64,000 bases of DNA. Source: Streptomyces griseochromogenes (lineage in GTDB: Bacteria; Actinomycetota; Actinomycetes; Streptomycetales; Streptomycetaceae). The position numbers and the translations under genes are program-made. Of the stretch, positions 1-64,000 are shown piece by piece; the stretch's first letter is position 1, and each line of letters begins with the position of its first letter. The stretch is from positions 186,001 through 250,000 of the forward strand of contig NZ_CP016279.1 of NCBI RefSeq assembly GCF_001542625.1. Reading direction: 5' to 3'. The notes beneath the pieces are model-generated. The model saw only the letters and a list, made by a program, of their open reading frames with translations, did not search any database and was not told where the DNA came from.

Positions 1-169
1 GGCCCGCCTGGTCCCGTACCAGGCGGTGATCGGCGAGCGCGAGGCCGGGGCCGGGCTCGCGGCCCTGCGCCTCAGGGACGGGCGCCGCCCCGGAGCGCTC
101 CCCGTGCCCGAGCTGCTGCACCGGATCGCCGAACGGGTGGCGGCACGGGGCGCTGTTCTGTGGTCGTGA
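1..169 (+). CDS. Threonyl-tRNA synthetase-like protein, C-terminal end (partial)
   Basis: Only the last 55 codons are inside the window; the gene begins upstream and ends with TGA. The fragment (RLVPYQAVIGEREAGAG, then ALRLRDGRR, then an amphipathic helix) matches the class II aminoacyl-tRNA synthetase anticodon-binding domain (HGTP_anticodon) as found at the C-terminus of ThrS. That domain recognises the anticodon of the cognate tRNA. The usual VVGDKE-type motif reads VIGERE here. Streptomyces often carry a second, divergent ThrS-like gene, so this need not be the housekeeping enzyme. The catalytic domain cannot be seen, so specificity rests on this short segment. Confidence 0.6.
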   Translation, partial: ARLVPYQAVIGEREAGAGLAALRLRDGRRPGALPVPELLHRIAERVAARGAVLWS

Positions 170-201
170 TCTAGGGTCGGTCACGACGGAAGGAGTCCGC
201 C

Positions 202-1167
202 GTGACCGGTCAGCCCATCCCCGTGATCATCGACTGCGACACCGGCGTCGACGACGCCCTGGCCCTGCTGTTCGCCGTGCGCCACCCGGGCCTGGACCTC
301 AGGGCGGTGACCTGTGTGGCCGGGAACACCGACGTCGACGGGGTGGTTCACAACACCCTGACCGTGCTGGAACAGGCGGGCGCCCCCGACATCCCGGTGG
401 CACGGGGCGCCGCCCGCCCGCTGATCGAGCCGGCCCGCTCGGCCCGGCATGTGCACGGCGTGGACGGCATGGGCGACCTCGGCCTGCCCGCGCCCAGACG
501 CGGCCGTGCCGCCGTGGACGCCGTGACGCTCCTGTACCGCGAGATCCTGGGCTCCCCGACCCCGGTCACCTTGATCCCGACCGCACCGCTCACCAACATC
601 GCGCTCCTGCTGCGCACCCATCCGCACGTGACGCGGAACATCGAGCGGATCGTGTTCATGGGCGGCGCGGTCGCCACCGGAAACGCCACGCCCGTGGCCG
701 AGTTCAACGTCTGGCACGACCCGGAGGCGGCGGCCGTCCTGCTCACCGCCGGGGTGCCGATCACCATGTACGGGCTCGACGTGTTCACCCGGGTCGTCGT
801 CCCGGGCGCGGACGTACGGCGGCTGCGCGAGAGCGCGGAGCCGGGCACCCGGCTGGCCGGTGAGCTGCTGGCCCACCGCCCGTCCGCGCCCGACCCCGAC
901 GGCGACGACCCGGCCGGCGGCCTCGGCGACGCGGGCGCGGTGTGCGCGGTCGCGGACCCGGCCGGACTCACCACCCGTCTGCTGCCCGTCGAGGTCTCCC
1001 TCGCCCCCGGCCCGACCAGGGGTCAGACCGTCGTCGACCGCCGGCCGCGCCCGGGCGAGTCCGAGATCCACGGGGGTGCCCGCGAACAGGCCCTGGTGGA
1101 CGTGGCGTTGGACGTGGACGTGGACCGGTACGTGAAGCTGTACCTGGAGACGGTGGAGCGGGGCTAG
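202..1167 (+). CDS. Inosine-uridine type nucleoside hydrolase
   Basis: The 321-residue protein hydrolyses the N-glycosidic bond of ribonucleosides in purine/pyrimidine salvage in the cytoplasm. The diagnostic Ca-binding cluster DCDTGVDDA is at residues 11-19, and EFNVWHDPEAA in the middle is the second conserved family block. The C-terminal block that normally reads LHDP-like is LGDAGAVCAVADP here, so the His found in many IU hydrolases appears to be Gly; base preference may differ. A GTG start with GGAAGGAG eight bases upstream fits. It stands alone on this strand and shares its stop with the convergent gene through a CTAG tetranucleotide. Confidence 0.9.
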   Translation: MTGQPIPVIIDCDTGVDDALALLFAVRHPGLDLRAVTCVAGNTDVDGVVHNTLTVLEQAGAPDIPVARGAARPLIEPARSARHVHGVDGMGDLGLPAPRRGRAAVDAVTLLYREILGSPTPVTLIPTAPLTNIALLLRTHPHVTRNIERIVFMGGAVATGNATPVAEFNVWHDPEAAAVLLTAGVPITMYGLDVFTRVVVPGADVRRLRESAEPGTRLAGELLAHRPSAPDPDGDDPAGGLGDAGAVCAVADPAGLTTRLLPVEVSLAPGPTRGQTVVDRRPRPGESEIHGGAREQALVDVALDVDVDRYVKLYLETVERG

Positions 1168-1445
1168 GGCGCGTCGGACGTGCCGGACGGCGGCCCGGAA
1201 GGCAGACCGTCGTCCGGCGGAGGCGCCCACCGCGACATGTCGTCCGGCGGGATCGACGGCGCCGGAGTCGGCTCCGGCGGCCTGAAGGGCCCCGCGTGGT
1301 TGTGCATGAGGAGGAGCATCACGCCGGCGAAGACCAGGGTCAGCACGATCAGCGTCAGCCCGACGGGGTTGTCCGGGTTGTACTCGTAGCGGTTGGTCCC
1401 CAACTCGCTCCGTTTGAAGACCGGTTCGTCGTCGTCGAAGGGCAC
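1164..1445 (-). CDS. Small single-pass membrane protein, Pro-rich tail
   Basis: About 93 residues. An acidic N-terminus (VPFDDDEPVFKRSELG) is followed by one hydrophobic segment at about residues 30-50 (VGLTLIVLTLVFAGVMLLLM) and a Pro/Ser-rich tail. I do not recognise a named family; similar small membrane proteins are common beside carbohydrate genes in Streptomyces. The GTG start at 1445 has GGAGAG upstream. The longer open frame runs on to 1685, but that upstream part overlaps the alpha-glucosidase promoter and start, so I do not believe it. The stop overlaps the nucleoside hydrolase stop by four bases (CTAG read on both strands). Confidence 0.65.
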   Translation of the reverse strand: MPFDDDEPVFKRSELGTNRYEYNPDNPVGLTLIVLTLVFAGVMLLLMHNHAGPFRPPEPTPAPSIPPDDMSRWAPPPDDGLPSGPPSGTSDAP

Positions 1446-1512
1446 GAGGGGATTCTCTCCGCAAGGACAGGTGGCCGTACACCGTCGAAGGTTCGCTTTC
1501 CGGGCAATGTGG

Positions 1513-1523
1513 ACAGAGTCTGT
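1513..1523. promoter_or_regulatory. Short perfect palindrome upstream of the alpha-glucosidase gene
   Basis: ACAGA-G-TCTGT lies 28 bp before the alpha-glucosidase start codon. Its position between any promoter and the ribosome binding site suits a repressor site; sugar-hydrolase genes in Streptomyces are often controlled by LacI-type repressors. No regulator gene is adjacent, and the arms are only 5 bp, so chance is possible. Confidence 0.25.
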
Positions 1524-1550
1524 ACAGTCCTCCTTCTGAAGGGAGCCCGT

Positions 1551-3197
1551 ATGGCAGACCTCTCCTCCCGGAACCCCGACTGGTGGCGCCAGGCCGTCAT
1601 CTACCAGGTCTATCCGCGCAGCTTCGCCGACGCCGACGGCGACGGTCTCGGCGACCTGAGGGGCGTCACCCAGCGCCTGGACCATCTCGCCGTGCTCGGC
1701 GTCGACGCCCTGTGGCTCAGCCCCTTCTACCCCTCCGAACTAGCCGACGGCGGCTACGACGTGGCCGACCACCGGGACGTCGACCCGCGTCTCGGGACCC
1801 TGGACGACTTCGACACGATGGTCGCCGAGGCCCACCGGCTCGGTCTGAAGATCGTCGTCGACATCGTCCCCAACCACACCTCGCACCGGCACCCCTGGTT
1901 CCAGGAGGCCCTGCGGGCCGGCCCCGGATCCGCCGCCCGCGAGCGCTACGTCTTCCGGCCCGGCCGCGGCGCCCACGGCGAACTCCCGCCCACCGACTGG
2001 CAGTCGGTCTTCGGCGGCAGCGCCTGGCGGCGCCTGCCCGACGGCGACTGGTACCTGCACCTCTTCGCCGCCGAACAGCCCGACCTGAACTGGGAGAACG
2101 AGGAGGTCCGCGCCGACTTCCGCACCACCTTGCGCTTCTGGTCCGACCGGGGCGTGGACGGCTTCCGCATCGACGTCGCCCACGGCTTGGCCAAGGACCT
2201 CACCGAGCCGCTCCGGCACGTCGGGGACCTGGACGCGACGGGGGAGGATGCCCTGCGGCGGGTGGAGCCCGGCACGCACCCGTACTGGGACCGCGACGAG
2301 GTCCACGAGATCTACCGCGACTGGCGCAAGATCTTCGACGCCTACACCCCGCCGCGGACCGCCGTCGCCGAGGCCTGGGTCCCGGACACCCGGCGCGCCC
2401 TGTACGCCCGCCCGGACGAACTCGGCCAGGCCTTCAACTTCGAGTATCTGCAAGCCCATTGGGACGCCGACGAGCTGCGTGAGGTCATCACCGGCTCGCT
2501 CGCCACCGCCCGCACCGCCGGAGCCTCGGCCACCTGGGTGCTCTCCAACCACGACGTCGTCCGCCATCCCTCACGGCTGATGCTGCCGCCCGGCACCGAC
2601 GAGAACGCCTGGCTGCTCTCCGGCGGCCGGGCCCCGGCGATCGACCCGGAGGCCGGCCTCGGCCGGGCCCGGGCCGCGACCCTGCTGATGCTGGCGCTGC
2701 CCGGATCGGCGTACGTCTACCAGGGCGAGGAGCTCGGCCTGCCCGAAGCCGCCGATCTGCCCACCGAGGTGCTGAAGGACCCGATCTGGGAGCAGACGGG
2801 GCACGTCCGCAAAGGCAGGGACGGCTGCCGGGTGCCGCTGCCGTGGACGACGGCAGGACCGTCCTACGGCTTCGGGCCCGGGGCCGCCTGGCTGCCGCAG
2901 CCGGCGTCCTTCGCGTCGTACGCCGTGGAGGCCCAGGCCGGTGCCGAGGGTTCCACCCTGGAGCTGTACCGCACCGCGCTCAGGCTGCGCCGCAAGCTGC
3001 TGGAGGGAGAGACGCTGACGTGGACGCCCGGCGCCCCGGCCGGGGTGCTGGACTTCGCCCGCACCGGAGCCTGGCGGTGCGTCACCAACCTCACCGCGGA
3101 TCCGGTGCCGCTGCCGCCGGGCGAGGTGCTGCTGAGCAGCACGCCGCCGAGTCCGGCGGGAACCCTCCCGCCGGACACCACCGTCTGGCTCGGCTAG
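1551..3197 (+). CDS. GH13 alpha-glucosidase / oligo-1,6-glucosidase
   Basis: The 548-residue enzyme of glycoside hydrolase family 13 is expected to cleave short alpha-glucosides in the cytoplasm. The N-terminus WWRQAVIYQVYPRSFAD is the family hallmark. Conserved regions follow in order: IVPNHTS near residue 107, GFRIDVAHG with the nucleophile Asp near 207, AVAEAW with the acid/base Glu near 273, and SNHD near 332. The start is ATG with GAAGGGA upstream. No sugar transporter or LacI gene adjoins it, which is unusual because AglA-type enzymes are often in transporter operons. Substrate (maltose versus isomaltose) cannot be fixed from the sequence. Confidence 0.92.
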   Translation: MADLSSRNPDWWRQAVIYQVYPRSFADADGDGLGDLRGVTQRLDHLAVLGVDALWLSPFYPSELADGGYDVADHRDVDPRLGTLDDFDTMVAEAHRLGLKIVVDIVPNHTSHRHPWFQEALRAGPGSAARERYVFRPGRGAHGELPPTDWQSVFGGSAWRRLPDGDWYLHLFAAEQPDLNWENEEVRADFRTTLRFWSDRGVDGFRIDVAHGLAKDLTEPLRHVGDLDATGEDALRRVEPGTHPYWDRDEVHEIYRDWRKIFDAYTPPRTAVAEAWVPDTRRALYARPDELGQAFNFEYLQAHWDADELREVITGSLATARTAGASATWVLSNHDVVRHPSRLMLPPGTDENAWLLSGGRAPAIDPEAGLGRARAATLLMLALPGSAYVYQGEELGLPEAADLPTEVLKDPIWEQTGHVRKGRDGCRVPLPWTTAGPSYGFGPGAAWLPQPASFASYAVEAQAGAEGSTLELYRTALRLRRKLLEGETLTWTPGAPAGVLDFARTGAWRCVTNLTADPVPLPPGEVLLSSTPPSPAGTLPPDTTVWLG

Positions 3198-3982
3198 CCG
3201 ACCGTCGGGCTCGGGCTGGGGCCCGGCGAGGCGCCCCCGCCTCCGTTGCCGCCGGCGATGCCGTCGATGTCCACCGGCTTCGACGTCGCGTTCGGCGGCG
3301 GTGTGAGCACCACCTGCGGCTGGCCCGCCGGCGGGGGCGGCGGGGTCTGGTCGGAGGCGGGCAGCTTCGGCGGAGTGGTCTGCTGGAAGATGGTCTGGTC
3401 GAAGTCGACCAGACCGGTCTTCTCCATCACGGTGATGTGGTCGAGGACGGTGTCGTTGGCCTGGTCGGCGAGGGCGCGCACCAGTGAGTTCTTGGTGGTG
3501 GACCGGATCTTCGCCACCGTGTTGAAGATCGAGCCGTGCGTCATCCGCAGGATGTTGGCGAAGTCGCTGTCGAACTTCTTGCCGCTGTCCGACTTCAGCG
3601 TCGTGACGAAGCCCTCCTGCTGGGGGCTCGCGATGTTGGGCAGCGTGATGTTCAGCATCGGCGCGATCTTGCGGCACGTGGTGTCCAGCGCCGCGTGCCC
3701 GTCGACCAGGTGCTTGCTGGCCTCGATGACGCCCTTGGTGGTGCCCTTCTGCAACCCGATCTGCCCCACCGGGTACTCCCACAGTCCGGCCGCCCGCACC
3801 TTGACCACGAAGTCCCGGTCGCCCTCGGTGAGCGGCCCCCACTGGGTCTGGGCGATGACCCGCGACGGCGAGCTGGACACGGTGCTCACACCGAGCATGC
3901 TCGGGTAGGCGAGTGCCGCGAGGGTCAGGGCCATCGCACCGCCCACGAAGAGAGTTCCCGTCGCGTTCCGCGAAAAGCGCAC
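3194..3982 (-). CDS. DUF4142 family exported protein
   Basis: About 262 residues. A short charged N-terminus (VRFSRNATGT) leads into a hydrophobic segment (LFVGGAMALTLAALAYPSML) that acts as signal peptide or anchor. A helical DUF4142 region covers about residues 40-190 (LTEGDRDFVVKVRAAGLWE, then ASKHLVDGHAALD, then HGSIFNTVAKIRSTTKN). The tail is Pro/Gly/Ser-rich and low-complexity. The function of DUF4142 is not established; it is a ferritin-like helical bundle found in exported proteins. The GTG start has GGAGG upstream. The stop again overlaps the convergent gene's stop through CTAG. Confidence 0.85.
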   Translation of the reverse strand: MRFSRNATGTLFVGGAMALTLAALAYPSMLGVSTVSSSPSRVIAQTQWGPLTEGDRDFVVKVRAAGLWEYPVGQIGLQKGTTKGVIEASKHLVDGHAALDTTCRKIAPMLNITLPNIASPQQEGFVTTLKSDSGKKFDSDFANILRMTHGSIFNTVAKIRSTTKNSLVRALADQANDTVLDHITVMEKTGLVDFDQTIFQQTTPPKLPASDQTPPPPPAGQPQVVLTPPPNATSKPVDIDGIAGGNGGGGASPGPSPSPTVG

Positions 3983-4196
3983 CGTGCCTCCTGCCCGGTC
4001 GTGGATCCCGCCTGGAGGCGGTGGGGACACAGGGCAGTACGGATGCGGAGGCGATTCGTATCGGTGGTGTCGGTAAAAAATCTTCCGGCACCGGTGGCCG
4101 GGGGGCCGCCCGTGTGCGGTTTCACCGCCCGCTCCCCGGCCCGCAGTTGGCGAAAGGTTGACCATTCCTCGGGAGAAGGCAGGGGAAACGCGGGCC

Positions 4197-4202
4197 TACA
4201 TT
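4197..4202 (+). promoter_or_regulatory. Probable -10 element of a leaderless transcript
   Basis: TACATT ends six bases before ATG 4209. The TANNNT hexamer at this distance is the usual sign of a leaderless mRNA in actinobacteria, and no ribosome binding site precedes this ATG. Confidence 0.4.
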
Positions 4203-4208
4203 CGCCGC

Positions 4209-4895
4209 ATGCCCCCACAGCCACCCCCCAGAATGCCCGCCGCGCTTCCCGTCCTGCCCTACCGCAAGCCCACCAAGGGCCGCGACTACTGGGTGCTGGA
4301 CGATGTCCTGCCCGACGTCGACGCCGTGCGCGAGCGGTGTCTGGCCAAGGACGACTGGGTCGAGGGCTATCCGTACACCTCCGAGACCTGGCCGGGGCTG
4401 CGTGCCATGCCCGGTCTGGAGCCCGGTGAACTCGGCCGTATCGAGGGGCTGGTGAAGAAGGCGACCGGGGCGAAGGAGCTGTGGGTGCAGCAGGCGCCCG
4501 GCGGCGGCACCCTCAACCACAACTGCGTCCAGGTGGTCGGCGAGGGCGAGAGCGAGCCCCGCCCGCACACCGACTCCCGCGCGCTGTGCCGGTACGCGGC
4601 CGTGCTGTACCTCAACCCGCGCGTACCCAAGGACTGCGGCACCAGCTTCTTCCGCCAGTCCCTGCCCGGCGGCCGACTCGGCGGCAACGTCGTCCAGGCC
4701 CCGCACAACAACCTCGTCGAGGCCCTCGGCACCCGCTTCGTCGCCCCGGACGCCTTCGAGGAGGACGTCCGCGTCCCCCACAAGTACAACCGCCTCCTCC
4801 TCTACAACGCCAACCTCGTGCACAGCGCGACCGGGTACGTCGGCAAGGAGCTGGAGGAGAAGCGCATGACGGCGGTGTTCTTCTGGATGGCCTGA
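4209..4895 (+). CDS. DUF6445-like 2OG-Fe(II) oxygenase-fold protein
   Basis: About 228 residues. The layout resembles prolyl-4-hydroxylase-like 2-oxoglutarate/Fe(II) enzymes: an HxD pair in PHTDSRALCRYAAVLYLN at about residues 118-135, and a distal His in NLVHSATGY near residue 207 close to the C-terminus. These would hold iron in a double-stranded beta-helix. The substrate is unknown. I chose ATG 4209 over an upstream TTG at 4158 because the TTG abuts its only purine run, while a TANNNT hexamer sits six bases before the ATG. The 3' end nearly touches the convergent DUF2871 gene. Confidence 0.7.
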   Translation: MPPQPPPRMPAALPVLPYRKPTKGRDYWVLDDVLPDVDAVRERCLAKDDWVEGYPYTSETWPGLRAMPGLEPGELGRIEGLVKKATGAKELWVQQAPGGGTLNHNCVQVVGEGESEPRPHTDSRALCRYAAVLYLNPRVPKDCGTSFFRQSLPGGRLGGNVVQAPHNNLVEALGTRFVAPDAFEEDVRVPHKYNRLLLYNANLVHSATGYVGKELEEKRMTAVFFWMA

Positions 4896-4899
4896 GCCG

Positions 4900-5316
4900 C
4901 TAGGCCTTCCGGGAGGCGGCCGGCAGGCACTTGCCCAGGGTGACGAAGAGGAGCACCAGGCCCACGGTCAGCAGGACATGGCCCAGACCGGCGATGCCGG
5001 CGACGGCCGCCCCGCCGTCGTGCCCGAGCACCGTCAGGGTTCCGTGCAGGGTCATCATGGCGACGGTCACCGCCAGACCGGCGTTGTAGATCCAGAAGAA
5101 CCAGCCGAACAACCGGTGGTCGGTCAGCGTGAACTGCTTTTCCAGCGCCAGGACGACGAGGAAGAACAGCATGCCGAGCGCCAGCACATGGGTGTGCACG
5201 ACGGCGAGCTGGGTGGTGCCGTCGAAGTCCTCGGCCTTGGTGAGTTCGCGGTAGTACAGACCGCTGACCAGCCCGATGATCATGTAGATGTGGGCGGTGT
5301 TGAGGATCTTCCGCAT
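4900..5316 (-). CDS. DUF2871 family integral membrane protein
   Basis: About 138 residues with four hydrophobic helices: TAHIYMIIGLVSGLYYREL, a His-rich second helix VVHTHVLALGMLFFLVVLAL, WFFWIYNAGLAVTVAMMT, and GLGHVLLTVGLVLLFVTLG. The conserved YYREL and HTHVLALGM blocks are characteristic of DUF2871. Its role is unknown; the conserved His residues inside membrane segments suggest metal or heme binding, but this is inference. The ATG start has GGGGGAAA upstream. It is transcribed divergently from the LysR gene across 124 bp. Confidence 0.85.
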   Translation of the reverse strand: MRKILNTAHIYMIIGLVSGLYYRELTKAEDFDGTTQLAVVHTHVLALGMLFFLVVLALEKQFTLTDHRLFGWFFWIYNAGLAVTVAMMTLHGTLTVLGHDGGAAVAGIAGLGHVLLTVGLVLLFVTLGKCLPAASRKA

Positions 5317-5440
5317 CGGCGATTTCCCCCGTGAAGTCGCGTCGGTGTCGCCCCCCACCTTGCGCGCGGCCCGTTCGGGCATCAACGATGAACCCGATAA
5401 CGAGTCATAACCGTCGGCTAATGGGTCGGAAGAGGCGCGC

Positions 5441-6376
5441 GTGGAGCTCCGCGACATCGAGACCTTCCTGACTCTCGCCGAGGAGCTGCACTTCAGCCGC
5501 ACCGCGCACCGGCTTCATGTCACCCAGGCCCGGGTCAGCCAGTCGATCAAGAAGCAGGAGCGGCTGATCGGCGGCCTCCTGTTCGAACGCACCAGCCGTG
5601 CGGTGCGGCTCACTCCGCTCGGCGAGCAGCTGCGACGCGAACTCGGCGCCGGCTACCGGCAGATCATGGACGGCGTCGCCGCGGCGAGGACCGCCGCCCG
5701 TGGGACCGGCACCCTGACGGTCGGCACCATCGGCCCCCACTCCTGGATGCTGTCCGATGCCGTGGCGCTTCTGCGGACCCGCCTCCCGGCGGTCCAGGTG
5801 CGCTTCCGTGAGATCCAGCCGCCCGCCCCGCTGGACCTGCTCCGCTCCGGCGACGTCGACATCGCCGTGCTCTGGCTGCCGGTCGAGGAACCGGACCTCA
5901 CCGTGGGCCCGGTCATCCACACCTCGCGGACGCTGCTCATGACGGGAGCGTCTCACCCGTACGCCCGGCGGGACGCCGTCCGCCTGGAGGACCTCGCCGA
6001 CTGCGTGTTCGTGGCCAGTCGCTCGCTGCCCGCCTACATGGAGGAGGCCCTCAACCCCTTCCGCACTCCCTCCGGTCGCCCCGTCCCGCGCGGCCCGCAG
6101 ATATCCACGTGGCAGGAGGCCCTCACCGCCGTGGCCACCGGGCAGGCCGTCGCCTCGGTGTCGGGCGACATAGCGGACTTCTACCCGTGGCCCAACCTCG
6201 CCTTCGTCCCGATCGTCGACGCCCCGCCCGCCCGATGGGCCCCGGTCTGGCGCACGGCCGCGGAGAGCCCGCTCGTCCGCTCCTTCACGCAGGCACTCTC
6301 CGACGCGCCGCCGACTACCGGCGAAGACTGCTGGTGCGCGTTGCCGGCGCCGGCCTCGGGTGCCGATGGGGCGTGA
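5441..6376 (+). CDS. LysR family transcriptional regulator
   Basis: A 311-residue regulator with the LysR winged helix-turn-helix at about residues 1-60 (LRDIETFLTLAEELHFSRTA, then TQARVSQSIKKQE, then FERTSRAVRLTPLGE) and a periplasmic-binding-type effector domain after residue 90. The GTG start follows AGAGG. The divergent spacer to the DUF2871 gene contains an AT-richer stretch with two ATAAC half-sites, the place where LysR proteins usually bind to control a divergent neighbour and themselves. The effector is unknown. Confidence 0.93.
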   Translation: MELRDIETFLTLAEELHFSRTAHRLHVTQARVSQSIKKQERLIGGLLFERTSRAVRLTPLGEQLRRELGAGYRQIMDGVAAARTAARGTGTLTVGTIGPHSWMLSDAVALLRTRLPAVQVRFREIQPPAPLDLLRSGDVDIAVLWLPVEEPDLTVGPVIHTSRTLLMTGASHPYARRDAVRLEDLADCVFVASRSLPAYMEEALNPFRTPSGRPVPRGPQISTWQEALTAVATGQAVASVSGDIADFYPWPNLAFVPIVDAPPARWAPVWRTAAESPLVRSFTQALSDAPPTTGEDCWCALPAPASGADGA

Positions 6377-6389
6377 CTGCCGCTGTCAC

Positions 6390-7154
6390 TCACTTGGACG
6401 CGAGTATCACGATGACCACGACGACGATGACCGCGACACAGGCGGCGTTTTCTCCAGCGGATTGACCGCTGTTGATGCTGCAACTGATGGATCCTCCGCC
6501 TCCGCCGCCGTCACCCCAGTCGCCGTCCGGGTCCTCGTCGAACCGGCTTCCTCCTATGGGAGTGATTCCAAGGCGCAGGGGAGGCCAATCGGGTGTCGCG
6601 GGCCGAGGGCGCCTGAATTCGATGGGCCTGGGCAACTCGTCATCGCTGAAGAGCCTGTGCGCGTCTTTGGCCGCGGCGATGATTCGGCTTCGAAAGAGGT
6701 CGGACTCGTCCGCTCGCTGTCCCGCCAGCGCCACCAACGCCGAGAAGAGGTCCGACTCCGAGCGCTCGAGTGCGCCCCTTACCCGCTCGGACAGCCCAGA
6801 GGAATCCTGGACCGCCTGTTCCAGCCTTTCGGACATCCCCTCCGCGCGAAGCGCCCCATGGCCGATCAGCCGGGCGGTGGCGTAGGCCCATCCGATCGGC
6901 CCCGGCATGGCTTGCACGATCGGATAGCCGCCCTTGCACGCCTCGTCCAGATCATCGGCCGAGACGGCTTGACGCCCGCTCCATTCGCGCACGTACCCGA
7001 GCAGCTCGCGGAGCTCCGCATCCTGCCGGGAAGCGCGCGCCAAACAGTGGGCGACTTGAAGGAGGTCGATACGCGTCCGGCGGGGGTCTTCGTCGCCCCT
7101 GGTGAATCGGTCGAGTATGGCTTGAGCGTGCTCCAGAGCGGCGTCACTCGCCAT
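6390..7154 (-). CDS. Uncharacterised helical protein with C-terminal membrane anchor
   Basis: 254 residues, family not recognised. The N-terminal 180 residues are predicted helical and charged with no catalytic motif I can identify. A Pro/Gly-rich linker (DWGDGGGGGGS) follows, then SISCSINSGQSAGENAA and a terminal hydrophobic run (CVAVIVVVVIVILASK) that ends at the C-terminus, so the protein looks tail-anchored. The ATG start is well supported by GGAGGGG. A and T in codon third positions are more common than in neighbouring genes, which hints at acquired DNA. It converges on the LysR gene. Confidence 0.7.
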   Translation of the reverse strand: MASDAALEHAQAILDRFTRGDEDPRRTRIDLLQVAHCLARASRQDAELRELLGYVREWSGRQAVSADDLDEACKGGYPIVQAMPGPIGWAYATARLIGHGALRAEGMSERLEQAVQDSSGLSERVRGALERSESDLFSALVALAGQRADESDLFRSRIIAAAKDAHRLFSDDELPRPIEFRRPRPATPDWPPLRLGITPIGGSRFDEDPDGDWGDGGGGGGSISCSINSGQSAGENAACVAVIVVVVIVILASK

Positions 7155-7473
7155 GTCCCCTCCAGTGGATTCTGGTTTTCCACGTCCGGAGGACTGTTAC
7201 ATGAGGCCGGTCGGGGGAGGAGGGGAATGGGTAATTCACCTGCCTTTCATTTCCTGGCAGTAGCAGCTAGCAACGCTTGATGAAGTTGTTGGACGATACG
7301 TTTCCTTGGTGATGGGCCCGCCCGTTGGTGCCCGATTCGGGCCGCGATCTTCGAGATACGCGCCGAAGTGGGTGCGCAAAGCCGTGGAGTCGGCCGGTCC
7401 AACCGCTGCGTACCCCTTCTCACGGGTGGCGTGTCCCTGGTGATCGGCGATCGCCGTGCGTCAGGATGAACCG
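7155..7473. other. Gene-free interval
   Basis: These 319 bases separate the tail-anchored protein gene from the DUF4328 gene. The small open frames inside have neither ribosome binding sites nor Streptomyces-like third-position bias. The interval presumably holds both divergent promoters, but I could not identify a convincing pair of hexamers. Confidence 0.5.
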
Positions 7474-8190
7474 GTGAACGATCAGATAGCCGAGCCCGCC
7501 GCCCAGCCCGCTGCGTCCCTCGATCCGCTGCCCGTCCGGGTGTCGCAGGGCCTGACCATCGGGGCCCTGCTGCTCGCGGCACTCGCCTGGGTCGTGCGGG
7601 GTGTGTGGGAGATCCGGCTGGCCGTGGCGGGTGAGCCCGCCTCGGGGCCGCCGGACCAGGGGAACGGGGTGCACCGGCCGCTCAACGGGCTGGAGGACTC
7701 GTACCACCTCGTCACCTCCCTCGGGGGCGGTGTCGCCTTCCTGTGCGCGCTGCTCTTCCTCGCCTGGCTCTGGCGGGTGCGGGACAACGCGCGTGCGCTG
7801 TCGGGGCAGACGCCGAAGTACGCCGGGATCTGGGTCTGCTTCGGCTGGATCGTGCCCATCGCGAACCTGTGGTTCCCGCGGGGGATCGTCGCCGACGCGT
7901 ACCGGACCACGGCACCCGGGCGGAAGCTGCCCGTCTCGGTCAACGTGTGGTGGGGCTGCTGGCTGACCGGGATGCTCAGCGGGGTCGGGATCGTCTACCG
8001 CGACTCCACCGACGAGATCATCGCGCGGGCCTACGACGAGGTGTGGCCGCTGCTCCTGTCCGACGCCGCCGTCGTCGGCGCGGCCGTGGCCGGCGCGTTC
8101 GCCGTACGGGCCGTCACCGCCGTACAGCTGGAGCGGATCGCGCGGGGGCGGGGTGCCGTGACCACGGAGGCCGCGGCCGGCGAGGGCTGA
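7474..8190 (+). CDS. DUF4328 domain membrane protein
   Basis: About 238 residues with four to five membrane segments (VSQGLTIGALLLAALAWVVR, GGGVAFLCALLFLAWLWRVR, GIWVCFGWIVPIANLWFP, VWWGCWLTGMLSGVGIVY, and AAVVGAAVAGAFAVRAVTAV). The block FGWIVPIANLWFPRGIVADAYR is characteristic of DUF4328, a family of unknown function common in Streptomyces. The GTG at 7474 is preferred to GTG 7456 because AGGA sits seven bases before it. Confidence 0.85.
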   Translation: MNDQIAEPAAQPAASLDPLPVRVSQGLTIGALLLAALAWVVRGVWEIRLAVAGEPASGPPDQGNGVHRPLNGLEDSYHLVTSLGGGVAFLCALLFLAWLWRVRDNARALSGQTPKYAGIWVCFGWIVPIANLWFPRGIVADAYRTTAPGRKLPVSVNVWWGCWLTGMLSGVGIVYRDSTDEIIARAYDEVWPLLLSDAAVVGAAVAGAFAVRAVTAVQLERIARGRGAVTTEAAAGEG

Positions 8191-8251
8191 GAGCGGGCCG
8201 CCGCGCGCCGTGCGGGTGGTGGTGCCCGGCGGTCCGGGAAAGGATTTCCCC

Positions 8252-8917
8252 ATGACCACCATCGCCATCATCGGCGCCGGGCCCGGGCTCGGGGCAGCGG
8301 TCGCCCGGCGGTTCGGACGGGAGGGGTTCGATGTCGCCCTCGTCGCCCGGGACCGGCGGCGGCTGGACGATCTCGTCGAGGAACTCGCGGCCGACGGCGT
8401 CACCGCGCGCGGGTTCCCCGCCGACGTGCGCAAGCCGGAGGAACTGGTGGCCGCCCTGGCCGCCGCCGTCGGCGCGCTCGGCACCATCGAGGTGCTGCAG
8501 TACAGCCCGGTTCCGCACCGGGACTTCATGCGGCCCGTGCTGGAGACCCGGTACCGGGACCTGCTCGGGCCGATCGAGTTCTCGGTGTACGGGCCGGTCG
8601 CGGCGGTGCAGCAGGTGCTGCCGGGCATGCGGGCGCTGGGCCGCGGGACCATCCTGTTCGTGAACGGCGGGAGCGCCGCCGTACCGCATCCGGAGCGGGC
8701 CGGCACCTCCATCGCCTTCGCCGCGGAGAGCGCCTACGGGCACCTGCTGCACGACCGGCTCACCCGCGAGGGGATCCATGTCGCGCAGCTGGTGATTCCG
8801 GGAGCCATCACCCCCGGGCACGTGCGCAAGGACCCCGCCGTGCTCGCGGACACCCTGTGGGGCATGCACCGCGACCGGCACGGGTTCCGGCACTACGCCG
8901 ACGACCTGGACAGCTGA
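8252..8917 (+). CDS. Atypical short-chain dehydrogenase/reductase
   Basis: A 221-residue Rossmann-fold protein with an N-terminal nucleotide-binding glycine motif (GAGPGLGAA, residues 8-16) and the acidic/basic second strand VALVARDRRRLDDL. The SDR serine is present (VNGGSAA). The catalytic YxxxK reads YGHLL, so the Lys is absent, and the usual NNAG strand is LQYSPV. This matches a group of actinobacterial SDR-like proteins that keep the cofactor fold, and ordinary dehydrogenase chemistry is doubtful. ATG with GAAAGGA upstream. It follows the DUF4328 gene by 61 bp, possibly in one operon. Confidence 0.85.
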   Translation: MTTIAIIGAGPGLGAAVARRFGREGFDVALVARDRRRLDDLVEELAADGVTARGFPADVRKPEELVAALAAAVGALGTIEVLQYSPVPHRDFMRPVLETRYRDLLGPIEFSVYGPVAAVQQVLPGMRALGRGTILFVNGGSAAVPHPERAGTSIAFAAESAYGHLLHDRLTREGIHVAQLVIPGAITPGHVRKDPAVLADTLWGMHRDRHGFRHYADDLDS

Positions 8918-8963
8918 CCGGGCACGGCGGAGATCGCGTCGCCCTGCGTGAAGAGCGTTTGTA

Positions 8964-8985
8964 GGCCAATATGGTGCTATTGGCC
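8964..8985. promoter_or_regulatory. Perfect 8+8 bp palindrome upstream of the glycerol facilitator gene
   Basis: GGCCAATA, six bases (TGGTGC), then TATTGGCC: a perfect inverted repeat 26 bp before the aquaglyceroporin start codon. The AT-rich core and the symmetric 22-bp span are typical of a dimeric repressor or activator site, though as RNA it could also fold as a hairpin. Streptomyces glycerol genes are controlled by IclR-type GylR; whether this is its site here is inference. Confidence 0.55.
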
Positions 8986-9011
8986 GCATTGCTCTCTTCA
9001 AGGGGGCCTCC

Positions 9012-9950
9012 ATGGCTGTCGAAATACCGTCGCTCATCAAGCCCTCCCGGCTCAGGAGCCGTGGCGGGCTGCTGGGCGAGTGCGTGGCGGAGTTCCTCGG
9101 GACCTTCGTCCTCATCTCCTTCGGCTGCGGCGTGGTCGCGATGGCGGTCGCCGCGCTGCCCGGTTCGGGCCGTGCGGCAACCCCGACGACGATCTTCCTC
9201 GCGGCCGGCGACTGGCTGCTGATCACCTGGGGCTGGGCGTTCGCCGTCGTCTTCGGCGTGTATGTGGCCGGCGGCGTCAGCGGTGCCCACATCAACCCGG
9301 CGGTGACGCTGGCGATGGCCGTGCGCCGCGGGTTCTCCTGGGCCAAGGTCGTGCCGTTCTGGTTCTCGCAGGTCGCCGGCGCGCTCACCGGGGCCGCGCT
9401 GGTCTACCTCGTCTACCACGACGCGATCAGCGCCTACGACCACGCCGCGCCGGGGCCGAAGGTGAACGGGCACACCAACGCCACGTTCTCCATTTTCGCG
9501 ACCTTCCCGGCCCCCTACTTCCACGGCGGCATCTGGGGCCCGCTGATCGACCAGATCGTCGGCACGGCCTTCCTGCTCATGTTCATCGCTGCCATCGTCG
9601 ACCTGCGCAACCAGGCCGTGAAGGCCAACCTCGGCCCGTTGATGGTGGGCTTCGCGGTCGCCGCCATCGGCATGTCCTACGGCGCCAACGCGGGGTACGC
9701 CATCAACCCGGCCCGTGACTTGGGGCCGCGGCTGTTCACCTATGCGGCGGGATGGCAGAGCCTGGCCTTCCCGGGCGCCGTGTCCGGCTCGTACAGCGGC
9801 TTCTGGTGGATCCCGATCGTCGGGCCGCTGGTCGGCGCCGTGATCGGGATCCTGGTGTACGACCTGTTCATCGGTGATGTGCTGGTCGTGCGCCAGCAGA
9901 TGGCCGAGCTGCCCGAGCCCGGCCGTACGCGGGGCGTGGAGGAGGAGTAG
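9012..9950 (+). CDS. glpF: MIP family aquaglyceroporin (glycerol facilitator)
   Basis: A 312-residue six-helix channel with both half-helix signatures: GAHINPAVTLA near residue 95 and YAINPARDLGPR near residue 235. The Asp after the second NPAR is the mark of glycerol-transporting members rather than strict water channels. It would admit glycerol and other small polyols across the cytoplasmic membrane. No glycerol kinase or dehydrogenase gene follows, so it is a stand-alone copy rather than part of a gyl operon. The ATG start follows AAGGGGG. A 22-bp palindrome upstream is the likely control site. Confidence 0.9.
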   Translation: MAVEIPSLIKPSRLRSRGGLLGECVAEFLGTFVLISFGCGVVAMAVAALPGSGRAATPTTIFLAAGDWLLITWGWAFAVVFGVYVAGGVSGAHINPAVTLAMAVRRGFSWAKVVPFWFSQVAGALTGAALVYLVYHDAISAYDHAAPGPKVNGHTNATFSIFATFPAPYFHGGIWGPLIDQIVGTAFLLMFIAAIVDLRNQAVKANLGPLMVGFAVAAIGMSYGANAGYAINPARDLGPRLFTYAAGWQSLAFPGAVSGSYSGFWWIPIVGPLVGAVIGILVYDLFIGDVLVVRQQMAELPEPGRTRGVEEE

Positions 9951-9957
9951 CGACGGG

Positions 9958-10290
9958 CTAGGGGTTGTCCGTCTCCGTCCCCGCCCTGCGGGCCGCCGAC
10001 GCGATCTCCTCCAGGGCCGCCAGATGGCGCTCGACGGCCCTGCGGCCGGTGAGCGTGAGAGCGGCCCAGGTGCGCGGGCGCTTGCCGAAGTAGCCTTTGC
10101 GGACGCTGACGTAGCCCGTCTTCTCCAGGGCGGAGAGCGTCTTGCTCATCGTCGAGTCGGACACCTGGCAGTAGTCCCGCAGCACGGCGAACTCCGCCTC
10201 GCCGCACGCCGAGAGGTAGGCGGCCAGTGCCAGCCGGGTGGGGTGGTGGAGTTCGCGGTCCAGGGCCGGGGGCTGAGGCGTCTCGCTCAT
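9958..10290 (-). CDS. Winged-helix transcriptional regulator (MarR/ArsR-like)
   Basis: 110 residues forming one winged helix-turn-helix: ALDRELHHPTRLALAAYL, then VLRDYCQVSDSTMSKTLSAL as recognition region, then GYVSVRKGYFGKRPRTW as wing. Stand-alone winged-helix proteins of this type pair with a small membrane protein in actinobacteria. Its ATG overlaps the TGA of the upstream membrane-protein gene as ATGA, so the two are translationally coupled. Autoregulation through the direct repeats at 10818-10844 is likely. The ligand is unknown. Confidence 0.85.
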   Translation of the reverse strand: MSETPQPPALDRELHHPTRLALAAYLSACGEAEFAVLRDYCQVSDSTMSKTLSALEKTGYVSVRKGYFGKRPRTWAALTLTGRRAVERHLAALEEIASAARRAGTETDNP

Positions 10291-10751
10291 GCGGAGGTCA
10301 CCCCGGTCGCGCGCAGCAGGTGCTCCAGACCGCCGGCCAGGCCGAAGGCCACCATCCAGCCGGTCGTGCCGTAGGGGATCGCGGCGAGCATGCTCACGGC
10401 GATCGCGACGGTGACGGGCAGCCAGGCCCGCCAGCCCCAGCGGCCGGTCTCGCGGCTCGGCGTGAACCAGCGCGTCACCCCGCCGTGGTGCGCGCCGAGC
10501 CAGATCAGGGTGAAGAAGGCGCCGATGCTCAGCACCGCGCCGGTCGTCAGCCATGTCGCCCACTGCCGGTCGTTCTCGGCGAGGCCCAGCGCCGTGAAGC
10601 CGGCGGCGAAGGTCAGGGCCTGGCCGACGGCCCAGCCCCGGGGCTTGGTGCGCCGGTCGCTCGCCGTGCGTGCCGCGGCCTGGGCGGCCTGCGCGGCGGT
10701 GAGCGCGTCCTTCGCCTGCCGTGCGTCCATCGGTGCCCCCGTGCTGTCCAT
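10287..10751 (-). CDS. Membrane protein partner of the winged-helix regulator
   Basis: About 154 residues. A charged Ala-rich N-terminal helix (ARQAKDALTAAQAAQAAART) precedes four hydrophobic segments (WAVGQALTFAAGFTALGLA, WATWLTTGAVLSIGAFFTLIW, WRAWLPVTVAIAVSMLAAI, GWMVAFGLAGGLEHLL). No named family is recognised with certainty. First gene of a two-gene operon: GGAGG lies eight bases before ATG 10751, and the stop overlaps the regulator start. Confidence 0.8.
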   Translation of the reverse strand: MDSTGAPMDARQAKDALTAAQAAQAAARTASDRRTKPRGWAVGQALTFAAGFTALGLAENDRQWATWLTTGAVLSIGAFFTLIWLGAHHGGVTRWFTPSRETGRWGWRAWLPVTVAIAVSMLAAIPYGTTGWMVAFGLAGGLEHLLRATGVTSA

Positions 10752-10817
10752 GTGTGTGCCTCCGGTGTGGAAGGGGCGGCCGGTCATGCCGCGCCCGTAC
10801 ACCGTCATCATGGATAC

Positions 10818-10844
10818 TACTTTCCAAGAATGCAAGTACTTTCC
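10818..10844. promoter_or_regulatory. Direct-repeat operator candidate upstream of the winged-helix operon
   Basis: TACTTTCC occurs at 10818-10825 and again at 10837-10844, 19 bp apart, about 70 bp before the membrane-protein start. The first repeat also pairs with AAGTA (10834-10838) as an inverted repeat. Spacing near two helical turns suggests a dimer site, probably for the regulator encoded by the same operon. Confidence 0.45.
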
Positions 10845-10847
10845 GTG

Positions 10848-12236
10848 TCACCAGCCGGTGAGCAGCAGGTGGTTGAGGAGCAGGGCGAGGACCGCCTGGG
10901 CGGTGAGCCAGGCCCGGGGACGGGGCAGGTACGCGCACGCCGGGAGCAGCCACATCGCGAACGGCAGCCAGATCCGCTCGGTCTCCGCCTTGCTCATCCC
11001 GGACAGGTCGGCGATCAGCAGCGCCAGCAGGGCGGCGCAGACCAGCAGGGCCAGACGGGTGCGGGCGGGGTCGGTGCGGTGGGTGAGGGCGGTGGTGGCG
11101 CGGTGCAGGCCGGCCGCCGTCGCCAGGCCCGTGATCAGCGCCGTACAGGCCAGGTTGGCCCACACCCAGTAGCCGTAGGGGCGGGTGCCGCCGACGCCCT
11201 GGTAGTAGCGGGTCACCAGCAGGTGGTACGCCGTCCACCAGTTGAACCCCGCGAGCGTGAACGCCAGGGGTACGACCGCGAGTCCGGCGAGCAGGGCGAG
11301 CAGCAGCACCGGGCGCCGGCGCACCCGGGCCCGGCCCAGGAACAGCACCGCCGCGCCGATCAGCGCGAAGAGCGTGAGGCCGTACGACAGATAGCAGGTC
11401 AGGCCGAACAGCAGTCCGGAGGCGGCCGCCCACGGCAGCGAGCCGCGGGTCACCGCGAGGGCGAGCAGGGCCACCGACCAGGCGGCGACCGCCGCGAAGT
11501 ACGCGTCGGCCGACGTGCCCAGCCAGACCGCCGCCGGGGCCAGGACCAGGAACGGGGCCGCGCGCCGGGCGAGCGCCTCGTCCGCCAGCGCCCGCACGGC
11601 GACCAGCACCGCCACACAGGCCGTCGCGCCGACGAGGACGCACCACATCCCGGCCCAGCCGCCGCCCCGCAGCCCCATCCGGTCCAGGAGCACGAAGGTG
11701 AGCGTGGCACCCGGCGGGTGACCGGCGACATGGGCCGGCCAGGGGCTCGGGGTGCCGCTGACGATGTGGTGGGTGAAGTCGCGCAGGGTGGCCGGGATGT
11801 CGTGGAAGCGGCCGATCACCCGGAGGTACTCCTCGCGGGTGGTGAGGCGGACCGCGATGCCCCGGTGCCAGCCGTCGACGAGGGCGAGGGAGAGGATCCA
11901 GGCCGTCGAGGCCGCCCAGGACACCGGGAGCAGGGCGCGCCAGGGCAGCCGGACGGCCAGCGGCGGCCCGTACGCCACGGTGGCCGCCGCGAGGAGCACG
12001 GCGGCCGGGGTGCCGGGGCCCACATGCGGGTCCCATTCGGCGAACACCGGCGGCCAGTGCACGAACAGGGTGTGACGGGTGAACTGGATGTGGCGGCCGA
12101 CCAGTACGGCCACCGTCACCAGCAGCGCGGCGGCCGCGGCGGCGTACAGATCGCCGCGCAGGGCGCGGCGCGCCTCGGGGCAGGAGGGCGGCACGGCGGC
12201 CGGGGCGTACGGTGCTTCGGGGCGGGAGCGGATCAC
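10848..12236 (-). CDS. Polytopic membrane protein, GT-C glycosyltransferase-like
   Basis: 462 residues with about ten to twelve hydrophobic helices. After the first helix lies a loop with HWPPVFAEWDPHVGPG, and a later loop has AHVAGHPPGATLTFVLLDR; acidic and HPPG loop motifs recall GT-C enzymes that use lipid-linked sugars. It lies on the same strand as a methyltransferase, DUF2064 and GT2 genes, supporting a role in surface-glycan assembly, but the sugar and acceptor are unknown. The GTG start has no ribosome binding site; TAGCGT six bases upstream suggests a leaderless mRNA. Confidence 0.75.
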   Translation of the reverse strand: MIRSRPEAPYAPAAVPPSCPEARRALRGDLYAAAAAALLVTVAVLVGRHIQFTRHTLFVHWPPVFAEWDPHVGPGTPAAVLLAAATVAYGPPLAVRLPWRALLPVSWAASTAWILSLALVDGWHRGIAVRLTTREEYLRVIGRFHDIPATLRDFTHHIVSGTPSPWPAHVAGHPPGATLTFVLLDRMGLRGGGWAGMWCVLVGATACVAVLVAVRALADEALARRAAPFLVLAPAAVWLGTSADAYFAAVAAWSVALLALAVTRGSLPWAAASGLLFGLTCYLSYGLTLFALIGAAVLFLGRARVRRRPVLLLALLAGLAVVPLAFTLAGFNWWTAYHLLVTRYYQGVGGTRPYGYWVWANLACTALITGLATAAGLHRATTALTHRTDPARTRLALLVCAALLALLIADLSGMSKAETERIWLPFAMWLLPACAYLPRPRAWLTAQAVLALLLNHLLLTGW

Positions 12237-12242
12237 ACCGGC

Positions 12243-12248
12243 ACGCTA
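12243..12248 (-). promoter_or_regulatory. Probable -10 element of a leaderless transcript
   Basis: Read on the minus strand, TAGCGT is followed by six bases (GCCGGT) and then the GTG of the membrane glycosyltransferase-like gene. The same hexamer and spacing occur before the epimerase gene at 43154. Confidence 0.5.
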
Positions 12249-12301
12249 GGCCGCACGGCCCCGCGATGGCCGTCGCACGGGCCTGACGTCAGCGTTTCGT
12301 C

Positions 12302-12565
12302 ATGGGTTGCGCACCCTTTCCCGGGTGTTTCGCGCTCGACGCGGCCGGGCGGCGCGCGTGGACGCCGTACGCGCGGGTGCCGGCTGTGCTGTCGGGGCTG
12401 CTGCCGCTCGTGTGGTTCCCGCTGGTCCTCGACCTGGTGGGCCCGCGCTACCGCATGGCCACCGGTCAGTCCGCGGACGTCTGCCCCGGCCGCCGGCTGC
12501 TGATCACCGCCGTGCTCCTCGGCGGCCCGGCGCTGCCGCTCGCGGTGCGGGCGCCGCGTGTGCGC
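12302..12565 (+). pseudogene. Remnant of a small membrane-protein gene, 3' end lost
   Basis: From ATG 12302 the plus strand shows about 85 codons with strong G/C third-position bias and a protein-like pattern (GCFALDAAGRRAWTPYARVP, then LSGLLPLVWFPLVLDLVGPR, then LLITAVLLGGPALPLAV). Beyond about 12565 the bias collapses and the frame runs antisense inside the methyltransferase gene to a stop at 12790. I read this as a membrane-protein gene whose 3' end was deleted and joined to the methyltransferase 3' end. It could instead be a chance open frame. Confidence 0.35.
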
Positions 12566-13230
12566 AGGGCGACGAAATGGCGTTCGCCGGCCGTCCACCG
12601 AGCGGCCGTGTGCCATCCGGCCCGGTCCGCGATCCGGAGCAGGGCGGGGGTGCCGATCCGCGCCCACGAGAACGCCTCGCCCGCCCGCGCCCGTCCGTGG
12701 GCGACGTCGACGACCTGGACCTCGGCGCGTTCGTCGAGGTCCAGCGGCGCGGTCTCGGCGATCAACAGACCGCCGGGGCACAGCAGTTGACCCATCCGGT
12801 GCAGGAGCGCGCGGGGATCGCCGCCGATGCCGATGTTGCCGTCCATGAGCAGGACGGTGCCCCAACGGCCCTCGCCCGGCAGCGGGTCGAAGACCGAGCG
12901 GCGCAGCGCCTGGCCGCCGACGGTGACGGTGCGGGTGACGGCGGCCTCGCTGACGTCGACACCGAGGACGGTACGGCCCCGGGCGGCGAGCTCCGCCACC
13001 AGCCGGCCCGGACCGCAGCCGACGTCCAGGACCGCGCCCTCGCAGCGGTCCAGCACCGCCCGGTCCACGGCGTCCGCGCCGGCGCACCAGCGCTCCACCT
13101 CCAGCGGCAGCAGCCAGCCGTCGGCGCGACGCAGGAACAGCGGGCCGCGGCCGCTGCGCAGGGCGGCGGCGTACGGATCGGAGGCGGCCCAGGCGGGCGG
13201 GTCGACGGTGACGGTCATCGGGCGGCTCAT
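12466..13230 (-). CDS. Class I SAM-dependent methyltransferase
   Basis: 254 residues. Motif I is VLDVGCGPGRLVAELAARG near residue 60; motif II (VLGVDVSEAAV) and motif IV (GTVLLMDGNIGIGGDPRALL) follow. The ATG overlaps the DUF2064 stop as ATGA, so the two are coupled. The last 30 residues after HFVALRTR are low-complexity and coincide with the antisense of the plus-strand remnant, so the natural stop seems to have been lost and replaced. The cluster suggests a glycan or lipid carrier as substrate. Confidence 0.85.
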   Translation of the reverse strand: MSRPMTVTVDPPAWAASDPYAAALRSGRGPLFLRRADGWLLPLEVERWCAGADAVDRAVLDRCEGAVLDVGCGPGRLVAELAARGRTVLGVDVSEAAVTRTVTVGGQALRRSVFDPLPGEGRWGTVLLMDGNIGIGGDPRALLHRMGQLLCPGGLLIAETAPLDLDERAEVQVVDVAHGRARAGEAFSWARIGTPALLRIADRAGWHTAARWTAGERHFVALRTRGARTASGSAGPPRSTAVISSRRPGQTSAD

Positions 13231-13838
13231 CGCGCCGCCGTGCAGTCGGCCAGCCGCGCGGCGAAGCCGCCGTGCGGGGCGAGGGCGGCCACCGCGTGGG
13301 CGTCGGCGGCGGTGTCCACGTCCCGCAGCCGGGGCAGGTCCCGCACCCGCAGCCCGGCGGCGACCAGCCGCTCGCGCTGCACGGCCCCGGTCACCGGCGT
13401 GGACATCGGTACGCCCCGCAGCAGCGCGGGCTCGGGCCGGGCCAGGCCCAGCGCCCAGAAGCCGCCGTCCTCGGCCGGGCCGAACCAGGCGTCGCAGTCC
13501 GCGAAGTCCACGGTGAGCAGGTCCGGGGTGACCTGCGGGGTGTCCATGCCGATGAGCAGGGCCGGGCCGTGGCAGTGGGCGAAGGCGTCGGCGAGGCGGA
13601 CGTCGAGGCCGCCCGCGCACTGCGGTACGACGTCGAAGCCGGGCGGCAGCCAAGGGCCCGGCCGGCCGTCCAGCACGAGGACCCTGCGCGTGGCCGGGGT
13701 GGCGGCCACGGCCCGCAGGGTGTCGACGAGCGAGGCTTCGGCGAGGGCGGCGGCCTGTCCGGGGGAGAAGGGGGGAGTGAGCCGCGTCTTGACCCGCCCG
13801 GGTCTCGGCTCCTTGGCGATGACGAGGAGGATGGTCAT
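13227..13838 (-). CDS. DUF2064 / TIGR04282-type glycosyltransferase-like protein
   Basis: A 203-residue nucleotide-sugar-transferase fold. The N-terminus TILLVIAKEPRPGRVKTRLTP is the DUF2064 signature; LLIGMDTPQVTPDLL carries the conserved metal-binding Asp, and DAWFGPAEDGGFWALGL is the second family block. Databases attach the name arsenosugar biosynthesis glycosyltransferase to this family; no arsM or radical SAM gene is here, so I do not infer arsenic chemistry. ATG with GGAAGG upstream; the stop overlaps the methyltransferase start. Confidence 0.85.
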   Translation of the reverse strand: MTILLVIAKEPRPGRVKTRLTPPFSPGQAAALAEASLVDTLRAVAATPATRRVLVLDGRPGPWLPPGFDVVPQCAGGLDVRLADAFAHCHGPALLIGMDTPQVTPDLLTVDFADCDAWFGPAEDGGFWALGLARPEPALLRGVPMSTPVTGAVQRERLVAAGLRVRDLPRLRDVDTAADAHAVAALAPHGGFAARLADCTAAR

Positions 13839-13916
13839 GGGGGCCTTCCTTGGCTGGTGACCGGAGTTAGGGCTGGGCGCGGCTGCGTACGGAGCGTCTG
13901 CGGCCGGCGGTGCCGC

Positions 13917-13992
13917 AACTCCCCACGGGCGCGGGGCTGTATCGACCTGCGGCTCCGCCGCGCGGGCGCGATCAGCCCCCACCGGCCCGCAG
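13917..13992. repeat. Streptomyces-type intergenic repeat with nested hairpins
   Basis: This segment has the layout of a sequence common between Streptomyces genes: GGGGCTG (13933-13939) pairs with CAGCCCC (13973-13979), enclosing a TGCGGC/GCCGC hairpin, with CACCGGCCCGCAG trailing. It lies between the DUF2064 and GT2 genes and provides the last codons and stop of the GT2 gene. Copy number cannot be judged from one window. Confidence 0.5.
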
Positions 13993-14691
13993 GTGCGGCG
14001 GCTCCTTCAGCACGCGGCTCATGTCCCGCACCGCCTGCCACGTCCCCCGCCACGTCCCCGTGACCTTCGACGTGCCGGTGCGGGGCAGGTACGGGACGTC
14101 GTGCTCGGCGATGCGCCAGCCCGCGTCGGCGGCGCGCACCACCATCTGCAGGGGGTAGCCGCTGCGCCGGTCCGTGAGGCCGAGGGCCAGCAGGGGTGCG
14201 CGGCGGGCCGCCCGCAGGGGACCGAGATCGTGCAGGCGCAGCCCGGTGCGGCGGCGCAGGAGGCGGGCGAGCGCGAGGTTGCCGGCGCGGGCGTGGGCCG
14301 GCCACGCCCCGCGGGCCTGTGGGCGGCGCCGGCCCAGTACCAGATCGGCCTCACCGTCCCGGATCTCGCGGACGAACGGGACCAGCCGCGCCGGGTCGAG
14401 GGAGGCGTCGCAGTCGCAGAAGCAGACCACGTCGGCGGTGGCGGCCAGCAGCCCGGCGTGGCAGGCGGCGCCGAAGCCCCGCCGCTGTTCGCGTACGACC
14501 GTCGCACCGAGGGCGCGGGCGACGTCGGCGGAGCCGTCGGTGGAGCCGTTGTCGACGACGAGGGCGCGCCAGCCGGCCGGAATGCGGGCGAGCACCCAGG
14601 GCAGGGCCTCGGCCTCGTTCAGGCAGGGCAGTACGACATCCACGTCGGGAGGGTGCGAGAAGGAGGCTGCGGTGGTCGTCACGGCGTTCAC
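13972..14691 (-). CDS. Family 2 glycosyltransferase
   Basis: About 239 residues with the GT-A fold: VDVVLPCLNEAEALPWVLAR at the N-terminus, VVDNGSTDGSADVARALGA, and the DxD-type metal site as FCDCDASLDPARLV. After residue 130 comes an Arg-rich helix region and then the acceptor part (SGYPLQMVVRAADAGWRIAE). Such dolichol-phosphate-mannose-synthase-like enzymes charge lipid carriers for GT-C partners, which fits the polytopic protein downstream. GTG 14691 is the longest start; GTG 14682, seven bases after a TAGGGT hexamer, is an attractive leaderless start. The C-terminus is encoded in the intergenic repeat. Confidence 0.88.
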   Translation of the reverse strand: MNAVTTTAASFSHPPDVDVVLPCLNEAEALPWVLARIPAGWRALVVDNGSTDGSADVARALGATVVREQRRGFGAACHAGLLAATADVVCFCDCDASLDPARLVPFVREIRDGEADLVLGRRRPQARGAWPAHARAGNLALARLLRRRTGLRLHDLGPLRAARRAPLLALGLTDRRSGYPLQMVVRAADAGWRIAEHDVPYLPRTGTSKVTGTWRGTWQAVRDMSRVLKEPPHLRAGGG

Positions 14692-14695
14692 CCTA
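14690..14695 (-). promoter_or_regulatory. Probable -10 element of a leaderless transcript
   Basis: TAGGGT on the minus strand is followed by seven bases and GTG 14682 of the GT2 gene. It overlaps the longer GTG start at 14691, which argues for the shorter protein. Confidence 0.4.
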
Positions 14696-14796
14696 CGAAG
14701 CGGAATCGGGGCAAAGGGGGCATCGGCTCCTTACGAAACGCGGACGTCCCAGAGGTGGCCGAGCCATGGCGGCGGCGGGGTGCCAGGGTGGAAGAC

Positions 14797-15555
14797 ATGC
14801 AGCAGCCGTACGCATCACCGCACGCCGGACCGGACACCGGGCAGCCCCGGGGCACCCGGGGCCGGATCCTCGTCGTCGACGACGACCCGACCGTCGCCGA
14901 GGTCGTCAGCGGATACCTGGACCGCGCCGGATTCGCCGTGGACCGTGCCGCCGACGGTCCGGCGGCTCTCGCCCTGGCCGCCGCGCACCGGCCCGACCTG
15001 GTGGTGCTGGACCTGATGCTGCCCGGCATGGACGGCCTGGAGGTGTGCAGGCGGCTGCGCGAGAGCGGCCCGGTGCCGGTGGTCATGCTCACCGCGCGCG
15101 GCGACGAGGACGACCGCATCCTCGGCCTGGAGGTGGGTGCCGACGACTACGTCACCAAGCCGTTCAGCCCGCGCGAACTGGTGCTGCGGGTGGAGTCCGT
15201 GCTGCGTCGCGCCCGGCCCGCCGTGCCGCGCGGCTCGCTCGGCGCGGCCGGTCTGACGCTCGATCCGGGCGCCCGCCGCGCCACCAAGAACGGCTCCGAT
15301 CTCGCTCTCACCCTGCGCGAGTTCGACCTGCTCGCCTTCTTCCTGCGGCACCCGGGCCGGGCGTTCGGCCGGGAGGACCTGATGCGGGAGGTGTGGGGCT
15401 GGGACTTCGGCGACCTGTCCACCGTCACCGTCCATGTCCGCCGGCTGCGCGGCAAGGTCGAGGACGACCCCGCCCGCCCCCGGCTCATCCAGACGGTGTG
15501 GGGGGTCGGCTACCGTTTCGACCCCACCGGTGACCACGGGAAAGCGGATGACTGA
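14797..15555 (+). CDS. OmpR/PhoB-type response regulator
   Basis: 252 residues. The receiver domain (residues 24-135) has the acidic pocket ILVVDDDPT, the phospho-acceptor Asp in LVVLDLMLPGMDG, the Thr in VVMLTARGD and the Lys in DDYVTKPFSPREL. A winged-helix output domain follows (LTLREFDLLAFFLRHPGRAF, then VHVRRLRGKVEDDP, then VWGVGYRF). ATG 14797 has GGGTGGAAG upstream; the longer frame upstream is antisense to the GT2 gene. The last eight bases overlap the kinase gene, so the pair is co-expressed. It is divergent from the GT2 gene, which it may control. Confidence 0.94.
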   Translation: MQQPYASPHAGPDTGQPRGTRGRILVVDDDPTVAEVVSGYLDRAGFAVDRAADGPAALALAAAHRPDLVVLDLMLPGMDGLEVCRRLRESGPVPVVMLTARGDEDDRILGLEVGADDYVTKPFSPRELVLRVESVLRRARPAVPRGSLGAAGLTLDPGARRATKNGSDLALTLREFDLLAFFLRHPGRAFGREDLMREVWGWDFGDLSTVTVHVRRLRGKVEDDPARPRLIQTVWGVGYRFDPTGDHGKADD

Positions 15556-16669
15556 CGTGCGTGACACCCTCCTCATCGCCCTCTACGCCTTTCTCGGCGC
15601 CGCCGCCACGGGCGTCGCCGGAGCGGCCGTGCTGCGCCTGGTCCGCCGGCGCTCCCTCATCACGCATCTCGCGGTGGTGGCCGCCGTCGGCGTCGTCGCG
15701 ATGCTCGCCGGAACCATGGCCGTGGCCCAGGCGATGTTCCTGTCCTCCCACGACCTGAGGGTCGTCACCACCGTCGTGGCCATGGCGGCCGTGGTCTCCC
15801 TGGTCACCGCGCTGCTGCTGGGCCGCTGGGTCGTCGCCCGCAGCCGCGAACTCGCGGATGCCGCACGGCACTTCGGCGACGGCGGCGCCTTCGCCGCGCC
15901 TGCCGCCCCGGCCACCGCCGAACTGGACGCGGTGAGCCGGGAGCTGGCCGCCACCAGCGCCAGGCTGGCGGCCTCCCGGGAGCGCGAGCGGGCCCTGGAG
16001 ACGTCGCGGAGGGAGCTCGTCGCCTGGATCTCGCACGACCTGCGCACCCCGCTCGCCGGGCTGCGCGCGATGTCGGAGGCCCTGGAGGACGGTGTCGCCG
16101 CCGACCCCGACCGCTACCTCAAGCAGATGCGCACCGAGGTGGAACGCCTCAACGACATGGTCGGCGACCTCTTCGAACTCTCCCGCATCCACGCCGGGAC
16201 GCTCCCGCTGAGCCCGGCCCGCATCTCCCTCTACGACCTGGTCGGCGACGCCCTCGCGGGAGTCGGTCCGCTCGCGCGTGAGCACGGCGTACGGCTGGTG
16301 GGGGACGGGGTGGAGCGGGTGCCGGTGGAGGTCGACGGCAAGGAGATGAGCAGGGTGCTGGCCAATCTGCTGGTCAACGCCATCCGTCGGACCCCCGCCG
16401 ACGGCACGGTCGCGATCGCCGCCGAACGGGCGCCCGAGGGTGTGGTGCTGTCGGTGACGGACGGCTGCGGCGGCATCCCCGAGGAGGACCTGCCCCGCGT
16501 CTTCGACACCGGCTGGCGCGGCACCGACGCGCGCACACCGCCGGCGGGCGCGGGACTCGGCCTGGCGATCGTCCGGGGCATCGTCGAGGCCCACCAGGGC
16601 CGGGCCACCGTGCGCAACATCCCCGGCGGCTGCCGCTTCGAGGTGACGCTGCCGGCGGCGAAGGCGTGA
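15548..16669 (+). CDS. Sensor histidine kinase
   Basis: A 373-residue membrane kinase and partner of the response regulator it overlaps. Two hydrophobic segments (about residues 8-30 and 40-90) are joined by very short loops, so there is almost no extracellular sensor. A HAMP-like linker precedes the H box WISHDLRTPLAGLR near residue 163. The N box VLANLLVNAIRRTP, G1 box TDGCGGIPEEDLPRVFDTGW and G2 box AGLGLAIV are intact. With so little outside the membrane, the signal is probably sensed in the membrane or through a partner. Confidence 0.93.
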   Translation: MTDVRDTLLIALYAFLGAAATGVAGAAVLRLVRRRSLITHLAVVAAVGVVAMLAGTMAVAQAMFLSSHDLRVVTTVVAMAAVVSLVTALLLGRWVVARSRELADAARHFGDGGAFAAPAAPATAELDAVSRELAATSARLAASRERERALETSRRELVAWISHDLRTPLAGLRAMSEALEDGVAADPDRYLKQMRTEVERLNDMVGDLFELSRIHAGTLPLSPARISLYDLVGDALAGVGPLAREHGVRLVGDGVERVPVEVDGKEMSRVLANLLVNAIRRTPADGTVAIAAERAPEGVVLSVTDGCGGIPEEDLPRVFDTGWRGTDARTPPAGAGLGLAIVRGIVEAHQGRATVRNIPGGCRFEVTLPAAKA

Positions 16670-16695
16670 GCGAAGGTCCGGTGTGAGGGCAGGGG

Positions 16696-16995
16696 TTACG
16701 TCTGCGGGCGGCAGACGATGGCGGTCTCGGACTGGTCCATACAGGAGATGCCGGGGCCGAGGAAGCGCGAGACGATCGGTGCGATGTCCCGCTCGCAGGA
16801 CAGGCCCTGGCTCCCCTCGTCGTCCTCGCGCGCGTGCTCGCAGATCCTGTTGAGGACGCCGCTGTTGCCGGACTTCGGGCCGGGCGGCGGCGCGTCCGCG
16901 AAAGCCGACGGGGCGAGGAGGCCCACACCGAGTACCGGTGCGGTCAGCAGCGCCGCGATCCGGGCGCGGGTCGGCTTGCGGGTTCGTCGTGACAT
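16696..16995 (-). CDS. Small secreted protein with four cysteines
   Basis: 99 residues. A basic N-terminus (MSRRTRKPTRARIAA) and hydrophobic core (LLTAPVLGVGLLAPSAFA) form a signal peptide with probable cleavage after AFA. The mature part of about 65 residues has four Cys (RICEHA, SCERD, SCMDQ, VCRPQT), enough for two disulfides. No family recognised. The ATG is supported by GAAAGGA. Single gene, converging on the histidine kinase gene. Confidence 0.75.
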   Translation of the reverse strand: MSRRTRKPTRARIAALLTAPVLGVGLLAPSAFADAPPPGPKSGNSGVLNRICEHAREDDEGSQGLSCERDIAPIVSRFLGPGISCMDQSETAIVCRPQT

Positions 16996-17141
16996 GGTGG
17001 TCCTTTCGACCGTTTTGCACTGATAAATACCAAGATCGCCGACGTCGCGCAGAGGCGGACACGCTCGGTTGGGCCGCACGAAGTCCCGCATTCCCTCCAT
17101 GGGGCCTGCCTTGGGCTTCCGGCGAACTCCGTGACGCCTTC

Positions 17142-17936
17142 CTACGGGGACTCGCCGGGGATCGACAGGTAGGTCTCGCCGAGCCGGCGCAACACGGGGT
17201 GGTCCACGGGCAGTTCGGTCTCGTCGATCGCGGCGATGGCCCGGACACCGATGCCGGTGTTGGTCGCGAAGGCCGCTCGCATGCCCTTGGCCTGCTCCAG
17301 GGTCACGGTGGCGACCCGGTGCGGGGCGTGCTGCCGGAGCAGTGCCATGGTGACGCCGGGCAGCACGGGGGCCTGCGGCCACACCACGGTGCCGTCGCCG
17401 TCGACGAAGGCGACGTTCCAGGTGACGCCCTCGCTCACGAGCCCGTCGCGACCGACGAACAGCGCGTCACCGTATCCGGCGAGCTGGGCCGTGCGGCGGG
17501 CGCGCAGCGCACCGAACAGGCCCACGTGCTTGACCTCGGGCAGATCACGCTCGTACGCCACACTCATCACCCGCAGCGGCTCGGGAGGAATCCCGCCGGC
17601 ACCGCGCACGGACACCAGGACGTGCGGCTCGCCGGCCTCCGTCAGGTGCCCGATCTCCACCTTCGGATCGAACACGGTCACGCGGACGACGCGGGGCCCG
17701 TCCTGCCCCTCCAGCCCCTGGCGCACGTGGTCCCGCACCAGTGCGGCGTCCAGGTCCGCGCCCCACACCGCCTTGCAGTCCCGCACGAGGCGTTCCATGT
17801 GCAGCGACAGGCCGCGGATCGTGCCGTCCTCGCCCACTCGCATGGACGTGAAGTGACCGACGTTGGTCAGGGCCAGGGGCGCCAATTCGGCTGCCGTCAC
17901 GGGCTGTCCGTCGAGCGTCACCATGCGGTCCAGCAT
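17142..17936 (-). CDS. Class IV aminotransferase (ADC lyase / D-amino acid transaminase family)
   Basis: 264-residue PLP enzyme. The probable Schiff-base Lys is in LPEVKHVGLFGALRARR near residue 140, followed by the family block GDALFVGRDGLVSEGVTWNV. The C-terminus has the phosphate-binding LPGVTMALLRQ and TNTGIGVRAI. Members are branched-chain or D-amino acid aminotransferases or aminodeoxychorismate lyase, and the sequence alone does not decide. No pabAB or ilv genes are near. ATG 17936 is favoured; ATG 17924 is also possible. The frame continues upstream to 18017 but crosses the promoter region. Confidence 0.85.
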   Translation of the reverse strand: MLDRMVTLDGQPVTAAELAPLALTNVGHFTSMRVGEDGTIRGLSLHMERLVRDCKAVWGADLDAALVRDHVRQGLEGQDGPRVVRVTVFDPKVEIGHLTEAGEPHVLVSVRGAGGIPPEPLRVMSVAYERDLPEVKHVGLFGALRARRTAQLAGYGDALFVGRDGLVSEGVTWNVAFVDGDGTVVWPQAPVLPGVTMALLRQHAPHRVATVTLEQAKGMRAAFATNTGIGVRAIAAIDETELPVDHPVLRRLGETYLSIPGESP

Positions 17937-18059
17937 GTCAGGGGACCCCGCGTCGGGAGGCGATGGCCTACTCGGGTCCGATCGTGCCGTCGGTGGACCA
18001 GACGGGTGGTTTGGCATCTCTCACTCATCTGCCCTCGGCCGCATGGGAATGATCTTCAT

Positions 18060-18671
18060 ATGACCCTATTCCCACTCAGGATCATCGCGGTCGCACTGGG
18101 CGCCGTGCTGGCCACAGCCGTTCCCGCATCAGCCGGCAGCCTTGCCGGCTTCCCGCAATCGTCGATCGTCAGTGCACGCCCCGATCCCCAGACGATGGCG
18201 CTTCCTGCCACCAGTCAGCTCATTCGCGGGGGAGACGCAGACCAGCCGGTCGGTTCGAAGACCCCGAACGGCAAGGGACCGTGCTCGTGCCAGGGCACCG
18301 CCTGCTCGACCACGTGCCCACCGGCGACGTGCGATCCCTCAGGCGCGTACGACGGGACGTGCACGTGTCCACCGGAGCCGTGTCCACCGCCGACGTGCAA
18401 GCCCTCAGGCACATACGACGGGACGTGCCCGTGTACAGGCACCGGCTGCTCGGCCACGTGTCCGCCGGCGCCGTGTCCACCGCCGACGTGCAAGCCCTCA
18501 GGCACATACGACGGGACGTGCCCGTGTACAGGCACCGGCTGCTCGGCCACGTGTCCGCAGGCACCGTGTCCACCGCCGACGTGCGAGCCCCCGAGTACGT
18601 ACGGCAGCGGGACGCACACATGCACAAACACCGCCTGCTCGGCCACGTGCCCATCGACCACTGGGGCATGA
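18060..18671 (+). CDS. Secreted Cys-rich tandem-repeat protein
   Basis: 203 residues, no family recognised. A signal peptide (MTLFPLRIIAVALGAVLATA, cleavage probably after PASA) is followed by a polar spacer of about 50 residues. Then comes a Cys/Pro/Thr-rich region of near-identical 31-residue units, each with the order CPPPTC, KPSGTYDGTCPC, TGTGCSATCP: six Cys per unit. A degenerate unit precedes and a diverged one ends the protein. Regular Cys spacing points to a disulfide-ladder or metal-binding extracellular protein. Export through the Sec route is inferred from the signal peptide. The ribosome binding site is weak. Confidence 0.7.
   Translation: MTLFPLRIIAVALGAVLATAVPASAGSLAGFPQSSIVSARPDPQTMALPATSQLIRGGDADQPVGSKTPNGKGPCSCQGTACSTTCPPATCDPSGAYDGTCTCPPEPCPPPTCKPSGTYDGTCPCTGTGCSATCPPAPCPPPTCKPSGTYDGTCPCTGTGCSATCPQAPCPPPTCEPPSTYGSGTHTCTNTACSATCPSTTGA
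18381..18659 (+). repeat. Three tandem 93-bp coding repeats
   Basis: The repeat starts at 18381, 18474 and 18567 (each beginning TGTCCACCGCCGACGTG) and encodes the 31-residue Cys-rich unit. The first two copies are nearly identical and the third diverges after about 25 bases. High identity implies recent expansion or gene conversion, and unit number may vary among strains. Confidence 0.85.
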
Positions 18672-18986
18672 ATCAAGGGCGCGCGAGAGGGCTCGGCGAG
18701 TAGTACTGCTGCTCACGAGCCCAGCGCGCCGCCGTACCCAAGGTCGCTGCTCGGCCCGACACTCACACCGACGGCGTGACCCGTCGGACAGACCCTGGTC
18801 CGAGCCCCGGAAGCCTTCGGGTCACCCCCGTCCGCCGCTCGCCCCGGTGACGGTTTGCGGTCACAGCACTCGACAAAGGCGACCGTGGGACCCTTCAGCG
18901 CGCCGCACCCGTATATGACGTCACCCTTGCCGAATCCCGTGACTTGGAAGTCGTCCTACGGCACGATGGGCGACGGGGGTGAGCGC
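18672..18986. other. Gene-free interval
   Basis: These 315 bases between the Cys-rich repeat gene and the TPR gene contain no credible coding sequence. The TPR frame stays open back to 18855, but that part is irregular in composition and lacks a ribosome binding site. The promoter of the TPR/coiled-coil pair should lie here. Confidence 0.45.
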
Positions 18987-19988
18987 GTGAGCGAGACGCC
19001 GGATGCTGTGCAGAGCGCCAGACGGGCGTTATCCAAGAGTGAACGCGTGTACGGGCTCTTTCACCCGCAGACTCTCGCCGCCCTCGCGCATCTCGCGCGT
19101 GAGCTCGCCGCCGACGGCCGCCACGACGAAGCCGCCGAACGCTGGCAGCACCTCCTCGACAGGTACCGCGGCACCACGGGGCCGGGGCACCCCGGCACGA
19201 TGAGCGCGCTGGCCGAACTCGCGCAGGCCCTCGAAACGGCCGGCCGGCACGCGGAAGCCCTTGAGTGCCTGCAACAGCTCCTCGTCGCATACAAAGGCCA
19301 TGCCGGTTCCGCTCCGCCGGGCGCTCCTGACGCCCTGCCCCGGCTCTGGCGCACCGCCAGCCGTGCCCTGTTCGAGGCCGACCACGACGACGACACGCGT
19401 CAGTACCTGCGGCAACTCGCCGCCAGGTACCGCATCGACCCCGGCCCGGGGGAGCCCGACGCCGACCAGGACTCCTTCGCGGCGGATCCCGAGGTCCACA
19501 GGCTGCTCCAGGCCATGACCGCCCACCTCGCCGCCCGTCGCGGTGTCGACGCCTACGGTGCGGCCCGCTTGCTGGTGGAAGAGCTGACCGCCCGCAACAC
19601 AGACCTCTTCTCGGACGCTGTGCGGAAGCCGGAGACGCCCTGCGCCGGATTTGACCAGTGGGCCGAGGCTCCTTCGGGCGACGACTTGCCGGTGTCGGAC
19701 GCGGCTGTCCATGAGCACTCGCTCGACGACCTCTTCGCCGCCCATGCGGCCCGTGTCGCGGGAATCCTCGACGATGCCTCGGACGAACTCGAAGAGTGTG
19801 GTCCGGGCGCTCCGGGTCACCTCGGTGCGTGTGACCTGGATGAGTCCAAGCGCCTCGCCGAAGAGGCGCGTGAAGCCGTCAACTCCGATCTCATCGCACT
19901 GTTCCTGAGGCTGGGGCCGCCTCCTGAAGCCATAGGCAGAGATCACTACGAACCGGTCAACAGTGGTGGTGGGGGGACTCAGGAGTGA
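18987..19988 (+). CDS. Tetratricopeptide repeat protein
   Basis: 333 residues. At least two TPR-type helical pairs are visible: TLAALAHLARELAADGRHDEA and TMSALAELAQALETAGRHAEA, followed by LFEADHDDDTRQYLRQLAAR. Between residues 150 and 330 the sequence is acidic and helical without a catalytic motif. TPR arrays mediate protein contacts, so this is likely a scaffold. GTG 18987 has GGGGGTGAG upstream; ATG 18966 is a weaker alternative. The stop overlaps the next GTG as GTGA, so the two proteins are coupled and probably work together. Confidence 0.8.
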   Translation: MSETPDAVQSARRALSKSERVYGLFHPQTLAALAHLARELAADGRHDEAAERWQHLLDRYRGTTGPGHPGTMSALAELAQALETAGRHAEALECLQQLLVAYKGHAGSAPPGAPDALPRLWRTASRALFEADHDDDTRQYLRQLAARYRIDPGPGEPDADQDSFAADPEVHRLLQAMTAHLAARRGVDAYGAARLLVEELTARNTDLFSDAVRKPETPCAGFDQWAEAPSGDDLPVSDAAVHEHSLDDLFAAHAARVAGILDDASDELEECGPGAPGHLGACDLDESKRLAEEAREAVNSDLIALFLRLGPPPEAIGRDHYEPVNSGGGGTQE

Positions 19989-20557
19989 ACACGGACGACG
20001 CGGCATCCCTCCCTGTCCCACAACAGCAGCAATCCGAGCTGATCGAGAACCTCCTGGCGGCCGAGGCACATCGGCTTGCCGCGCAGTGGGCCGATGCGCC
20101 GCCGGAGGTCTTCAGGGCCGCACTCGCCGCTGCCAAGGCCGAGCGGGCTCTGCGCTCGCAGGAGACCGTCCTCAGGCTTCGTCTGAGCCACGACCTGGAA
20201 AAGGAGCGCATCCAGGCGGAAAAGGCCGAGGGCGAGCGGCTGGCGTGCGCGGAACGCGAGGCGGCGGAGCGAGAAGCCGCAGCCCAGATAGAGCAGCTGC
20301 GCCATCGTCGGCACGTCGTGAACGTGACCGTCGGCGCGGTCATCTCCATCGCTCTCCTCGGCGCCGGCGTCGCCGTCGTCGGTTCAGCGCCTTGGCTCTC
20401 CGTCATCCTGTGCGGCCCGAGCCTGCTCGCACTCGCGAAGGTCTTCGTGCTGCACCGCAGCGACCCCGACGACATGAAGCTCCTGGCACGAGCCTCGGGC
20501 AGTGCGGTGAACGCCGCTGATCCGGCACCGCCACCGCAGCAGCCTCCTGCTCCGTGA
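19985..20557 (+). CDS. Coiled-coil membrane protein paired with the TPR protein
   Basis: 190 residues. The N-terminal 110 form a highly charged coiled coil (LRLSHDLEKERIQAEKAEG, then CAEREAAEREAAAQIEQLRH). Two adjacent hydrophobic helices follow (VVNVTVGAVISIALLGAGVA, then WLSVILCGPSLLALAKVFVL), then a Pro/Gln-rich tail ending PPPQQPPAP. It should sit as a hairpin in the membrane with both ends in the cytoplasm. Its GTG overlaps the TPR stop. A 24-bp sequence almost identical to its last codons and stop also occurs at 34410-34433 beside the ATPase operon, so the pair once lay next to that operon. Confidence 0.75.
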   Translation: MNTDDAASLPVPQQQQSELIENLLAAEAHRLAAQWADAPPEVFRAALAAAKAERALRSQETVLRLRLSHDLEKERIQAEKAEGERLACAEREAAEREAAAQIEQLRHRRHVVNVTVGAVISIALLGAGVAVVGSAPWLSVILCGPSLLALAKVFVLHRSDPDDMKLLARASGSAVNAADPAPPPQQPPAP

Positions 20558-20558
20558 C

Positions 20559-20769
20559 TCAGGGCTCTCCTCGCCCGGTCGCCCGGCCGATGGCCGCGTC
20601 CACCGCCGCCACCCGGTCGGCGAGCAGGGTGGGGGCGGCCACCGCGCGGGTCAGGGGGTCGTCCTTGGGGCCGGCGAGGGCGAGGGCGCGGGCCTGGGCC
20701 GTTTTCAGCTCGGTCCAGCGGGCCGTCTGTTCGGTGGTGAGGGTGCCGCGCAGTTCGGCCAGTTTCAGC
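20559..20769 (-). pseudogene. Remnant of the 3' end of the AAA ATPase gene
   Basis: Positions 20564-20769 align without gaps to 34583-34788, the last part of the 1612-residue ATPase gene; I count 14 mismatches in 206 positions. The frame is still open on the minus strand (LKLAELRGTLTTEQTARWTE, ending GRATGRGEP) and closes with its own TGA at 20561-20559. The rest of the gene is missing. The copy has the same orientation as the intact gene, so the two are direct repeats 14,019 bp apart that bracket the island. Confidence 0.85.
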
Positions 20770-20867
20770 GTTGAAAGAAGAGCCGGCGTCGGACCGTGGT
20801 AGCGACCGCCGTCACGGCGGTCATCGGTTGCGCTGCGCGTCCGACTACTGGGGAGAGTGCATGTCGG

Positions 20868-22064
20868 TCAGGCGGCCATCTCGCCTCGTATCCGGTCCAA
20901 GAACTGGGAGGCTGTGGCGTGCTGGGTGGGCAGTCGTGTCCCCGCCGTACGCGTGATGCGCTGCAGCTGGTGCGGCAGCCGCTGTGTCACCGCCTCGCGG
21001 ATGGCGATGTCCAGCGACCGGGCGGCACCCATACGGTCGTCGGCGAGCAACTGGACGTGGGCCACAGTCACCAGCTCGATCACGCGCCATTGGGGAGCCA
21101 CGACGGTCGTGGGCACCGGGCTGTCTTCCACCAGCTGCATGGCCACCCTGGTGCGGCCTGTGGAGACGAGGCCGCGCAGGCGGATTTCGTGCAGGGAGAA
21201 GGGGTTGAACAGGCTGGTGTGGTCGACGCTGTCCAGGAGGCCCTCGGTCTCTCGCATCACGCGGTCGAAGAGAGCACCGTTGCCCAGTGCGCCGGCGGCT
21301 CGGGCGAGGAGCGGCAGGGCAGCGGCGCGAGCGGTGTCGTCCGGGGCTGTGGCGGCGGCCCGGCACAGTCGTTGGACGGCTGCGCCCCGCAGGTTAGCTT
21401 TGCGTAGCTCGTTGCCGTGCATGCGCAGTACGTACGAGGTCATGCGCGCGTCCTCGAAGTACTCTGCGATCTCCAGGCTCTTGGCCGTCCAGTGCGCGGC
21501 AGTGGCGAGGCGTTCCTCCGGCAGTACGTTGCCCAAGGCGACGCCGAGGCCGACGCGGGCTCGGCCAAGCAAATGCACCACATCGCGCTCGGTGTGGCCG
21601 TCCGCGATGAGGGACTCGAGGCGGGCGACGACCGGCAATAACTCGGAGACCGCTTCGGAGGCGTGCCCAGACTGGCGGGCGATCTCGGCGAGTCGGACGG
21701 TCGACTCGCCGAACTGGATCATGGCCCGGTGGTCGGTGTCGGTCGGGTCGGTGACACCGAGAACATGCGCCGGCAGGCACAGGGCTTCGCAGATCCGGCG
21801 GCGGGAGCCGATGTCATCGAGGGACCGCTTCCCCAGCTCCAGGGCCGAGATGTACGTCTTGTCGTAGCCGAGGAGTTCACCGAGCGCTGTCTGGTTCAGT
21901 CCATGCACGCGGCGGTAGAAGCGCATGATGTCGGCCAAGTCCCTGGTAGCCAGGACCAACTGGGCCTGTGGCGTTGCCCAGTGCCACTGGGCGTGCCGGG
22001 TCGAAGGCCGAGCAAGCGGCGGCCGGTCCTGACCCACTCGTGTCGCCACCTCACCCCCGGCCAC
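20868..22064 (-). CDS. XRE-family regulator with TPR-like C-terminal domain
   Basis: 398 residues. A cro/XRE helix-turn-helix covers about residues 38-95 ([20 protein letters not shown], then [16 protein letters not shown]). It is followed by about 300 residues of helical repeats ([58 protein letters not shown]) of the kind that bind peptides or small signals in Streptomyces regulators. The GTG start lies seven bases after the Nudix stop, so the two are one operon. The first 77 codons are duplicated almost exactly at 28508-28739. Confidence 0.88.
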
Positions 22065-22572
22065 GGTCGGCTACATCCGCTCGTACTCGTCCACGGCCGC
22101 CGACCCGGTGTTTACCCGGCCGTACCAGGCGGCGATGGCCTGCTTGTAGCCGTCCGGCATGTTCAGGCCAAGCACCTCGTCCGCGCTGAACATACCCAGC
22201 TGCTTGTGTTCATGACTGACGACCGGGGACCGGTCGGGAGTCAGCACGGTGCAGCCGTAGGTCACGATCAGTACGCGTCGCCCGGGGATGGGCTGATAGA
22301 TCCACACACCACTGTCGATGAGCGGGCCGGCCTCGACGTCCCAACCGGTCTCCTCCTGGATCTCACGCTCCAGCGCCCGCTCCGGACTCGTGTCCGGTAG
22401 CTGCACGCCATCTCCCGAGCCGATCTCCAGGCGGCCTCCGGGTAGTTCCCACTCGTCACGCTCGTTTCGCAGCAGTAGGACGCGAGCATGCGCGTCGAGC
22501 GCAACGCCCTTCACGGAGACGGGCCAGAGCGGCGGCGTGTACGTCATGACGATCCTCGTCCTGCGATGTGCG
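21833..22572. repeat. 740-bp direct repeat, copy 1
   Basis: Positions 21833-22572 recur at 28508-29247 with constant offset 6,675 and the same orientation; comparing them line by line I found one difference (A at 22399, G at 29074). The repeat holds the complete Nudix gene and the 5' 77 codons of the XRE regulator. Near identity indicates a recent duplication, and recombination between copies would remove 6,675 bp. Confidence 0.92.
22071..22547 (-). CDS. Nudix hydrolase, copy 1
   Basis: 158 residues. The Nudix box can be traced as GGRLEIGSGDG, then SPERALEREIQEETGW: the Gly, the Arg-Glu pair and the EExG glutamates are present, but about ten extra residues separate the first Gly from the helix, an insertion relative to GX5EX7REUXEEXGU. 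It would hydrolyse a nucleoside-diphosphate-linked substrate; which one is unknown. ATG with GAGG upstream, first gene of an operon with the XRE-TPR regulator. A second copy at 28746-29222 differs by one residue (Leu here, Pro there) inside the insertion. Confidence 0.88.
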   Translation of the reverse strand: MTYTPPLWPVSVKGVALDAHARVLLLRNERDEWELPGGRLEIGSGDGVQLPDTSPERALEREIQEETGWDVEAGPLIDSGVWIYQPIPGRRVLIVTYGCTVLTPDRSPVVSHEHKQLGMFSADEVLGLNMPDGYKQAIAAWYGRVNTGSAAVDEYERM

Positions 22573-22715
22573 AGCCGGGCCTTCGGAACGTAGCACGCGT
22601 TCTCCAACCAACCGCCCACGCGTCCGTTTTGCCCGAGTCGACAATCAGTCGCTTTACCGCGACCACCCTGCCTTCCCACTCTGATCTCACCGATCCCGAT
22701 CGAAGGAGTACGGCG

Positions 22716-23516
22716 ATGCTCGACGCCTCCGCAGGCTCCGAGAGGTTCTTCGCTGACCACTACGTCAACCTCCGCGCCCCGCACGCCAGTGACGCCATCG
22801 CCGCACAGCTTCGGGACACCGGCCTCGTCACCCTCAATGGACTGACTACACGGCAAGCGGTCCTGGTGTCCGCCTCCCAGCCGATGGAGATCACGCCCCA
22901 CCCACATGGCGCCCCGGACGGCTTGACGCTGATCCATGACACGGGCGGCCACGCCCACTGCACTGGCTTCGCCGGACTCGGAAACGGAGAACTCCTCGCC
23001 CACACCGAGAGGTCAGGCACCCCCAAACCGCCACGCCTGATTCTCCTGGTCTGTCTTCAACCCGCCTCGACGGGCGGCGAGACAATCCTCACCGACGGAC
23101 TCGATATCCACGCCCGCCTCGCCAGCCAGAACCGAGCAGCAGCGATCGCATTCAGCCAGCCCCGGACCGCCTACTTCGGAACGGGCACCGGCCATGCTTC
23201 CCAAGTCTTCACCGTTGAGGCCGACGGCCGGATCTCCATACGGCTGCGCCAGGACGGTCTCGCCCGCTGGAGCCCGTTCGTCCAGCCCTACCTGCCAGCT
23301 CTCCGCACCGCCATCGCCGCCAGCCAGCATCGCCTCACGCTCCAGGTCGGACAGGGCTATCTGCTGGACAACCACCGCTGGCTGCACGCGCGCACGCGTT
23401 TTACCGGGGACCGCCGCTTGCTGCGCGCCCTGGGAGCGCCACACGTCGTCCTTCCGAACGGCTTCACCCCCTGCCCGACAGCCTCCGTGCTGCCCATGAC
23501 GAGTGGGGCCGTCTGA
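22716..23516 (+). CDS. TauD/clavaminate synthase-like 2OG-Fe(II) oxygenase
   Basis: 266 residues. The iron site is readable: HTE in GELLAHTERSGTP near residue 94 (the HxE variant used by clavaminate synthase) and the distal His with the 2-oxoglutarate Arg in LDNHRWLHARTRF near residue 225. LLVCLQPASTGGETILTDG matches the TauD/GAB core strand. It should hydroxylate or desaturate an amino acid, peptide or small metabolite. Start ATG with CGAAGGAG. First of four same-strand genes (gaps 53, 62 and 5 bp) ending in a PIMT-like methyltransferase, which suggests the two small peptides between are substrates. Confidence 0.85.
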   Translation: MLDASAGSERFFADHYVNLRAPHASDAIAAQLRDTGLVTLNGLTTRQAVLVSASQPMEITPHPHGAPDGLTLIHDTGGHAHCTGFAGLGNGELLAHTERSGTPKPPRLILLVCLQPASTGGETILTDGLDIHARLASQNRAAAIAFSQPRTAYFGTGTGHASQVFTVEADGRISIRLRQDGLARWSPFVQPYLPALRTAIAASQHRLTLQVGQGYLLDNHRWLHARTRFTGDRRLLRALGAPHVVLPNGFTPCPTASVLPMTSGAV

Positions 23517-23569
23517 TGGGCCCTCAACTCCGGCCGAATCCAGCCCATCTACACCGCAAGGAAACTCTC

Positions 23570-23656
23570 ATGAGCAAGGAGAAAAATCCGCCTGCGCCAC
23601 CGCAGCCGCAACCGTCGGGCCCCTCTAAGCCGCGACCGGCGGACCGGGACGGGTAG
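23570..23656 (+). CDS. 28-residue Pro-rich charged peptide
   Basis: ATG 23570 with AAGGA eight bases upstream opens a 28-codon frame: MSKEKNPPAPPQ, then a Pro/Ser/Lys-rich stretch, ending KPRPADRDG. No hydrophobic segment and no Cys. The C-terminal Asp-Gly is the dipeptide most prone to aspartimide formation. It lies between an oxygenase and a methyltransferase gene and may be a second precursor or a regulatory leader peptide. Too short for ordinary gene callers; evidence is position, ribosome binding site and composition. Confidence 0.5.
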   Translation: MSKEKNPPAPPQPQPSGPSKPRPADRDG

Positions 23657-23718
23657 TTGCCAGGACGGCGCGGAAAATCCAGCACACCAGCGTCAGGGTG
23701 ATCCGAAGGAGGAATCTC

Positions 23719-23829
23719 ATGGCGGGCAAGCACGGAGACGGCAAAGGCGGCGCCGACGGCGACAAGAAGCAGTCACCGAAGGAGAGCGACGGCCAGTGGA
23801 CCAAGCCGATCAGCAATCCGAAGAAGTGA
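23719..23829 (+). CDS. 36-residue charged peptide, candidate RiPP precursor
   Basis: ATG 23719 follows a near-perfect AGGAGGAA site. The 36-residue product is Lys/Asp/Gly-rich with three Asp-Gly steps (MAGKHGDGKG, GADGDKK, KESDGQWTK) and ends PISNPKK. There is one aromatic residue, Trp27, next to the third Asp-Gly. The stop is five bases before the ATG of a PIMT-like methyltransferase gene, so the two are tightly coupled. PIMT-like enzymes act on Asp residues of RiPP precursors, and Asp-Gly is the favoured site; this gene therefore fits a precursor of the imiditide kind. Function is inferred. Confidence 0.7.
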   Translation: MAGKHGDGKGGADGDKKQSPKESDGQWTKPISNPKK

Positions 23830-23834
23830 AGCCG

Positions 23835-24935
23835 ATGACATTGCAGAAGCGGCTGGTCGAGATCCTGACCGACAAAGGCGCGCTGCCGCCCGAGTGGCGA
23901 GAGGCCGTTGAGTCCGTCGACCGCGGCCTGTTCATCCCCGACCGGTTCGAGGGCGGCGACAAGGAGGCCGACCCGGCACAGTGGGCGCGGCTCGCCTACG
24001 GCGACGTACCCGTGGTCACGCAGGTCGATGACGGCGAGGAGGGCGGGCCCGGAAGGCCGACGTCATCCAGTTCGATGCCGTCGATGATGCTCGAAATGCT
24101 GTCGCTCCTCGACGTCCACGACGGGCACCGGATCGGGGAAGTCGGCGCCGGTACGGGCCTGAACGCGGCATGGATGGCCCACCGGCTGTGCCGCGAGAAC
24201 GTCGTCACCATTGAGTACGACCCGGCTGTCGCGGAGCAGGCGCGGGCCAACTTGAAGACGGCCGGACTGCCCGTGGTGGTGATCACCGGCGACGGCATGG
24301 CCGGTATTCCGGCCTTCTCTCCGCTGGACCGGCTCATCTGCACTTGCACTGTCCGTACGGTCCCGTACGCGTGGGTCGAGCAGACCCCCGGCGGGAAGAT
24401 CGTCACCCCCTGGGGCGGGTCGTTCCATTCGTACTCGTTCGCTGTCCTGGACGTGTCCGACGGTACGGCGCAAGGGCGGTTCACCGGCTACCCGGAGTTC
24501 ATGTGGGCCCGGAACCAGCGGGGTCGACAATGGGCCATCGGTGACGTGTACCACCGGCAGGAGGGAGTGAAGTCAACCACCCCCGTCGACCCCCACGACA
24601 TCGACAACGACGCCGACGCCCTCTTCGCGATCGGCACCCGGCTCCGTGACGCCTACCCGAAGCTCCACCACGCCGACGACGGCTCCAGGGAAGCCACGTA
24701 CTGGATCCTCGGTGACGACCGGACCTCATGGGCGACGGTGGAGTACGTACCCGGCCGTACGGAGTTCGAGGTCGAGCAGTACGGTCCCCGGCGGTTGTGG
24801 GACGAGACAGCGGCCGCCTGGGAGTGGTGGCTGGCCCAGGGGCGGCCGGCCCGGGACCGGTTCGGGCTGACCGTCGATCGAGACGGCCAACGGGTATGGC
24901 TCGATGAGCCTGGCTGGCTGGTGCCCGCCTCCTAG
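23835..24935 (+). CDS. PIMT-like SAM methyltransferase (RiPP-modifying type)
   Basis: 366 residues. The N-terminal helical part (LVEILTDKGALPPEWREAVE, then GLFIPDRFEGG) is typical of protein-isoaspartate methyltransferase homologues in peptide-modification loci. SSSSMPSMMLEMLSLLDV replaces the SQP strand, then motif I is HRIGEVGAGTGLNAAWMA near residue 110 and LDRLICTCTVRTVPYAWVEQ is the block shared with methyltransferases of ATP-grasp peptide systems. An extra C-terminal domain of about 140 residues follows. No ATP-grasp gene is present. GTG 23796, inside the precursor gene with GGAGAG upstream, is an alternative start. Confidence 0.85.
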   Translation: MTLQKRLVEILTDKGALPPEWREAVESVDRGLFIPDRFEGGDKEADPAQWARLAYGDVPVVTQVDDGEEGGPGRPTSSSSMPSMMLEMLSLLDVHDGHRIGEVGAGTGLNAAWMAHRLCRENVVTIEYDPAVAEQARANLKTAGLPVVVITGDGMAGIPAFSPLDRLICTCTVRTVPYAWVEQTPGGKIVTPWGGSFHSYSFAVLDVSDGTAQGRFTGYPEFMWARNQRGRQWAIGDVYHRQEGVKSTTPVDPHDIDNDADALFAIGTRLRDAYPKLHHADDGSREATYWILGDDRTSWATVEYVPGRTEFEVEQYGPRRLWDETAAAWEWWLAQGRPARDRFGLTVDRDGQRVWLDEPGWLVPAS

Positions 24936-24939
24936 ACCG

Positions 24940-25188
24940 TCAGTCGGCGGACTCGCCTCCCCCGGATGCGTCCGTTACGAACGATCCCATGCCGGGCGTG
25001 GTGATGATCAAGCCGTCCTCCCGGAGGGCGGCCGTCGCCTTTCGAACGGTAATGCGCGCCACGCCGAATTCCTGCTCCAGACGGACTTCGGAAATCAGTG
25101 TGCGAGGCGCGTACTCGCCGGTCGTGATCCTCTCGCGAAGGACATCGGCGATCTGCGCCCACTTGGGCCGGGTGGGGTCGAACTCCAT
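24940..25188 (-). CDS. Small GntR-family winged-helix regulator
   Basis: 82 residues, consisting only of the GntR DNA-binding domain: KWAQIADVLRERITTGEYAP, then SEVRLEQEFGVARITVRKAT, then LREDGLIITTPGMGSFVTD. Such minimal GntR proteins are frequent in Streptomyces mobile DNA. ATG 25188 is favoured; the frame extends to 25227. It converges on the methyltransferase gene, and 56 bp upstream is an inverted repeat that faces the small genes at 25359, which it probably controls together with itself. Confidence 0.85.
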   Translation of the reverse strand: MEFDPTRPKWAQIADVLRERITTGEYAPRTLISEVRLEQEFGVARITVRKATAALREDGLIITTPGMGSFVTDASGGGESAD

Positions 25189-25243
25189 CACGGCCCGGAC
25201 TGTACGCACGGACTGACACCCGAACATAGATGCCTACATGAGC

Positions 25244-25271
25244 ACCTGTGCATAGACAGGGGTATACAGGT
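25244..25271. promoter_or_regulatory. Inverted-repeat operator candidate between the GntR gene and small genes
   Basis: ACCTGT at 25244-25249 faces ACAGGT at 25266-25271, and the inner CCTGT-GCATAG-ACAGG (25245-25260) is itself a perfect 5+5 repeat. The adjoining GTATACAGG is typical of sites bound by small GntR proteins. It lies in the divergent spacer between the GntR gene and the small-gene chain. Confidence 0.5.
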
Positions 25272-25358
25272 TGGCTATCGTGGGCGACACAGAGGACCCC
25301 CGCGACGGTTGGGAGCCGTCCGGGGGTGTGGCCACCAGCTAATAAGGAGCTGCTGACG

Positions 25359-25637
25359 GTGAGCATTATCCACGCGTTCTTACGGTGGGTCCTGGGCGTG
25401 TGCGCACCCGCCACCGGCAGGCGCCGGGCGGCAGCGCGCCCCACACCGGTACCCGTCGAATGGCCCGAGGTTCCCTCTACGGCCTCCCCGACGCTTCCCG
25501 CCCACCGGTCCCCGTACGGGCGTGACGTGCCCCTCGACGGTCGGGCGACGGTGATGGTCCGTCCCTACGTCTTCGCGATGGACTTCGGTATCGACCTGGA
25601 CCGGCACGTGATCGGCGCCGAGGGGTTGGCCTGTTGA
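25359..25637 (+). CDS. Small hypothetical protein, first of a three-gene chain
   Basis: 92 residues, family not recognised. An amphipathic N-terminal helix (VSIIHAFLRWVLGVCAPATG) precedes a basic/Pro-rich linker and a more ordered end (LDGRATVMVRPYVFAMDFGI). GTG with AAGGAG nine bases upstream. Its TGA overlaps the next start. The trio is a common Streptomyces arrangement behind small GntR regulators and probably one transcript controlled by the operator at 25244. Confidence 0.7.
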   Translation: MSIIHAFLRWVLGVCAPATGRRRAAARPTPVPVEWPEVPSTASPTLPAHRSPYGRDVPLDGRATVMVRPYVFAMDFGIDLDRHVIGAEGLAC

Positions 25638-25822
25638 GCCAGACCGCAATGGATGCCGGACGGTCGGCGGAATGCGCGGTCGCGCGTCGCCCGGAGTACC
25701 GGGGCCTGCACGTCGACTGTCTGCGCACCAAGGACGTGCCCTTACCGCACAGCATGGGCCTGGTGCTGATGCCACGCTGCACCTGCCCTTGCCACCAGCA
25801 GAGCCGAGGGGGTGGGCGCTGA
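25634..25822 (+). CDS. Small hypothetical protein with CxCxCH cluster
   Basis: 62 residues from a TTG that overlaps the previous stop (TTGA), with GAGGGG eight bases upstream; ATG 25649 is an in-frame alternative. The end carries PRCTCPCHQ, a compact Cys/His cluster that could bind a metal. RPEYRGLHVDCLRTKDV precedes it. Unknown family. Its stop overlaps the next gene's start. Confidence 0.6.
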   Translation: MSQTAMDAGRSAECAVARRPEYRGLHVDCLRTKDVPLPHSMGLVLMPRCTCPCHQQSRGGGR

Positions 25823-26016
25823 ACGCCGGGAGCCCGCCCGAGCCGGGCACGTCCCACCTGACGATCCGCACCTACCGCGTCGGCCCCGGCGGCGAGCGCA
25901 CCGCGCGGTCGAGGCTGCGCACGTTCCGGGCCACCCCGGACCCGGAACGGGTAGCCGATTCCCTCGCGTGGCCGCCGTGCGGCTGCCCGCGCTGCCGCAC
26001 CAGTACGGCCCACTGA
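25819..26016 (+). CDS. Small hypothetical protein with apparent CTG start
   Basis: About 65 residues. The frame with coding bias (SHLTIRTYRVGPGGERTARS, then FRATPDPERVADSLAWPP, ending CGCPRC) has no ATG, GTG or TTG near its head, but a CTG at 25819 overlaps the previous TGA as CTGA, with GAGGGGG about eight bases upstream. This copies the overlap geometry of the preceding pair. CxCxxC near the end may bind zinc. Confidence 0.5.
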   Translation: MNAGSPPEPGTSHLTIRTYRVGPGGERTARSRLRTFRATPDPERVADSLAWPPCGCPRCRTSTAH

Positions 26017-26220
26017 TCGGGCCCCACAGACGGCTGTCCGCCCCCCAGCCCACGCTCTGCAGGCGACGGGGCGGGCGGCCCCCTAACGCGCCTCGGGCTT
26101 CGCGAACCCCTCGGCATCCTCGCCCTGTGCGAGTTCTGCGCACCGGACAGGACGCTCGAACAAGCCGACTAGGCGCTGCGCGGCTCCGAGCCCGCTGTGG
26201 GCCATGTCGAGGACTGCACG
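26017..26220. other. Degraded interval before the toxin genes
   Basis: No intact gene. One plus-strand frame looks coding around 26098-26169 (LREPLGILALCEFCAPDRTL) but ends at a TAG at 26170 and then continues open into the 47-residue frame downstream, as if a single gene had acquired a nonsense codon. Confidence 0.35.
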
Positions 26221-26364
26221 ATGATCGAAGGCCCGTCGCATCCGATCCGCGCCTATGAGGCCCGGGTGGCGGGGCCGCCACCACGGTATGGACGCGGATA
26301 CACCGATCATGCGCCTGCGCCGTCAGACCCATGGGATAGAACAGATGAGCTGATCATGGGGTGA
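26221..26364 (+). CDS. 47-residue frame directly upstream of the toxin gene
   Basis: ATG 26221 has GAGGA seven bases upstream and opens 47 codons (MIEGPSHPIRAYEARVAG, then YGRGYTDHAPAPSDPWDR) ending 18 bp before the toxin start. Composition is protein-like. It is in frame with the broken sequence at 26098-26169, so it may be the 3' part of a disrupted gene rather than a complete one. No family recognised. Confidence 0.35.
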   Translation: MIEGPSHPIRAYEARVAGPPPRYGRGYTDHAPAPSDPWDRTDELIMG

Positions 26365-26382
26365 CGTACGAGGGGGATGAGC

Positions 26383-28002
26383 ATGGGGATGCCGCCCGAC
26401 TTGAAGGTTGTGGCGCACGGCATGATCGGAGCGTCCATGGAGATGGTCAAGTCCGTGATGCCCGGCGCTCGCGACACCACCATCGCGCTGTTCCACGAGC
26501 TGGACCGGCAGAAGGGCATGGCGGGCGACGACGAGGCGGGGCGTGCCTTCGCGCAGGTCTACAAGTCGGCGGCGGCCACGACGCTCGACAAGATGGGCTT
26601 CAGTTCCTATGTGATGGGGGAGACGGGCAAGGGCCTGATGCGTAACGCGCGTGAGTTCGTGGCTCGTGAGAGCCAAATTGCCTCAGGAATCCTCGGGCAG
26701 CAGATCGATCTGACGACGAGCATGGGCAACCCCGCCGAAGACTGCACGGAGAGCTTCCTCGGTCTCGGCCAGGAGCTTCCCGAGGTCGTGGGGGACACCG
26801 CCTGGTACGACCAATACGCGCCCGCCGGCATCAGTGATCGTTTCCGGGGTTCGCCCGAGAAGTTGCGCGACGTGGCGGGGGCATGGCGACAGGCGGCCAA
26901 GTTGGTGGTGCGGTTCCTTGAGGACGCACAGGCGTGCGCGCACACGGCCGACAAGGCGCACTCCGGTGAGGCAGCCGACGCCTTCCGGAAGTACTTCGCC
27001 GGCTTCGTTGGGTTCGCGGCTCCCCCGGAGCAGGCGCATGAGAGCGAGACTCTGGTCGCGAACCTGGTAGCCGCCTGCGGGCAGTTGGCCAAGGCCTGTG
27101 ACCGCTATGCCGATCACGTGGAAGACGCCAAGCAGAAGATAGTGCAGCATCAGGTGGACCCGTTCAGCGTGGACATGCCGTGGGATTCACCGATGTTCGG
27201 TGGTAACGGCTACGACGGCGGCCTGAAGGATGCGGTCCTCTCGGACCCTTGGATACACCAGCTGGGCAACGTGGCACACGCCCTCGACAGCTCAGAGAAG
27301 CGGGTGAAACTGCCGCACGGCTCGGATGAACGTCCGGGAGCTCCCTTCGGTCCGTTCATCCCGGTGCCGGTGCCGGTGCCGGTTCCCTTGCTCCTGGCCT
27401 CCTACCGCGGAGGGATGTCGGGCATCGTGCCGACTGCGTATGTCGACCCTGACCCGAGCATCCCTTACCGGGACCCTATGCCGCCGGCGGCAGGCACGAC
27501 GCGGCTGCTGACCGACGCTGAACGCAAGGAGTTCGAGAAGTTCGTCGACGGGTTGGAGGCGAAGGGCTTCGGGAGCAACGCCACGAATCCACATACACCC
27601 GAGAACGAATACCAGTTGCGGACGGCTGGCTATCCGGAGCGGAAGATACCCCTGGGTCCTGAGGCCAAGAGACCGTTCAAGGCCGCGGACGGCATGCGTC
27701 CTGCGGACGGCTACATGATCGACTCGAAGTACGTGAACAACGAGAAGGACTGTTGGCGTAAGCCGGAGACGTTGAACCAGCTGGAGGACACCTTTCGCAA
27801 GGACGGGACGAAGAAGTGGAACAAGGAGGCGTTCTTCAAAGGCCTCGATGAGGGTGAGCTCAAGGAGTACGGCAGCGCGATCAAGAAGCACAAGGAGATA
27901 CGCGGCCTGGAGATCATGACGAACGACAAGGACGCGGCAGCCTACTGGCAGACCCTGATGGCAGAGCAGGGCGTCAAAGGGACCGCCCAATACGTGCCCT
28001 AG
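26383..28002 (+). CDS. Polymorphic toxin with restriction-endonuclease-fold C-terminal domain
   Basis: 539 residues. The N-terminal 280 are long helices with a WXG100/LXG-like hairpin (VAGAWRQAAKLVVRFLEDA, then HSGEAADAFRKYFAGFVGFA), the part used for delivery by type VII-like export. A Pro/Val linker (PVPVPVPVPLLL) separates the C-terminal toxin domain from about residue 385: NEYQLRTAGYPERKIPLG, then ADGYMIDSKYVNN, whose Asp and DxK fit the nuclease core of Tox-REase domains. ATG 26383 sits six bases after AGGGGG; ATG 26377 is too close. The next gene is probably its immunity protein. Third positions are richer in A/T than in backbone genes. Confidence 0.8.
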   Translation: MGMPPDLKVVAHGMIGASMEMVKSVMPGARDTTIALFHELDRQKGMAGDDEAGRAFAQVYKSAAATTLDKMGFSSYVMGETGKGLMRNAREFVARESQIASGILGQQIDLTTSMGNPAEDCTESFLGLGQELPEVVGDTAWYDQYAPAGISDRFRGSPEKLRDVAGAWRQAAKLVVRFLEDAQACAHTADKAHSGEAADAFRKYFAGFVGFAAPPEQAHESETLVANLVAACGQLAKACDRYADHVEDAKQKIVQHQVDPFSVDMPWDSPMFGGNGYDGGLKDAVLSDPWIHQLGNVAHALDSSEKRVKLPHGSDERPGAPFGPFIPVPVPVPVPLLLASYRGGMSGIVPTAYVDPDPSIPYRDPMPPAAGTTRLLTDAERKEFEKFVDGLEAKGFGSNATNPHTPENEYQLRTAGYPERKIPLGPEAKRPFKAADGMRPADGYMIDSKYVNNEKDCWRKPETLNQLEDTFRKDGTKKWNKEAFFKGLDEGELKEYGSAIKKHKEIRGLEIMTNDKDAAAYWQTLMAEQGVKGTAQYVP

Positions 28003-28020
28003 CTCCACGAAGGACGACTG

Positions 28021-28458
28021 ATGAACATTGAGGAATACACCACCTCCTTCCTGCTGTACGCGCCGGCAAAGAACCCTCATGGCTGGCAGCTCGACCTGAA
28101 CGCGTTCGGCGAGGCTCTCCGTGAATCCTTCCCCGAGGTCGGCTATCAGCCGGAGGAGGGCCACCCGGCTCGTCTGGGCATCTGGGTACTGACCGCCGAC
28201 GGGACCGAGTTCGACGGCTTCGCCGACAATGAGACCCGGGACACCATCGCTCTGCGTGGCAACACGATCACCGAGGTGGCGTCCTTCATCGCCTGGCTGC
28301 GTGACTCCTACGTTCCTTCGCCCGACCTGATCCGCTTCACCACCGAAGTGGCCTTCGCACGCGGCATCGAGACCGATTGGCGTATCCCGGCCGTCGGCGG
28401 GGTCGACCGGATCGAGGAGGAGCTGCGGCAGCATCTGCTGGTTGTGGTCGGCGGATAG
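28021..28458 (+). CDS. Probable immunity protein for the upstream nuclease toxin
   Basis: 145 residues, acidic overall ([52 protein letters not shown]), no signal peptide or membrane segment. It starts 18 bp after the toxin stop with GAAGGA upstream. Small acidic cytoplasmic proteins in this position neutralise polymorphic toxins. I do not recognise the immunity family by sequence, so the role is inferred from context. Confidence 0.65.
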
Positions 28459-28507
28459 AGGACGCTCGCACTTGAGGGACGCCTGGGCGCGACCGCGCCA
28501 GCTCGTT

Positions 28508-28739
28508 CCAGCTCCAGGGCCGAGATGTACGTCTTGTCGTAGCCGAGGAGTTCACCGAGCGCTGTCTGGTTCAGTCCATGCACGCGGCGGTAGAAGCGCA
28601 TGATGTCGGCCAAGTCCCTGGTAGCCAGGACCAACTGGGCCTGTGGCGTTGCCCAGTGCCACTGGGCGTGCCGGGTCGAAGGCCGAGCAAGCGGCGGCCG
28701 GTCCTGACCCACTCGTGTCGCCACCTCACCCCCGGCCAC
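28508..28739 (-). pseudogene. Truncated copy of the XRE-TPR regulator
   Basis: The first 77 codons, including the whole helix-turn-helix, are identical to the regulator at 20868-22064 (up to [11 protein letters not shown]). The duplication then ends and the frame reads unrelated codons antisense to the immunity gene as far as 28308. It keeps its GTG and the Nudix gene upstream. If translated, the product would be a DNA-binding domain with a random tail and might compete with the full regulator. Confidence 0.85.
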
Positions 28740-28745
28740 GGTCGG

Positions 28746-29222
28746 CTACATCCGCTCGTACTCGTCCACGGCCGCCGACCCGGTGTTTACCCGGCCGTAC
28801 CAGGCGGCGATGGCCTGCTTGTAGCCGTCCGGCATGTTCAGGCCAAGCACCTCGTCCGCGCTGAACATACCCAGCTGCTTGTGTTCATGACTGACGACCG
28901 GGGACCGGTCGGGAGTCAGCACGGTGCAGCCGTAGGTCACGATCAGTACGCGTCGCCCGGGGATGGGCTGATAGATCCACACACCACTGTCGATGAGCGG
29001 GCCGGCCTCGACGTCCCAACCGGTCTCCTCCTGGATCTCACGCTCCAGCGCCCGCTCCGGACTCGTGTCCGGTGGCTGCACGCCATCTCCCGAGCCGATC
29101 TCCAGGCGGCCTCCGGGTAGTTCCCACTCGTCACGCTCGTTTCGCAGCAGTAGGACGCGAGCATGCGCGTCGAGCGCAACGCCCTTCACGGAGACGGGCC
29201 AGAGCGGCGGCGTGTACGTCAT
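28746..29222 (-). CDS. Nudix hydrolase, copy 2
   Basis: Identical in length (158 residues) to the copy at 22071-22547, differing by Leu to Pro in the ten-residue insertion within the Nudix box; catalytic residues (REIQEETGW) are unchanged. Its own ATG and GAGG are preserved, but sequence upstream of 29247 differs, so it must use a different promoter. It is followed by the truncated regulator rather than the full one. Confidence 0.85.
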   Translation of the reverse strand: MTYTPPLWPVSVKGVALDAHARVLLLRNERDEWELPGGRLEIGSGDGVQPPDTSPERALEREIQEETGWDVEAGPLIDSGVWIYQPIPGRRVLIVTYGCTVLTPDRSPVVSHEHKQLGMFSADEVLGLNMPDGYKQAIAAWYGRVNTGSAAVDEYERM

Positions 29223-29485
29223 GACGATCCTCGTCCTGCGATGTGCGGAGCATTCTGCCGAGAGGTCCGCCAGAGCGGAGTCGTCCGGCTGCGAGATGAC
29301 GTGGGGGCCTGGCGGCTTCGTAGGTGTGAGACCAGAACGGTTGCCGCCGACTGCGGGCAACAGATGTTGACCAAGCAGGGCGAGAAAGCTGCAGAGTTCC
29401 GAGAACACCTGGTCGCCGTGCCGGAGCAGGGCCGCTCGCCGTGGCGCCGGAATCGGGTTCGGCCGTCGGCGATCAGGAGGGTCGA

Positions 29486-30247
29486 TCAGGCGGGGGAACG
29501 TCCGATCGACGCAGGCGTGCGCCCGAGCAGGCTCCGAGCGGTGCGGGTGAAGTGGGCTTGGTCGGCGAAGCCCGCGACGGCTGCGGCCGAGGCCGCGGAC
29601 TCGCGCGGCAGGTCGGCGACGGCCACCCGCAGCCGGGCCCATTGCCGCAGCCGTGTGAGCGGGACGCCGACCGAGGCGTGGACGAGCGCGCGCAACCGCG
29701 GCGGTGAGAGCCCGACGTCGACGGCGATGGAGCTGATGGGAACGTCGGAGCCGGCCCGTGTGCTTTCCCACACGGCGTGAGCCACCCGGGGATCCAAAGG
29801 GCGGCCCGCTCCGGTGAGGGTGAGGAGTTCGGTGCGCGCTGCGGCCAGATCGCTGTCCGGCCCGGGGCCGAGGCTGGTACCGGTGTACCCCGTAGCGGCG
29901 AGAACGCGCCGGGCGGCACCGTCCCCGAGCCGTGCCAGGCCCAGGCCGGGGCACAGCACCCAGGGGTCGAAGAAGAGGGCCACGTAGCCGAAGGACGCGG
30001 CGCAGGTGTGGGCCAGCTGCGGGGGCACGATCACTCCGCTCGCCGCGACGGTGCGGCCTGCGCCGTATCCGACCTCGACATGGCCGCCGAGGGGCAGCAC
30101 GACCTTCCATGCCGGGTGGCGGTGGAGAGTGACGTAGAACGGGCCGGACTCGGCGAACATCGTCGCGTCGGGACCGGATGCGAAGTGGAGTCGGCGATCG
30201 TTTCGTTCAAGCGCCCACGCGCGGGTTGGGACCACGATCACGTTCAT
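29486..30247 (-). CDS. AraC family transcriptional regulator
   Basis: About 253 residues. The N-terminal cupin-like sensor (FYVTLHRHPAWKVVLPLGGH, then SGVIVPPQLAHTCAA) is followed by two helix-turn-helix motifs of the AraC type (VPISSIAVDVGLSPPRLRAL, then SAAAVAGFADQAHFTRTARS and LLGRTPASI). The ATG used here overlaps the start codon of the divergent DoxX gene, which is unlikely for both; in-frame GTG codons at 30241 and 30235 are plausible true starts. It probably regulates the DoxX gene. Confidence 0.85.
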   Translation of the reverse strand: MNVIVVPTRAWALERNDRRLHFASGPDATMFAESGPFYVTLHRHPAWKVVLPLGGHVEVGYGAGRTVAASGVIVPPQLAHTCAASFGYVALFFDPWVLCPGLGLARLGDGAARRVLAATGYTGTSLGPGPDSDLAAARTELLTLTGAGRPLDPRVAHAVWESTRAGSDVPISSIAVDVGLSPPRLRALVHASVGVPLTRLRQWARLRVAVADLPRESAASAAAVAGFADQAHFTRTARSLLGRTPASIGRSPA

Positions 30248-30617
30248 GAACGCTACCGCAGCCATCGCACTGGGCGTCTTCCTGATCGCCGTGGGGATCG
30301 GGCACTTCCTGTTTCCCGGATACTTCCGCACTCTGGTGCCGTCCTGGCTGGGCCGGGCCCCACTCCTCGTCGCCGCCAGCGGGGCGGCGGAGGCCGTCGT
30401 CGGAGCCGGGATCCTGACACCGGCAGGCCGGGCGGTCGGCGGCTGGGCCGCGGCCGCACTGATCACGGGCTATCTGGTCTGCCATCTGGACGCCCTGTGG
30501 CGGGCATCCGGTGATCGGCCGCGCCTGCTGGAACGTCCCGTCGGCGCGGCGGTCCGGCTGGCGGTCAACCTCGTCTACATCGGCTGGGCGGTCGCGGTCG
30601 CACGGGCGGCCGCCTGA
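30246..30617 (+). CDS. DoxX-like small membrane protein
   Basis: 123 residues with four helices (AIALGVFLIAVGIGHFLFP, LLVAASGAAEAVVGAGIL, WAAAALITGYLVCHLDALW, VRLAVNLVYIGWAVAVA). GIGHFLFPGYFRTLVPSWL and the Gly/Glu in the second helix match DoxX/DoxD-like proteins, membrane subunits linked with quinone or thiol redox. Divergent from the AraC gene, start codons overlapping. No ribosome binding site is obvious. Confidence 0.8.
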   Translation: MNATAAIALGVFLIAVGIGHFLFPGYFRTLVPSWLGRAPLLVAASGAAEAVVGAGILTPAGRAVGGWAAAALITGYLVCHLDALWRASGDRPRLLERPVGAAVRLAVNLVYIGWAVAVARAAA

Positions 30618-30700
30618 GAGGCTCGGGCGGGCGTTGCGATGTTCACGCATGTCGCGCCGCTCGGCCCGCCGGCGCCCGGCACAGGGCCCCGTATCGGACC

Positions 30701-31075
30701 TCAGCGCCGTGCCAGCGCCAGCACACTCAGACCGAACATCAAGACACCCAGGGGGAGATGGACCGACGGGACGTGCGCGATGCCGAGCACGACCTGGACC
30801 GAGGCGAGTACGAGGAATCCTGACGCGTGCCAGACGGGCCGGGGCGAGCCGCCGCCCGGCTTCCACGCCAGCACAGCCGCGAGCACATACAGCATCGACG
30901 CCCCGTACATCACACGGGCTCCGACACCGTGCAGCGTCTCTCCGTAGGACGAGGTCAGCAGCAATCCGGCGGAGACCGCCTGAAGGAAGATGGTCAGGGT
31001 CTGCAGGGCGATCGCGATCCGCAGGAACGAAGAGCTGCGCTGTGCGTTCGCCCTCGCCGTCACCTGAGTGGCCAT
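30701..31075 (-). CDS. Four-helix membrane protein
   Basis: 124 residues. Four hydrophobic helices (LRIAIALQTLTIFLQAVSA, VMYGASMLYVLAAVLAW, SGFLVLASVQVVLGIAHV, LPLGVLMFGLSVLALA) with a conserved-looking His near the end of helix three (GIAHVPSVHLPLG). Family not recognised. ATG with AGGGGA upstream. Divergent from the ECF41 sigma gene across 100 bp, so it may be that sigma factor's target. Confidence 0.75.
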   Translation of the reverse strand: MATQVTARANAQRSSSFLRIAIALQTLTIFLQAVSAGLLLTSSYGETLHGVGARVMYGASMLYVLAAVLAWKPGGGSPRPVWHASGFLVLASVQVVLGIAHVPSVHLPLGVLMFGLSVLALARR

Positions 31076-31175
31076 GTCACAGTCCCCTTTTCCGCCCTCG
31101 GGCAGTGGATCGATAAGGTCTCACCAGCCCGACGACGCGGGCCTGCGAAAGGTAAGGCGGGGGGCGGCCAAAAGC

Positions 31176-32093
31176 ATGGGGACTGTCGGGACCAGCCCAG
31201 ACGGGATAGCCGGCGAGCGACGCCAACTGATCAATATCGCTTACCGGTTGCTCGGTTCGGTGACCGAGGCCGAGGACGCCGTACAGGATGCCTACACACG
31301 CTGGTACGGGCTGTCACGGAGCCGACAGGAGGAGATCCTGTCCCCCGGCGCCTGGCTGACGACGGTGACCAGCCGCATCTGCCTGGACCTGCTCGGCTCG
31401 GCGCGCGCTCGCCGTGAACGCTATGTCGGCGCGTGGCTGCCCGAGCCGCTGCCCGACCGAACCGAGTGGGACCACGCGGGCGGCGCCGACCCCACCGGCC
31501 CTGCAGACCCCGCCGACCAGATCGTCCTGGACGAGTCGGTGGCCATGGCCTTCCTCGTCGTCCTGGAGTCGATGACGCCCGCCGAGCGGGTGGCGTTCGT
31601 CCTGCACGACGTCTTCCGGTACCCGTTCGCCGAGATCGCCGACGTTCTCGGCCGGACCCCTGCGGCCTGCAAACAGCTGGCGGCCTCCGCCCGGCAGCGG
31701 GTGAGCGTGGCGCGCGCTCCGGTGACGGCGACCGGCCGGGCCGACGTGGTGAGGCACGTCAAAGAGGCATGGGAGACCAAGGACATCGCAGCCCTCGTCG
31801 CGCTCCTCAACCCGGCCGCCGTGATGACCGCCGACGGCGGCGGCATGGTCGGCACCGTCCTGCGCCCGGTCGAGGGTGGTGCGCGTATCGCCCAGTACAT
31901 GGTCGCCATTGCCGATAAGGCTCCGGGGCTCGAACTCCTGGAGCGGTCGGTCAACGGTGTGCCGGGCCTGGTGGCCCAGCGTGCCGGCGTCGTCGTGACC
32001 GTAGCCTCGTTCGACATCTCCGACGGGCGCGTCACCCGGATCTGGGTGGTCCGCAACCCGGAGAAGCTGCGGCCGTGGGCCCAGGAGGGCTAG
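31176..32093 (+). CDS. ECF41-type (SigJ-like) RNA polymerase sigma factor
   Basis: 305 residues. Sigma region 2 (ERRQLINIAYRLLGSVTEAE, then DAVQDAYTRWYG) and region 4 (LESMTPAERVAFVLHDVFRY, then FAEIADVLGRTPAACKQLAA) are joined by the YVGAWLPEPLPD linker typical of ECF41. The C-terminal 110 residues form a SnoaL-like domain ending NPEKLRPW, a close match to the NPDKL motif through which ECF41 factors regulate their own activity in place of an anti-sigma factor. The stop codon lies in the CTAG where the IS701-like end begins, so the last codons may have been altered. Confidence 0.9.
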   Translation: MGTVGTSPDGIAGERRQLINIAYRLLGSVTEAEDAVQDAYTRWYGLSRSRQEEILSPGAWLTTVTSRICLDLLGSARARRERYVGAWLPEPLPDRTEWDHAGGADPTGPADPADQIVLDESVAMAFLVVLESMTPAERVAFVLHDVFRYPFAEIADVLGRTPAACKQLAASARQRVSVARAPVTATGRADVVRHVKEAWETKDIAALVALLNPAAVMTADGGGMVGTVLRPVEGGARIAQYMVAIADKAPGLELLERSVNGVPGLVAQRAGVVVTVASFDISDGRVTRIWVVRNPEKLRPWAQEG

Positions 32094-32111
32094 TACTACA
32101 GGGCTAGATCT
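32094..32111. repeat. Left inverted repeat of an IS701-like unit, with CTAG target
   Basis: TACTACAGGGCTAGATCT follows CTAG (32090-32093). It matches the reverse complement of 34206-34223 (CACTACAGGGATAGATCT) at 16 of 18 positions, and the right copy is followed by CTAG (34224-34227). Four-base CTAG duplication fits the IS701 family. Confidence 0.75.
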
Positions 32112-32408
32112 GCATCATCTGGAGTCGCATGCGTCGGCGGAAGTGGTGGCGCCGGGCGTCAGCTTGGTGCCGGCGGCGGAAGGTTGACCAGCGCAAGGCG
32201 TTGCGGATCTCGTGGAGGGCGCGGCCGACGAGGTTGAACAGGCGGCGGGTCTCCGCCAGGCTCACCGGCCGCGGCCAGTGGCGGGGCCGTGCGCCCGCGA
32301 CTCCGGCCGGTAAAACAACGGCTCGATCCGGGCGCACACCGCCTCGAACTCGGCGTCCAGAACGCCAAGATCCTCCGCCGTCACCTCATCGTCGACCTGA
32401 CCTCGCAC
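32104..32408 (-). pseudogene. Internally deleted IS701-like transposase
   Basis: On the minus strand a GTG at 32408 opens a transposase-like N-terminus (DDEVTAEDLGVLDAEFEAVC, then EPLFYRPESRAHGP). Within about 40 codons the frame is lost and another frame continues as a transposase C-terminus (VSLAETRRLFNLVG, then RWSTFRRRHQADARRHHFRR) that stops at 32104 beside the inverted repeat. The central catalytic domain is missing. An 11-bp inverted repeat (GGTGACTGAGC 32435-32445, GCTCAGTCACC 32476-32486) lies upstream. Confidence 0.7.
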
Positions 32409-32513
32409 GCTCACGGCAGACCATCCTGCCGCAAGGTGACTGAGCGCCCTGTTGGCAGGATGCGCGACGTGAAGAGCTCAGTCACCCTCCCGTAATGGCC
32501 AGGGCTCAGGGGC

Positions 32514-33221
32514 TTACCAGGGCAGGGGTCCCTCCGCGTCGAAGTAGCCTCCGGTGGGGCCGTCGGGGCCCGCCTGCGCCATGCGGACGATGATCTCGGC
32601 GCCCTGTTCGACGGTCTGGATGCCGGTATTCCCGTTGAGGTCCGTCTTGGTGTAGCCGGGCTCCACCGCGTTGATCCGCATGTTCGGGAACGCCTTCGCG
32701 TACTGCACGGTGATCATGTTGACTGCGGTCTTCGACGCCGGGTACGCGACGCCAGGGTAGGCGTGGGTCGGGGTGCCGGCGGTGGTGACCCGGGTGAGGG
32801 AGGCCAGGCCGCTGCTGAGGTTGACCACGACCGGGGAAGCGGACCGCTGCAGCAGCGGCAGGAACGCGTGGGTGACCCGCACCGTGCCGAAGACGTTGGT
32901 CTCGAACACCTGCCGCATCATGTCGGCGGTCACGTCCGCGGCGCCGATCGCGTCGTTGTCCTCGTTTCTTCCTTCGATGCCGGCGTTGTTGACCAGCACG
33001 TCCAGTCCGCCGTCGGCCTCGATGGTCTTGGCCGCGGCCGCGACGGAGGCGTCGTCGGTGACATCGAGCTGTACGGTCCGCGCGCCCAGCTGCTCGGCGG
33101 CCCGGCGGCCGCGCTCGGGGTCCCGGCTGCCCATGTAGACGGTGTGGCCTGCGGCGATGAGGCGGCGTGCGGTCTCGAAGCCGAGCCCCTTGTTCGCTCC
33201 GGTGATCAGTGTTGTCGTCAT
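32514..33221 (-). CDS. Short-chain dehydrogenase/reductase
   Basis: 235 residues, a classical SDR: cofactor motif TGANKGLGFE at 8-17, VNNAG near 85, catalytic Ser in NLSSGLASL, and YPASK near 155. The second strand GSRDPERGRRA favours NADPH. It probably reduces a carbonyl compound. ATG 33221; divergent from an MmyB-type regulator across 103 bp, a recurrent pairing in Streptomyces in which the regulator controls the SDR. Both sit between the IS701-like inverted repeats. Confidence 0.92.
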   Translation of the reverse strand: MTTTLITGANKGLGFETARRLIAAGHTVYMGSRDPERGRRAAEQLGARTVQLDVTDDASVAAAAKTIEADGGLDVLVNNAGIEGRNEDNDAIGAADVTADMMRQVFETNVFGTVRVTHAFLPLLQRSASPVVVNLSSGLASLTRVTTAGTPTHAYPGVAYPASKTAVNMITVQYAKAFPNMRINAVEPGYTKTDLNGNTGIQTVEQGAEIIVRMAQAGPDGPTGGYFDAEGPLPW

Positions 33222-33324
33222 GCCTCCACGGTGCGTCGGGACCATTCGGTCAGCCAGGCGTCCGCGCTTCCTGGGACTGGCAGTACCAGGCGGGCCAGAC
33301 GGTGGGCGGTGCACACTGGCAGAC

Positions 33325-34221
33325 ATGGCGACGACGGAATTCGGGCAGGCGGTGCGTCGCTGGCGCGACCGGATCCCACCCGAGGCGGCCGGGCTGTCCG
33401 TCGGCGCGCCTCGGCGCACGGCCGGGCTGCGCCGCGAGGAGTTGGCCATGCTCGCCGGGGTTTCCGTCGACTACGTCACCCGGCTCGAACAGGGCCGCGC
33501 CACCCATCCCTCGCCCCAGATCGTCGAGGCACTGGCCAGGGCACTGCGGCTGTCGCGGGACGAGCGTGCCCACCTGTTCCGGCTGGCCGGGCTCGCGCCG
33601 CCGGGCCCGCAGACGGTGCCGGCGTTCATCACCCCGGGTGTTCAGCGGCTGCTCGACAGACTGACGGGGACACCCACGGCGGTCTATGACGCGTCCTGGA
33701 CCCTCCTCATGGCCAACGCGCCGTACGCGACCCTGATGGGGGATCCGTCCGGCTGGCGTGGCAACGAGCGCAACGGCGTGTGGCGCCACTTCCTCGGCCC
33801 GGGCACCCGGGCCCGGCACACGCCTCAGTCCCTGCGCGACTTCGAGGCCGCGCTGGTCGCCGACCTGCGCGCGGCGGCCGGCCGTTACCCGGCCGACCGG
33901 CGGCTGCAGCGGCTGATTGCGGAACTGCGTACGAACAGCGACCGGTTCACCGCGCTGTGGGATGCCGGCACCGTCGGCCGCCACGAGGCGGCACGCAAGA
34001 CCATCGACCACCCACACGCAGGACCGTTGACACTGGACTGCGACGTGCTCACCGTGGCGGGCAGCGATCTTCGGATCATGATCTACACGGCCGAACCCGG
34101 CACCGCGGACGCCGAACGCCTCGCCCTGCTGACCGTGCTCGGCACCCAGACGCTCGCCGATCCCGCCAGCTCAAACGCTCAGTGCGATCACACGCAACCA
34201 AATCAAGATCTATCCCTGTAG
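33325..34221 (+). CDS. MmyB-type XRE transcriptional regulator with IS-derived tail
   Basis: 298 residues. The XRE helix-turn-helix covers residues 1-75 (APRRTAGLRREELAMLAGVS, then VDYVTRLEQGRATHPSPQIV); the MmyB-like ligand-binding domain follows (PAVYDASWTLLMANAPYATL, then GRHEAARKTIDHPHAGPL). The last codons, after TLADP, are read from the IS701-like right end (CDHTQPNQDLSL), so the natural terminus has been replaced. No ribosome binding site; CACACT seven bases before ATG 33325 may be a weak -10 of a leaderless mRNA. Confidence 0.9.
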   Translation: MATTEFGQAVRRWRDRIPPEAAGLSVGAPRRTAGLRREELAMLAGVSVDYVTRLEQGRATHPSPQIVEALARALRLSRDERAHLFRLAGLAPPGPQTVPAFITPGVQRLLDRLTGTPTAVYDASWTLLMANAPYATLMGDPSGWRGNERNGVWRHFLGPGTRARHTPQSLRDFEAALVADLRAAAGRYPADRRLQRLIAELRTNSDRFTALWDAGTVGRHEAARKTIDHPHAGPLTLDCDVLTVAGSDLRIMIYTAEPGTADAERLALLTVLGTQTLADPASSNAQCDHTQPNQDLSL

Positions 34222-34223
34222 TG
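34206..34223. repeat. Right inverted repeat of the IS701-like unit
   Basis: AGATCTATCCCTGTAGTG pairs with 32094-32111 in inverted orientation and is followed by CTAG. The MmyB-type gene's TAG stop lies inside it. Confidence 0.75.
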
Positions 34224-34227
34224 CTAG

Positions 34228-34320
34228 CCGGCCCTCGCTCGGCAGAGCGTGCAGGCGCCTCCGACGGATGAGCGCGCATCCGAGGGTGAGGAATGCTTCG
34301 TGGATGTCGAGTAGACCCAT
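34228..34320 (-). pseudogene. IS5-family transposase C-terminal fragment
   Basis: Reading minus from 34320 gives LLDIHEAFLTLGCALIRRRRL followed by HALPSE. DIHEAFLTLGCALI is the typical C-terminal block of Streptomyces IS5-type transposases. The rest of the gene is missing. Together with the IS701 remnants it marks the right edge of the island as an insertion hot spot. Confidence 0.65.
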
Positions 34321-34449
34321 TTCCTACGTGGCGCACGATCCTGTCGGAACGGACGGGCGGCCGCTCACTGCCGAGCAGATCACCGGCGCCTGATCACTCG
34401 GCGCGTGAGCCGCAGCAGTCTTCTGCTCCGTGATGGACATGAGCCGTTT
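34321..34449. other. Junction segment with a remnant of the coiled-coil gene's 3' end
   Basis: Positions 34410-34433 match the last codons and stop of the coiled-coil gene (20534-20557) at 22 of 24 positions, CCGCAGCAG and CTGCTCCGTGA being the shared cores. No open gene is present. It supports the idea that the coiled-coil gene once abutted the ATPase operon here. Confidence 0.55.
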
Positions 34450-34578
34450 TCAGTCGCCTTGGTGCCGCCCCCGGTCCCGGTAGGTGTGCGCGACGCGTCG
34501 GTCCCGGCGGATCAGGGCGTACGTGGTCACGGCCACCAGTGCGAGCGCGGCCGACAGAGGTGCCAGGAAGTACACCAT
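34450..34578 (-). CDS. 42-residue single-pass membrane peptide
   Basis: MVYFLAPLSAALALVAVTTY opens a short protein with one membrane helix and a basic cytoplasmic tail (ALIRRDRRVAHTYRDRGRHQ). Its ATG overlaps the ATPase stop by one base (TGATG), so it is the coupled last gene of the flotillin-ATPase operon. Function unknown; a small membrane partner of the ATPase is likely. It is absent from the remnant copy at 20.56 kb. Confidence 0.65.
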   Translation of the reverse strand: MVYFLAPLSAALALVAVTTYALIRRDRRVAHTYRDRGRHQGD

Positions 34579-37500
34579 CAGCGCTCTCCCCGCCCGGCCG
34601 CCCGGTCGATCGCCGTCTCCACCGCCGCCACCCGCTCGGCGAGCAGGGTGAGGGCGGCCACCGCGCGGGTCAGGGGGTCGTCCTCGGGGCCGCCGAGGGT
34701 GCGGGCGCGGGACTGGGCCGTTTTCAGCTCGGTCCAGCGGGCCGTCTGTTCGGGGGTGAGGGTGCCGCGCAGTTCGGCCAGTTTCAGCAGGTTGGCCTCG
34801 GCGCCGGTGGTGAGGGTCTGGGCCTCGGCCGTGTAGTGGTCGGTGACGACGGCCTCTCGCTCGGCGGAGTTCATGACCGGGTGCAGGCGCTGGGCCATGC
34901 GGTTCATGTCCCGGTAGGAACCCTGGAGGCGGAACGGCGGCTCGGTGCGGGTCGCCTCCGACTGGGCGGCGGAGGCGATGTAGGCCGCGTTGACCTCGAG
35001 GATCGTCCCGCGCACGGCGAGCAGGTGGCCAAGGACCGCGAGGACGCGGTCCAGTTCGGCGGGCGGGACGGGGTGGGTGAGGCGGTCGACGCGGGCCGTG
35101 GGGTCGGCGGCGGCCAGCCGGACCAGCAGGTCCAGGTCCGCGCGGTCGCGGGCGGCGATCGGGGCGAGGACCGGGTTGGCGGTGAGCGCGTTCTCGACGA
35201 AGCTGAGCGCGAAGACGTCGTCCTTGCCGGTGAGGACGTCGCCGAGGTTCCACACGTCCGCCCGGTTGGCGAGCATGTCGGGCACCCGGAAGCGGTCGCC
35301 GGACTCGGTGTAGGGGTTGCCGGTCATACAGACCGCGAACCGCTTGCCGCGCAGGTCGAAGGTGCGCGGCTCGCCGTCCCACACGCCGTCGACGCGACGG
35401 GTGGCGTCGCACAGCGGGATGAACTTCTGCAGCAGTTCCGGTGAGGTGTGCTGGATGTCGTCCAGGTGGAGCAGCGTGTTGTTGCCGGCCGCCAGCGCGA
35501 AGTTGATCTTCTCGATCTCCCGGCGGGCGGTGGCGTTCGGGGCGTCGGCCGGGTCGAGCGAGGTGACGGTGTGGCCGAGCGCCGGGCCGCTGACCTTGAC
35601 CAGCATCAGGCCGAGCCGGTCGGCGACGTACTCCATGAGCGTCGTCTTGCCGTAGCCCGGCGGGGAGATGAGCAGGAGCAGCCCGCCGGTGTCGGTGCGC
35701 TTGGACGCGCCGGTGGTGCCGAGCTGGCGGGCCAGGCTGTCGCCGATCAGGGGGAGATAGACCTCGTCGACGAGGCGGTTGCGGACGAAAGCGGACATCA
35801 CCCGGGGCCGGTGGTCGTCCAGGCGCAGGCGCTCGCGTTCGGCCGCCACCAGGGCCGTACGGCGGCGCTGGTAGGCGCGGAAGGCGGGGACCTCCCGTTC
35901 GGCGAAGCGCGCCGTCCTGGCCAGGAACTCGTCCAGGCGCAGCGACAGCCGGCCGCCCGTCACGCGCGGATGGGCGCCGAGGAGTCCCTCGGCGGTCGCG
36001 GTCAGCGGGGCGTCGCCGTCGTAGCGGGGCAGGCCGGGGCAGAGTTCGGCGGCGACCGCCTCGGCCAGCTCGCCGGGCCCGGCCTCGGCGCCGGAGGCGG
36101 TGGCGTACGACGACAGCCAGGCCTCGGCGACCTGCCGGCGGGCGGCGAGGCCGGTCAGCGCCTCCAGGTCCCCGGCGTACTCCGCACCCACCGTGTGCCG
36201 GAACTTCTCCAGCAGCGTGCGCGCGGTCGCGCCCAGGACGAAGGCTCCTCCGGTCGTCAGCTCGTCGAAGAGGTACGCGGCGGCCGCCGCGGCCCCGGCC
36301 TCCGGCTCCCACTCCGCGATCGCCCGGGCCAGCTCCGCCACCAGTTCGGCGATCCCCGCGACCGGACCGTAGGTATCCCGCGCGCGGACCAGCGACACCG
36401 CACGCCGCGTCCAGGACTCCCGTGCCTCCCCGGTGGTGGCGTGGGCCCAGAAGAGCTGGGCGACGGCGCGCACGGCGGGCTCGTGGCGCAGGGTGCCTGC
36501 GCCGTCGTACAGGGGGAGCAGGGCGGTGAGGATCGCGGTGGCGTCGTGGTCGTGGACCCCGCGCTCATAGCCCTCGTCGTACGACGCCTGCGCCGCCTCC
36601 CGGACCAGCGCGGGCAGGTCGGCCGCGGCGAGGGCGGCGGGGCCGTGCTCGGTCAGCAGGCGGGCGGCGAGGTGTTCGGCGCGGCAGACCGAGGGGGACT
36701 CGGAAGGGAGATGGCGGTCCCAGTAGGGGCGGGTCTCGGCGAAGGCGGGGTCCGTCACCGGGCGGCGGTAGTCGGTGCCGGTGACCGCGAATGCGAGGCC
36801 CTCGCCGTGCGGGACCAGGGTGAGGTCGAGCGGCTGGGCGTTGACGGCGAAGCGGTGGCCGCCGAGCAGCAGGGTGCGGCCCTCGTCGGCGTACAGGTCG
36901 CCGCGGTCGCGCAGGGCGCGGGCGGCCTCCTGGCGGGCGGCGGCCAGCCGGCCGTCGAGTTCCTCGGCGCGCACGCTGTCGCCGAGGGAGCGCAGCTCGT
37001 CGGCGGTGCGGCGGACCTTGGCGACCATCGGGTCCGAGGCGAAGTACGTGGTGATCGCGTCGGTGTCGGCCAGCGTGGCCGCGCGGCGGGCGACCGTCTG
37101 AAGCACCCGGGCGGCGGAGCCGGCGAGCTGCTCGGCGCGGCGGGCGCGGGCGTCGGCGAGGGACTGCTTGCGGGCGGCGAAGGCCTCGTAGATCTCGGTG
37201 CGCCGGCCGTCGAGTTCGGCGAGGAAGTCGTCGAACTCGGCGAATCGGGCGTCCAGGTCCTCCACCCGGGCGAGTACGGCGGCCAGCTGGTCGTCGCAGG
37301 CCTCGGGCGTGCCGGACTGGGCGAGCGCGGCGGTGACCGCCTGGGCCAGCAGGGCCGTCTCGGCGGCGAACTCGGCCCGGCCCTCGCGGTCCAGGAGGCC
37401 GCGGCGGCGGGCCTGAAGGGTGGCTCGGGCCCGGTTGACGCCCCCGAGCACCTCCGCGATCCGCTCCAGGATGGCCGTACGCACGGTCGCGTCGGCGATG

Positions 37501-39416
37501 TCGAGGCCGGTGACCACCTCGGCGACCGTGCGCAGCCCGTCGGCGAGGTCGTCGAGACGGGCGGCGACGGGCGCGGTCGCGGCGACGGTCCCGGCCGAAC
37601 CCGCCTGCGCCACGAGCTCTTCGACGTCCGCGTGATGGGCGGCGAAGGCGTCCTCGCGGGCCAGGAAGGACACCGCGCGCCGCCCGAAGGCCGCGAGATC
37701 GTCCTCGGCCTGTGCGGCCAGCTCGTCCACCCGGGCGAGGTCCGCGTACCGCAGCTCCTTCAGCGTCAGCAGATGGCCGTGGGCGTGCCGGAGTTCGGTC
37801 AGGCCCCGGACCCAGGCGGCGGCGTCCCGCGGGGCCTCGCCGCGCAGCCGGCGGACGACGGCGGCGATGCGCTCCGCGGCCTCGTCCAGCGCCTCGGCGG
37901 CCTGCCGGGACAGGGCGCGCACGGTCTCGAACTCGGCCAGCACCTGCTCGGCGGTCTCCCGCACCGCGTCCAACGGGCCGCCGAGGCCGCCGAGTTCGGG
38001 ATCGCGCAGCCAGTGGTGCGTGTCGGCGGCGCGTACACAGGCGGCGGCCAGCGCCCGGTAGCCCTCACTCGTCTCGATGCCCTCGGAGACGAGCCGGGCG
38101 ACGGACAGGCAGTCGGCGAGCCCGCGCACCAGGTCCGCGTTGCCGGCCCGGGCCAGCGCGCCGGTGCCGGTGCGCAGGGCGGCCGCGTGCGTGTCGGAGA
38201 CGTACGGGGAGGTCCACCACTGCAGGGCATGCGCATGCGCGGGCTCGTCGCCCTCGGCGCGCAGCACCGCGAGCGCGCCGTCCTCGAACAGGGCCCAGCC
38301 CCGGCAGGACAGCGGGTTGGCGACCTCCTTGCGCAACGTGTTGTACGACAGCAGGAGCGTGCGGCCCCGCGCCCGGGAACGGAACGCGTAGAGCACGTCC
38401 TCCCCGTTGGGCGAGCGCACCTCCCGCTCGAACTCGAGGCCGTCCGCGTCGGTGTCGTACGTCTTGTGGGCACCCGAGGCCAGGCAGTACCCGCCCGGGA
38501 ACACGATGCCCTGGTCCTCGGGCAGCCGGCGGCACGCCTGCCCGATGCCGTCGAGCCGGACCACCGACCGGGTCAGCGTGTTGAACACCAGGTACCGGTC
38601 GGTGTCCTCCTTGTAGGGCCGTACCCGCAGCAGGACCAGCGCCCCCACGCGCGCGTGCGCGACGGCGGCGTCGGCCAGTGCCTGCAGCGGCTCCTCGACC
38701 GGCTCGGCGTAGAGCTCCTCGCCCTCCGGGCCGCGCACGGTGAGCCGCCCGCCGACCGTCGCCACGCCCGCACCGCCCGGCACCGCCACATACGGATCCC
38801 GGCCGAGGACGTGGTCCTCGCGTGCGGTGTCGGTCCAGGCGAAGTCGTACGCGGGCGGGAAGACGTCGTCGCGGTCGCCGCGCGCGTCCTGGAACCGGGC
38901 ACCGCCGGCGGCCGGCAGCCAGCGCAGGGCGCGGACGTCCTCGGCCTTCTCGCCGGTGCGGAACACCGCCAGCAACCGGTCGTCCAGGCGCCGGAGCCGC
39001 AGCAGCCGGGCCTGCCGGTAGTAGCGGTGCAGGGCCGTGAACTCCCGGACGAACGCCGGGTCGTCGAGCAGCCCGGGCACGGCGTCCTCGGGCAGCCGGT
39101 TCAGGTCCCGGTCGTACAGCGCGAGGACGTCGGCCACCGCCGCCCCGCTCCCGTCGGCCGTCCGGCCGCTGCCGCCGAACAGCAGCACGTCCCCGACGGC
39201 GACGACGTCGCAGGGCACGCACGCGTGTCCGGTGCGTAGTCGCGCGGTGGCGGCGAGGGCGAGCCCGGCGGAGCCGAACTCCTCGGCGCGGCGCGTGTTG
39301 AGCGCCTCGGCCCGCCGGGCCAGGTCGGCGGCCTGGGCGGCCAGCCGGTCGCGCAACACCTCGTAGGTGCCGGCGTCGACGGTGTCGTACGAGCCCGTCT
39401 GAGGCGCGGTGGCCAT
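34578..39416 (-). CDS. Giant AAA-type ATPase (annotated elsewhere as DNA repair ATPase)
   Basis: 1612 residues. The first 500 are beta-rich, the middle (about 500-900) forms long helices (LDEAAERIAAVVRRLRGEAP, and RRTEIYEAFAARKQSLADAR), and an AAA domain lies near residues 1240-1450 with Walker A as LLLISPPGYGKTTLME and Walker B as LLHLDDIQHTSP, where the usual Asp-Glu is Asp-Asp. VCMTGNPYTESGDRFRVPDM is sensor 1-like. Databases call the family DNA repair ATPase without experimental proof. It follows the flotillin gene by 94 bp and overlaps the 42-residue gene. The final 206 bp are duplicated at 20.56 kb. Confidence 0.85.
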   Translation of the reverse strand: MATAPQTGSYDTVDAGTYEVLRDRLAAQAADLARRAEALNTRRAEEFGSAGLALAATARLRTGHACVPCDVVAVGDVLLFGGSGRTADGSGAAVADVLALYDRDLNRLPEDAVPGLLDDPAFVREFTALHRYYRQARLLRLRRLDDRLLAVFRTGEKAEDVRALRWLPAAGGARFQDARGDRDDVFPPAYDFAWTDTAREDHVLGRDPYVAVPGGAGVATVGGRLTVRGPEGEELYAEPVEEPLQALADAAVAHARVGALVLLRVRPYKEDTDRYLVFNTLTRSVVRLDGIGQACRRLPEDQGIVFPGGYCLASGAHKTYDTDADGLEFEREVRSPNGEDVLYAFRSRARGRTLLLSYNTLRKEVANPLSCRGWALFEDGALAVLRAEGDEPAHAHALQWWTSPYVSDTHAAALRTGTGALARAGNADLVRGLADCLSVARLVSEGIETSEGYRALAAACVRAADTHHWLRDPELGGLGGPLDAVRETAEQVLAEFETVRALSRQAAEALDEAAERIAAVVRRLRGEAPRDAAAWVRGLTELRHAHGHLLTLKELRYADLARVDELAAQAEDDLAAFGRRAVSFLAREDAFAAHHADVEELVAQAGSAGTVAATAPVAARLDDLADGLRTVAEVVTGLDIADATVRTAILERIAEVLGGVNRARATLQARRRGLLDREGRAEFAAETALLAQAVTAALAQSGTPEACDDQLAAVLARVEDLDARFAEFDDFLAELDGRRTEIYEAFAARKQSLADARARRAEQLAGSAARVLQTVARRAATLADTDAITTYFASDPMVAKVRRTADELRSLGDSVRAEELDGRLAAARQEAARALRDRGDLYADEGRTLLLGGHRFAVNAQPLDLTLVPHGEGLAFAVTGTDYRRPVTDPAFAETRPYWDRHLPSESPSVCRAEHLAARLLTEHGPAALAAADLPALVREAAQASYDEGYERGVHDHDATAILTALLPLYDGAGTLRHEPAVRAVAQLFWAHATTGEARESWTRRAVSLVRARDTYGPVAGIAELVAELARAIAEWEPEAGAAAAAAYLFDELTTGGAFVLGATARTLLEKFRHTVGAEYAGDLEALTGLAARRQVAEAWLSSYATASGAEAGPGELAEAVAAELCPGLPRYDGDAPLTATAEGLLGAHPRVTGGRLSLRLDEFLARTARFAEREVPAFRAYQRRRTALVAAERERLRLDDHRPRVMSAFVRNRLVDEVYLPLIGDSLARQLGTTGASKRTDTGGLLLLISPPGYGKTTLMEYVADRLGLMLVKVSGPALGHTVTSLDPADAPNATARREIEKINFALAAGNNTLLHLDDIQHTSPELLQKFIPLCDATRRVDGVWDGEPRTFDLRGKRFAVCMTGNPYTESGDRFRVPDMLANRADVWNLGDVLTGKDDVFALSFVENALTANPVLAPIAARDRADLDLLVRLAAADPTARVDRLTHPVPPAELDRVLAVLGHLLAVRGTILEVNAAYIASAAQSEATRTEPPFRLQGSYRDMNRMAQRLHPVMNSAEREAVVTDHYTAEAQTLTTGAEANLLKLAELRGTLTPEQTARWTELKTAQSRARTLGGPEDDPLTRAVAALTLLAERVAAVETAIDRAAGRGER

Positions 39417-39510
39417 CGAGCGTGCATCCCTTCAAGGGCGTCCGGTACTGCGGGGAAACGGGAGGTGGCCGGGCCGCCGACCCCCGTACAGCGGCCCGGC
39501 CACGGAGATG

Positions 39511-41784
39511 TCAGGCCCGGGCGGTGCCGTTCAGCGCGGCCACCGGGGTGTCCGCGAGGCCCAGTTCGCCCGCCCGGTCCAGGAGCTGCCGGAACTGGGA
39601 GGCCTGCGGGCCGCCGGAGTTCATCAGCTTCATCAGCAGCGCCGACACCGTCAGGTTCTGCACGTCGGCCGTGCCGAGCGAGCCGAGGATCCGGCTCAGG
39701 TCGTCGGTGAAGCTGCCCGAGCCGTCCAGCCAGGGCTTCGCCAGCGCCTGCGCCGTACGGGAGTTGTCGACGAAGCCGTCCACGCCCTTGCCGAGCGAGA
39801 CCGCCGAGACCAGCCGGTCGAAGAAGACGGACTCCCCGCCGACGATGTCGATGTCGGCGTGCTCCAGACCGGTCGCGAGGACCGTGGCCTGCGCCTCGGC
39901 GACCTGCCGCTGCGTCTCCAGACCGGCCAGGCGGATCTCCTTCTCCGCCTGCAGCCGCAGCCGGTACTCCTCGTGCCCCCGGGACGCCTCGTCCAGGGCG
40001 GCCATCGCGGCGGCCTTCTCGGTCAGGCCCGCGGCCTCGGCCTTCAGCTTCTCGCCGATGGCGACGGCCTCCGCGAGCGCCTTCGCCTTGGCACCCTCCG
40101 CCTCGGCCTTCAGCCGGGTCTCGGTGGCCTGCGCCGCCGCCTGCGCGCCCTGGGCCTCCGCGAGCCCCCTGGCCCGTGCGCCCTCCGCCTCGGCCTTGAG
40201 CCGGGCCGTGGTGGCCTCCGCCGCAGCCCGCGCACCCTCGGCCTCCGCGAGACCCTTCGCCTTCACGGATTCCGCCTCCGCGAGCCCCTTGGCCCTGGCG
40301 CCCTCGGCCTCCGCCAGCGCCTTGGCCTGCGCGCCCTCCGCCTCGGCCCGCAGCCGTGCCTCGGTGGCCTGCGCCTCGGCCCGGCCCGACTTCTCGATGA
40401 CCTCGGCCTCCTTGTCGCGCACCTGCACGGCGGCGAGCCCCTCGGCGGCGGCCTCGGCCTGGACGCCCTCGGCGAGCCGCAGCTTGGCCCGCGCGTCCAG
40501 GTCGGCGGTCTTCAACCGGGCCTCGGCGAGGGTGAGTTCCTCGGCGGCGCGGTGGGTGGCGGCCTGTTCGGCGGCCTCGGCGGCCTTGATGTCCTTGACC
40601 AGCTTCTCCTGCGCCTCCGCCTCGGCGGCGATGACGATGGCCTGCCGGTCGCGCTCGGCCTGCTCGACCGCGCGCAACTTCTTGATCGACTCCTCCTGCT
40701 CGGCGACCGTACGGTCCACCGCGACCCGCTCCCGGACGACCTCGGCGATCTCCCGCTTCTCCGCCTCGACCTCCTTCTCGGCGGCGATCTTCGTCAGCTG
40801 GGTCTCCCGCTCCCGGGAGATGACCTCCAGCAGCCGGTCCTTCTCGACGCGCTCGTTCTCCACGGCGATGACCCGCTCGCGGTTCTTGGCGGCGACGGCG
40901 ATCTCGCGGGCCTGGTTCTCGCGCTGGACGCCGAGCTGCTCCTCGGTACGCAGGAACGCGCTCTGCGCGCGCAGCCGCTCCTCCTCGACGACCCGCGCGG
41001 TCTCGGCCTCCTCGCGGGCCCGGGACGTCTCGATCTCCCGCCTCTGCTTGATCTCGGCGTCGGCCTGCCGGCGCTCCAGCTCCAGGATGGCCTCGCGGGC
41101 GTCCACGTCCTGCCGGGTGATCTCCTTCTGCTCGTTGCGCTGCGCCTCGTTGGTGCGCACGTGCTCGATCGACGTCAGCTCGGTGATCTTGCGGATGCCC
41201 TGGGCGTCGAGGACGTTGGCCGGGTCGAGCTGGGTGAGCGGGGTCTGCTCCAGGTAGTCGATCGCGGCGTCCTCGAGGTGGTAACCGTTGAGGTCGATGC
41301 CGATCAACTCGATGATGTGGTACCGGAGTTCCTCGCGCTTGGTGTAGAGGTCGGTGAAGTCCATCTGCTTGCCGACGGTCTTCAGCGCCTCGGAGAACTT
41401 CGCGTGGAACAGCTCCTGGAGCGTGTCCTGGTGGCTGGCGCGCTCGGTGCCGACGGTCTGGGCGACCTTGATGACGTCCTCGACGGTCTTGTTGACCTTC
41501 ACGAAGAACAGGATCCGGATGTCGGCGCGGATGTTGTCCCGGCAGATCAGCCCGTCCCGGCCGGACCGGCTGATCTCGATGGTCTTCACCGAGATGTCCA
41601 TGATCTCGGCCTTGTGCAGGATCGGAAGCACGACCTGCCCGGTGAACGACACGTCGACCCGCCGTGTCTTCGACACGATCAGGGCCTGGCTCTGGTCCAC
41701 CTTGCGGTACATCCGGGCCGAGCCGAGCAGGGCGAGCAGAACGACGACGAGACAGACGGCGATGAGCACGCCGAGCGCTTCCAT
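39511..41784 (-). CDS. Flotillin / SPFH-domain protein with long Ala-Glu coiled coil
   Basis: 757 residues. One N-terminal membrane helix (LGVLIAVCLVVVLLALLGSA) anchors an SPFH/band-7 domain at about residues 25-220 (RVDVSFTGQVVLPILHKAEI, then DGLICRDNIRADIRILFFVK). Residues 230-650 are a continuous coiled coil with repeats such as LKAEAEGAKAKALAEAEGAR typical of flotillins. The end is a globular oligomerisation tail. It should form membrane microdomain scaffolds. First gene of an operon with the giant ATPase, an association that recurs in actinobacteria. ATG with AAGGA upstream. Confidence 0.9.
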   Translation of the reverse strand: MEALGVLIAVCLVVVLLALLGSARMYRKVDQSQALIVSKTRRVDVSFTGQVVLPILHKAEIMDISVKTIEISRSGRDGLICRDNIRADIRILFFVKVNKTVEDVIKVAQTVGTERASHQDTLQELFHAKFSEALKTVGKQMDFTDLYTKREELRYHIIELIGIDLNGYHLEDAAIDYLEQTPLTQLDPANVLDAQGIRKITELTSIEHVRTNEAQRNEQKEITRQDVDAREAILELERRQADAEIKQRREIETSRAREEAETARVVEEERLRAQSAFLRTEEQLGVQRENQAREIAVAAKNRERVIAVENERVEKDRLLEVISRERETQLTKIAAEKEVEAEKREIAEVVRERVAVDRTVAEQEESIKKLRAVEQAERDRQAIVIAAEAEAQEKLVKDIKAAEAAEQAATHRAAEELTLAEARLKTADLDARAKLRLAEGVQAEAAAEGLAAVQVRDKEAEVIEKSGRAEAQATEARLRAEAEGAQAKALAEAEGARAKGLAEAESVKAKGLAEAEGARAAAEATTARLKAEAEGARARGLAEAQGAQAAAQATETRLKAEAEGAKAKALAEAVAIGEKLKAEAAGLTEKAAAMAALDEASRGHEEYRLRLQAEKEIRLAGLETQRQVAEAQATVLATGLEHADIDIVGGESVFFDRLVSAVSLGKGVDGFVDNSRTAQALAKPWLDGSGSFTDDLSRILGSLGTADVQNLTVSALLMKLMNSGGPQASQFRQLLDRAGELGLADTPVAALNGTARA

Positions 41785-42032
41785 GGCTTACGTCCTTGTG
41801 GTCAGACGATGAAGACGGAAGAGCTCCCCCCGGTTCCGGTGCGGGACGCCTGCCGGTGCCCGGCACCGGAACCATCCGTAGTGCTCCCCTTGTGCGATGG
41901 TGCACCCGGCGCGCACCCCCGCGCATTGCCGGTCAACGGCAGCGTTCACTATGTTCTCGATGCCGGAGGAGCGCTAAGAAAGCGTCACCGGCGCGTCAAT
42001 ATCACGGGGGAACGCGGGGGGACGGGGACGGC

Positions 42033-43091
42033 GTGAGCGAACACGCGATACCTGAGCACTATCTGGCCGGCTATGCCGGCACCCTGGCCGAGGTCGCGGC
42101 CACCGGCCGCCGGCTGACCCGGGAGGAGCTGGCCGCGCGCCGCTCCCTCGGCGAGCAGGCGGCCGACGCCGGTCACGGGCTGCGTGCCCTGGTGGTCGCC
42201 CATCTGGCGGCCGCCCGCACCGCCTGGCCCGGCGTTCCGGGCTCGACCGACAGCACCCTGGCCGCCGTACAGCAGGCGATCGACGCCTTCGCCGAGGGCT
42301 ACGAACGTGCCCAGCGGCTCGCCGTGCGCCGGGAGGAGGCCGCACGCCGGGAGTTCATCGACGACCTGCTCTACGGCCGCAGCGACCTGGGCCGCCTCGC
42401 CGAGCGCGCCGAACGCTTCGGCCTCCGGCTCTCCCGGGCGCACGCGGTCGCCGTCGCCGAGGGCCCCGTCGCCTACACCGAGGGCGACCCGGTGACCCGG
42501 CAGGTGGAACGGGCGGTCCTCGGCCGCTTCGACGCCCGCAGCATCCTGCTCACCACCAAGAACGGCCGGCTGCTGTGCGTCGCGCCCGGCGACGAGGACG
42601 ACGTCCTCACGTACTTCGCCAAGCAGGCGCACGCGGCCACCGAGGGCGGCCGGACCGCCGTCGGCCGCCCGCAGCCCGGCCCCGGCGGCGTCGTGCAGTC
42701 CTACGAAGAGGCCCTCGCCGCCCTGGAGATGGCCGACCGGCTCAATCTGGACGAGCCGCTGCTGCGCGCCGCCGACCTGCTCGTCTACCCGGTCCTCGCC
42801 CGGGACCGCCAGGCGATGGCCGACCTGGTCACACACACCCTCGGCCCGCTCACCACGGCCCGCGGCGGCCCCCAGCCCCTCCTGGACACCCTCACCGCGT
42901 ACTTCGACTCCGGCTGCGTGGCCACCGAGGCCGCCCGCCGCCTCTCCCTCAGCGTGCGCGCGCTGACCTACCGCCTGGAGCGCATCCACAAACTGACCGG
43001 CGCCGACCCGACGGACCCGGCGCACCGCTACATGCTGCAGACGGCGGTGATAGGAGCCCGCCTGCTGGACTGGCCGGCCAAGTCGCTGTGA
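42033..43091 (+). CDS. PucR/CdaR-type helix-turn-helix regulator
   Basis: 352 residues. The C-terminus is the PucR HTH_30 domain: LLDTLTAYFDSGCVATEAAR, then LSLSVRALTYRLERIHKLTG, which ends the protein as usual. A GGDEF-like middle region (SRAHAVAVAEGPVAYTEGDP) and an N-terminal helical sensor precede it. GTG with a GGGGGGACGGGG run upstream. It is divergent from the flotillin operon across 248 bp and probably controls it; the inducer is unknown. Confidence 0.85.
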   Translation: MSEHAIPEHYLAGYAGTLAEVAATGRRLTREELAARRSLGEQAADAGHGLRALVVAHLAAARTAWPGVPGSTDSTLAAVQQAIDAFAEGYERAQRLAVRREEAARREFIDDLLYGRSDLGRLAERAERFGLRLSRAHAVAVAEGPVAYTEGDPVTRQVERAVLGRFDARSILLTTKNGRLLCVAPGDEDDVLTYFAKQAHAATEGGRTAVGRPQPGPGGVVQSYEEALAALEMADRLNLDEPLLRAADLLVYPVLARDRQAMADLVTHTLGPLTTARGGPQPLLDTLTAYFDSGCVATEAARRLSLSVRALTYRLERIHKLTGADPTDPAHRYMLQTAVIGARLLDWPAKSL

Positions 43092-43153
43092 CGGGTTCTT
43101 ACGGACCGGTGACGGGTGGGGCGTGGCCACCGGTGCCGGGGCGGTCGCGCACC

Positions 43154-43159
43154 TAGCGT
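43154..43159 (+). promoter_or_regulatory. Probable -10 element of a leaderless transcript
   Basis: TAGCGT, then six bases (GGCCGT), then ATG 43166 of the epimerase gene. Same hexamer and spacing as before the gene at 12236. No ribosome binding site precedes this ATG. Confidence 0.55.
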
Positions 43160-43165
43160 GGCCGT

Positions 43166-44155
43166 ATGCGTGTACTGGTCACCGGCGGTGCCGGATTCAT
43201 CGGGTCCCATGTCGTGGACGCCCTGCGGGCGCGCGGCCACGAGCCGGTCGTGTACGACGTCCGGGACGCCCCCGGCGCCGACGTGCGCAACCCCTCGGCC
43301 GTCGCCGCCGCCCTGGCCGGCGTGGACGCGGTCTGTCACCAGGCGGCCATGGTGGGCCTCGGCAACGGCGTCGCGGACGCGGCCGAGTACGTCTCCCGCA
43401 ACGACCTGGGCACCGCCGTCCTGCTCGCCGCGATGGCCGAGGCGGGTGTACGGCGCCTGGTGCTGGCCGGGTCGATGGTGGTCTACGGGGAGGGCCGCTA
43501 CGAGTGCCCCGCCCACGGCGTCGTACGCCCCGGCCCGCGCGCGGTGACGGACCTGAACGCGGGCCGCTTCGAGCCGGGTTGTCCCGCGTGCGGCGCACCG
43601 CTGTCCCCCGGCCTGGTCGACGAGGACGCCCCGACCGATCCGCGCAACGTCTACGCCACCACCAAGCTCGCCCAGGAGCACCTGTCGGCAGCCTGGGCCC
43701 GCTCGACGGACGGTACGGCGATCTCCCTGCGCTACCACAACGTGTACGGCCCCCGGATGCCCCGCGACACCCCGTACGCCGGAGTCGCCTCCTTCTTCCG
43801 CTCGGCCCTGGAACGCGGCGAGGCCCCGCGCGTGTTCGAGGACGGCCGCCAGCGCCGCGACTTCGTCCACGTACGCGACGTGGCCGCCGCCAACGTCACC
43901 GCGCTGGAGGCCGAGCCGCGTCCCGGCACCCTCACCGCGTACAACACCGGCAGCGGCACCCCCCACACGGTCGGCGACCTGGCCCGCGCCCTGTCCGCCG
44001 CGTACGGCGGCCCCGAACCGCTCATCACCGGCGAGTACCGCCTCGGCGACGTACGGCACATCACGGCGGACTCGTCGCGGCTGCGGAGGGAGCTGGGGTG
44101 GAAGACGGAGGTGGAATTCGAGGAGGGGATGGAGGAGTTCGCGCGAACTCGTTGA
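43166..44155 (+). CDS. NAD-dependent sugar epimerase/dehydratase with Cys-rich insertion
   Basis: 329 residues, extended SDR. Cofactor motif VTGGAGFIGSH at 5-15; catalytic part RNVYATTKLAQEHL, where the YxxxK is YATTK. Between strands six and seven an insertion carries ECPAHG and GCPACGAP, three Cys and a His that could form a structural zinc site, unusual in GalE-type enzymes but known in a Streptomyces subgroup. Substrate is presumably a nucleotide sugar. Leaderless start. Stands alone 74 bp after the PucR gene. Confidence 0.9.
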   Translation: MRVLVTGGAGFIGSHVVDALRARGHEPVVYDVRDAPGADVRNPSAVAAALAGVDAVCHQAAMVGLGNGVADAAEYVSRNDLGTAVLLAAMAEAGVRRLVLAGSMVVYGEGRYECPAHGVVRPGPRAVTDLNAGRFEPGCPACGAPLSPGLVDEDAPTDPRNVYATTKLAQEHLSAAWARSTDGTAISLRYHNVYGPRMPRDTPYAGVASFFRSALERGEAPRVFEDGRQRRDFVHVRDVAAANVTALEAEPRPGTLTAYNTGSGTPHTVGDLARALSAAYGGPEPLITGEYRLGDVRHITADSSRLRRELGWKTEVEFEEGMEEFARTR

Positions 44156-44211
44156 TCCGCAACCGCACTTACCGTTCTTGTTCCGGCCCGTGCCCTCCAG
44201 CGGTACAGCCC

Positions 44212-45468
44212 TCAGCCGCCGGCCGGGACCAGGCGTCCGAAGGAAGCCGCCGCTATCTGCAGGGTGTACCGCTGCTCCGTGCCGTTCAGGTTGGTCGGGT
44301 TGAGCGAGTAGACGATCTTGCGGGAGAGGTCGCGGGTGGCGAAGACGCCGCTGGTGTAGCCGGGGCGGGAGCCGGTCTTGCCCCAGACCTCCACGCCGTT
44401 GGCGGCCTTGACCCGCATGATGCCCATGCTCATGCAGGCCCGGCCCGCGTCGGACTCGGTGCGGCACTGGCTGCTGTGGAAGCTCGGCACGTCGGGGACG
44501 GTGAAGAGCTTCTCCTGCTGGGCCGGCGGGAGCAGACGGCCGCGGAAGAGCGCGGTGATGAAATGGTCGAGGTCGGCCGGAGTGGAGATCATGCCGCCCT
44601 CGGCCCAGGGCCAGGGGCTCTGCTCGCTGACGTCCGCAGGGTGTGTGGTGCCGTCCGCCGCCTTGACCGTCAGATAGCCGTGCGAGTGCGGGGCCGGCAG
44701 GCGCGGGTCGTCGGCGTCGGGGACGTAGGTGTCGTGCAGGCCGAGGGGCCGGGTGATGCGGGACCGCACCTCGTGGGCGAAGCTGTGGCCGGTGATCTTC
44801 TCGACCAGCAGGCCCGCGACGTAGTAGTTCTCCCCGTTGTACTGCTGCGCGGTGCCCGGCGCGAACTCCATCGGCTGGCCCGCCATCAGGTCGATCACCC
44901 GCTGCGGGGTGAAGCTCTTCAGGCGGTTCGCGGCGAACCATTCCGGGCTGCCGTCGCCGAAGTCCGGGGTGTCGGCGCCACGCGGCAGGCCGCTGGTGTG
45001 GTCGAGCAGCTGGCCGACGGTGACGGGAGGGATGCCGGCGGGCAGGACGCCCGGCAGGTACTGCTGGACGGGCGTGTCCAGGTCGATCCGGTGCTCGGCG
45101 GCGAGCTGCAGGACCAGGGTGGCGGTGAAGACCTTGGAGATGCTGCCGATCCGGATGTGCGCATCGCGCGGAACACCCTCACCGGTCTCCAGGTCGCCCA
45201 CGCCCGAGGTCCCCGACCAGTGGCCCGCGCTGCCGGTGATCCGGAGCAGCGCGCCCGTGACGTCCGCGTTCGGCAGGCCGCCGATGGCCGCCCGCAGCGC
45301 GGCCGGGTCGAGGGCGGGCAGCGGCGCGGTGGCGGCAGCGGCCGCGGGGCGCGCGGCGGCCGGGGTGGCGGCGGAGGCCGGGGCGGCCATGCCCGCGGCC
45401 AGGGCGACCAGGACGGCGCCGGAGGCGGCCATGGCGGTCCAACGACTGGGACGGACGGTGCGGTTCAC
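44212..45468 (-). CDS. Secreted serine hydrolase (D-Ala-D-Ala carboxypeptidase / class C beta-lactamase family)
   Basis: 418 residues. Signal peptide MAASGAVLVALAAGMAAPAS with cleavage after ASA. The penicillin-binding fold motifs are readable: SISK (catalytic Ser) near 110, the YxN motif as YNGENY near 215, and KTG in VWGKTGSRPGYTSG near 370. Family members are D,D-peptidases such as the Streptomyces R61 enzyme or esterases. GTG start with GGGGGAGA. Monocistronic by spacing. Confidence 0.92.
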   Translation of the reverse strand: MNRTVRPSRWTAMAASGAVLVALAAGMAAPASAATPAAARPAAAAATAPLPALDPAALRAAIGGLPNADVTGALLRITGSAGHWSGTSGVGDLETGEGVPRDAHIRIGSISKVFTATLVLQLAAEHRIDLDTPVQQYLPGVLPAGIPPVTVGQLLDHTSGLPRGADTPDFGDGSPEWFAANRLKSFTPQRVIDLMAGQPMEFAPGTAQQYNGENYYVAGLLVEKITGHSFAHEVRSRITRPLGLHDTYVPDADDPRLPAPHSHGYLTVKAADGTTHPADVSEQSPWPWAEGGMISTPADLDHFITALFRGRLLPPAQQEKLFTVPDVPSFHSSQCRTESDAGRACMSMGIMRVKAANGVEVWGKTGSRPGYTSGVFATRDLSRKIVYSLNPTNLNGTEQRYTLQIAAASFGRLVPAGG

Positions 45469-45713
45469 GACGGTCTCCCCCGTGAGCGTGAAAGTGGTGG
45501 TCGGACCGGCAGCGACCGGCCCTGCCCACGAGTCTCCTGCGCACCAGTGACCCCGCTCATCAGGGAACGCCCCTGAGCAGACCCTGACCGGACCCCGACA
45601 GCGCCCTCCTGGATCCCACCTCAGGGGTGCCGAAGAGCGCCGCCGTCACCGACGAGAGAGCAGGCCTTCCGGTCCGGGTACCGGCGCGGCCGGTGTCTCC
45701 GTGACCGGAGGGG

Positions 45714-46292
45714 TCACTTCGCGGCCTCGGCCCGCGGCGCGGTGTGCCGGCCGCGGACGGTCTCGGGGTAGCGCACGGTGAACAGGACCGGTACGACGAA
45801 CGCGGCGACCGTGAGCAGCGTACGGGCCGTGCCGTCGTCCGGGCGGTAGTGGCGCAGCAGCGCGCCGCCGGCGCCGCTGACGGTGAACGCGACGGCCCAC
45901 ACGGCGGTGATGACACGGTTGACGCGTACGAACAGTGGGCTGTTCCACACGTGTTCGGGCACCTGGGTGCGGGCGATGCCGAGCGTGAAGGGGCGGCCGA
46001 GCGCGAGCGAACCCCAGGCGGTGGCGGCGAGCCACACCGAGGAGAGCGGCGATCCGTAGTGGGCGACGGCGGCCGAGCCGGGCGCGGTGAACGCGGCGGC
46101 CGCGTAGACGGCGAAGAACAGCGCGGCACTGCACTCGATCACCTGCGCGTCCCAGCCGCGGCCCGCGCGACGCTGGACCGCCACGAGGCCGACGGCCAGG
46201 ACGAGGCCCGTGAGCACGGCCCAGCGGATGTCGACCGAGCCGGTCAGTACGGCGACGGCGATCCATGGGACGAAGCTGCGGACGTAACCCAT
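45714..46292 (-). CDS. Polytopic membrane protein
   Basis: 192 residues with about five to six helices (FVPWIAVAVLTGSVDIRWAV, LFFAVYAAAAFTAPGSAA, VWLAATAWGSLALGRPFTL, VITAVWAVAFTVSGAGGALL, LLTVAAFVVPVLFTV). VWNSPLFVRVNRVITAVWA is the most conserved-looking loop. Family not recognised. ATG with GGGGGAAA. Divergent from the TrmB/LuxR-type regulator across 157 bp, the likely regulatory link. Confidence 0.75.
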   Translation of the reverse strand: MGYVRSFVPWIAVAVLTGSVDIRWAVLTGLVLAVGLVAVQRRAGRGWDAQVIECSAALFFAVYAAAAFTAPGSAAVAHYGSPLSSVWLAATAWGSLALGRPFTLGIARTQVPEHVWNSPLFVRVNRVITAVWAVAFTVSGAGGALLRHYRPDDGTARTLLTVAAFVVPVLFTVRYPETVRGRHTAPRAEAAK

Positions 46293-46449
46293 GAGTGGTT
46301 TCCCCCTTGTGGTCGTGCCGGGTCACGGATGCCGGAAGCGACGGCCCCCCTTCGGCCCGGCGCCCCCAGACTGCCGTTCCGCAGTGCGCACCGCCACGGG
46401 GAGAAGATGCAAGACTCTGCGGCAGGAAGTTGCACGGTACGGGGGTGCC

Positions 46450-47376
46450 ATGAGTCTGCAGAGCCTGGGACTGACGCGCGATCAGGAACTGGTCTACCGC
46501 CATCTCCTGCGCACCCGGCGATTCGACGCCGGGACGGCCGAGGCGGAGCTGGGCGTACCCCGTCCGAGCGCGGTCCTCGACGAGCTGCGGGCGCTGGGGG
46601 TGGTCGACGGCCATCTGGTCCCGCTGCCGCCCGCCGCCGTCGTCGACCTGCTCCTCCGCCGCCAGGTGGAGCGCACCTCACGCGAACTGGCCCGGCTCGA
46701 CGGGGTCTTCGACGTGGTGCGCGACCTGGCCGAGGAAGCGCGCCGCGGCCGGCCCGTCGAACTCGTGGAACGCCTGGAACACAGTTCGGAGGTCAACCTC
46801 CGGGTCGACGCGCTGCCCGACCGCGCCGAGACGATGAACGCCAAGCGTCTGCCGCGCTCGCCGGGCCACTCGGAGGAGGCCGCGCGCACCTTCCGCCGTC
46901 GGCTGACCGACGGCATGACCAGCCGGACCCTGGTCGGCGCGACGACCCTCGACCTGCCCGAGGAGATGGCCTACGCCCGGCTCATGCACGGGTCGGGGGA
47001 CCTGCACCGGGTGACGGCCGAACCGTTCCTCCCCCTGCTCGTCATCGACCGGCGGATCGCCTTCGTGCTGGTCGACCCGGACGAGCCGGACGCCGCCGTG
47101 CTGATGATCCGCCAGCCGGGCATCGTGGCCGCGCTCGTCAATCTGTACGAGGCACTGTGGTCGCGCGCCGCCGACCTCGACGCGCTCGACCTCTCGGCGA
47201 CCGAGGCGCGGGTCCTGCGCGCCCTGGCCGCCTACGGCAAGGACGAGACCGCCGCCCGCGAGCTGAACATGTCCCTGCGCAAGTACCGTGCCCACGTGGC
47301 CGACCTGATGAGCCGCCTCGGCGCCACCACCCGCTTCCAGGCGGCCCTGCGCGCGGTGGAGCGCGGCTGGCTGTGA
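46450..47376 (+). CDS. TrmB-like N-terminus / LuxR-type C-terminus transcriptional regulator
   Basis: 308 residues. The N-terminal winged helix (LGLTRDQELVYRHLLRTRRF, then LGVPRPSAVLDELRALGVV) resembles TrmB; the centre is a phospholipase-D-like sensor without catalytic residues; the C-terminus is a LuxR helix-turn-helix (LSATEARVLRALAAYGKDET, then AARELNMSLRKYRAHVADLM). This is a common Streptomyces class often near specialised-metabolism or stress genes. ATG at 46450. The ligand is unknown. Confidence 0.85.
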   Translation: MSLQSLGLTRDQELVYRHLLRTRRFDAGTAEAELGVPRPSAVLDELRALGVVDGHLVPLPPAAVVDLLLRRQVERTSRELARLDGVFDVVRDLAEEARRGRPVELVERLEHSSEVNLRVDALPDRAETMNAKRLPRSPGHSEEAARTFRRRLTDGMTSRTLVGATTLDLPEEMAYARLMHGSGDLHRVTAEPFLPLLVIDRRIAFVLVDPDEPDAAVLMIRQPGIVAALVNLYEALWSRAADLDALDLSATEARVLRALAAYGKDETAARELNMSLRKYRAHVADLMSRLGATTRFQAALRAVERGWL

Positions 47377-47404
47377 CGGGCGGCCGCCCGGCGACGCGCT
47401 CCGC

Positions 47405-48277
47405 TCAGCGGCCCGGCTCGCCGCCCAGGACGCCCGCGAACTCGGCGGTGAACCCGGTGAACGACCGGGCGGCCCCGCCCGTCAGCTTCTCCACGTCGCT
47501 GGTGACGCCGGCCGCGCCGCCGGCCGCGTAGAGCCCGTACAGCTCGACCAGACCCGCCGCCCGCCACGGGTCCCAGTCCGCGGCGAGCATCCCGGCGAGC
47601 GCGGCGTCGGGTTCCGTGGCGGTGTACGTCACCGGGTGCCCGACGGCGGCGCCGAGCCGCCCGGCGATCTCCTCGTGGGACAGGGCCTCGGGACCGGTCA
47701 GGGTGTACACCGCGCCCTCGTGCCCGTCCCCGGTCAGCACCTCCACGGCCGCGGCCGCGACATCGCGCGCATCGACGTACGACACCGCGCCCGTGCCGCC
47801 CGGCAGGGCCAGATGACCGCCGCGCACCGCCTCCGCCATGCCCAGGAAGTTCTGGAAGAACCCGTTCGGTGCCAGCACCGTCCACGGCAGTCCGGTGGCG
47901 GCCAGACGGTCGAATCCGGCGGCGTGGGCGGCCAGGAACCGTACGCCGTCGGGCCGTTGCCCGAGCCCGGCGGCCGCGTGCAGCACGACGCGGGGCCGCC
48001 GCCCGGTGCGGACGGCGGCGTCGACGACGTTCTTCTCGTGGGTCCCCATCTCCGGATGGACCGCCACGAGCAGGTACACCGCGTCGGCCCCGGCGAGGGC
48101 CGCGTCCAGCGAGTCCGGATCCGCGAAGTCGGCGGCGACCGCCTCGACCCGCGGACCCCATGCCGCCGGTACGGCCGACCCGGCACGCACCAGCGCCCGG
48201 ACCTCCTCCCCGCGCCCGAGCAGCCCGCTGACGACCTCCGACCCGACGGTGCCGGTGGCTCCGGTGACGACGATCAT
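47405..48277 (-). CDS. NmrA-like NAD(P)-binding protein
   Basis: 290 residues. Atypical extended SDR with cofactor motif VTGATGTVGSEVV at 4-16 and the Arg-containing second strand VRALVRAGSAV that suits NADPH. The YxxxK dyad is absent, as usual in NmrA/HSCARG-type proteins that act as redox sensors or quinone reductases. ATG with GGGGGAA. Converges on the LuxR-type regulator. Confidence 0.88.
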   Translation of the reverse strand: MIVVTGATGTVGSEVVSGLLGRGEEVRALVRAGSAVPAAWGPRVEAVAADFADPDSLDAALAGADAVYLLVAVHPEMGTHEKNVVDAAVRTGRRPRVVLHAAAGLGQRPDGVRFLAAHAAGFDRLAATGLPWTVLAPNGFFQNFLGMAEAVRGGHLALPGGTGAVSYVDARDVAAAAVEVLTGDGHEGAVYTLTGPEALSHEEIAGRLGAAVGHPVTYTATEPDAALAGMLAADWDPWRAAGLVELYGLYAAGGAAGVTSDVEKLTGGAARSFTGFTAEFAGVLGGEPGR

Positions 48278-48432
48278 GAATTCCCCCTGTGGCTCGAGTG
48301 GCCTCGTCCCCCAACGAGACAATGACACCGGGGAGTTGGCGGATCAAGCCGCCGCCGTTCGGCCGCACCGGCCGCCGAGCCGCGCTCGCATAGGATCACG
48401 GGCGTCGGGACACTGCTGACGGGGGAGGTCTG

Positions 48433-50466
48433 GTGTCCGGTTCGGCGCGGGGCGTCACCGTGGTGGTCCTGGCCGCCTTCGCGAGCGTCTATCTCGTCGC
48501 GGGATCGGTGCTCGCGCCGGCCGTGTTCGGACTCCAGCTCTTCCACGTCCTGCCCGCTCTGCGGCGCCGGGTGCCCGGACGGGCGTGGCCGCTCGCCGCC
48601 CAGGCGGCGGCCTGCTACGCGGCGGTGTACGTCACCGGTGCCTCCGTGGGCATCCTCGGCTTTCTCGGCGGTTCGCTGCTGCTGACCCCCGCATGGCCCC
48701 TGGCGATACCGGTCGCCGCGGGCGCGGCGGTCACCGGGCCCCTGGACTCGGCCATCAGCATGGTGCTCATGAGCCTGGTGATCTACGGCCTGACCCGGCT
48801 CACCGAGCGCGCGGACGAACTCCACACCGCCCGGCTGGGCCTGACGGCCGCCGCCGTCGCCGAGGAGCGGCTGCGGATCGCCGGTGAGCTGAGCGAGGGC
48901 CTCGGGCGCGGCCTCGCCGAGATCACCACCGGTGTACGGGCGGCCCTGGCGAAGCCGGAGCGGGCCGAGCGGCTGCTCGCGAGTGTCACCCGCTCGGCAC
49001 GCGACTGCCTCGCCGACGCCCGGCGCTCCGCCGCCTCCTTCCGCTCCCTGTCGCTGGCGCCCGAGGCGACCGCGGCGCGGGCCCTGCTGACCACCGCCGG
49101 GATACCCGTGGAGGTGCGCACCGGGCACACCGAACCCCTGGGCCCGGCGGGCACGTTGCTCGCGGACGTGCTGCGTGAGGCGGTGACCGACCTCGTGCGC
49201 CGTGGCACGGCCACCGGCTGCCTGATCGAGACGGCCGCCGAGCGGGGACGGATACGGCTGCGCGTCGTCAGCGACGGGGCGCGGACGGCCGAGGACGAGA
49301 GCCTCGGCGCCCTGCCCGACCGGATCGCCGACGCGGGCGGCACGCTGACCACCGGGCTCACCCCCGAAGGGCGGCACGTCGTGGAGGCCGAACTGCCCGA
49401 TGCGGCGCGGCCCCCGGAGCCGGCCGGCGACCGGTACGCCCATGTGCTCTCCGTCGCCCTGCTGGTCACCGTGCTGGTCGGGTTCTCGCTCAAGAGCCTG
49501 CTGCTCGTCCCCGGCGACCTCGTCCTGCCCGCCGCCGCCTGTATGGCCCTGGTGATCGCGCTGCAGGTCCGCTCGGTCCGCGGACGGCACATGGTGGCCC
49601 TCGCGGTGATGGCGCTGTGCACGTATCTGCCCCTCCTCGCGTTCGGCCGCGCCTGGATGGGGGCCGCCGGGTTCCTCGCCGGACCGCTGCCGCTCGCGTT
49701 CGGCCGCCGGGTGGGCTGGCCGCTGGTCGGCTGTGTCACGGCGAGCGTCGCGCTGATCGGGACGTGGCTGCGGCTGCCGGTCGCGACGACGGTCAACTAC
49801 ACCCTGAGCGCCGTGGTCACCGGGCTCGTCGTGTACGGGCTGCTGCGGCTCGCCCAGATCGTGAACGAACTCAGGGAGGCGCAGCGGCGGCTGGCCCGCG
49901 CGGCGGTCGTCGAGGAACGCCTGCGCGCGGCCCGCGACCTGCACGACCTGCTCGGCCACAGCCTGGCCGGCATGCTTCTGACCTGCGAGCTGGCCCGCAG
50001 GCTGCCGCCCGAGCGGGTCCCCGCCGTCCTGGCGGACGTCCTGGCCATGGCCGAACGCGGCGAGGCCGACCTGCGGGCGGCCACCGGCGGCACGGGCCGG
50101 ATGTCACTGACCGCGGAGGCGGCCTCGGTGCGCGCGGTCCTGGCCGCCGCGGGCATCGACGCCGAGGTGTCGCTCGCCCACGACGGCCTCTCGGCCCCGG
50201 CCGAGACCGCGCTGAGCGCGGTGCTGCGGGAGGCGGTCACCAATGTGCTGCGGCACAGTGCCGCCCGGTCCTGCGTGATCTCGACGGTGATGGAGGACGG
50301 CGGGACGCGGCTTCGGGTGCGCAACGACGGGGCGCGTGGCCCGCGCGGCCGCAGGGGATCCTCGGGGATCGGCAACCTGACGACCCGGCTCGCGGCGCTG
50401 GACGGGAAACTGACCGTCATCGCGTCCGGCGACGGCTGGTTCGAGCTGGTCGCGTGGATACCGTAG
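48433..50466 (+). CDS. Tandem NarL-type sensor histidine kinase with degenerate first half
   Basis: 677 residues that are an internal duplication. Each half has about five membrane helices, a dimerisation helix and an ATPase-like domain. Second half: VEERLRAARDLHDLLGHSLA with the phospho-acceptor His, LREAVTNVLRHS (N box) and SSGIGNL (G box). First half: AEERLRIAGELSEGLGRGLA, where the His is replaced by Ser, and LREAVTDLVRRG, where the N-box Asn is Asp. Only the second half can be a kinase; the first may be sensory. It converges with its likely partner regulator at 50588. GTG with GGGGGAGG. Confidence 0.9.
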   Translation: MSGSARGVTVVVLAAFASVYLVAGSVLAPAVFGLQLFHVLPALRRRVPGRAWPLAAQAAACYAAVYVTGASVGILGFLGGSLLLTPAWPLAIPVAAGAAVTGPLDSAISMVLMSLVIYGLTRLTERADELHTARLGLTAAAVAEERLRIAGELSEGLGRGLAEITTGVRAALAKPERAERLLASVTRSARDCLADARRSAASFRSLSLAPEATAARALLTTAGIPVEVRTGHTEPLGPAGTLLADVLREAVTDLVRRGTATGCLIETAAERGRIRLRVVSDGARTAEDESLGALPDRIADAGGTLTTGLTPEGRHVVEAELPDAARPPEPAGDRYAHVLSVALLVTVLVGFSLKSLLLVPGDLVLPAAACMALVIALQVRSVRGRHMVALAVMALCTYLPLLAFGRAWMGAAGFLAGPLPLAFGRRVGWPLVGCVTASVALIGTWLRLPVATTVNYTLSAVVTGLVVYGLLRLAQIVNELREAQRRLARAAVVEERLRAARDLHDLLGHSLAGMLLTCELARRLPPERVPAVLADVLAMAERGEADLRAATGGTGRMSLTAEAASVRAVLAAAGIDAEVSLAHDGLSAPAETALSAVLREAVTNVLRHSAARSCVISTVMEDGGTRLRVRNDGARGPRGRRGSSGIGNLTTRLAALDGKLTVIASGDGWFELVAWIP

Positions 50467-50551
50467 CGCTCCGCCGGAGGACCGGTACGTCATCCGCGGA
50501 TTCGTCGTGGCCGGTCGCGACCGTGTGACGGAGCCGCGCATCGATTCGTCC

Positions 50552-50568
50552 GCGCCCTTTCGGGGCGC
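50552..50568. terminator. Hairpin between convergent kinase and regulator genes
   Basis: GCGCCC (50552-50557), loop TTTCG, GGGCGC (50563-50568). It sits in the 121-bp space between two convergent genes and could end both transcripts. The surrounding bases resemble a degenerate Streptomyces intergenic repeat. Confidence 0.45.
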
Positions 50569-50587
50569 TGCCGCACCGCGAACAGTC

Positions 50588-51196
50588 CTAGATCCAGCCC
50601 GCCTCCGTCGCGATCCGGACCGCGTCCGTGCGGTTGCGGGCGTTGAGCTTGGTGACGACGGCCGTCAGGTAGTTGCGGACCGTGCCCGCCGTGAGGTGGA
50701 CCTGTCGAGCGATCTCGGTGGCCTCCGCGCCCGCCGCCACCAGCCGGAGCACCTCGGTCTCGCGCGGGGTGAGCGGATTGTCGGCCAGGTCCCACGCGGT
50801 GACCGCGAGCGAGGGGTCGAGCACCCGCTCGCCCGCCGCCACCTTCCGCACGGCGGCGACCAGTTCCTCCGGCGGCGCGGTCTTCAGCACGTACCCGTCC
50901 ACCCCCGCACCCAGCGCCCGGCGCAGATGCCCGGGTTTGCCGTACGCGGTGAGCATCAGCACCCGGCAGCCCGGCAGCTTCTCGCGCAGTACGGCCGCCG
51001 CGTCCAGCCCGTCCAGCGCGCCCGGCATGTCGATGTCGAGCACGGCCACGTCCGGCTCGTGGACCCGGGCCGCGTCCACGGCCGCGGCGCCTGAGCCGAC
51101 GTCGGCGACGACCTCGAAATCCTCCTCCAGGCCGAGCAGCGCCGCCAGCGCCCCCCTGATGATGTGCTGATCCTCCGCCAGAAGCACCCGTATCAC
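50588..51196 (-). CDS. NarL/DesR-type response regulator
   Basis: 202 residues. Receiver domain: acidic pair in VLLAEDQHIIRGAL, phospho-acceptor in VAVLDIDMPGALDG, Thr in VLMLTAYGKPG and Lys in GYVLKTAPPEEL. LuxR output domain: LTPRETEVLRLVAAGAEATE, then RQVHLTAGTVRNYLTAVVTK. GTG 51196 lies just after a TATATGT box and lacks a ribosome binding site, so leaderless translation is likely; the longer frame to 51247 crosses the promoter. It is divergent from the ABC transporter operon and should activate it under control of the tandem kinase. Confidence 0.92.
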   Translation of the reverse strand: MIRVLLAEDQHIIRGALAALLGLEEDFEVVADVGSGAAAVDAARVHEPDVAVLDIDMPGALDGLDAAAVLREKLPGCRVLMLTAYGKPGHLRRALGAGVDGYVLKTAPPEELVAAVRKVAAGERVLDPSLAVTAWDLADNPLTPRETEVLRLVAAGAEATEIARQVHLTAGTVRNYLTAVVTKLNARNRTDAVRIATEAGWI

Positions 51197-51202
51197 CCGG
51201 CC

Positions 51203-51209
51203 ACATATA
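51203..51209 (-). promoter_or_regulatory. Probable -10 element of the response regulator gene
   Basis: TATATGT on the minus strand, six bases before GTG 51196. It is the only AT-rich box in the spacer. Confidence 0.4.
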
Positions 51210-51316
51210 CCAGTTGGGCCGCGCCGTGTCCGGTTCGTCCGGCTCATGACGAGGTCATGCTGCGGTCATGACGCCGTCCATGGGCCGCCTCGTTTCCGCT
51301 CGGCAGGCTGGAAGCC

Positions 51317-52048
51317 ATGGATGACACAGTGCGGTTGGACGCGGTCAGCAAGGTCTACGGCAAGGGGCAGGGGGCCGTCGCCGCGCTCCGTGAGGTCTCG
51401 GTGAGCATTCCGCGGGGCAGCTTCACCGCGGTGATGGGCCCCTCGGGATCGGGCAAGAGCACGTTCCTGCAGTGCGCCGCCGGCCTCGACACCCCCACGT
51501 CGGGCACCGTCCGTCTCGGCGGGACGGATCTGACCGGGATGAACGAGACGAAGCTGACCCGTCTGCGCCGGCAGCGGGTCGGGTTCGTCTTCCAGGCGTT
51601 CAACCTCGTCCCCTCGCTGACGGCCCAGGAGAACATCACCCTGCCGCTGCGCCTGGCCGGTGTCCGCCCGGACCGGGCCTGGCTCGGCGAGATCGTGCGG
51701 CGAGTGGGTCTCGAAGGCCGTACGAACCGCCGCCCGGCCCAGCTCTCCGGCGGCCAGCAGCAACGCGTCGCCCTCGCCCGTGCCCTGGCCGCCCGGCCCG
51801 AGGTGATCTTCGGTGACGAACCGACCGGAGCACTCGACACGATGACCGCCCGCGATGTCCTGGCCCTGCTGCGGGAGACGGTCGACGACATGGGCCAGAC
51901 GGTGGTCATGGTGACGCACGACCCGGTGGCGGCCTCCTACGCGGACACCGTCCTGTTCCTGGCCGACGGCCGCATCGTGGACCGGATGAGCGGTCCTTCC
52001 TCCGACAAGATCGCCGAACGGATGACCCGGCTGGGAGCGTGGAAGTGA
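51317..52048 (+). CDS. ABC transporter ATP-binding protein (MacB/LolD type)
   Basis: 243 residues. Walker A GPSGSGKSTFL near 40, Q loop VFQAFNLVPSLTAQENI, signature LSGGQQQRVALARAL near 143, Walker B VIFGDEPTGALD, and H loop VMVTHDPVAA. The architecture matches type VII (mechanotransmission) ABC systems that extract substrates from the membrane or pump peptides. Its TGA overlaps the permease ATG, so the pair is coupled. Confidence 0.95.
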   Translation: MDDTVRLDAVSKVYGKGQGAVAALREVSVSIPRGSFTAVMGPSGSGKSTFLQCAAGLDTPTSGTVRLGGTDLTGMNETKLTRLRRQRVGFVFQAFNLVPSLTAQENITLPLRLAGVRPDRAWLGEIVRRVGLEGRTNRRPAQLSGGQQQRVALARALAARPEVIFGDEPTGALDTMTARDVLALLRETVDDMGQTVVMVTHDPVAASYADTVLFLADGRIVDRMSGPSSDKIAERMTRLGAWK

Positions 52049-54504
52049 TGGCCGTGCTGACCCTCGCACTGAAGACCCTGCGCCACCGCAAGGCCGCCTT
52101 CGCGGGCGCGTTCGTCACCCTGCTGTGCGCCGCCGCGCTGATCACCGCCTGCGGGATGCTGCTGGAGACCGGGCTGCGCGGCCGGGTCGCACCCGAGCGC
52201 TACGCCGGTGCCCCCCTCCTCGTGGCCGGGGACCAGTACGTGCACCGCACCGTCCACAAGTCCAACGGCAAGACGAAGCACAAGGCGAAGCCGATCGCCG
52301 AACGCGCCTGGATCCCCGCGTCGTTGACGGCGAAGCTGCGCCGGACCCCCGGTGTGCGCGAGGCGGTCGCCGAGGTGACCTTCCCCGTCGGCACCGGCGG
52401 CGGCCGGGCGCAGGGCCACGGCTGGGACTCGGCGGCACTCACCCCCTTCACCCTGGCCTCCGGTCACGCCCCGAGGACCGGCGGCGAGGTGGTCGTCGAC
52501 GCCCGCTCGGGCGCCCGCGTGGGCACCCGGCTGTCCGTGCTCACCCCGGCGGGCCCCGCCGCCTACCGGGTCTCTGGCGTCACCCGGCAGGCCCTGCCCG
52601 GCCAGGACACCCTCTTCTTCGCCCCGGCCGAGGCACGCCGACTCGCGGGCCGCCCGGGTCAGGTCAGCGCCATCGGGGTGTTCCCGAAGCCGGGGGAGCG
52701 GCCCGAGGTGGCCGCCGCCCTGCGCGGCACCGGGGCGCTGGAGTACACCGGGGAGGCCCGCGGCGCGGTCGAGTTCCTCGACGCGCAGCGGGCCCGGGTC
52801 AAGCTCGTCAGCCTGGGCGGAGCACTCGGCGGCACGTCCCTCCTGGTCGCGATCCTCGTCGTGGCCGGCACCTTCGCACTCTCCGTCCAGCAGCGGCAGC
52901 GGGAGATCGCCCTGCTGCGCGCCGTCGCGGCCACCCCGAAGCAGCTGCGCCGGCTGCTCGGCGGCGAGGCGCTGGTGATCGCCGTCGCCGCGGGGGCGGC
53001 CGGCTCCGCCGCCGGCGTCGGACTGGGCTTCTGGCTGCGCTCCCGGTTCGTGGCACTGGGCGCCGTACCGGAGCATCTGCGGCTGGTGGTCAGCCCCTTC
53101 CCCGTCTTCGCCGCGCTGCTCGCCACCATGCTGGCCGCATGGGCCGCGGCCCGTCTCGCGGCCCGCCGGGCGGTGCGGGTGCGCCCGGCCGAGGCGCTCG
53201 GCGAGGCGGCGCTGCCGACCGCGCGGCTGCCCTGGGCCCGGCTGGTGGCCGGGCTGCTCGCCACCGCGGGGGCCGTCGTCCTCACCCTCGTCCTGTCGAC
53301 GCTGTCCACCGAGGCGGCCAGCAGCCCCGTGGTCATGGTCACCGCCCTGATGTGGACCGTGGCGGTGTCCCTCCTCGGCCCCCCGCTGGCCCGCGCGGCC
53401 GCCGCCCTGCTCGCCGTGCCGCTGCGCGCCTCCCGCGTCGGCGGACACCTGGCCGCGGCCAACCTGCGCACCGGCTCCCGCCGGCTGGCGTCCGTCATCA
53501 CCCCCCTGTGCCTGCTCGTGGCGATGACGTGCACCATCCTCTTCACACAGACCACGATGGGCCACGCGGCCCAGCGGGAGGTCGCCGCGGGCAGCCGCGC
53601 CGACTACGTCCTCGGCCCCCAGGTCCCCGGCCCGGTCGCCCGGTCGCTGCGCGGGAGGCCGGGCGTCGAGGCCGTCACCGAGGTGCTGCACACCTCGGTA
53701 CGGGTCGGCCTGTCCAAGTACGCCGCACAGGCGGTGACGACCGAGGGCCTCACGCGGACGACCGACCTGGGTGTGACCGCCGGTTCCCTGCGCGGTCTCG
53801 GCAAGGACTCCATGGCGGTCAGCGAGAACGCCGCCGGCCGCCTCGGCGTCTCGGTGGGCGACACCGTCAGCCTCACCCTCGGCGACGGAACCCCCGCCAC
53901 CCTCAAGGTCGCCGCGCTCTACACCCGCGGCCTGGGCTACGGCGACCTCACCCTCTCCCACGACCTGGTCGCCCCGCACGTGGACGATCCCATGGGCACC
54001 CTCTACGTCGCGGCCCCCGGCCTGAGCCGCGCCGAACTGTCCGCCCTGGTAGCGGGGGTGCCTTCCGTCACGGTCATGGACCGCGCCCGGGCCGTCGCCG
54101 CGAGCGCACCGGACGCCGAGGTGAACTACGTGGCCATGGGCCTGATCATCGCCTTCAGCGCGATCTCCGTGATCAACACCCTGGGCATGGCGACCGCGGA
54201 CCGCTCCCGGGAACTGGCCCTGCTGCGGCTGGTGGGCACCACCAGGCGCCAGGTCCTGCGCGTGCTGCGGCTGGAGGCGCTCGCCGCCCTCGCGATCGCC
54301 ACCGTCCTCGGCACGGGCATCGCCCTGCTCACCCTGACCGCCTTCGCCACCGGCATGACCGGCTCGCCCCTCCCGCACATCCCGCCGCTCACCTACCTCG
54401 GCGTGCTGGCCCCCACGGCCGCCCTCGCCCTCGCGGCGACGTCCCTCCCGGCCCGGGCGGCTCTGCGGCAGCGCCCCGCGGAGGCGGTCGGCGGCCGGCA
54501 GTGA
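52048..54504 (+). CDS. FtsX-like ABC transporter permease
   Basis: 818 residues. Membrane helices: one at the N-terminus (AAFAGAFVTLLCAAALITAC), a first FtsX block at about 255-400 (LLVAILVVAGTFALSVQQRQ, then EIALLRAVAATPKQLRRLLG), a central pair near 415-460, one near 490, and a second FtsX block at about 690-810 (LALLRLVGTTRRQVLRVLRL). Two large extracellular domains lie between. The layout is that of ten-helix BceB/MacB-like exporters for peptides or lipids. ATG 52048 is preferred to GTG 52039. The neighbouring two-component system suggests a detoxification module. Confidence 0.92.
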   Translation: MAVLTLALKTLRHRKAAFAGAFVTLLCAAALITACGMLLETGLRGRVAPERYAGAPLLVAGDQYVHRTVHKSNGKTKHKAKPIAERAWIPASLTAKLRRTPGVREAVAEVTFPVGTGGGRAQGHGWDSAALTPFTLASGHAPRTGGEVVVDARSGARVGTRLSVLTPAGPAAYRVSGVTRQALPGQDTLFFAPAEARRLAGRPGQVSAIGVFPKPGERPEVAAALRGTGALEYTGEARGAVEFLDAQRARVKLVSLGGALGGTSLLVAILVVAGTFALSVQQRQREIALLRAVAATPKQLRRLLGGEALVIAVAAGAAGSAAGVGLGFWLRSRFVALGAVPEHLRLVVSPFPVFAALLATMLAAWAAARLAARRAVRVRPAEALGEAALPTARLPWARLVAGLLATAGAVVLTLVLSTLSTEAASSPVVMVTALMWTVAVSLLGPPLARAAAALLAVPLRASRVGGHLAAANLRTGSRRLASVITPLCLLVAMTCTILFTQTTMGHAAQREVAAGSRADYVLGPQVPGPVARSLRGRPGVEAVTEVLHTSVRVGLSKYAAQAVTTEGLTRTTDLGVTAGSLRGLGKDSMAVSENAAGRLGVSVGDTVSLTLGDGTPATLKVAALYTRGLGYGDLTLSHDLVAPHVDDPMGTLYVAAPGLSRAELSALVAGVPSVTVMDRARAVAASAPDAEVNYVAMGLIIAFSAISVINTLGMATADRSRELALLRLVGTTRRQVLRVLRLEALAALAIATVLGTGIALLTLTAFATGMTGSPLPHIPPLTYLGVLAPTAALALAATSLPARAALRQRPAEAVGGRQ

Positions 54505-54857
54505 CCGGCACTCCCGCGTGGCCGGTGGACCGGCCGCGGGGACCACGGTGTCACCGTGCTGCCCGGCCCGGGACCGCCGCCGCCGGCGGACCACCTCCGG
54601 TGCGGGCCGGCCGGGCGATCCCCTCGGCGAGGGTGAGGGCCTCCGAGACGGCGTGCGGCGGCAGCCCGGCCGCCTCGCTGTCCGCGGCGGCCGCGAGCAG
54701 GGCCGCGTCCAGGGTGTCCGCCGCTTCACCGAGCTGATCGCGGAGCACCCCCGGCTCACCGCCACCACCGTCCAGACCGTCGGGGCCAAGGGCTACGACG
54801 GTTTCACTCTCGCCCTGGTCACCGCCTAGCGGGGCGGGCGGGCGCGTCGGCACGGGC
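54505..54857. other. Scar region with two gene remnants
   Basis: No complete gene. It begins with a 7+7 bp palindrome (CACGGTG-T-CACCGTG, 54544-54558). The minus strand between about 54610 and 54715 has coding-like text (TLDAALLAAAADSEAAGLPP, then VSEALTLAEGIARPARTG), while the plus strand after 54715 carries a methyltransferase C-terminus. The two meet head to head, as expected from a deletion between neighbouring genes. Confidence 0.45.
54715..54829 (+). pseudogene. C-terminal fragment of a SAM-dependent O-methyltransferase
   Basis: About 37 codons (VRRFTELIAEHPRLTATTVQ, then TVGAKGYDGFTLALVTA) ending in TAG. The TVQTVG-KGYDGF ending is typical of the C-terminal strands of a Streptomyces methyltransferase family. 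The rest of the gene is absent. Confidence 0.55.
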
Positions 54858-55985
54858 TCAGCGCCACACGCGCAGGTAGTCGGTGGTGAAGGTGATCGGG
54901 GTGGTGCCGCTCGGTGCGGGGTGGTAGGTCCCGTCGCTGACGGAGAGGTTGAGGATGATGTTGGGCGACCAGGTGGTGCCGACGCCGGTCTGGTCGGAGT
55001 AGATCCGGCTGCCGTTGATGTACCAGTCGTCGTTGGTCGCGCCGAAGCGGACGCCCACGGTGATCCACGCGCCGGGATAGATGGTCCTGGCGTTGACGTA
55101 GTAGATGGCGGCCGGGCGGACGTGGTTGGTGATCTCCAGCAGGTTCGGGTTGTCGGGGTGGTACTCGAATCCGTCGATCTCGCTGTCCCCGTCCAGCCAG
55201 GTCCAGCTGGCGGGCCAGGTGCCGTCGGCGCCGGGCAGTTGGACGCGGGTCTCGATGTAGTCGCCGGTACGGGTCCGGAAGTTCTGTGTGGTGCCTTCGG
55301 TGGTCAGCAGCCCGGTGTCCCACGACCGCAGGCCGTTCTCCAGGATGTGGCTGCCGGGCGTGGCGGTGAAGGTGGCCGTGCCGCTGCCGGGCACGGTGAT
55401 CGCCGGGGGGGTCAGCCAGTCGAGCTTGCTGTCGTACGGGTTGTGGTTGCCGTACTGGTAGGCGCTGGTGGTGGAGCCGTTCCAGCGGCTGCCGAAGGCG
55501 AGGGGGCCGTTGAACTCCTCGTCGAAGGCGAGCGACTTGCCATAGGCGGGTGAGGACGACGGGGGGCCGGTGATGGTGAGTGTGCGGGAGGGCAGGTTGT
55601 GATAGCCGGTGGACGTCCGGTAGTAGCCGAACTCGGTGTAGGTGCCCGGAGCGAAGGTGCGCGGACCGGTGGTCATGGTCAGGCCGTTGCCGCAGATCGT
55701 CGTGGTGCCGCGCGCGCCGGGGAAGTCGAGGTTGTCGCCGGCCGAGTCGCGCACCGCCACACCCAGCTGCTGCACCGTCAGACAGCCTCCGGTGGTGTGG
55801 ACCCGCAGGGTCGCGGTCACCGGCGTGGTCAGCGAGGCGGTCGTGGGGCCCAGGAAGTCCTGGACGACGGTGGGCGCGGCCCAGGCGCGGCCCGTGGGGA
55901 TCAGTGCCAGCAGTATCGCCATCGCGACGAGGCCGACGCGATGACGGATCGACAGGGTGACGGGCGCGGTCGCGGGGCGGCTCAT
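54858..55985 (-). CDS. Secreted GH16-like glycoside hydrolase
   Basis: 375 residues. A long signal peptide (RHRVGLVAMAILLALIPTGR, cleavage after AWA) leads to a beta-sandwich N-terminal domain of about 100 residues, then a GH16-type jelly roll (LAFDEEFNGPLAFGSRWNG, and DYIETRVQLPGADGTWPASW). The catalytic motif is DSEIDGFEY near residue 265, matching the ExDxxE of laminarinases and related endo-beta-glucanases. PNIILNLSVSDG and the terminal DYLRVWR fit the family. Starts two bases after the upstream stop. Confidence 0.85.
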   Translation of the reverse strand: MSRPATAPVTLSIRHRVGLVAMAILLALIPTGRAWAAPTVVQDFLGPTTASLTTPVTATLRVHTTGGCLTVQQLGVAVRDSAGDNLDFPGARGTTTICGNGLTMTTGPRTFAPGTYTEFGYYRTSTGYHNLPSRTLTITGPPSSSPAYGKSLAFDEEFNGPLAFGSRWNGSTTSAYQYGNHNPYDSKLDWLTPPAITVPGSGTATFTATPGSHILENGLRSWDTGLLTTEGTTQNFRTRTGDYIETRVQLPGADGTWPASWTWLDGDSEIDGFEYHPDNPNLLEITNHVRPAAIYYVNARTIYPGAWITVGVRFGATNDDWYINGSRIYSDQTGVGTTWSPNIILNLSVSDGTYHPAPSGTTPITFTTDYLRVWR

Positions 55986-55987
55986 CG

Positions 55988-56524
55988 TCAGCCCACCTCG
56001 ATGACATAGGACGTGGTGTTGTTGCCCAGGTTCGTGTCGTCCGGGCTGGTCACGCTCACCTTGCCGCCCGAGAGCGTGGACCCGGGCGTGGTGCCGGCCC
56101 GGATCAGGACGGGGATCTGCACGGTGGCGGTCTTCAGCAGCCGGAGCCCGGGCGCGAAGGTGCACACCACGGTGCTTCCGTTCGCGTTGGGGGTGCAGGT
56201 CGAGGGGAAGTACGGCCCGATGGCCGTGGCGCCGGTCGGGACGGTGACGGTGACGGTGGCGGTGGAAGCCGTGTCGTCGGGCCCGTAGTTGGCGATGAGC
56301 ACGCGCAGCCTGGTGATGCCACCGACCGGTGCGCCGGCGATGCCGGCGCCGACGATGCCCAGATCCGAGTGGGAGGGGTCGGCGGCACGGTGAGGCGTCG
56401 GCCGTACGGCCAGGGTGTGCGGCCGGGCTCGTAGCTGGTCGGCTGCGGCGGGCGTCGATCCGGCCGCGCACACCGCGGCGACCAGAGCGACTCGACACAC
56501 AACCGAGGACCGGATCCGAGGCAC
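55988..56524 (-). CDS. Secreted DUF11/CARDB-type beta-sandwich protein
   Basis: 178 residues. Signal peptide (RSSVVCRVALVAAVCAAGST, cleavage near AAA), then a single Ig-like domain with LRVLIANYGPDDTASTATVT and PDDTNLGNNTTSYVIEVG, the LGNNT ending being typical of DUF11/CARDB domains used in cell-wall or adhesive proteins. Two Cys (STCTPN, VVCTF) likely form a disulfide. GTG 56524 with GAGGAGAG; upstream of the GH16-like gene in one operon. It may bind the same polysaccharide or the wall. Confidence 0.8.
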   Translation of the reverse strand: MPRIRSSVVCRVALVAAVCAAGSTPAAADQLRARPHTLAVRPTPHRAADPSHSDLGIVGAGIAGAPVGGITRLRVLIANYGPDDTASTATVTVTVPTGATAIGPYFPSTCTPNANGSTVVCTFAPGLRLLKTATVQIPVLIRAGTTPGSTLSGGKVSVTSPDDTNLGNNTTSYVIEVG

Positions 56525-56784
56525 CTGTGCTCTCCTCTTGGGTGCGTAGGCGAAGGTGGGGGCGGCGACACCGCACACCGACACTCCCCGGATGCGTCAC
56601 GCGGCATATGCCGTCCACGGCAGGACCACTCCAACAGCCCAGGCGGCCGGGCAATCCGTCTGGCCCTGTCGCCCGTATGTACTCACAGAAGGAACTCCTT
56701 CCACGGCGACAAGTCCTTCCGCGGCGATTGCGCCACCCTCCGGCCGGGACCCTCTCATCCGTTGCCCGAACAGCTGGAGTCGCC

Positions 56785-57252
56785 ATGAACTCCGCCCATG
56801 TCACCGAAGTCGCTCTGACGGGAGTCGGAGTGTGCTGTGCCGTTGCCAACGCGGTTCTGCACTCGCTTCTCGTGCCCGATCATCTGGAGGAGAAGTTCTA
56901 CATCGGCGTCCTGTTCGCCGTCGGGAGCGCCGTCATGCTGGTCGTGGCCGTGGCGCTCCCCCTCCTGAAACGCCCGATCGCCGCATGGCTGACCGGGTCG
57001 GCCGTCAGCCTCGGCATGATCGTCGGCTTTCTGCTCTCGCGCACCGTCGGGCTGCCGTACGGCTACCACGAATCCGGCTGGGAGCCGCCGTACGGCCCCC
57101 TCTCGCTGCTGGTCGAGGGACTCTTCGTCCTCGCCTTCCTCACCTGGCTCGGGCTCGGGGCGGCCGAGGACGCCGTACCCGGACCTCCGCCGGCGGCGGA
57201 GCGTGAGCGGGTCTCGCCCGGGCGGGTCACACCGCGACGCGGGCCGGGCTGA
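56785..57252 (+). CDS. Four-helix membrane protein
   Basis: 155 residues. Helices VALTGVGVCCAVANAVLHSL, FYIGVLFAVGSAVMLVVAVA, AAWLTGSAVSLGMIVGFLLS and LLVEGLFVLAFLTWLGLG, then a charged tail. HSLLVPDHLEEKFYIGVLFA and SRTVGLPYGYHESGWEPPYG are the most distinctive loops. No named family recognised. ATG after CTGGAG; divergent from the GH16 operon. Confidence 0.75.
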   Translation: MNSAHVTEVALTGVGVCCAVANAVLHSLLVPDHLEEKFYIGVLFAVGSAVMLVVAVALPLLKRPIAAWLTGSAVSLGMIVGFLLSRTVGLPYGYHESGWEPPYGPLSLLVEGLFVLAFLTWLGLGAAEDAVPGPPPAAERERVSPGRVTPRRGPG

Positions 57253-57471
57253 GCCGGACGCACTCCTCTTCCGGGGCGGCCCTGCTCGGCCTCCTGGCCG
57301 CCGGGGCGCTCGGCGCCTGACCATTGCGTGAGGTACGACGGCGGATGCGGCGCTTGCTACATTCGGCTCCGTGCCGTCCATGGAACCGGGGAGCCGCCGG
57401 CCGACGCGCTCTCCCTCGGCCAGGGGATCCGGCCGCTCCGGCGGCCCGACCGCGGCCCCGGAGGGGGAGCG

Positions 57472-58629
57472 GTGAGTGCGCGGGCGGCGCCGGCCCGGCA
57501 GATGTGGCCGCTGTACGCGGCCGGGTTCACCACCGCCTTCGGCGCGCACGGCATCGCCGCCAACCTCGGCGGCCACACCGCGGACGCGGTCACCTCCCTG
57601 CTGGTGCTGGGCGGGCTGCTCGCCCTCTACGACGGCGCCGAGGTGGTCCTCAAACCGCTCTTCGGCACCCTCGCCGACCGCGTCGGAGCCCGCCCCGTGC
57701 TGCTCGGCGGGCTCGCCGCCTTCGCCGCCGCGTCCGCGCTGTACGCCGTCGCGGACAGCCCCGGCTGGCTCTGGGCCGCACGGCTCGGCCAGGGCGCCGC
57801 GGCCTCCGCGTTCTCCCCGTCGGCCTCCGCGCTGGTCGCCAGGCTCAACCCGGCCGCGGGGCACGGCAGGGCCTTCGGCAGCTACGGCTTCTACAAGTCC
57901 GTCGGCTACACCCTGGGTCCGTTGCTGGGTGGTGTCCTCGTGTGGGCCGGACAGCTGCGGCTGCTGTTCGCCGTGCTCGCGGTGCTCGGCGCGGCGGTCG
58001 GTGTCTGGGCCGCGCTCGCCGTGCCCGTCGTACCCCCGCTGCCGAGGGCCCGGCAGACGGTGCTCGATCTGGCCCGGCGGCTGGCCGACCCGGCCTTCCT
58101 CGCCCCGACGGCCGCGCTCGCGGCGGCGACCGCGGCGCTGTCGGCCGGGGTCGGCTTCCTTCCGGTCTCCGGCCGCGCCGCCGGGCTGGGCACGGTCGCG
58201 ACCGGGGCGGCGGTGTCGGTGCTCGCGGGCTGTGCGGCCGTCGTCCAACCGCGGGCCGGGCGGGCGTTGGACGACGGACGGCTCACCACTCGGTCCGGTC
58301 TGGCCGCGGGGCTGTCGCTCACCTCCGTGGGTCTGGGCTGCGCGATGCTGCCCGGGCTGACCGGCATCCTCGTCGGAGCCGCCCTGATCGGCGTCGGTAC
58401 GGGTCTGATCACCCCGGTCGGTTTCGCCGCGCTGGCCTCGTCGACCCCGCAGGAGCGGTTGGGGCAGACCATGGGCGCGGCGGAACTGGGGCGCGAACTC
58501 GGGGATGCGGGTGGGCCGTTGCTGGTGGCCGCAGTTGCCTCCGGCAGCACGCTGAGCCATGGCTTCGGTGCGCTCGGGATGCTCATCGGGGTGGGGGCGT
58601 TGGCGGCGTTCGTCCGTCGGGGCGGCTGA
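57472..58629 (+). CDS. MFS transporter
   Basis: 385 residues with about ten to twelve hydrophobic helices. The cytoplasmic loop 2-3 motif of the major facilitator superfamily is readable as LFGTLADRVGARPVLLGG near residue 65, and GSYGFYKSVGYTLGPLLGG is the helix 5 antiporter-like motif. Drug or metabolite export is likely; the substrate is unknown. GTG 57472 with GGAGGGGGAG directly upstream; earlier in-frame codons to 57328 lack a site. Confidence 0.9.
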   Translation: MSARAAPARQMWPLYAAGFTTAFGAHGIAANLGGHTADAVTSLLVLGGLLALYDGAEVVLKPLFGTLADRVGARPVLLGGLAAFAAASALYAVADSPGWLWAARLGQGAAASAFSPSASALVARLNPAAGHGRAFGSYGFYKSVGYTLGPLLGGVLVWAGQLRLLFAVLAVLGAAVGVWAALAVPVVPPLPRARQTVLDLARRLADPAFLAPTAALAAATAALSAGVGFLPVSGRAAGLGTVATGAAVSVLAGCAAVVQPRAGRALDDGRLTTRSGLAAGLSLTSVGLGCAMLPGLTGILVGAALIGVGTGLITPVGFAALASSTPQERLGQTMGAAELGRELGDAGGPLLVAAVASGSTLSHGFGALGMLIGVGALAAFVRRGG

Positions 58630-58724
58630 AGTGCGGTGACCCGGAGACGTGGCAGCGGTCCTGAGTCGCATCGCCATCGCCAACCAGGTTGTGAGTCTTG
58701 CCAGTTGCTGTCCGGCTCTCTACG

Positions 58725-58762
58725 TTAAGTGTTCCATTAAGTCTACTTAACTGGACACTTAA
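58725..58762. promoter_or_regulatory. Four-fold TTAAGT palindromic operator before the M64 peptidase gene
   Basis: TTAAGT occurs at 58725-58730 and 58737-58742 and its complement ACTTAA at 58745-58750 and 58757-58762, giving a 38-bp structure with 18-bp arms that match at 15 positions. It is the most AT-rich spot in the backbone part of the window and ends 11 bp before the peptidase start codon. The symmetry suggests cooperative binding of two repressor dimers over the promoter. Confidence 0.7.
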
Positions 58763-58773
58763 GCGAGGTTTCC

Positions 58774-60096
58774 GTGCCGCACCGTGCAAGAGCGCGTACG
58801 CGCAGGATCGCCGCCGCCTCAGCCGCCTTCCTCGCCGCCGCGGCGATGGCCGTCGCGGCGAGCCCGGGACCGGCCGCGGCGGCCGGCCCTCCCGCTCACA
58901 CCCAGCGCGTCGAGTACTTCCCCGGTCCCGGAGCGGAGCCCCGCCAGGTGACCGTCCCGGCGGACACCCCGGGCCGAACGGCCCGCCCCGCGCCGGCTCC
59001 GGGAGGCGTCACCCCGGCGGTGAGGGCGCTGAAGCGGACCGGACCCGTGACCGGGCGGCTCGACCTGGTGGTGATGGGCGACGGCTACACCGCGGACGAA
59101 CAGGGCGAGTTCACCGCGGCCGCCAAGGAGAAACTGGACGACATCTTCGCCGTCGAGCCGTACCGCAGCTACCGCGGTCTGTTCAACATCTGGCTGGTCG
59201 ACACCGTCTCCGGGGAGTCCGGCGTCTCCGGCGACCCCACGGCCGACGTCGTGAAGGACTCCGCGCTGGGCGCCCGCTTCTTCTGCGACGACGTCGAACG
59301 CCTGCTGTGCGTCGACACGGACAAGGTCGCGCGCTACGCCGCCCTGGCCCCGGACGCCGACATCGTCTTCGTCATCGCGAACTCCGCCAAGTACGGCGGC
59401 GCGGGCTACTCCGCCGGCGACCTGCCGCCGGGCTCGTCCTTCCACGGCGTGGCGACGATGTCGTCCGACAACGACAAGTCGTACCTCATAGGAGCCCATG
59501 AACTGGGCCATTCCATAGGCCACTTGGCCGACGAGTACCAGTACGCGGGCTACGGCGCCTACCCGTCCGCCGACGAACCGGCCGCGGCCAACCTCACCCT
59601 CCTGCGCGATCCGGGCGCGACGAAGTGGTACCGCTGGCTCGGTGCCCAGGACCCGACGGGCTCGGTCGTGGGCACGTACGAAGGCGGGGGGTACTACGAG
59701 ACGGGCATCTACCGGCCGACCGACACGTCGATCATGCGCTCCCTGGCCTCGACCGATTTCAACGTCGTCGGGCGCGAGGCGATGATCGCCGGCTTCTACG
59801 CCGACGCGGACGCGCTGACCTCCCCGGTCCCCACCTCCCGACCGGTCGGGCAAGGGCGGCGCATCACCGTACGCCTCGCCCCGCTGACCGGCCTCGCCGA
59901 CCTCGAACTGACCTGGTACGTCGACGGCAGACCGGTGCCGTCGGCCACCGGCGCCCTGTCGATGACGCCACACCGGCTGGGCGTCCGCGGCCGGGGCCAT
60001 GTGGTCACGGCGACCGTGACCGACCGCACGGCGGCCGTACGGGACCCCGCGGTCCGCGCACAGACGTCCAACTCGCTGACGTGGCGGGTGCGGTGA
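58774..60096 (+). CDS. Secreted M64-family zinc metallopeptidase
   Basis: 440 residues. A basic signal peptide (RRIAAASAAFLAAAAMAVAA, cleavage near AAA) and a short propeptide precede the catalytic domain: LDLVVMGDGYTADEQGEFT, SFHGVATMSSDNDKSYLIGA, then HELGHSIGHLADEY with the HExxHxxxH zinc ligands near residue 245. A C-terminal beta domain ends the protein. M64 is the IgA-peptidase family; soil members probably degrade environmental proteins. GTG start with GCGAGG. Expression is probably controlled through the TTAAGT operator. Confidence 0.92.
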   Translation: MPHRARARTRRIAAASAAFLAAAAMAVAASPGPAAAAGPPAHTQRVEYFPGPGAEPRQVTVPADTPGRTARPAPAPGGVTPAVRALKRTGPVTGRLDLVVMGDGYTADEQGEFTAAAKEKLDDIFAVEPYRSYRGLFNIWLVDTVSGESGVSGDPTADVVKDSALGARFFCDDVERLLCVDTDKVARYAALAPDADIVFVIANSAKYGGAGYSAGDLPPGSSFHGVATMSSDNDKSYLIGAHELGHSIGHLADEYQYAGYGAYPSADEPAAANLTLLRDPGATKWYRWLGAQDPTGSVVGTYEGGGYYETGIYRPTDTSIMRSLASTDFNVVGREAMIAGFYADADALTSPVPTSRPVGQGRRITVRLAPLTGLADLELTWYVDGRPVPSATGALSMTPHRLGVRGRGHVVTATVTDRTAAVRDPAVRAQTSNSLTWRVR

Positions 60097-60115
60097 CGCG
60101 GCGGCCCCTCGCGGC

Positions 60116-60143
60116 GCGGGCCTAGTGGTGCGGGCCTAGTGGT
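60116..60143. repeat. 14-bp tandem duplication at a stop codon
   Basis: GCGGGCCTAGTGGT occurs at 60116-60129 and again at 60130-60143. The second copy contains the stop and last His codons of the convergent membrane-protein gene, so the first is a spare copy of that gene's end. A simple slippage event. Confidence 0.7.
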
Positions 60144-60954
60144 GCTTCCCGCCGCCCTTCCCGTCGCCCGTCCGGCCGCTCCCGGTCGCGTTGTGCGTGC
60201 GGGACGGGGCGGCGCCGGGCGTGCCGTTGCCGGAGCCGCCGGTGTTCCCCGCCGTGCCGCCGCCGGAGTTCTCGGCATCCTTGCCGGGTTTGCCGGTGCC
60301 GGCCCGCCCGTTCGGCGTGGCCTTCGCCCGCGCCAGCTGCTCGGCGCAGTACGCGGCGACCTTGTCCTTTCCGCCGGCGGCCGTGACGAGTCGCTGCCAG
60401 GCCGTCGAGTCGAGTGCCTTGCCGTGCTTGTCGACCTGCTCGTAGGCACGGCAGTGGGCCTCGGTGTCCTTCGCGGGGGAGGGACGGTCCTTCGGCCCTG
60501 AGCGGCCGGGGGACGCCGACGAGGCCGCACCGCCCGGCCGGTCCGGGGCGAGGGCCGACGGGCGCGTGGTCCCCCGGTCGGCACCGCCACCGTCGTGGGA
60601 CGAGCCGACGGAGCCGATCGCCGCGACCGCGACACCGCCCAGGGCGAGGCTGGCGAACACCGCGCCGAACGTCATCCGCAGCGGGAGCCGGACGCGCCGC
60701 TCCTCGGGCAGCCGCCAGTCGTCCCGGCGCCGGGTGCGCGCCCGGCGCGCGCCGTCGCCGTGGGCGGCGGCCCGGAAGGCGGCCAGGGCCCGCTGCTCGG
60801 CCTCGGGGTCGAGGTGCTCCGCGCGGATGGCGGCGGCCAGCACCGTCTCCAGCGCGGCGGAGTCGTGCGTGTCCCAGGGGTCGGACACGGTGCCGCCAGG
60901 GTGCACATGCCGGTGACGGACCGGAACTCCGTCGCCGCTCAGCCGTTCACCCAT
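60136..60954 (-). CDS. Membrane protein linked to the ECF sigma factor (anti-sigma-like)
   Basis: 272 residues. A cytoplasmic N-terminal part (HDSAALETVLAAAIRAEHLD, then EQRALAAFRAAAHGDG) precedes one membrane helix near 95-115 (MTFGAVFASLALGGVAVAAI) and a long outer Ser/Gly/Thr-rich region with a small Cys-paired helical domain (EAHCRAYEQVDKHGK, then KVAAYCAEQLARAKA). It follows the sigma gene on the same strand by 87 bp, the layout of ECF sigma and membrane regulator. The N-terminus is not a recognisable zinc anti-sigma domain, so the role is inferred. Confidence 0.75.
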   Translation of the reverse strand: MGERLSGDGVPVRHRHVHPGGTVSDPWDTHDSAALETVLAAAIRAEHLDPEAEQRALAAFRAAAHGDGARRARTRRRDDWRLPEERRVRLPLRMTFGAVFASLALGGVAVAAIGSVGSSHDGGGADRGTTRPSALAPDRPGGAASSASPGRSGPKDRPSPAKDTEAHCRAYEQVDKHGKALDSTAWQRLVTAAGGKDKVAAYCAEQLARAKATPNGRAGTGKPGKDAENSGGGTAGNTGGSGNGTPGAAPSRTHNATGSGRTGDGKGGGKHH

Positions 60955-61041
60955 GTCCGCTTCCGTTCCCGTCCGACCGTTTCGATTCGTTTGAGGTACA
61001 GGGCCTGACGCCTTCCGGCCGCCTGCCGTAGCTCTCGTTGT

Positions 61042-61701
61042 TCACTTCGACTCCCCCAGCGTTCGGGAAGCCTCATCCGTCACACCCGCCTCCGCCTCCC
61101 CGCCGACGCCCAGCTGTCGGGCGAGGCGTTTCAGGCCCCGGTGGGCGGCCGTGCGCACCGCTCCCGGACGCTTGCCGAGGGCGCGTGCGGCGGCGGGGCC
61201 GTCCAGGCCCACGACGACCCGCAGGAGCACCGCCTCGGCCTGGTCCCGCGGCAGTGCGCGGACCAGCTCCAGGGCCTGCTCGGTGGAGAGGGACTCCAGT
61301 GCCTGGTCATGGGTGCTGTGCGGTGCGGGCAGGTGCAGTATGTCCTGTTCCGTCCCGCCGGTCCGGGGTCGTGCGCGCTGGCGGCGCAGATGGTCCAGTG
61401 CCCGGTGCCGGGCGATGGTCGCGGTCCACCCGCGGAACCCGGCCCCGTCTCCCTTGAAACGCCCGAGGTCGCGGGCTATCTCCAACCAGGCGTCGGAGGC
61501 CACGTCCTCCGCGTCGTCGCCGACCAGCCCGCGCAGAAAGCCGAGCAGGCCCGGCTGCACGATCCGGTAGGCCACCGCGAAAGCGGCCTCGTCGCCGTCC
61601 TGGGCCCGTGCGACCGCAGCGCCCAATTCCCCGTCGCATGCCTGGATGCGCCGGGGTTGCCGTACTTGGCCCAAGACTGTCCTCGTTCGCACCGGGTTCA
61701 T
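61042..61701 (-). CDS. ECF-family RNA polymerase sigma factor
   Basis: 219 residues. Region 2: AFAVAYRIVQPGLLGFLRGL, then DDAEDVASDAWLEIARDLGR and FRGWTATIARHRALDHLRRQ. Region 4: LVRALPRDQAEAVLLRVVVG, then AARALGKRPGAVRTAAHRGL. It recruits RNA polymerase to stress-type promoters; its target is unknown. ATG 61701 is chosen although the ribosome binding site is weak. Followed by the membrane protein gene, a probable partner. Confidence 0.9.
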   Translation of the reverse strand: MNPVRTRTVLGQVRQPRRIQACDGELGAAVARAQDGDEAAFAVAYRIVQPGLLGFLRGLVGDDAEDVASDAWLEIARDLGRFKGDGAGFRGWTATIARHRALDHLRRQRARPRTGGTEQDILHLPAPHSTHDQALESLSTEQALELVRALPRDQAEAVLLRVVVGLDGPAAARALGKRPGAVRTAAHRGLKRLARQLGVGGEAEAGVTDEASRTLGESK

Positions 61702-62151
61702 GGCGAGTCCGTGTCGTCCGCCGCGCTCCGGTCGCGTCGGCGGCCCCATGATGAACAGCGCCTGCGCTCACAGAAGTGTCACAACGCCCCAGTGGCCCTT
61801 CACGTCGCAGGAGTCCCGCCGTGCGGTCGTCGGGGCGGGAGGGCCCGCTCGGCGGTCCGGAGAACGGCGCGGTTTTGGCCGGGTGACGTTTCGCGCCGGT
61901 CGTGCGCTGGCTGAGTATCGGGGTCGGTACCCGCGCGGGCGAACGCCCGCCGGACACCGCCCCGCCGTCCCCTGTCCGTGCCGCCGATGACTCCCCCCGT
62001 GGGCGGCACGGAGAGGGGCGGGGCGGCCGGGCACCCGCCCACTGCGCGGGTTGTTCCGGCCGCGCCCCCTCGTTTCCGGCCGGCGACGGGCCCTGACGAG
62101 GGGATTCATCGGCCGTGTGATGCTTCGGGGCCTTTGTGCGCTCCTTCTGGC
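61702..62151. other. Gene-free interval
   Basis: 450 bases between the sigma gene and the DUF1877 gene. Open frames here are compositional (Arg/Pro/Gly-rich on the minus strand) without ribosome binding sites. I see no RNA gene or repeat; it should contain the two divergent promoters. Confidence 0.5.
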
Positions 62152-62646
62152 ATGAGTACGTACCTCCGTATGCGAGCGGTACCGGCCCCGGCGTTGCGCA
62201 ACAGCGCGACCTGGCTGGAGCGGCAGTTCGAGGACGACGTGAAGGCGGTCCGGCACTCGTGCGGCCGGCACCGCGAGGAGGTGCTGGACGAGCGCTATCT
62301 GGACCAGGAGCGCATCTACGCCGGCGCTCTCCCGCACGGTGCCGGGGGCGAGCCCCGGGCCCAGGTCGTGCTCGGTGGCCGTCCGGTGTGCCGCACCGGC
62401 CGTGCGGGGCCACGGCTGCTGGTGCTGACGGCGGCCCAGGCCCGCAGGGTGGCCGGGTTCCTGAGCGCGGCCGACTTCGACGCGCTGTGGGATTTCGCCC
62501 GCGGTGAGCTGCTGCCGCGCTACGGCGGTGTGTCCGCGGAGCCCGAGACCTGGGGCGCTTTCGCCGCGGCGCACCGGGAGCTGAGGGCGTTCTACGCCCG
62601 GACGGCCGAGAGCGGTGACGCGGTGGTGAAGTGGCTGCCCGTCTGA
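62152..62646 (+). CDS. DUF1877 family protein
   Basis: 164 residues. The DUF1877 layout is visible: MSTYLRMRAVPAPALRNS at the N-terminus, EERYLDQ-like DERYLDQERIYAGAL, then RLLVLTAAQARRVAGFLS and FYARTAESGDAVVKWLPV at the end. Cytoplasmic, function unknown; some relatives are immunity-like. No ribosome binding site is obvious before the ATG. Confidence 0.85.
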   Translation: MSTYLRMRAVPAPALRNSATWLERQFEDDVKAVRHSCGRHREEVLDERYLDQERIYAGALPHGAGGEPRAQVVLGGRPVCRTGRAGPRLLVLTAAQARRVAGFLSAADFDALWDFARGELLPRYGGVSAEPETWGAFAAAHRELRAFYARTAESGDAVVKWLPV

Positions 62647-62800
62647 GGCGAGTATCGGTCCACGTGCTCCCCATGTGCCCGGACAACCCTTCCGGGCGAC
62701 TTCGTCCGTCCCATGAGTCACAGGTGTAACACTTCCGGGCGCGTTCGCTCTCTCCATGTGGGCGACCTTGTCGGTCGGCCGGGACAAGGGGACGCGACTC

Positions 62801-63601
62801 GTGCGGTGGACAGACGAAAGCGGAGTGGCGTACGGCGAGGATCCGTACGGCGGAGTCGGGTACACGTATGCCTACGGCCACGAGTACGGCCGAGGTGCCA
62901 CCGCCGGCTATGCCTACGGCCACGAGTACGGCCGGGGTGCCACCGCCGACACGGTCCCGCAGCCCTGGGGCGGGGCACGACCCGCGCAGTGGACGCACCC
63001 GGCAGGTCACGCCCCGACGGGCTGGCACTCCCCGCACGGTGACGTCCCGACGGGGTGGCACTCCCCGCACGGTGACGTCCTCACCGCCCAGCTCCCGGTG
63101 CCCGACCCGCCCGGCTGTTCCGTATCAGAAACGGACATACCCGAGAGCGAGTCCGTGCGGCCCGTCTTCGTCGATTCCTCGGGTCGGCGCCAGCGCCATG
63201 TGCACCGGGCCGCCCGGTTGCTGGTGATCCCCGCCGCCGGCTATGTCGCCCTGCTGATCAGCACGATGCTGGGCGGCCCCGGCATCAGCTCTCCGTTCGT
63301 CCCGCAGGCGGACCCCACGCACCCGGCCACGCCCAGGTCGACCGCACCCGACTCCCCGTCCGGCACCGGACACTCGACGAAGGGCGCGAGCCCGGCCGCG
63401 ACGCGGAAGAGCTCCGGCAGCGCCGCGCGGAAAGGCTCCGGCACCGCGGCGCCGAAGGCCCCCGGCCCCACCGGCCGGTCGGCGGCCTCCACCGCCCCCG
63501 CGGCCACTTCCCGGCCCTCGGCAGCGCCCACTTCGACCGCCGCCCCTGCCCACTCCTCCAAGGGGCGCGGCCTCGGCTCGTCCCACAGACCAGTGAAGTG
63601 A
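62801..63601 (+). CDS. Single-pass membrane protein with tandem short repeats
   Basis: 266 residues. The N-terminus carries two copies of YAYGHEYGRGATA and two of PTGWHSPHGDV. A basic stretch (SSGRRQRHVHRAARLLV) leads into one membrane helix near 150-170 (VIPAAGYVALLISTMLGG) and a Ser/Thr/Pro/Ala-rich outer tail. GTG 62801 has AAGGGG upstream and is preferred to ATG 62756. It is 14 bp before the polysaccharide deacetylase gene, so both are probably one operon and the protein may serve the same surface polymer. Confidence 0.75.
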   Translation: MRWTDESGVAYGEDPYGGVGYTYAYGHEYGRGATAGYAYGHEYGRGATADTVPQPWGGARPAQWTHPAGHAPTGWHSPHGDVPTGWHSPHGDVLTAQLPVPDPPGCSVSETDIPESESVRPVFVDSSGRRQRHVHRAARLLVIPAAGYVALLISTMLGGPGISSPFVPQADPTHPATPRSTAPDSPSGTGHSTKGASPAATRKSSGSAARKGSGTAAPKAPGPTGRSAASTAPAATSRPSAAPTSTAAPAHSSKGRGLGSSHRPVK

Positions 63602-63615
63602 CGCAAGGCCCTGAC

Positions 63616-64000
63616 ATGACCGATCGCCGACACCGCGACGCTCCTGCCCGCTGCCGCACCCGCCGGACCACACCTCGTACCCACTGGCTCGTGCTGAGCG
63701 TGCTCTCGGTGACCCTGTCGACGGCGCTCCTGCTGCAGGGTTACACCCACCACATGTTCGGGATCACCTCGGACGCCGTGACCGGTGCCCGTGGCCGGAG
63801 CGAGGCGGTGCCCGCCCAGGTGGCCCACGGCGGCCCGGTGATCGCGGACGCCGCCGGCGCCGCGCACACCGCCCGGGTCGAGGACCGCACCATCGCGCTC
63901 ACCTTCGACGACGGGCCCGACCCCGTCTGGACGCCGCGCATCCTCGACGTGCTGCGCCGTAACCATGTGCACGCGACGTTCTTCGTCGTCGGAACCCAGG
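63616..64000 (+). CDS. Polysaccharide deacetylase (partial, runs off the window)
   Basis: 128 residues are visible. A basic head and one membrane helix (HWLVLSVLSVTLSTALLLQG) precede the NodB domain: TIALTFDDGPDPVWTPRILD with the catalytic base and metal-binding Asp (TFDDGPD), then HATFFVVGTQ at the edge. In Streptomyces this N-terminus usually belongs to a larger protein fusing a deacetylase with a family 2 glycosyltransferase; whether that holds here lies beyond position 64000. Confidence 0.9.
   Translation, partial: MTDRRHRDAPARCRTRRTTPRTHWLVLSVLSVTLSTALLLQGYTHHMFGITSDAVTGARGRSEAVPAQVAHGGPVIADAAGAAHTARVEDRTIALTFDDGPDPVWTPRILDVLRRNHVHATFFVVGTQ

Follow-up and report, generated by a model that had tools for sequence, protein, structure and literature searches.

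A probable two-gene imiditide unit with an S-D-G-x-W precursor beside an oxygenase gene in Streptomyces griseochromogenes

A gene for a 36-residue peptide and the PIMT-like methyltransferase gene directly downstream of it very probably (roughly 0.86) make up a unit of two genes of the imiditide class (type I pamtides), to which the neighbouring 2OG oxygenase gene and a 28-residue open reading frame probably do not belong. The pair is a new example of an already described class. The locus had been predicted to be of an undescribed kind, but imiditides, or type I pamtides, have been in print since 2023 (available text of PMC10787088 and PMC13001092). The available text of PMC10787088 assigns more than 1,500 clusters with such a methyltransferase as primary enzyme to the pamtides and reports the reaction as demonstrated for SpaA/SpaM, whereas that of PMC13001092 treats imiditides and type I pamtides as one group, with 1,414 members.

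Organization of the locus

The window, i.e., the whole stretch of 64,000 nucleotides that was analysed, corresponds to positions 186001-250000 of a single contig of 10.76 Mb. The four + strand open reading frames of the original prediction (22716-24935) were confirmed, with all coordinates and the gaps of 53, 62, and 5 bp correct; the stop codon of the oxygenase and the start of the 36-residue peptide are 202 bp apart. The features considered below are as follows.

20868-22064, - strand: XRE-type regulator (HTH_31, 3.4e-7), conserved neighbour of the oxygenase (23/24 oxygenase loci)
22071-22547, - strand: Nudix gene (NUDIX, 5.8e-11), conserved neighbour of the oxygenase (23/24 oxygenase loci)
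22716-23516, + strand: TauD-type 2OG oxygenase, 266 aa (Pfam TauD, 2.3e-21), judged to be an unrelated neighbour
23524-23699, no strand: junction of two modules, bounded by alignment ends and starts, without similarity to any compared locus
23570-23656, + strand: Pro-rich 28-aa open reading frame inside the junction, probably outside the unit and possibly no gene
23705-23713, + strand: GAAGGAGGA, the ribosome binding site preceding the 36-aa reading frame, read from the sequence
23719-23829, + strand: probable 36-aa imiditide precursor of the S-D-G-x-W type, conserved before the methyltransferase, with dN < dS; Asp24 would be the probable modified residue
23835-24935, + strand: PIMT-like aspartyl O-methyltransferase (PAMT), 366 aa, with an extra C-terminal domain and WxxxGxP
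24943-25227, - strand: short, convergent GntR-type regulator (GntR, 3.5e-13), outside the conserved stretch

A promoter and terminator scan found neither promoter-like nor terminator-like sites on the + strand in the span from the oxygenase to the methyltransferase and, with no + strand terminator between oxygenase and peptide, a single transcript is possible.

Window positions 21833-22572 and 28508-29247 carry a 740-bp direct repeat whose copies differ by a single mismatch. It is a copy of the Nudix gene and of the start of the XRE gene, and it brackets a segment that holds the oxygenase, the imiditide pair, the GntR gene, and a toxin-like gene; a repeat flanking this segment suggests a recent duplication or an integration by recombination. 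Within the same segment, a 541-aa protein (window 26377-28002) with WXG100-like and Tox-REase-2 domains is directly followed by a 145-aa open reading frame (window 28021-28458) without a Pfam match, and the two resemble a gene pair for a polymorphic toxin and its immunity protein.

The methyltransferase and its precursor peptides

The 366-residue methyltransferase matched Pfam PCMT over residues 5-195 (1.3e-26). Its AlphaFold2 model, computed from an 18-sequence alignment (mean pLDDT 91, pTM 0.90), had as its best PDB fold match the two-domain PIMT of Thermotoga maritima (1DL5; E 2e-23, 366 columns, 22-23% identity), which is also its best solved relative by sequence. The length of the protein, the extent of the PCMT match, and the two-domain fold match give a PIMT homologue with an additional C-terminal domain longer than 100 aa, as in imiditides. 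W332, G336, and P338 of the WxxxGxP motif were invariant in 18/18 sequences. According to the available text of PMC13001092, this motif and the extra C-terminal domain are marks of the RiPP methyltransferases of this class, and canonical PIMTs are without the domain. The best NCBIfam model was TIGR04188, whose 296 bits fall below the cut-off of 380. A second TIGR04188-like match was seen elsewhere in the window's genome (L161, G000:C1:9418375-9419073; 247 of 363 model positions), and 27 plasmid records hold a relative of the methyltransferase, all below 60% identity.

Unbiased evidence for a precursor comes from an enzyme-first sample, the 20 best methyltransferase matches, besides the window's own, from 295 same-genus genomes. 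A small Asp-rich peptide was found upstream in 18 of these 20 loci: the same peptide family as in the window stood directly upstream in nine, a second type (near MGKKGGDHSGKPDTSDSDGHRDKPPGPTKPYEPPKK) in six, and other Asp/Gly-rich peptides in three (L048-L050), while no recognised peptide was found in the remaining two (L044, L046). The third-type label matched none of 12 further loci tried and the type thus rests on three loci. The GntR-type gene of the window had no match in any of the 20 loci.

Conversely, the peptide profile (consensus GKHGDGKGG..GDK.QSPKESDGQW..P..PPKK) matched 17 of 392 same-genus genomes, with a methyltransferase match just downstream in 17/17 loci. When one genome was scanned for each GTDB species, also by means of peptide patterns, 27 named loci were obtained, which belong to Streptomyces, Kitasatospora, and Streptantibioticus, and in all 27 the methyltransferase alignment starts between -3 and +29 nt from the peptide stop; the two sets overlap, and their counts are therefore not additive. 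Among 246 genomes sampled across the class, the peptide was found in the window's genome only. The nearest named loci are two of Streptantibioticus ferralitis (67 and 68% identity in the methyltransferase); this species holds two copies of the S-D-G-x-W pair, L108 and L111, on different contigs. The check proposed with the original prediction, a conserved peptide beside the methyltransferase, was thus positive in all three comparisons (17/17, 27/27, and 18/20 enzyme-first). In three of the 17 same-genus loci (L099, L101, and L107), the methyltransferase match is split or partial beside an intact-looking precursor gene, which may reflect decay of the methyltransferase gene at these loci.

The ribosome binding site proposed for the 36-residue reading frame is present (GAAGGAGGA shortly before the ATG), and similar purine-rich stretches also precede the peptide starts of relatives. 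Over 23 codons of 27 distinct peptide sequences, median dN was 0.147 and median dS 0.773. Of the 351 pairs, 340 gave finite values, and in 338 of these dN was lower than dS; the first, second, and third codon positions differed on average by 0.148, 0.143, and 0.327. L121, whose upstream end lies outside the pattern, was left out of this test. On the basis of these rates and codon-position differences, we regard the 36-residue reading frame as a coding gene under purifying selection. The peptide is 19% Gly, 11% Asp, and 22% Lys, with a basic C-terminus, and contains one Thr, three Ser, and no Cys. It is, as in imiditides, a short conserved precursor of the Gly/Pro/Asp-rich kind directly beside the enzyme gene, its 8% Pro being below the mean of 16.8% given for the published type I set in the available text.

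A tree of 35 methyltransferases, from which L127 and L129 were omitted because of a stop inside the aligned stretch, placed the enzymes with an S-D-G-x-W peptide in two separated sets of nine and 17 rows. The set of nine has a support of 100/100, and the enzymes with the second peptide type fall into a single clade within the set that holds the 17; the tree is midpoint-rooted and hence silent on whether the precursors are old or have been exchanged. Across the 27 named loci, the peptide is conserved at the residue level while identity to the window's enzyme falls to 38%. That the peptide is more conserved than the methyltransferase, and is shared by two lineages of the latter, suggests that its role is constrained.

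The 36-residue peptide does contain the three predicted Asp-Gly steps (D7, D13, and D24), but D13 is replaced by Glu in 15 of 27 relatives, and only those at D7 and D24 are retained. As in imiditides, the precursor has highly conserved Asp residues: D7, D15, and D24 were invariant in a 16-sequence alignment, and D15 was lost once among the 27 sequences. In the latter set, the search pattern fixes H5, D7, E22, D24, G25, and W27, whose 27/27 conservation is thus by construction. D24 stands within S-D-G-x-W, and the second peptide type also carries a mid-peptide Asp-Gly. According to the available text of PMC13001092, Asp-Gly is the usual target in the class, NmaA having Asp-His instead. Our best guess, by analogy, is that Asp24 of Ser-Asp-Gly-Gln-Trp would be the target; D7 is a possible one. 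If the pair works like SpaA/SpaM and NmaA/NmaM, the methyltransferase would bind the linear peptide, partly by charge through its basic C-terminal end, and methylate the side chain of one Asp, most likely Asp24 in S-D-G-Q-W; the methyl ester would then close to an aspartimide, which could open to isoaspartate or Asp.

The oxygenase module and the junction

The oxygenase, a genuine and conserved gene, matched 25 of 392 same-genus genomes, its own included, and the neighbourhoods of all 24 other relatives were compared as two sets of 12. As in the window, Nudix and XRE genes lie divergently upstream in 23 of them (12/12 and 11/12), the exception being L146, a 36% partial match. This conserved trio, in which the TauD-type oxygenase is transcribed away from the XRE and Nudix genes, is seen in L078-L089 and L135-L145. 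The enzyme had been predicted to be of the HxE type: H96 and also H224 are invariant in 13/13 aligned sequences, whereas E98 of the motif is not. The nearest solved structures by sequence, TmpA (2e-6) and gamma-butyrobetaine dioxygenase (4e-4), are enzymes of small amines.

The predicted co-occurrence of the oxygenase with the peptide and the methyltransferase was not borne out. None of the 20 enzyme-first loci contains an oxygenase match, and neither does any of the 27 named loci, each covered over 5.9 to 16.1 kb; in the same-genus set of 17 peptide loci, covered over 2.4 to 3.1 kb apiece, only the window itself has one. Two other sampled genomes (G035 and G349) hold both modules, on different contigs. 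Methyltransferase matches were found within about 6.5 kb of four of the first 12 oxygenase relatives (L081, 46%; L082, 39%; L084, 30%; L087, 28%), none of them adjacent, and near none of the remaining 12. The match near L081 is a long open reading frame with WxxxGxP, but no peptide passed the filter there; that near L082 comes after an open reading frame that we read, without a search, as the C-terminus of an ATP-grasp protein, which points to a graspetide unit.

At the DNA level, alignments to oxygenase relatives extend at most from 20867 to 23523, those to relatives of the peptide and the methyltransferase begin at 23700, and the stretch 23560-23660 is covered by no alignment to the fetched relatives. 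A 521-bp query across the junction found both halves together in 0 of 60 other genomes, G028 matching on the oxygenase side only and G035 on the peptide side only. Since similarity breaks between the modules and the junction recurs in none of these 60 genomes, the two modules are judged, by sequence comparison, to have met in this lineage. On co-occurrence, the Nudix/XRE neighbourhood, and the breakpoint, we reject the oxygenase as a tailoring partner, and it is probably no partner of the imiditide pair. This locus thus illustrates how adjacency alone can hint at a tailoring enzyme without comparative backing.

The 28-residue open reading frame ends in Asp-Gly and its ATG is preceded by AAGGAA. 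However, it matched only its own genome among 61, none of the 60 others containing a relative, and the alignment of no fetched relative covers it. It was therefore rejected as the second precursor that had been proposed, and is probably spurious.

Alternative readings and known systems

The original prediction groups the four genes in a single cluster, whose peptide would be aspartimidylated and, through the oxygenase, also hydroxylated. The common strand, the 202 bp from the oxygenase stop to the peptide start, and the lack of a detected + strand terminator between them would fit such a cluster, and the two histidines kept in 13/13 sequences suggest that the oxygenase may be active; PAMT-like or methyltransferase matches also lie within about 6.5 kb of four of the first 12 oxygenase relatives. 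Yet those matches are never adjacent and are absent (0/12) from the second dozen, and the oxygenase sits with Nudix and XRE genes in 23/24 relatives while missing from the 20 enzyme-first, 16 of the 17 same-genus, and all 27 named loci. The separate contigs in G035 and G349, the break in similarity, and a junction found in 0/60 other genomes also speak against it, and we consider a single cluster very unlikely. Aspartimide formation combined with hydroxylation thus finds no comparative support, and it is just as improbable that an oxygenase placed beside the pair by rearrangement was recruited in this strain as a second modifying enzyme that hydroxylates the peptide, possibly on that Asp or an adjacent residue. 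The main text of PMC10787088 nowhere uses the words oxygenase, dioxygenase, or hydroxylase, and no imiditide with an oxygenase was found in the literature searched, the main texts of mostly open-access articles; an uncharacterised 2OG oxygenase is mentioned for group 15 graspetides, a different class, in the available text of PMC13097080.

Two other readings concern the methyltransferase itself. It could belong to a protein-repair or regulatory system, repairing or labelling isoaspartate, with the peptide as a regulator or leader rather than a substrate, in keeping with the PIMT fold and with nearby regulator-like genes: of the 27 named loci, 12 have XRE/DUF5753-like genes no more than 6 kb from the peptide and seven have DUF6879-like ones, Pfam names that were checked on L040 (2612-4214) only. 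Such genes indicate regulation of some kind nearby, and a regulatory link like the one noted for graspetides in the available text of PMC13097080 is possible. A repair role is nevertheless unlikely, as the C-terminal domain is absent from canonical PIMTs (available text of PMC13001092) and the residue-level conservation, Asp-Gly, and basic end of the peptide fit known substrates of such enzymes. The enzyme could also serve a graspetide on which an ATP-grasp ligase encoded elsewhere first closes ester rings: its best NCBIfam model, TIGR04188, is a graspetide-associated methyltransferase, and a single TIGR04187 ATP-grasp match in the genome exceeds the cut-off. This is the least probable of the readings, and the graspetide assignment was rejected on the sub-cut-off score (296 vs. 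380 bits) and on that ATP-grasp lying about 6 Mb away on the contig; moreover, the peptide has only one Thr and three Ser and, regulators apart, no third gene family recurs near it in more than seven of the 27 named loci. The two-gene imiditide unit remains the preferred reading. The imiditide-like layout that had been proposed was upheld, a PIMT-like enzyme with a small Asp-Gly peptide and no LanC or curated-level ATP-grasp match within 3.5 Mb; for the families searched, the nearest LanC_like match is 3.9 Mb and the nearest TIGR04187 match 3.5 Mb away.

Among known systems, the Thermotoga maritima PIMT shares the two-domain fold at only 22-23% identity, and it is not known as a peptide-modifying enzyme. 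Group 13 graspetides (graspimiditides) use a related TIGR04188 methyltransferase, whereas here no ATP-grasp gene is near and the score is below the family cut-off. In type II pamtides, or cysimiditides, the PAMT is likewise the sole modifying enzyme; their two CxxCxGxG motifs have no counterpart here, since a peptide without Cys can form no such zinc motif. The S-D-G-x-W precursors, a group not met in the imiditide main texts (SpaA and NmaA being compared by description rather than by sequence), add to the imiditides a clear and strongly conserved precursor group in Streptomyces, Kitasatospora, and Streptantibioticus that pairs with two well separated methyltransferase groups. The closest parallels, as far as their available descriptions go, are SpaA/SpaM of Streptomyces sparsogenes and NmaA/NmaM of Nonomuraea maritima, which likewise consist of two genes, with the precursor directly before the PAMT and no cyclase gene near, and the locus shares with imiditides a short Gly/Asp/Lys-rich precursor with a basic end and a PAMT with an extra C-terminal domain and WxxxGxP.
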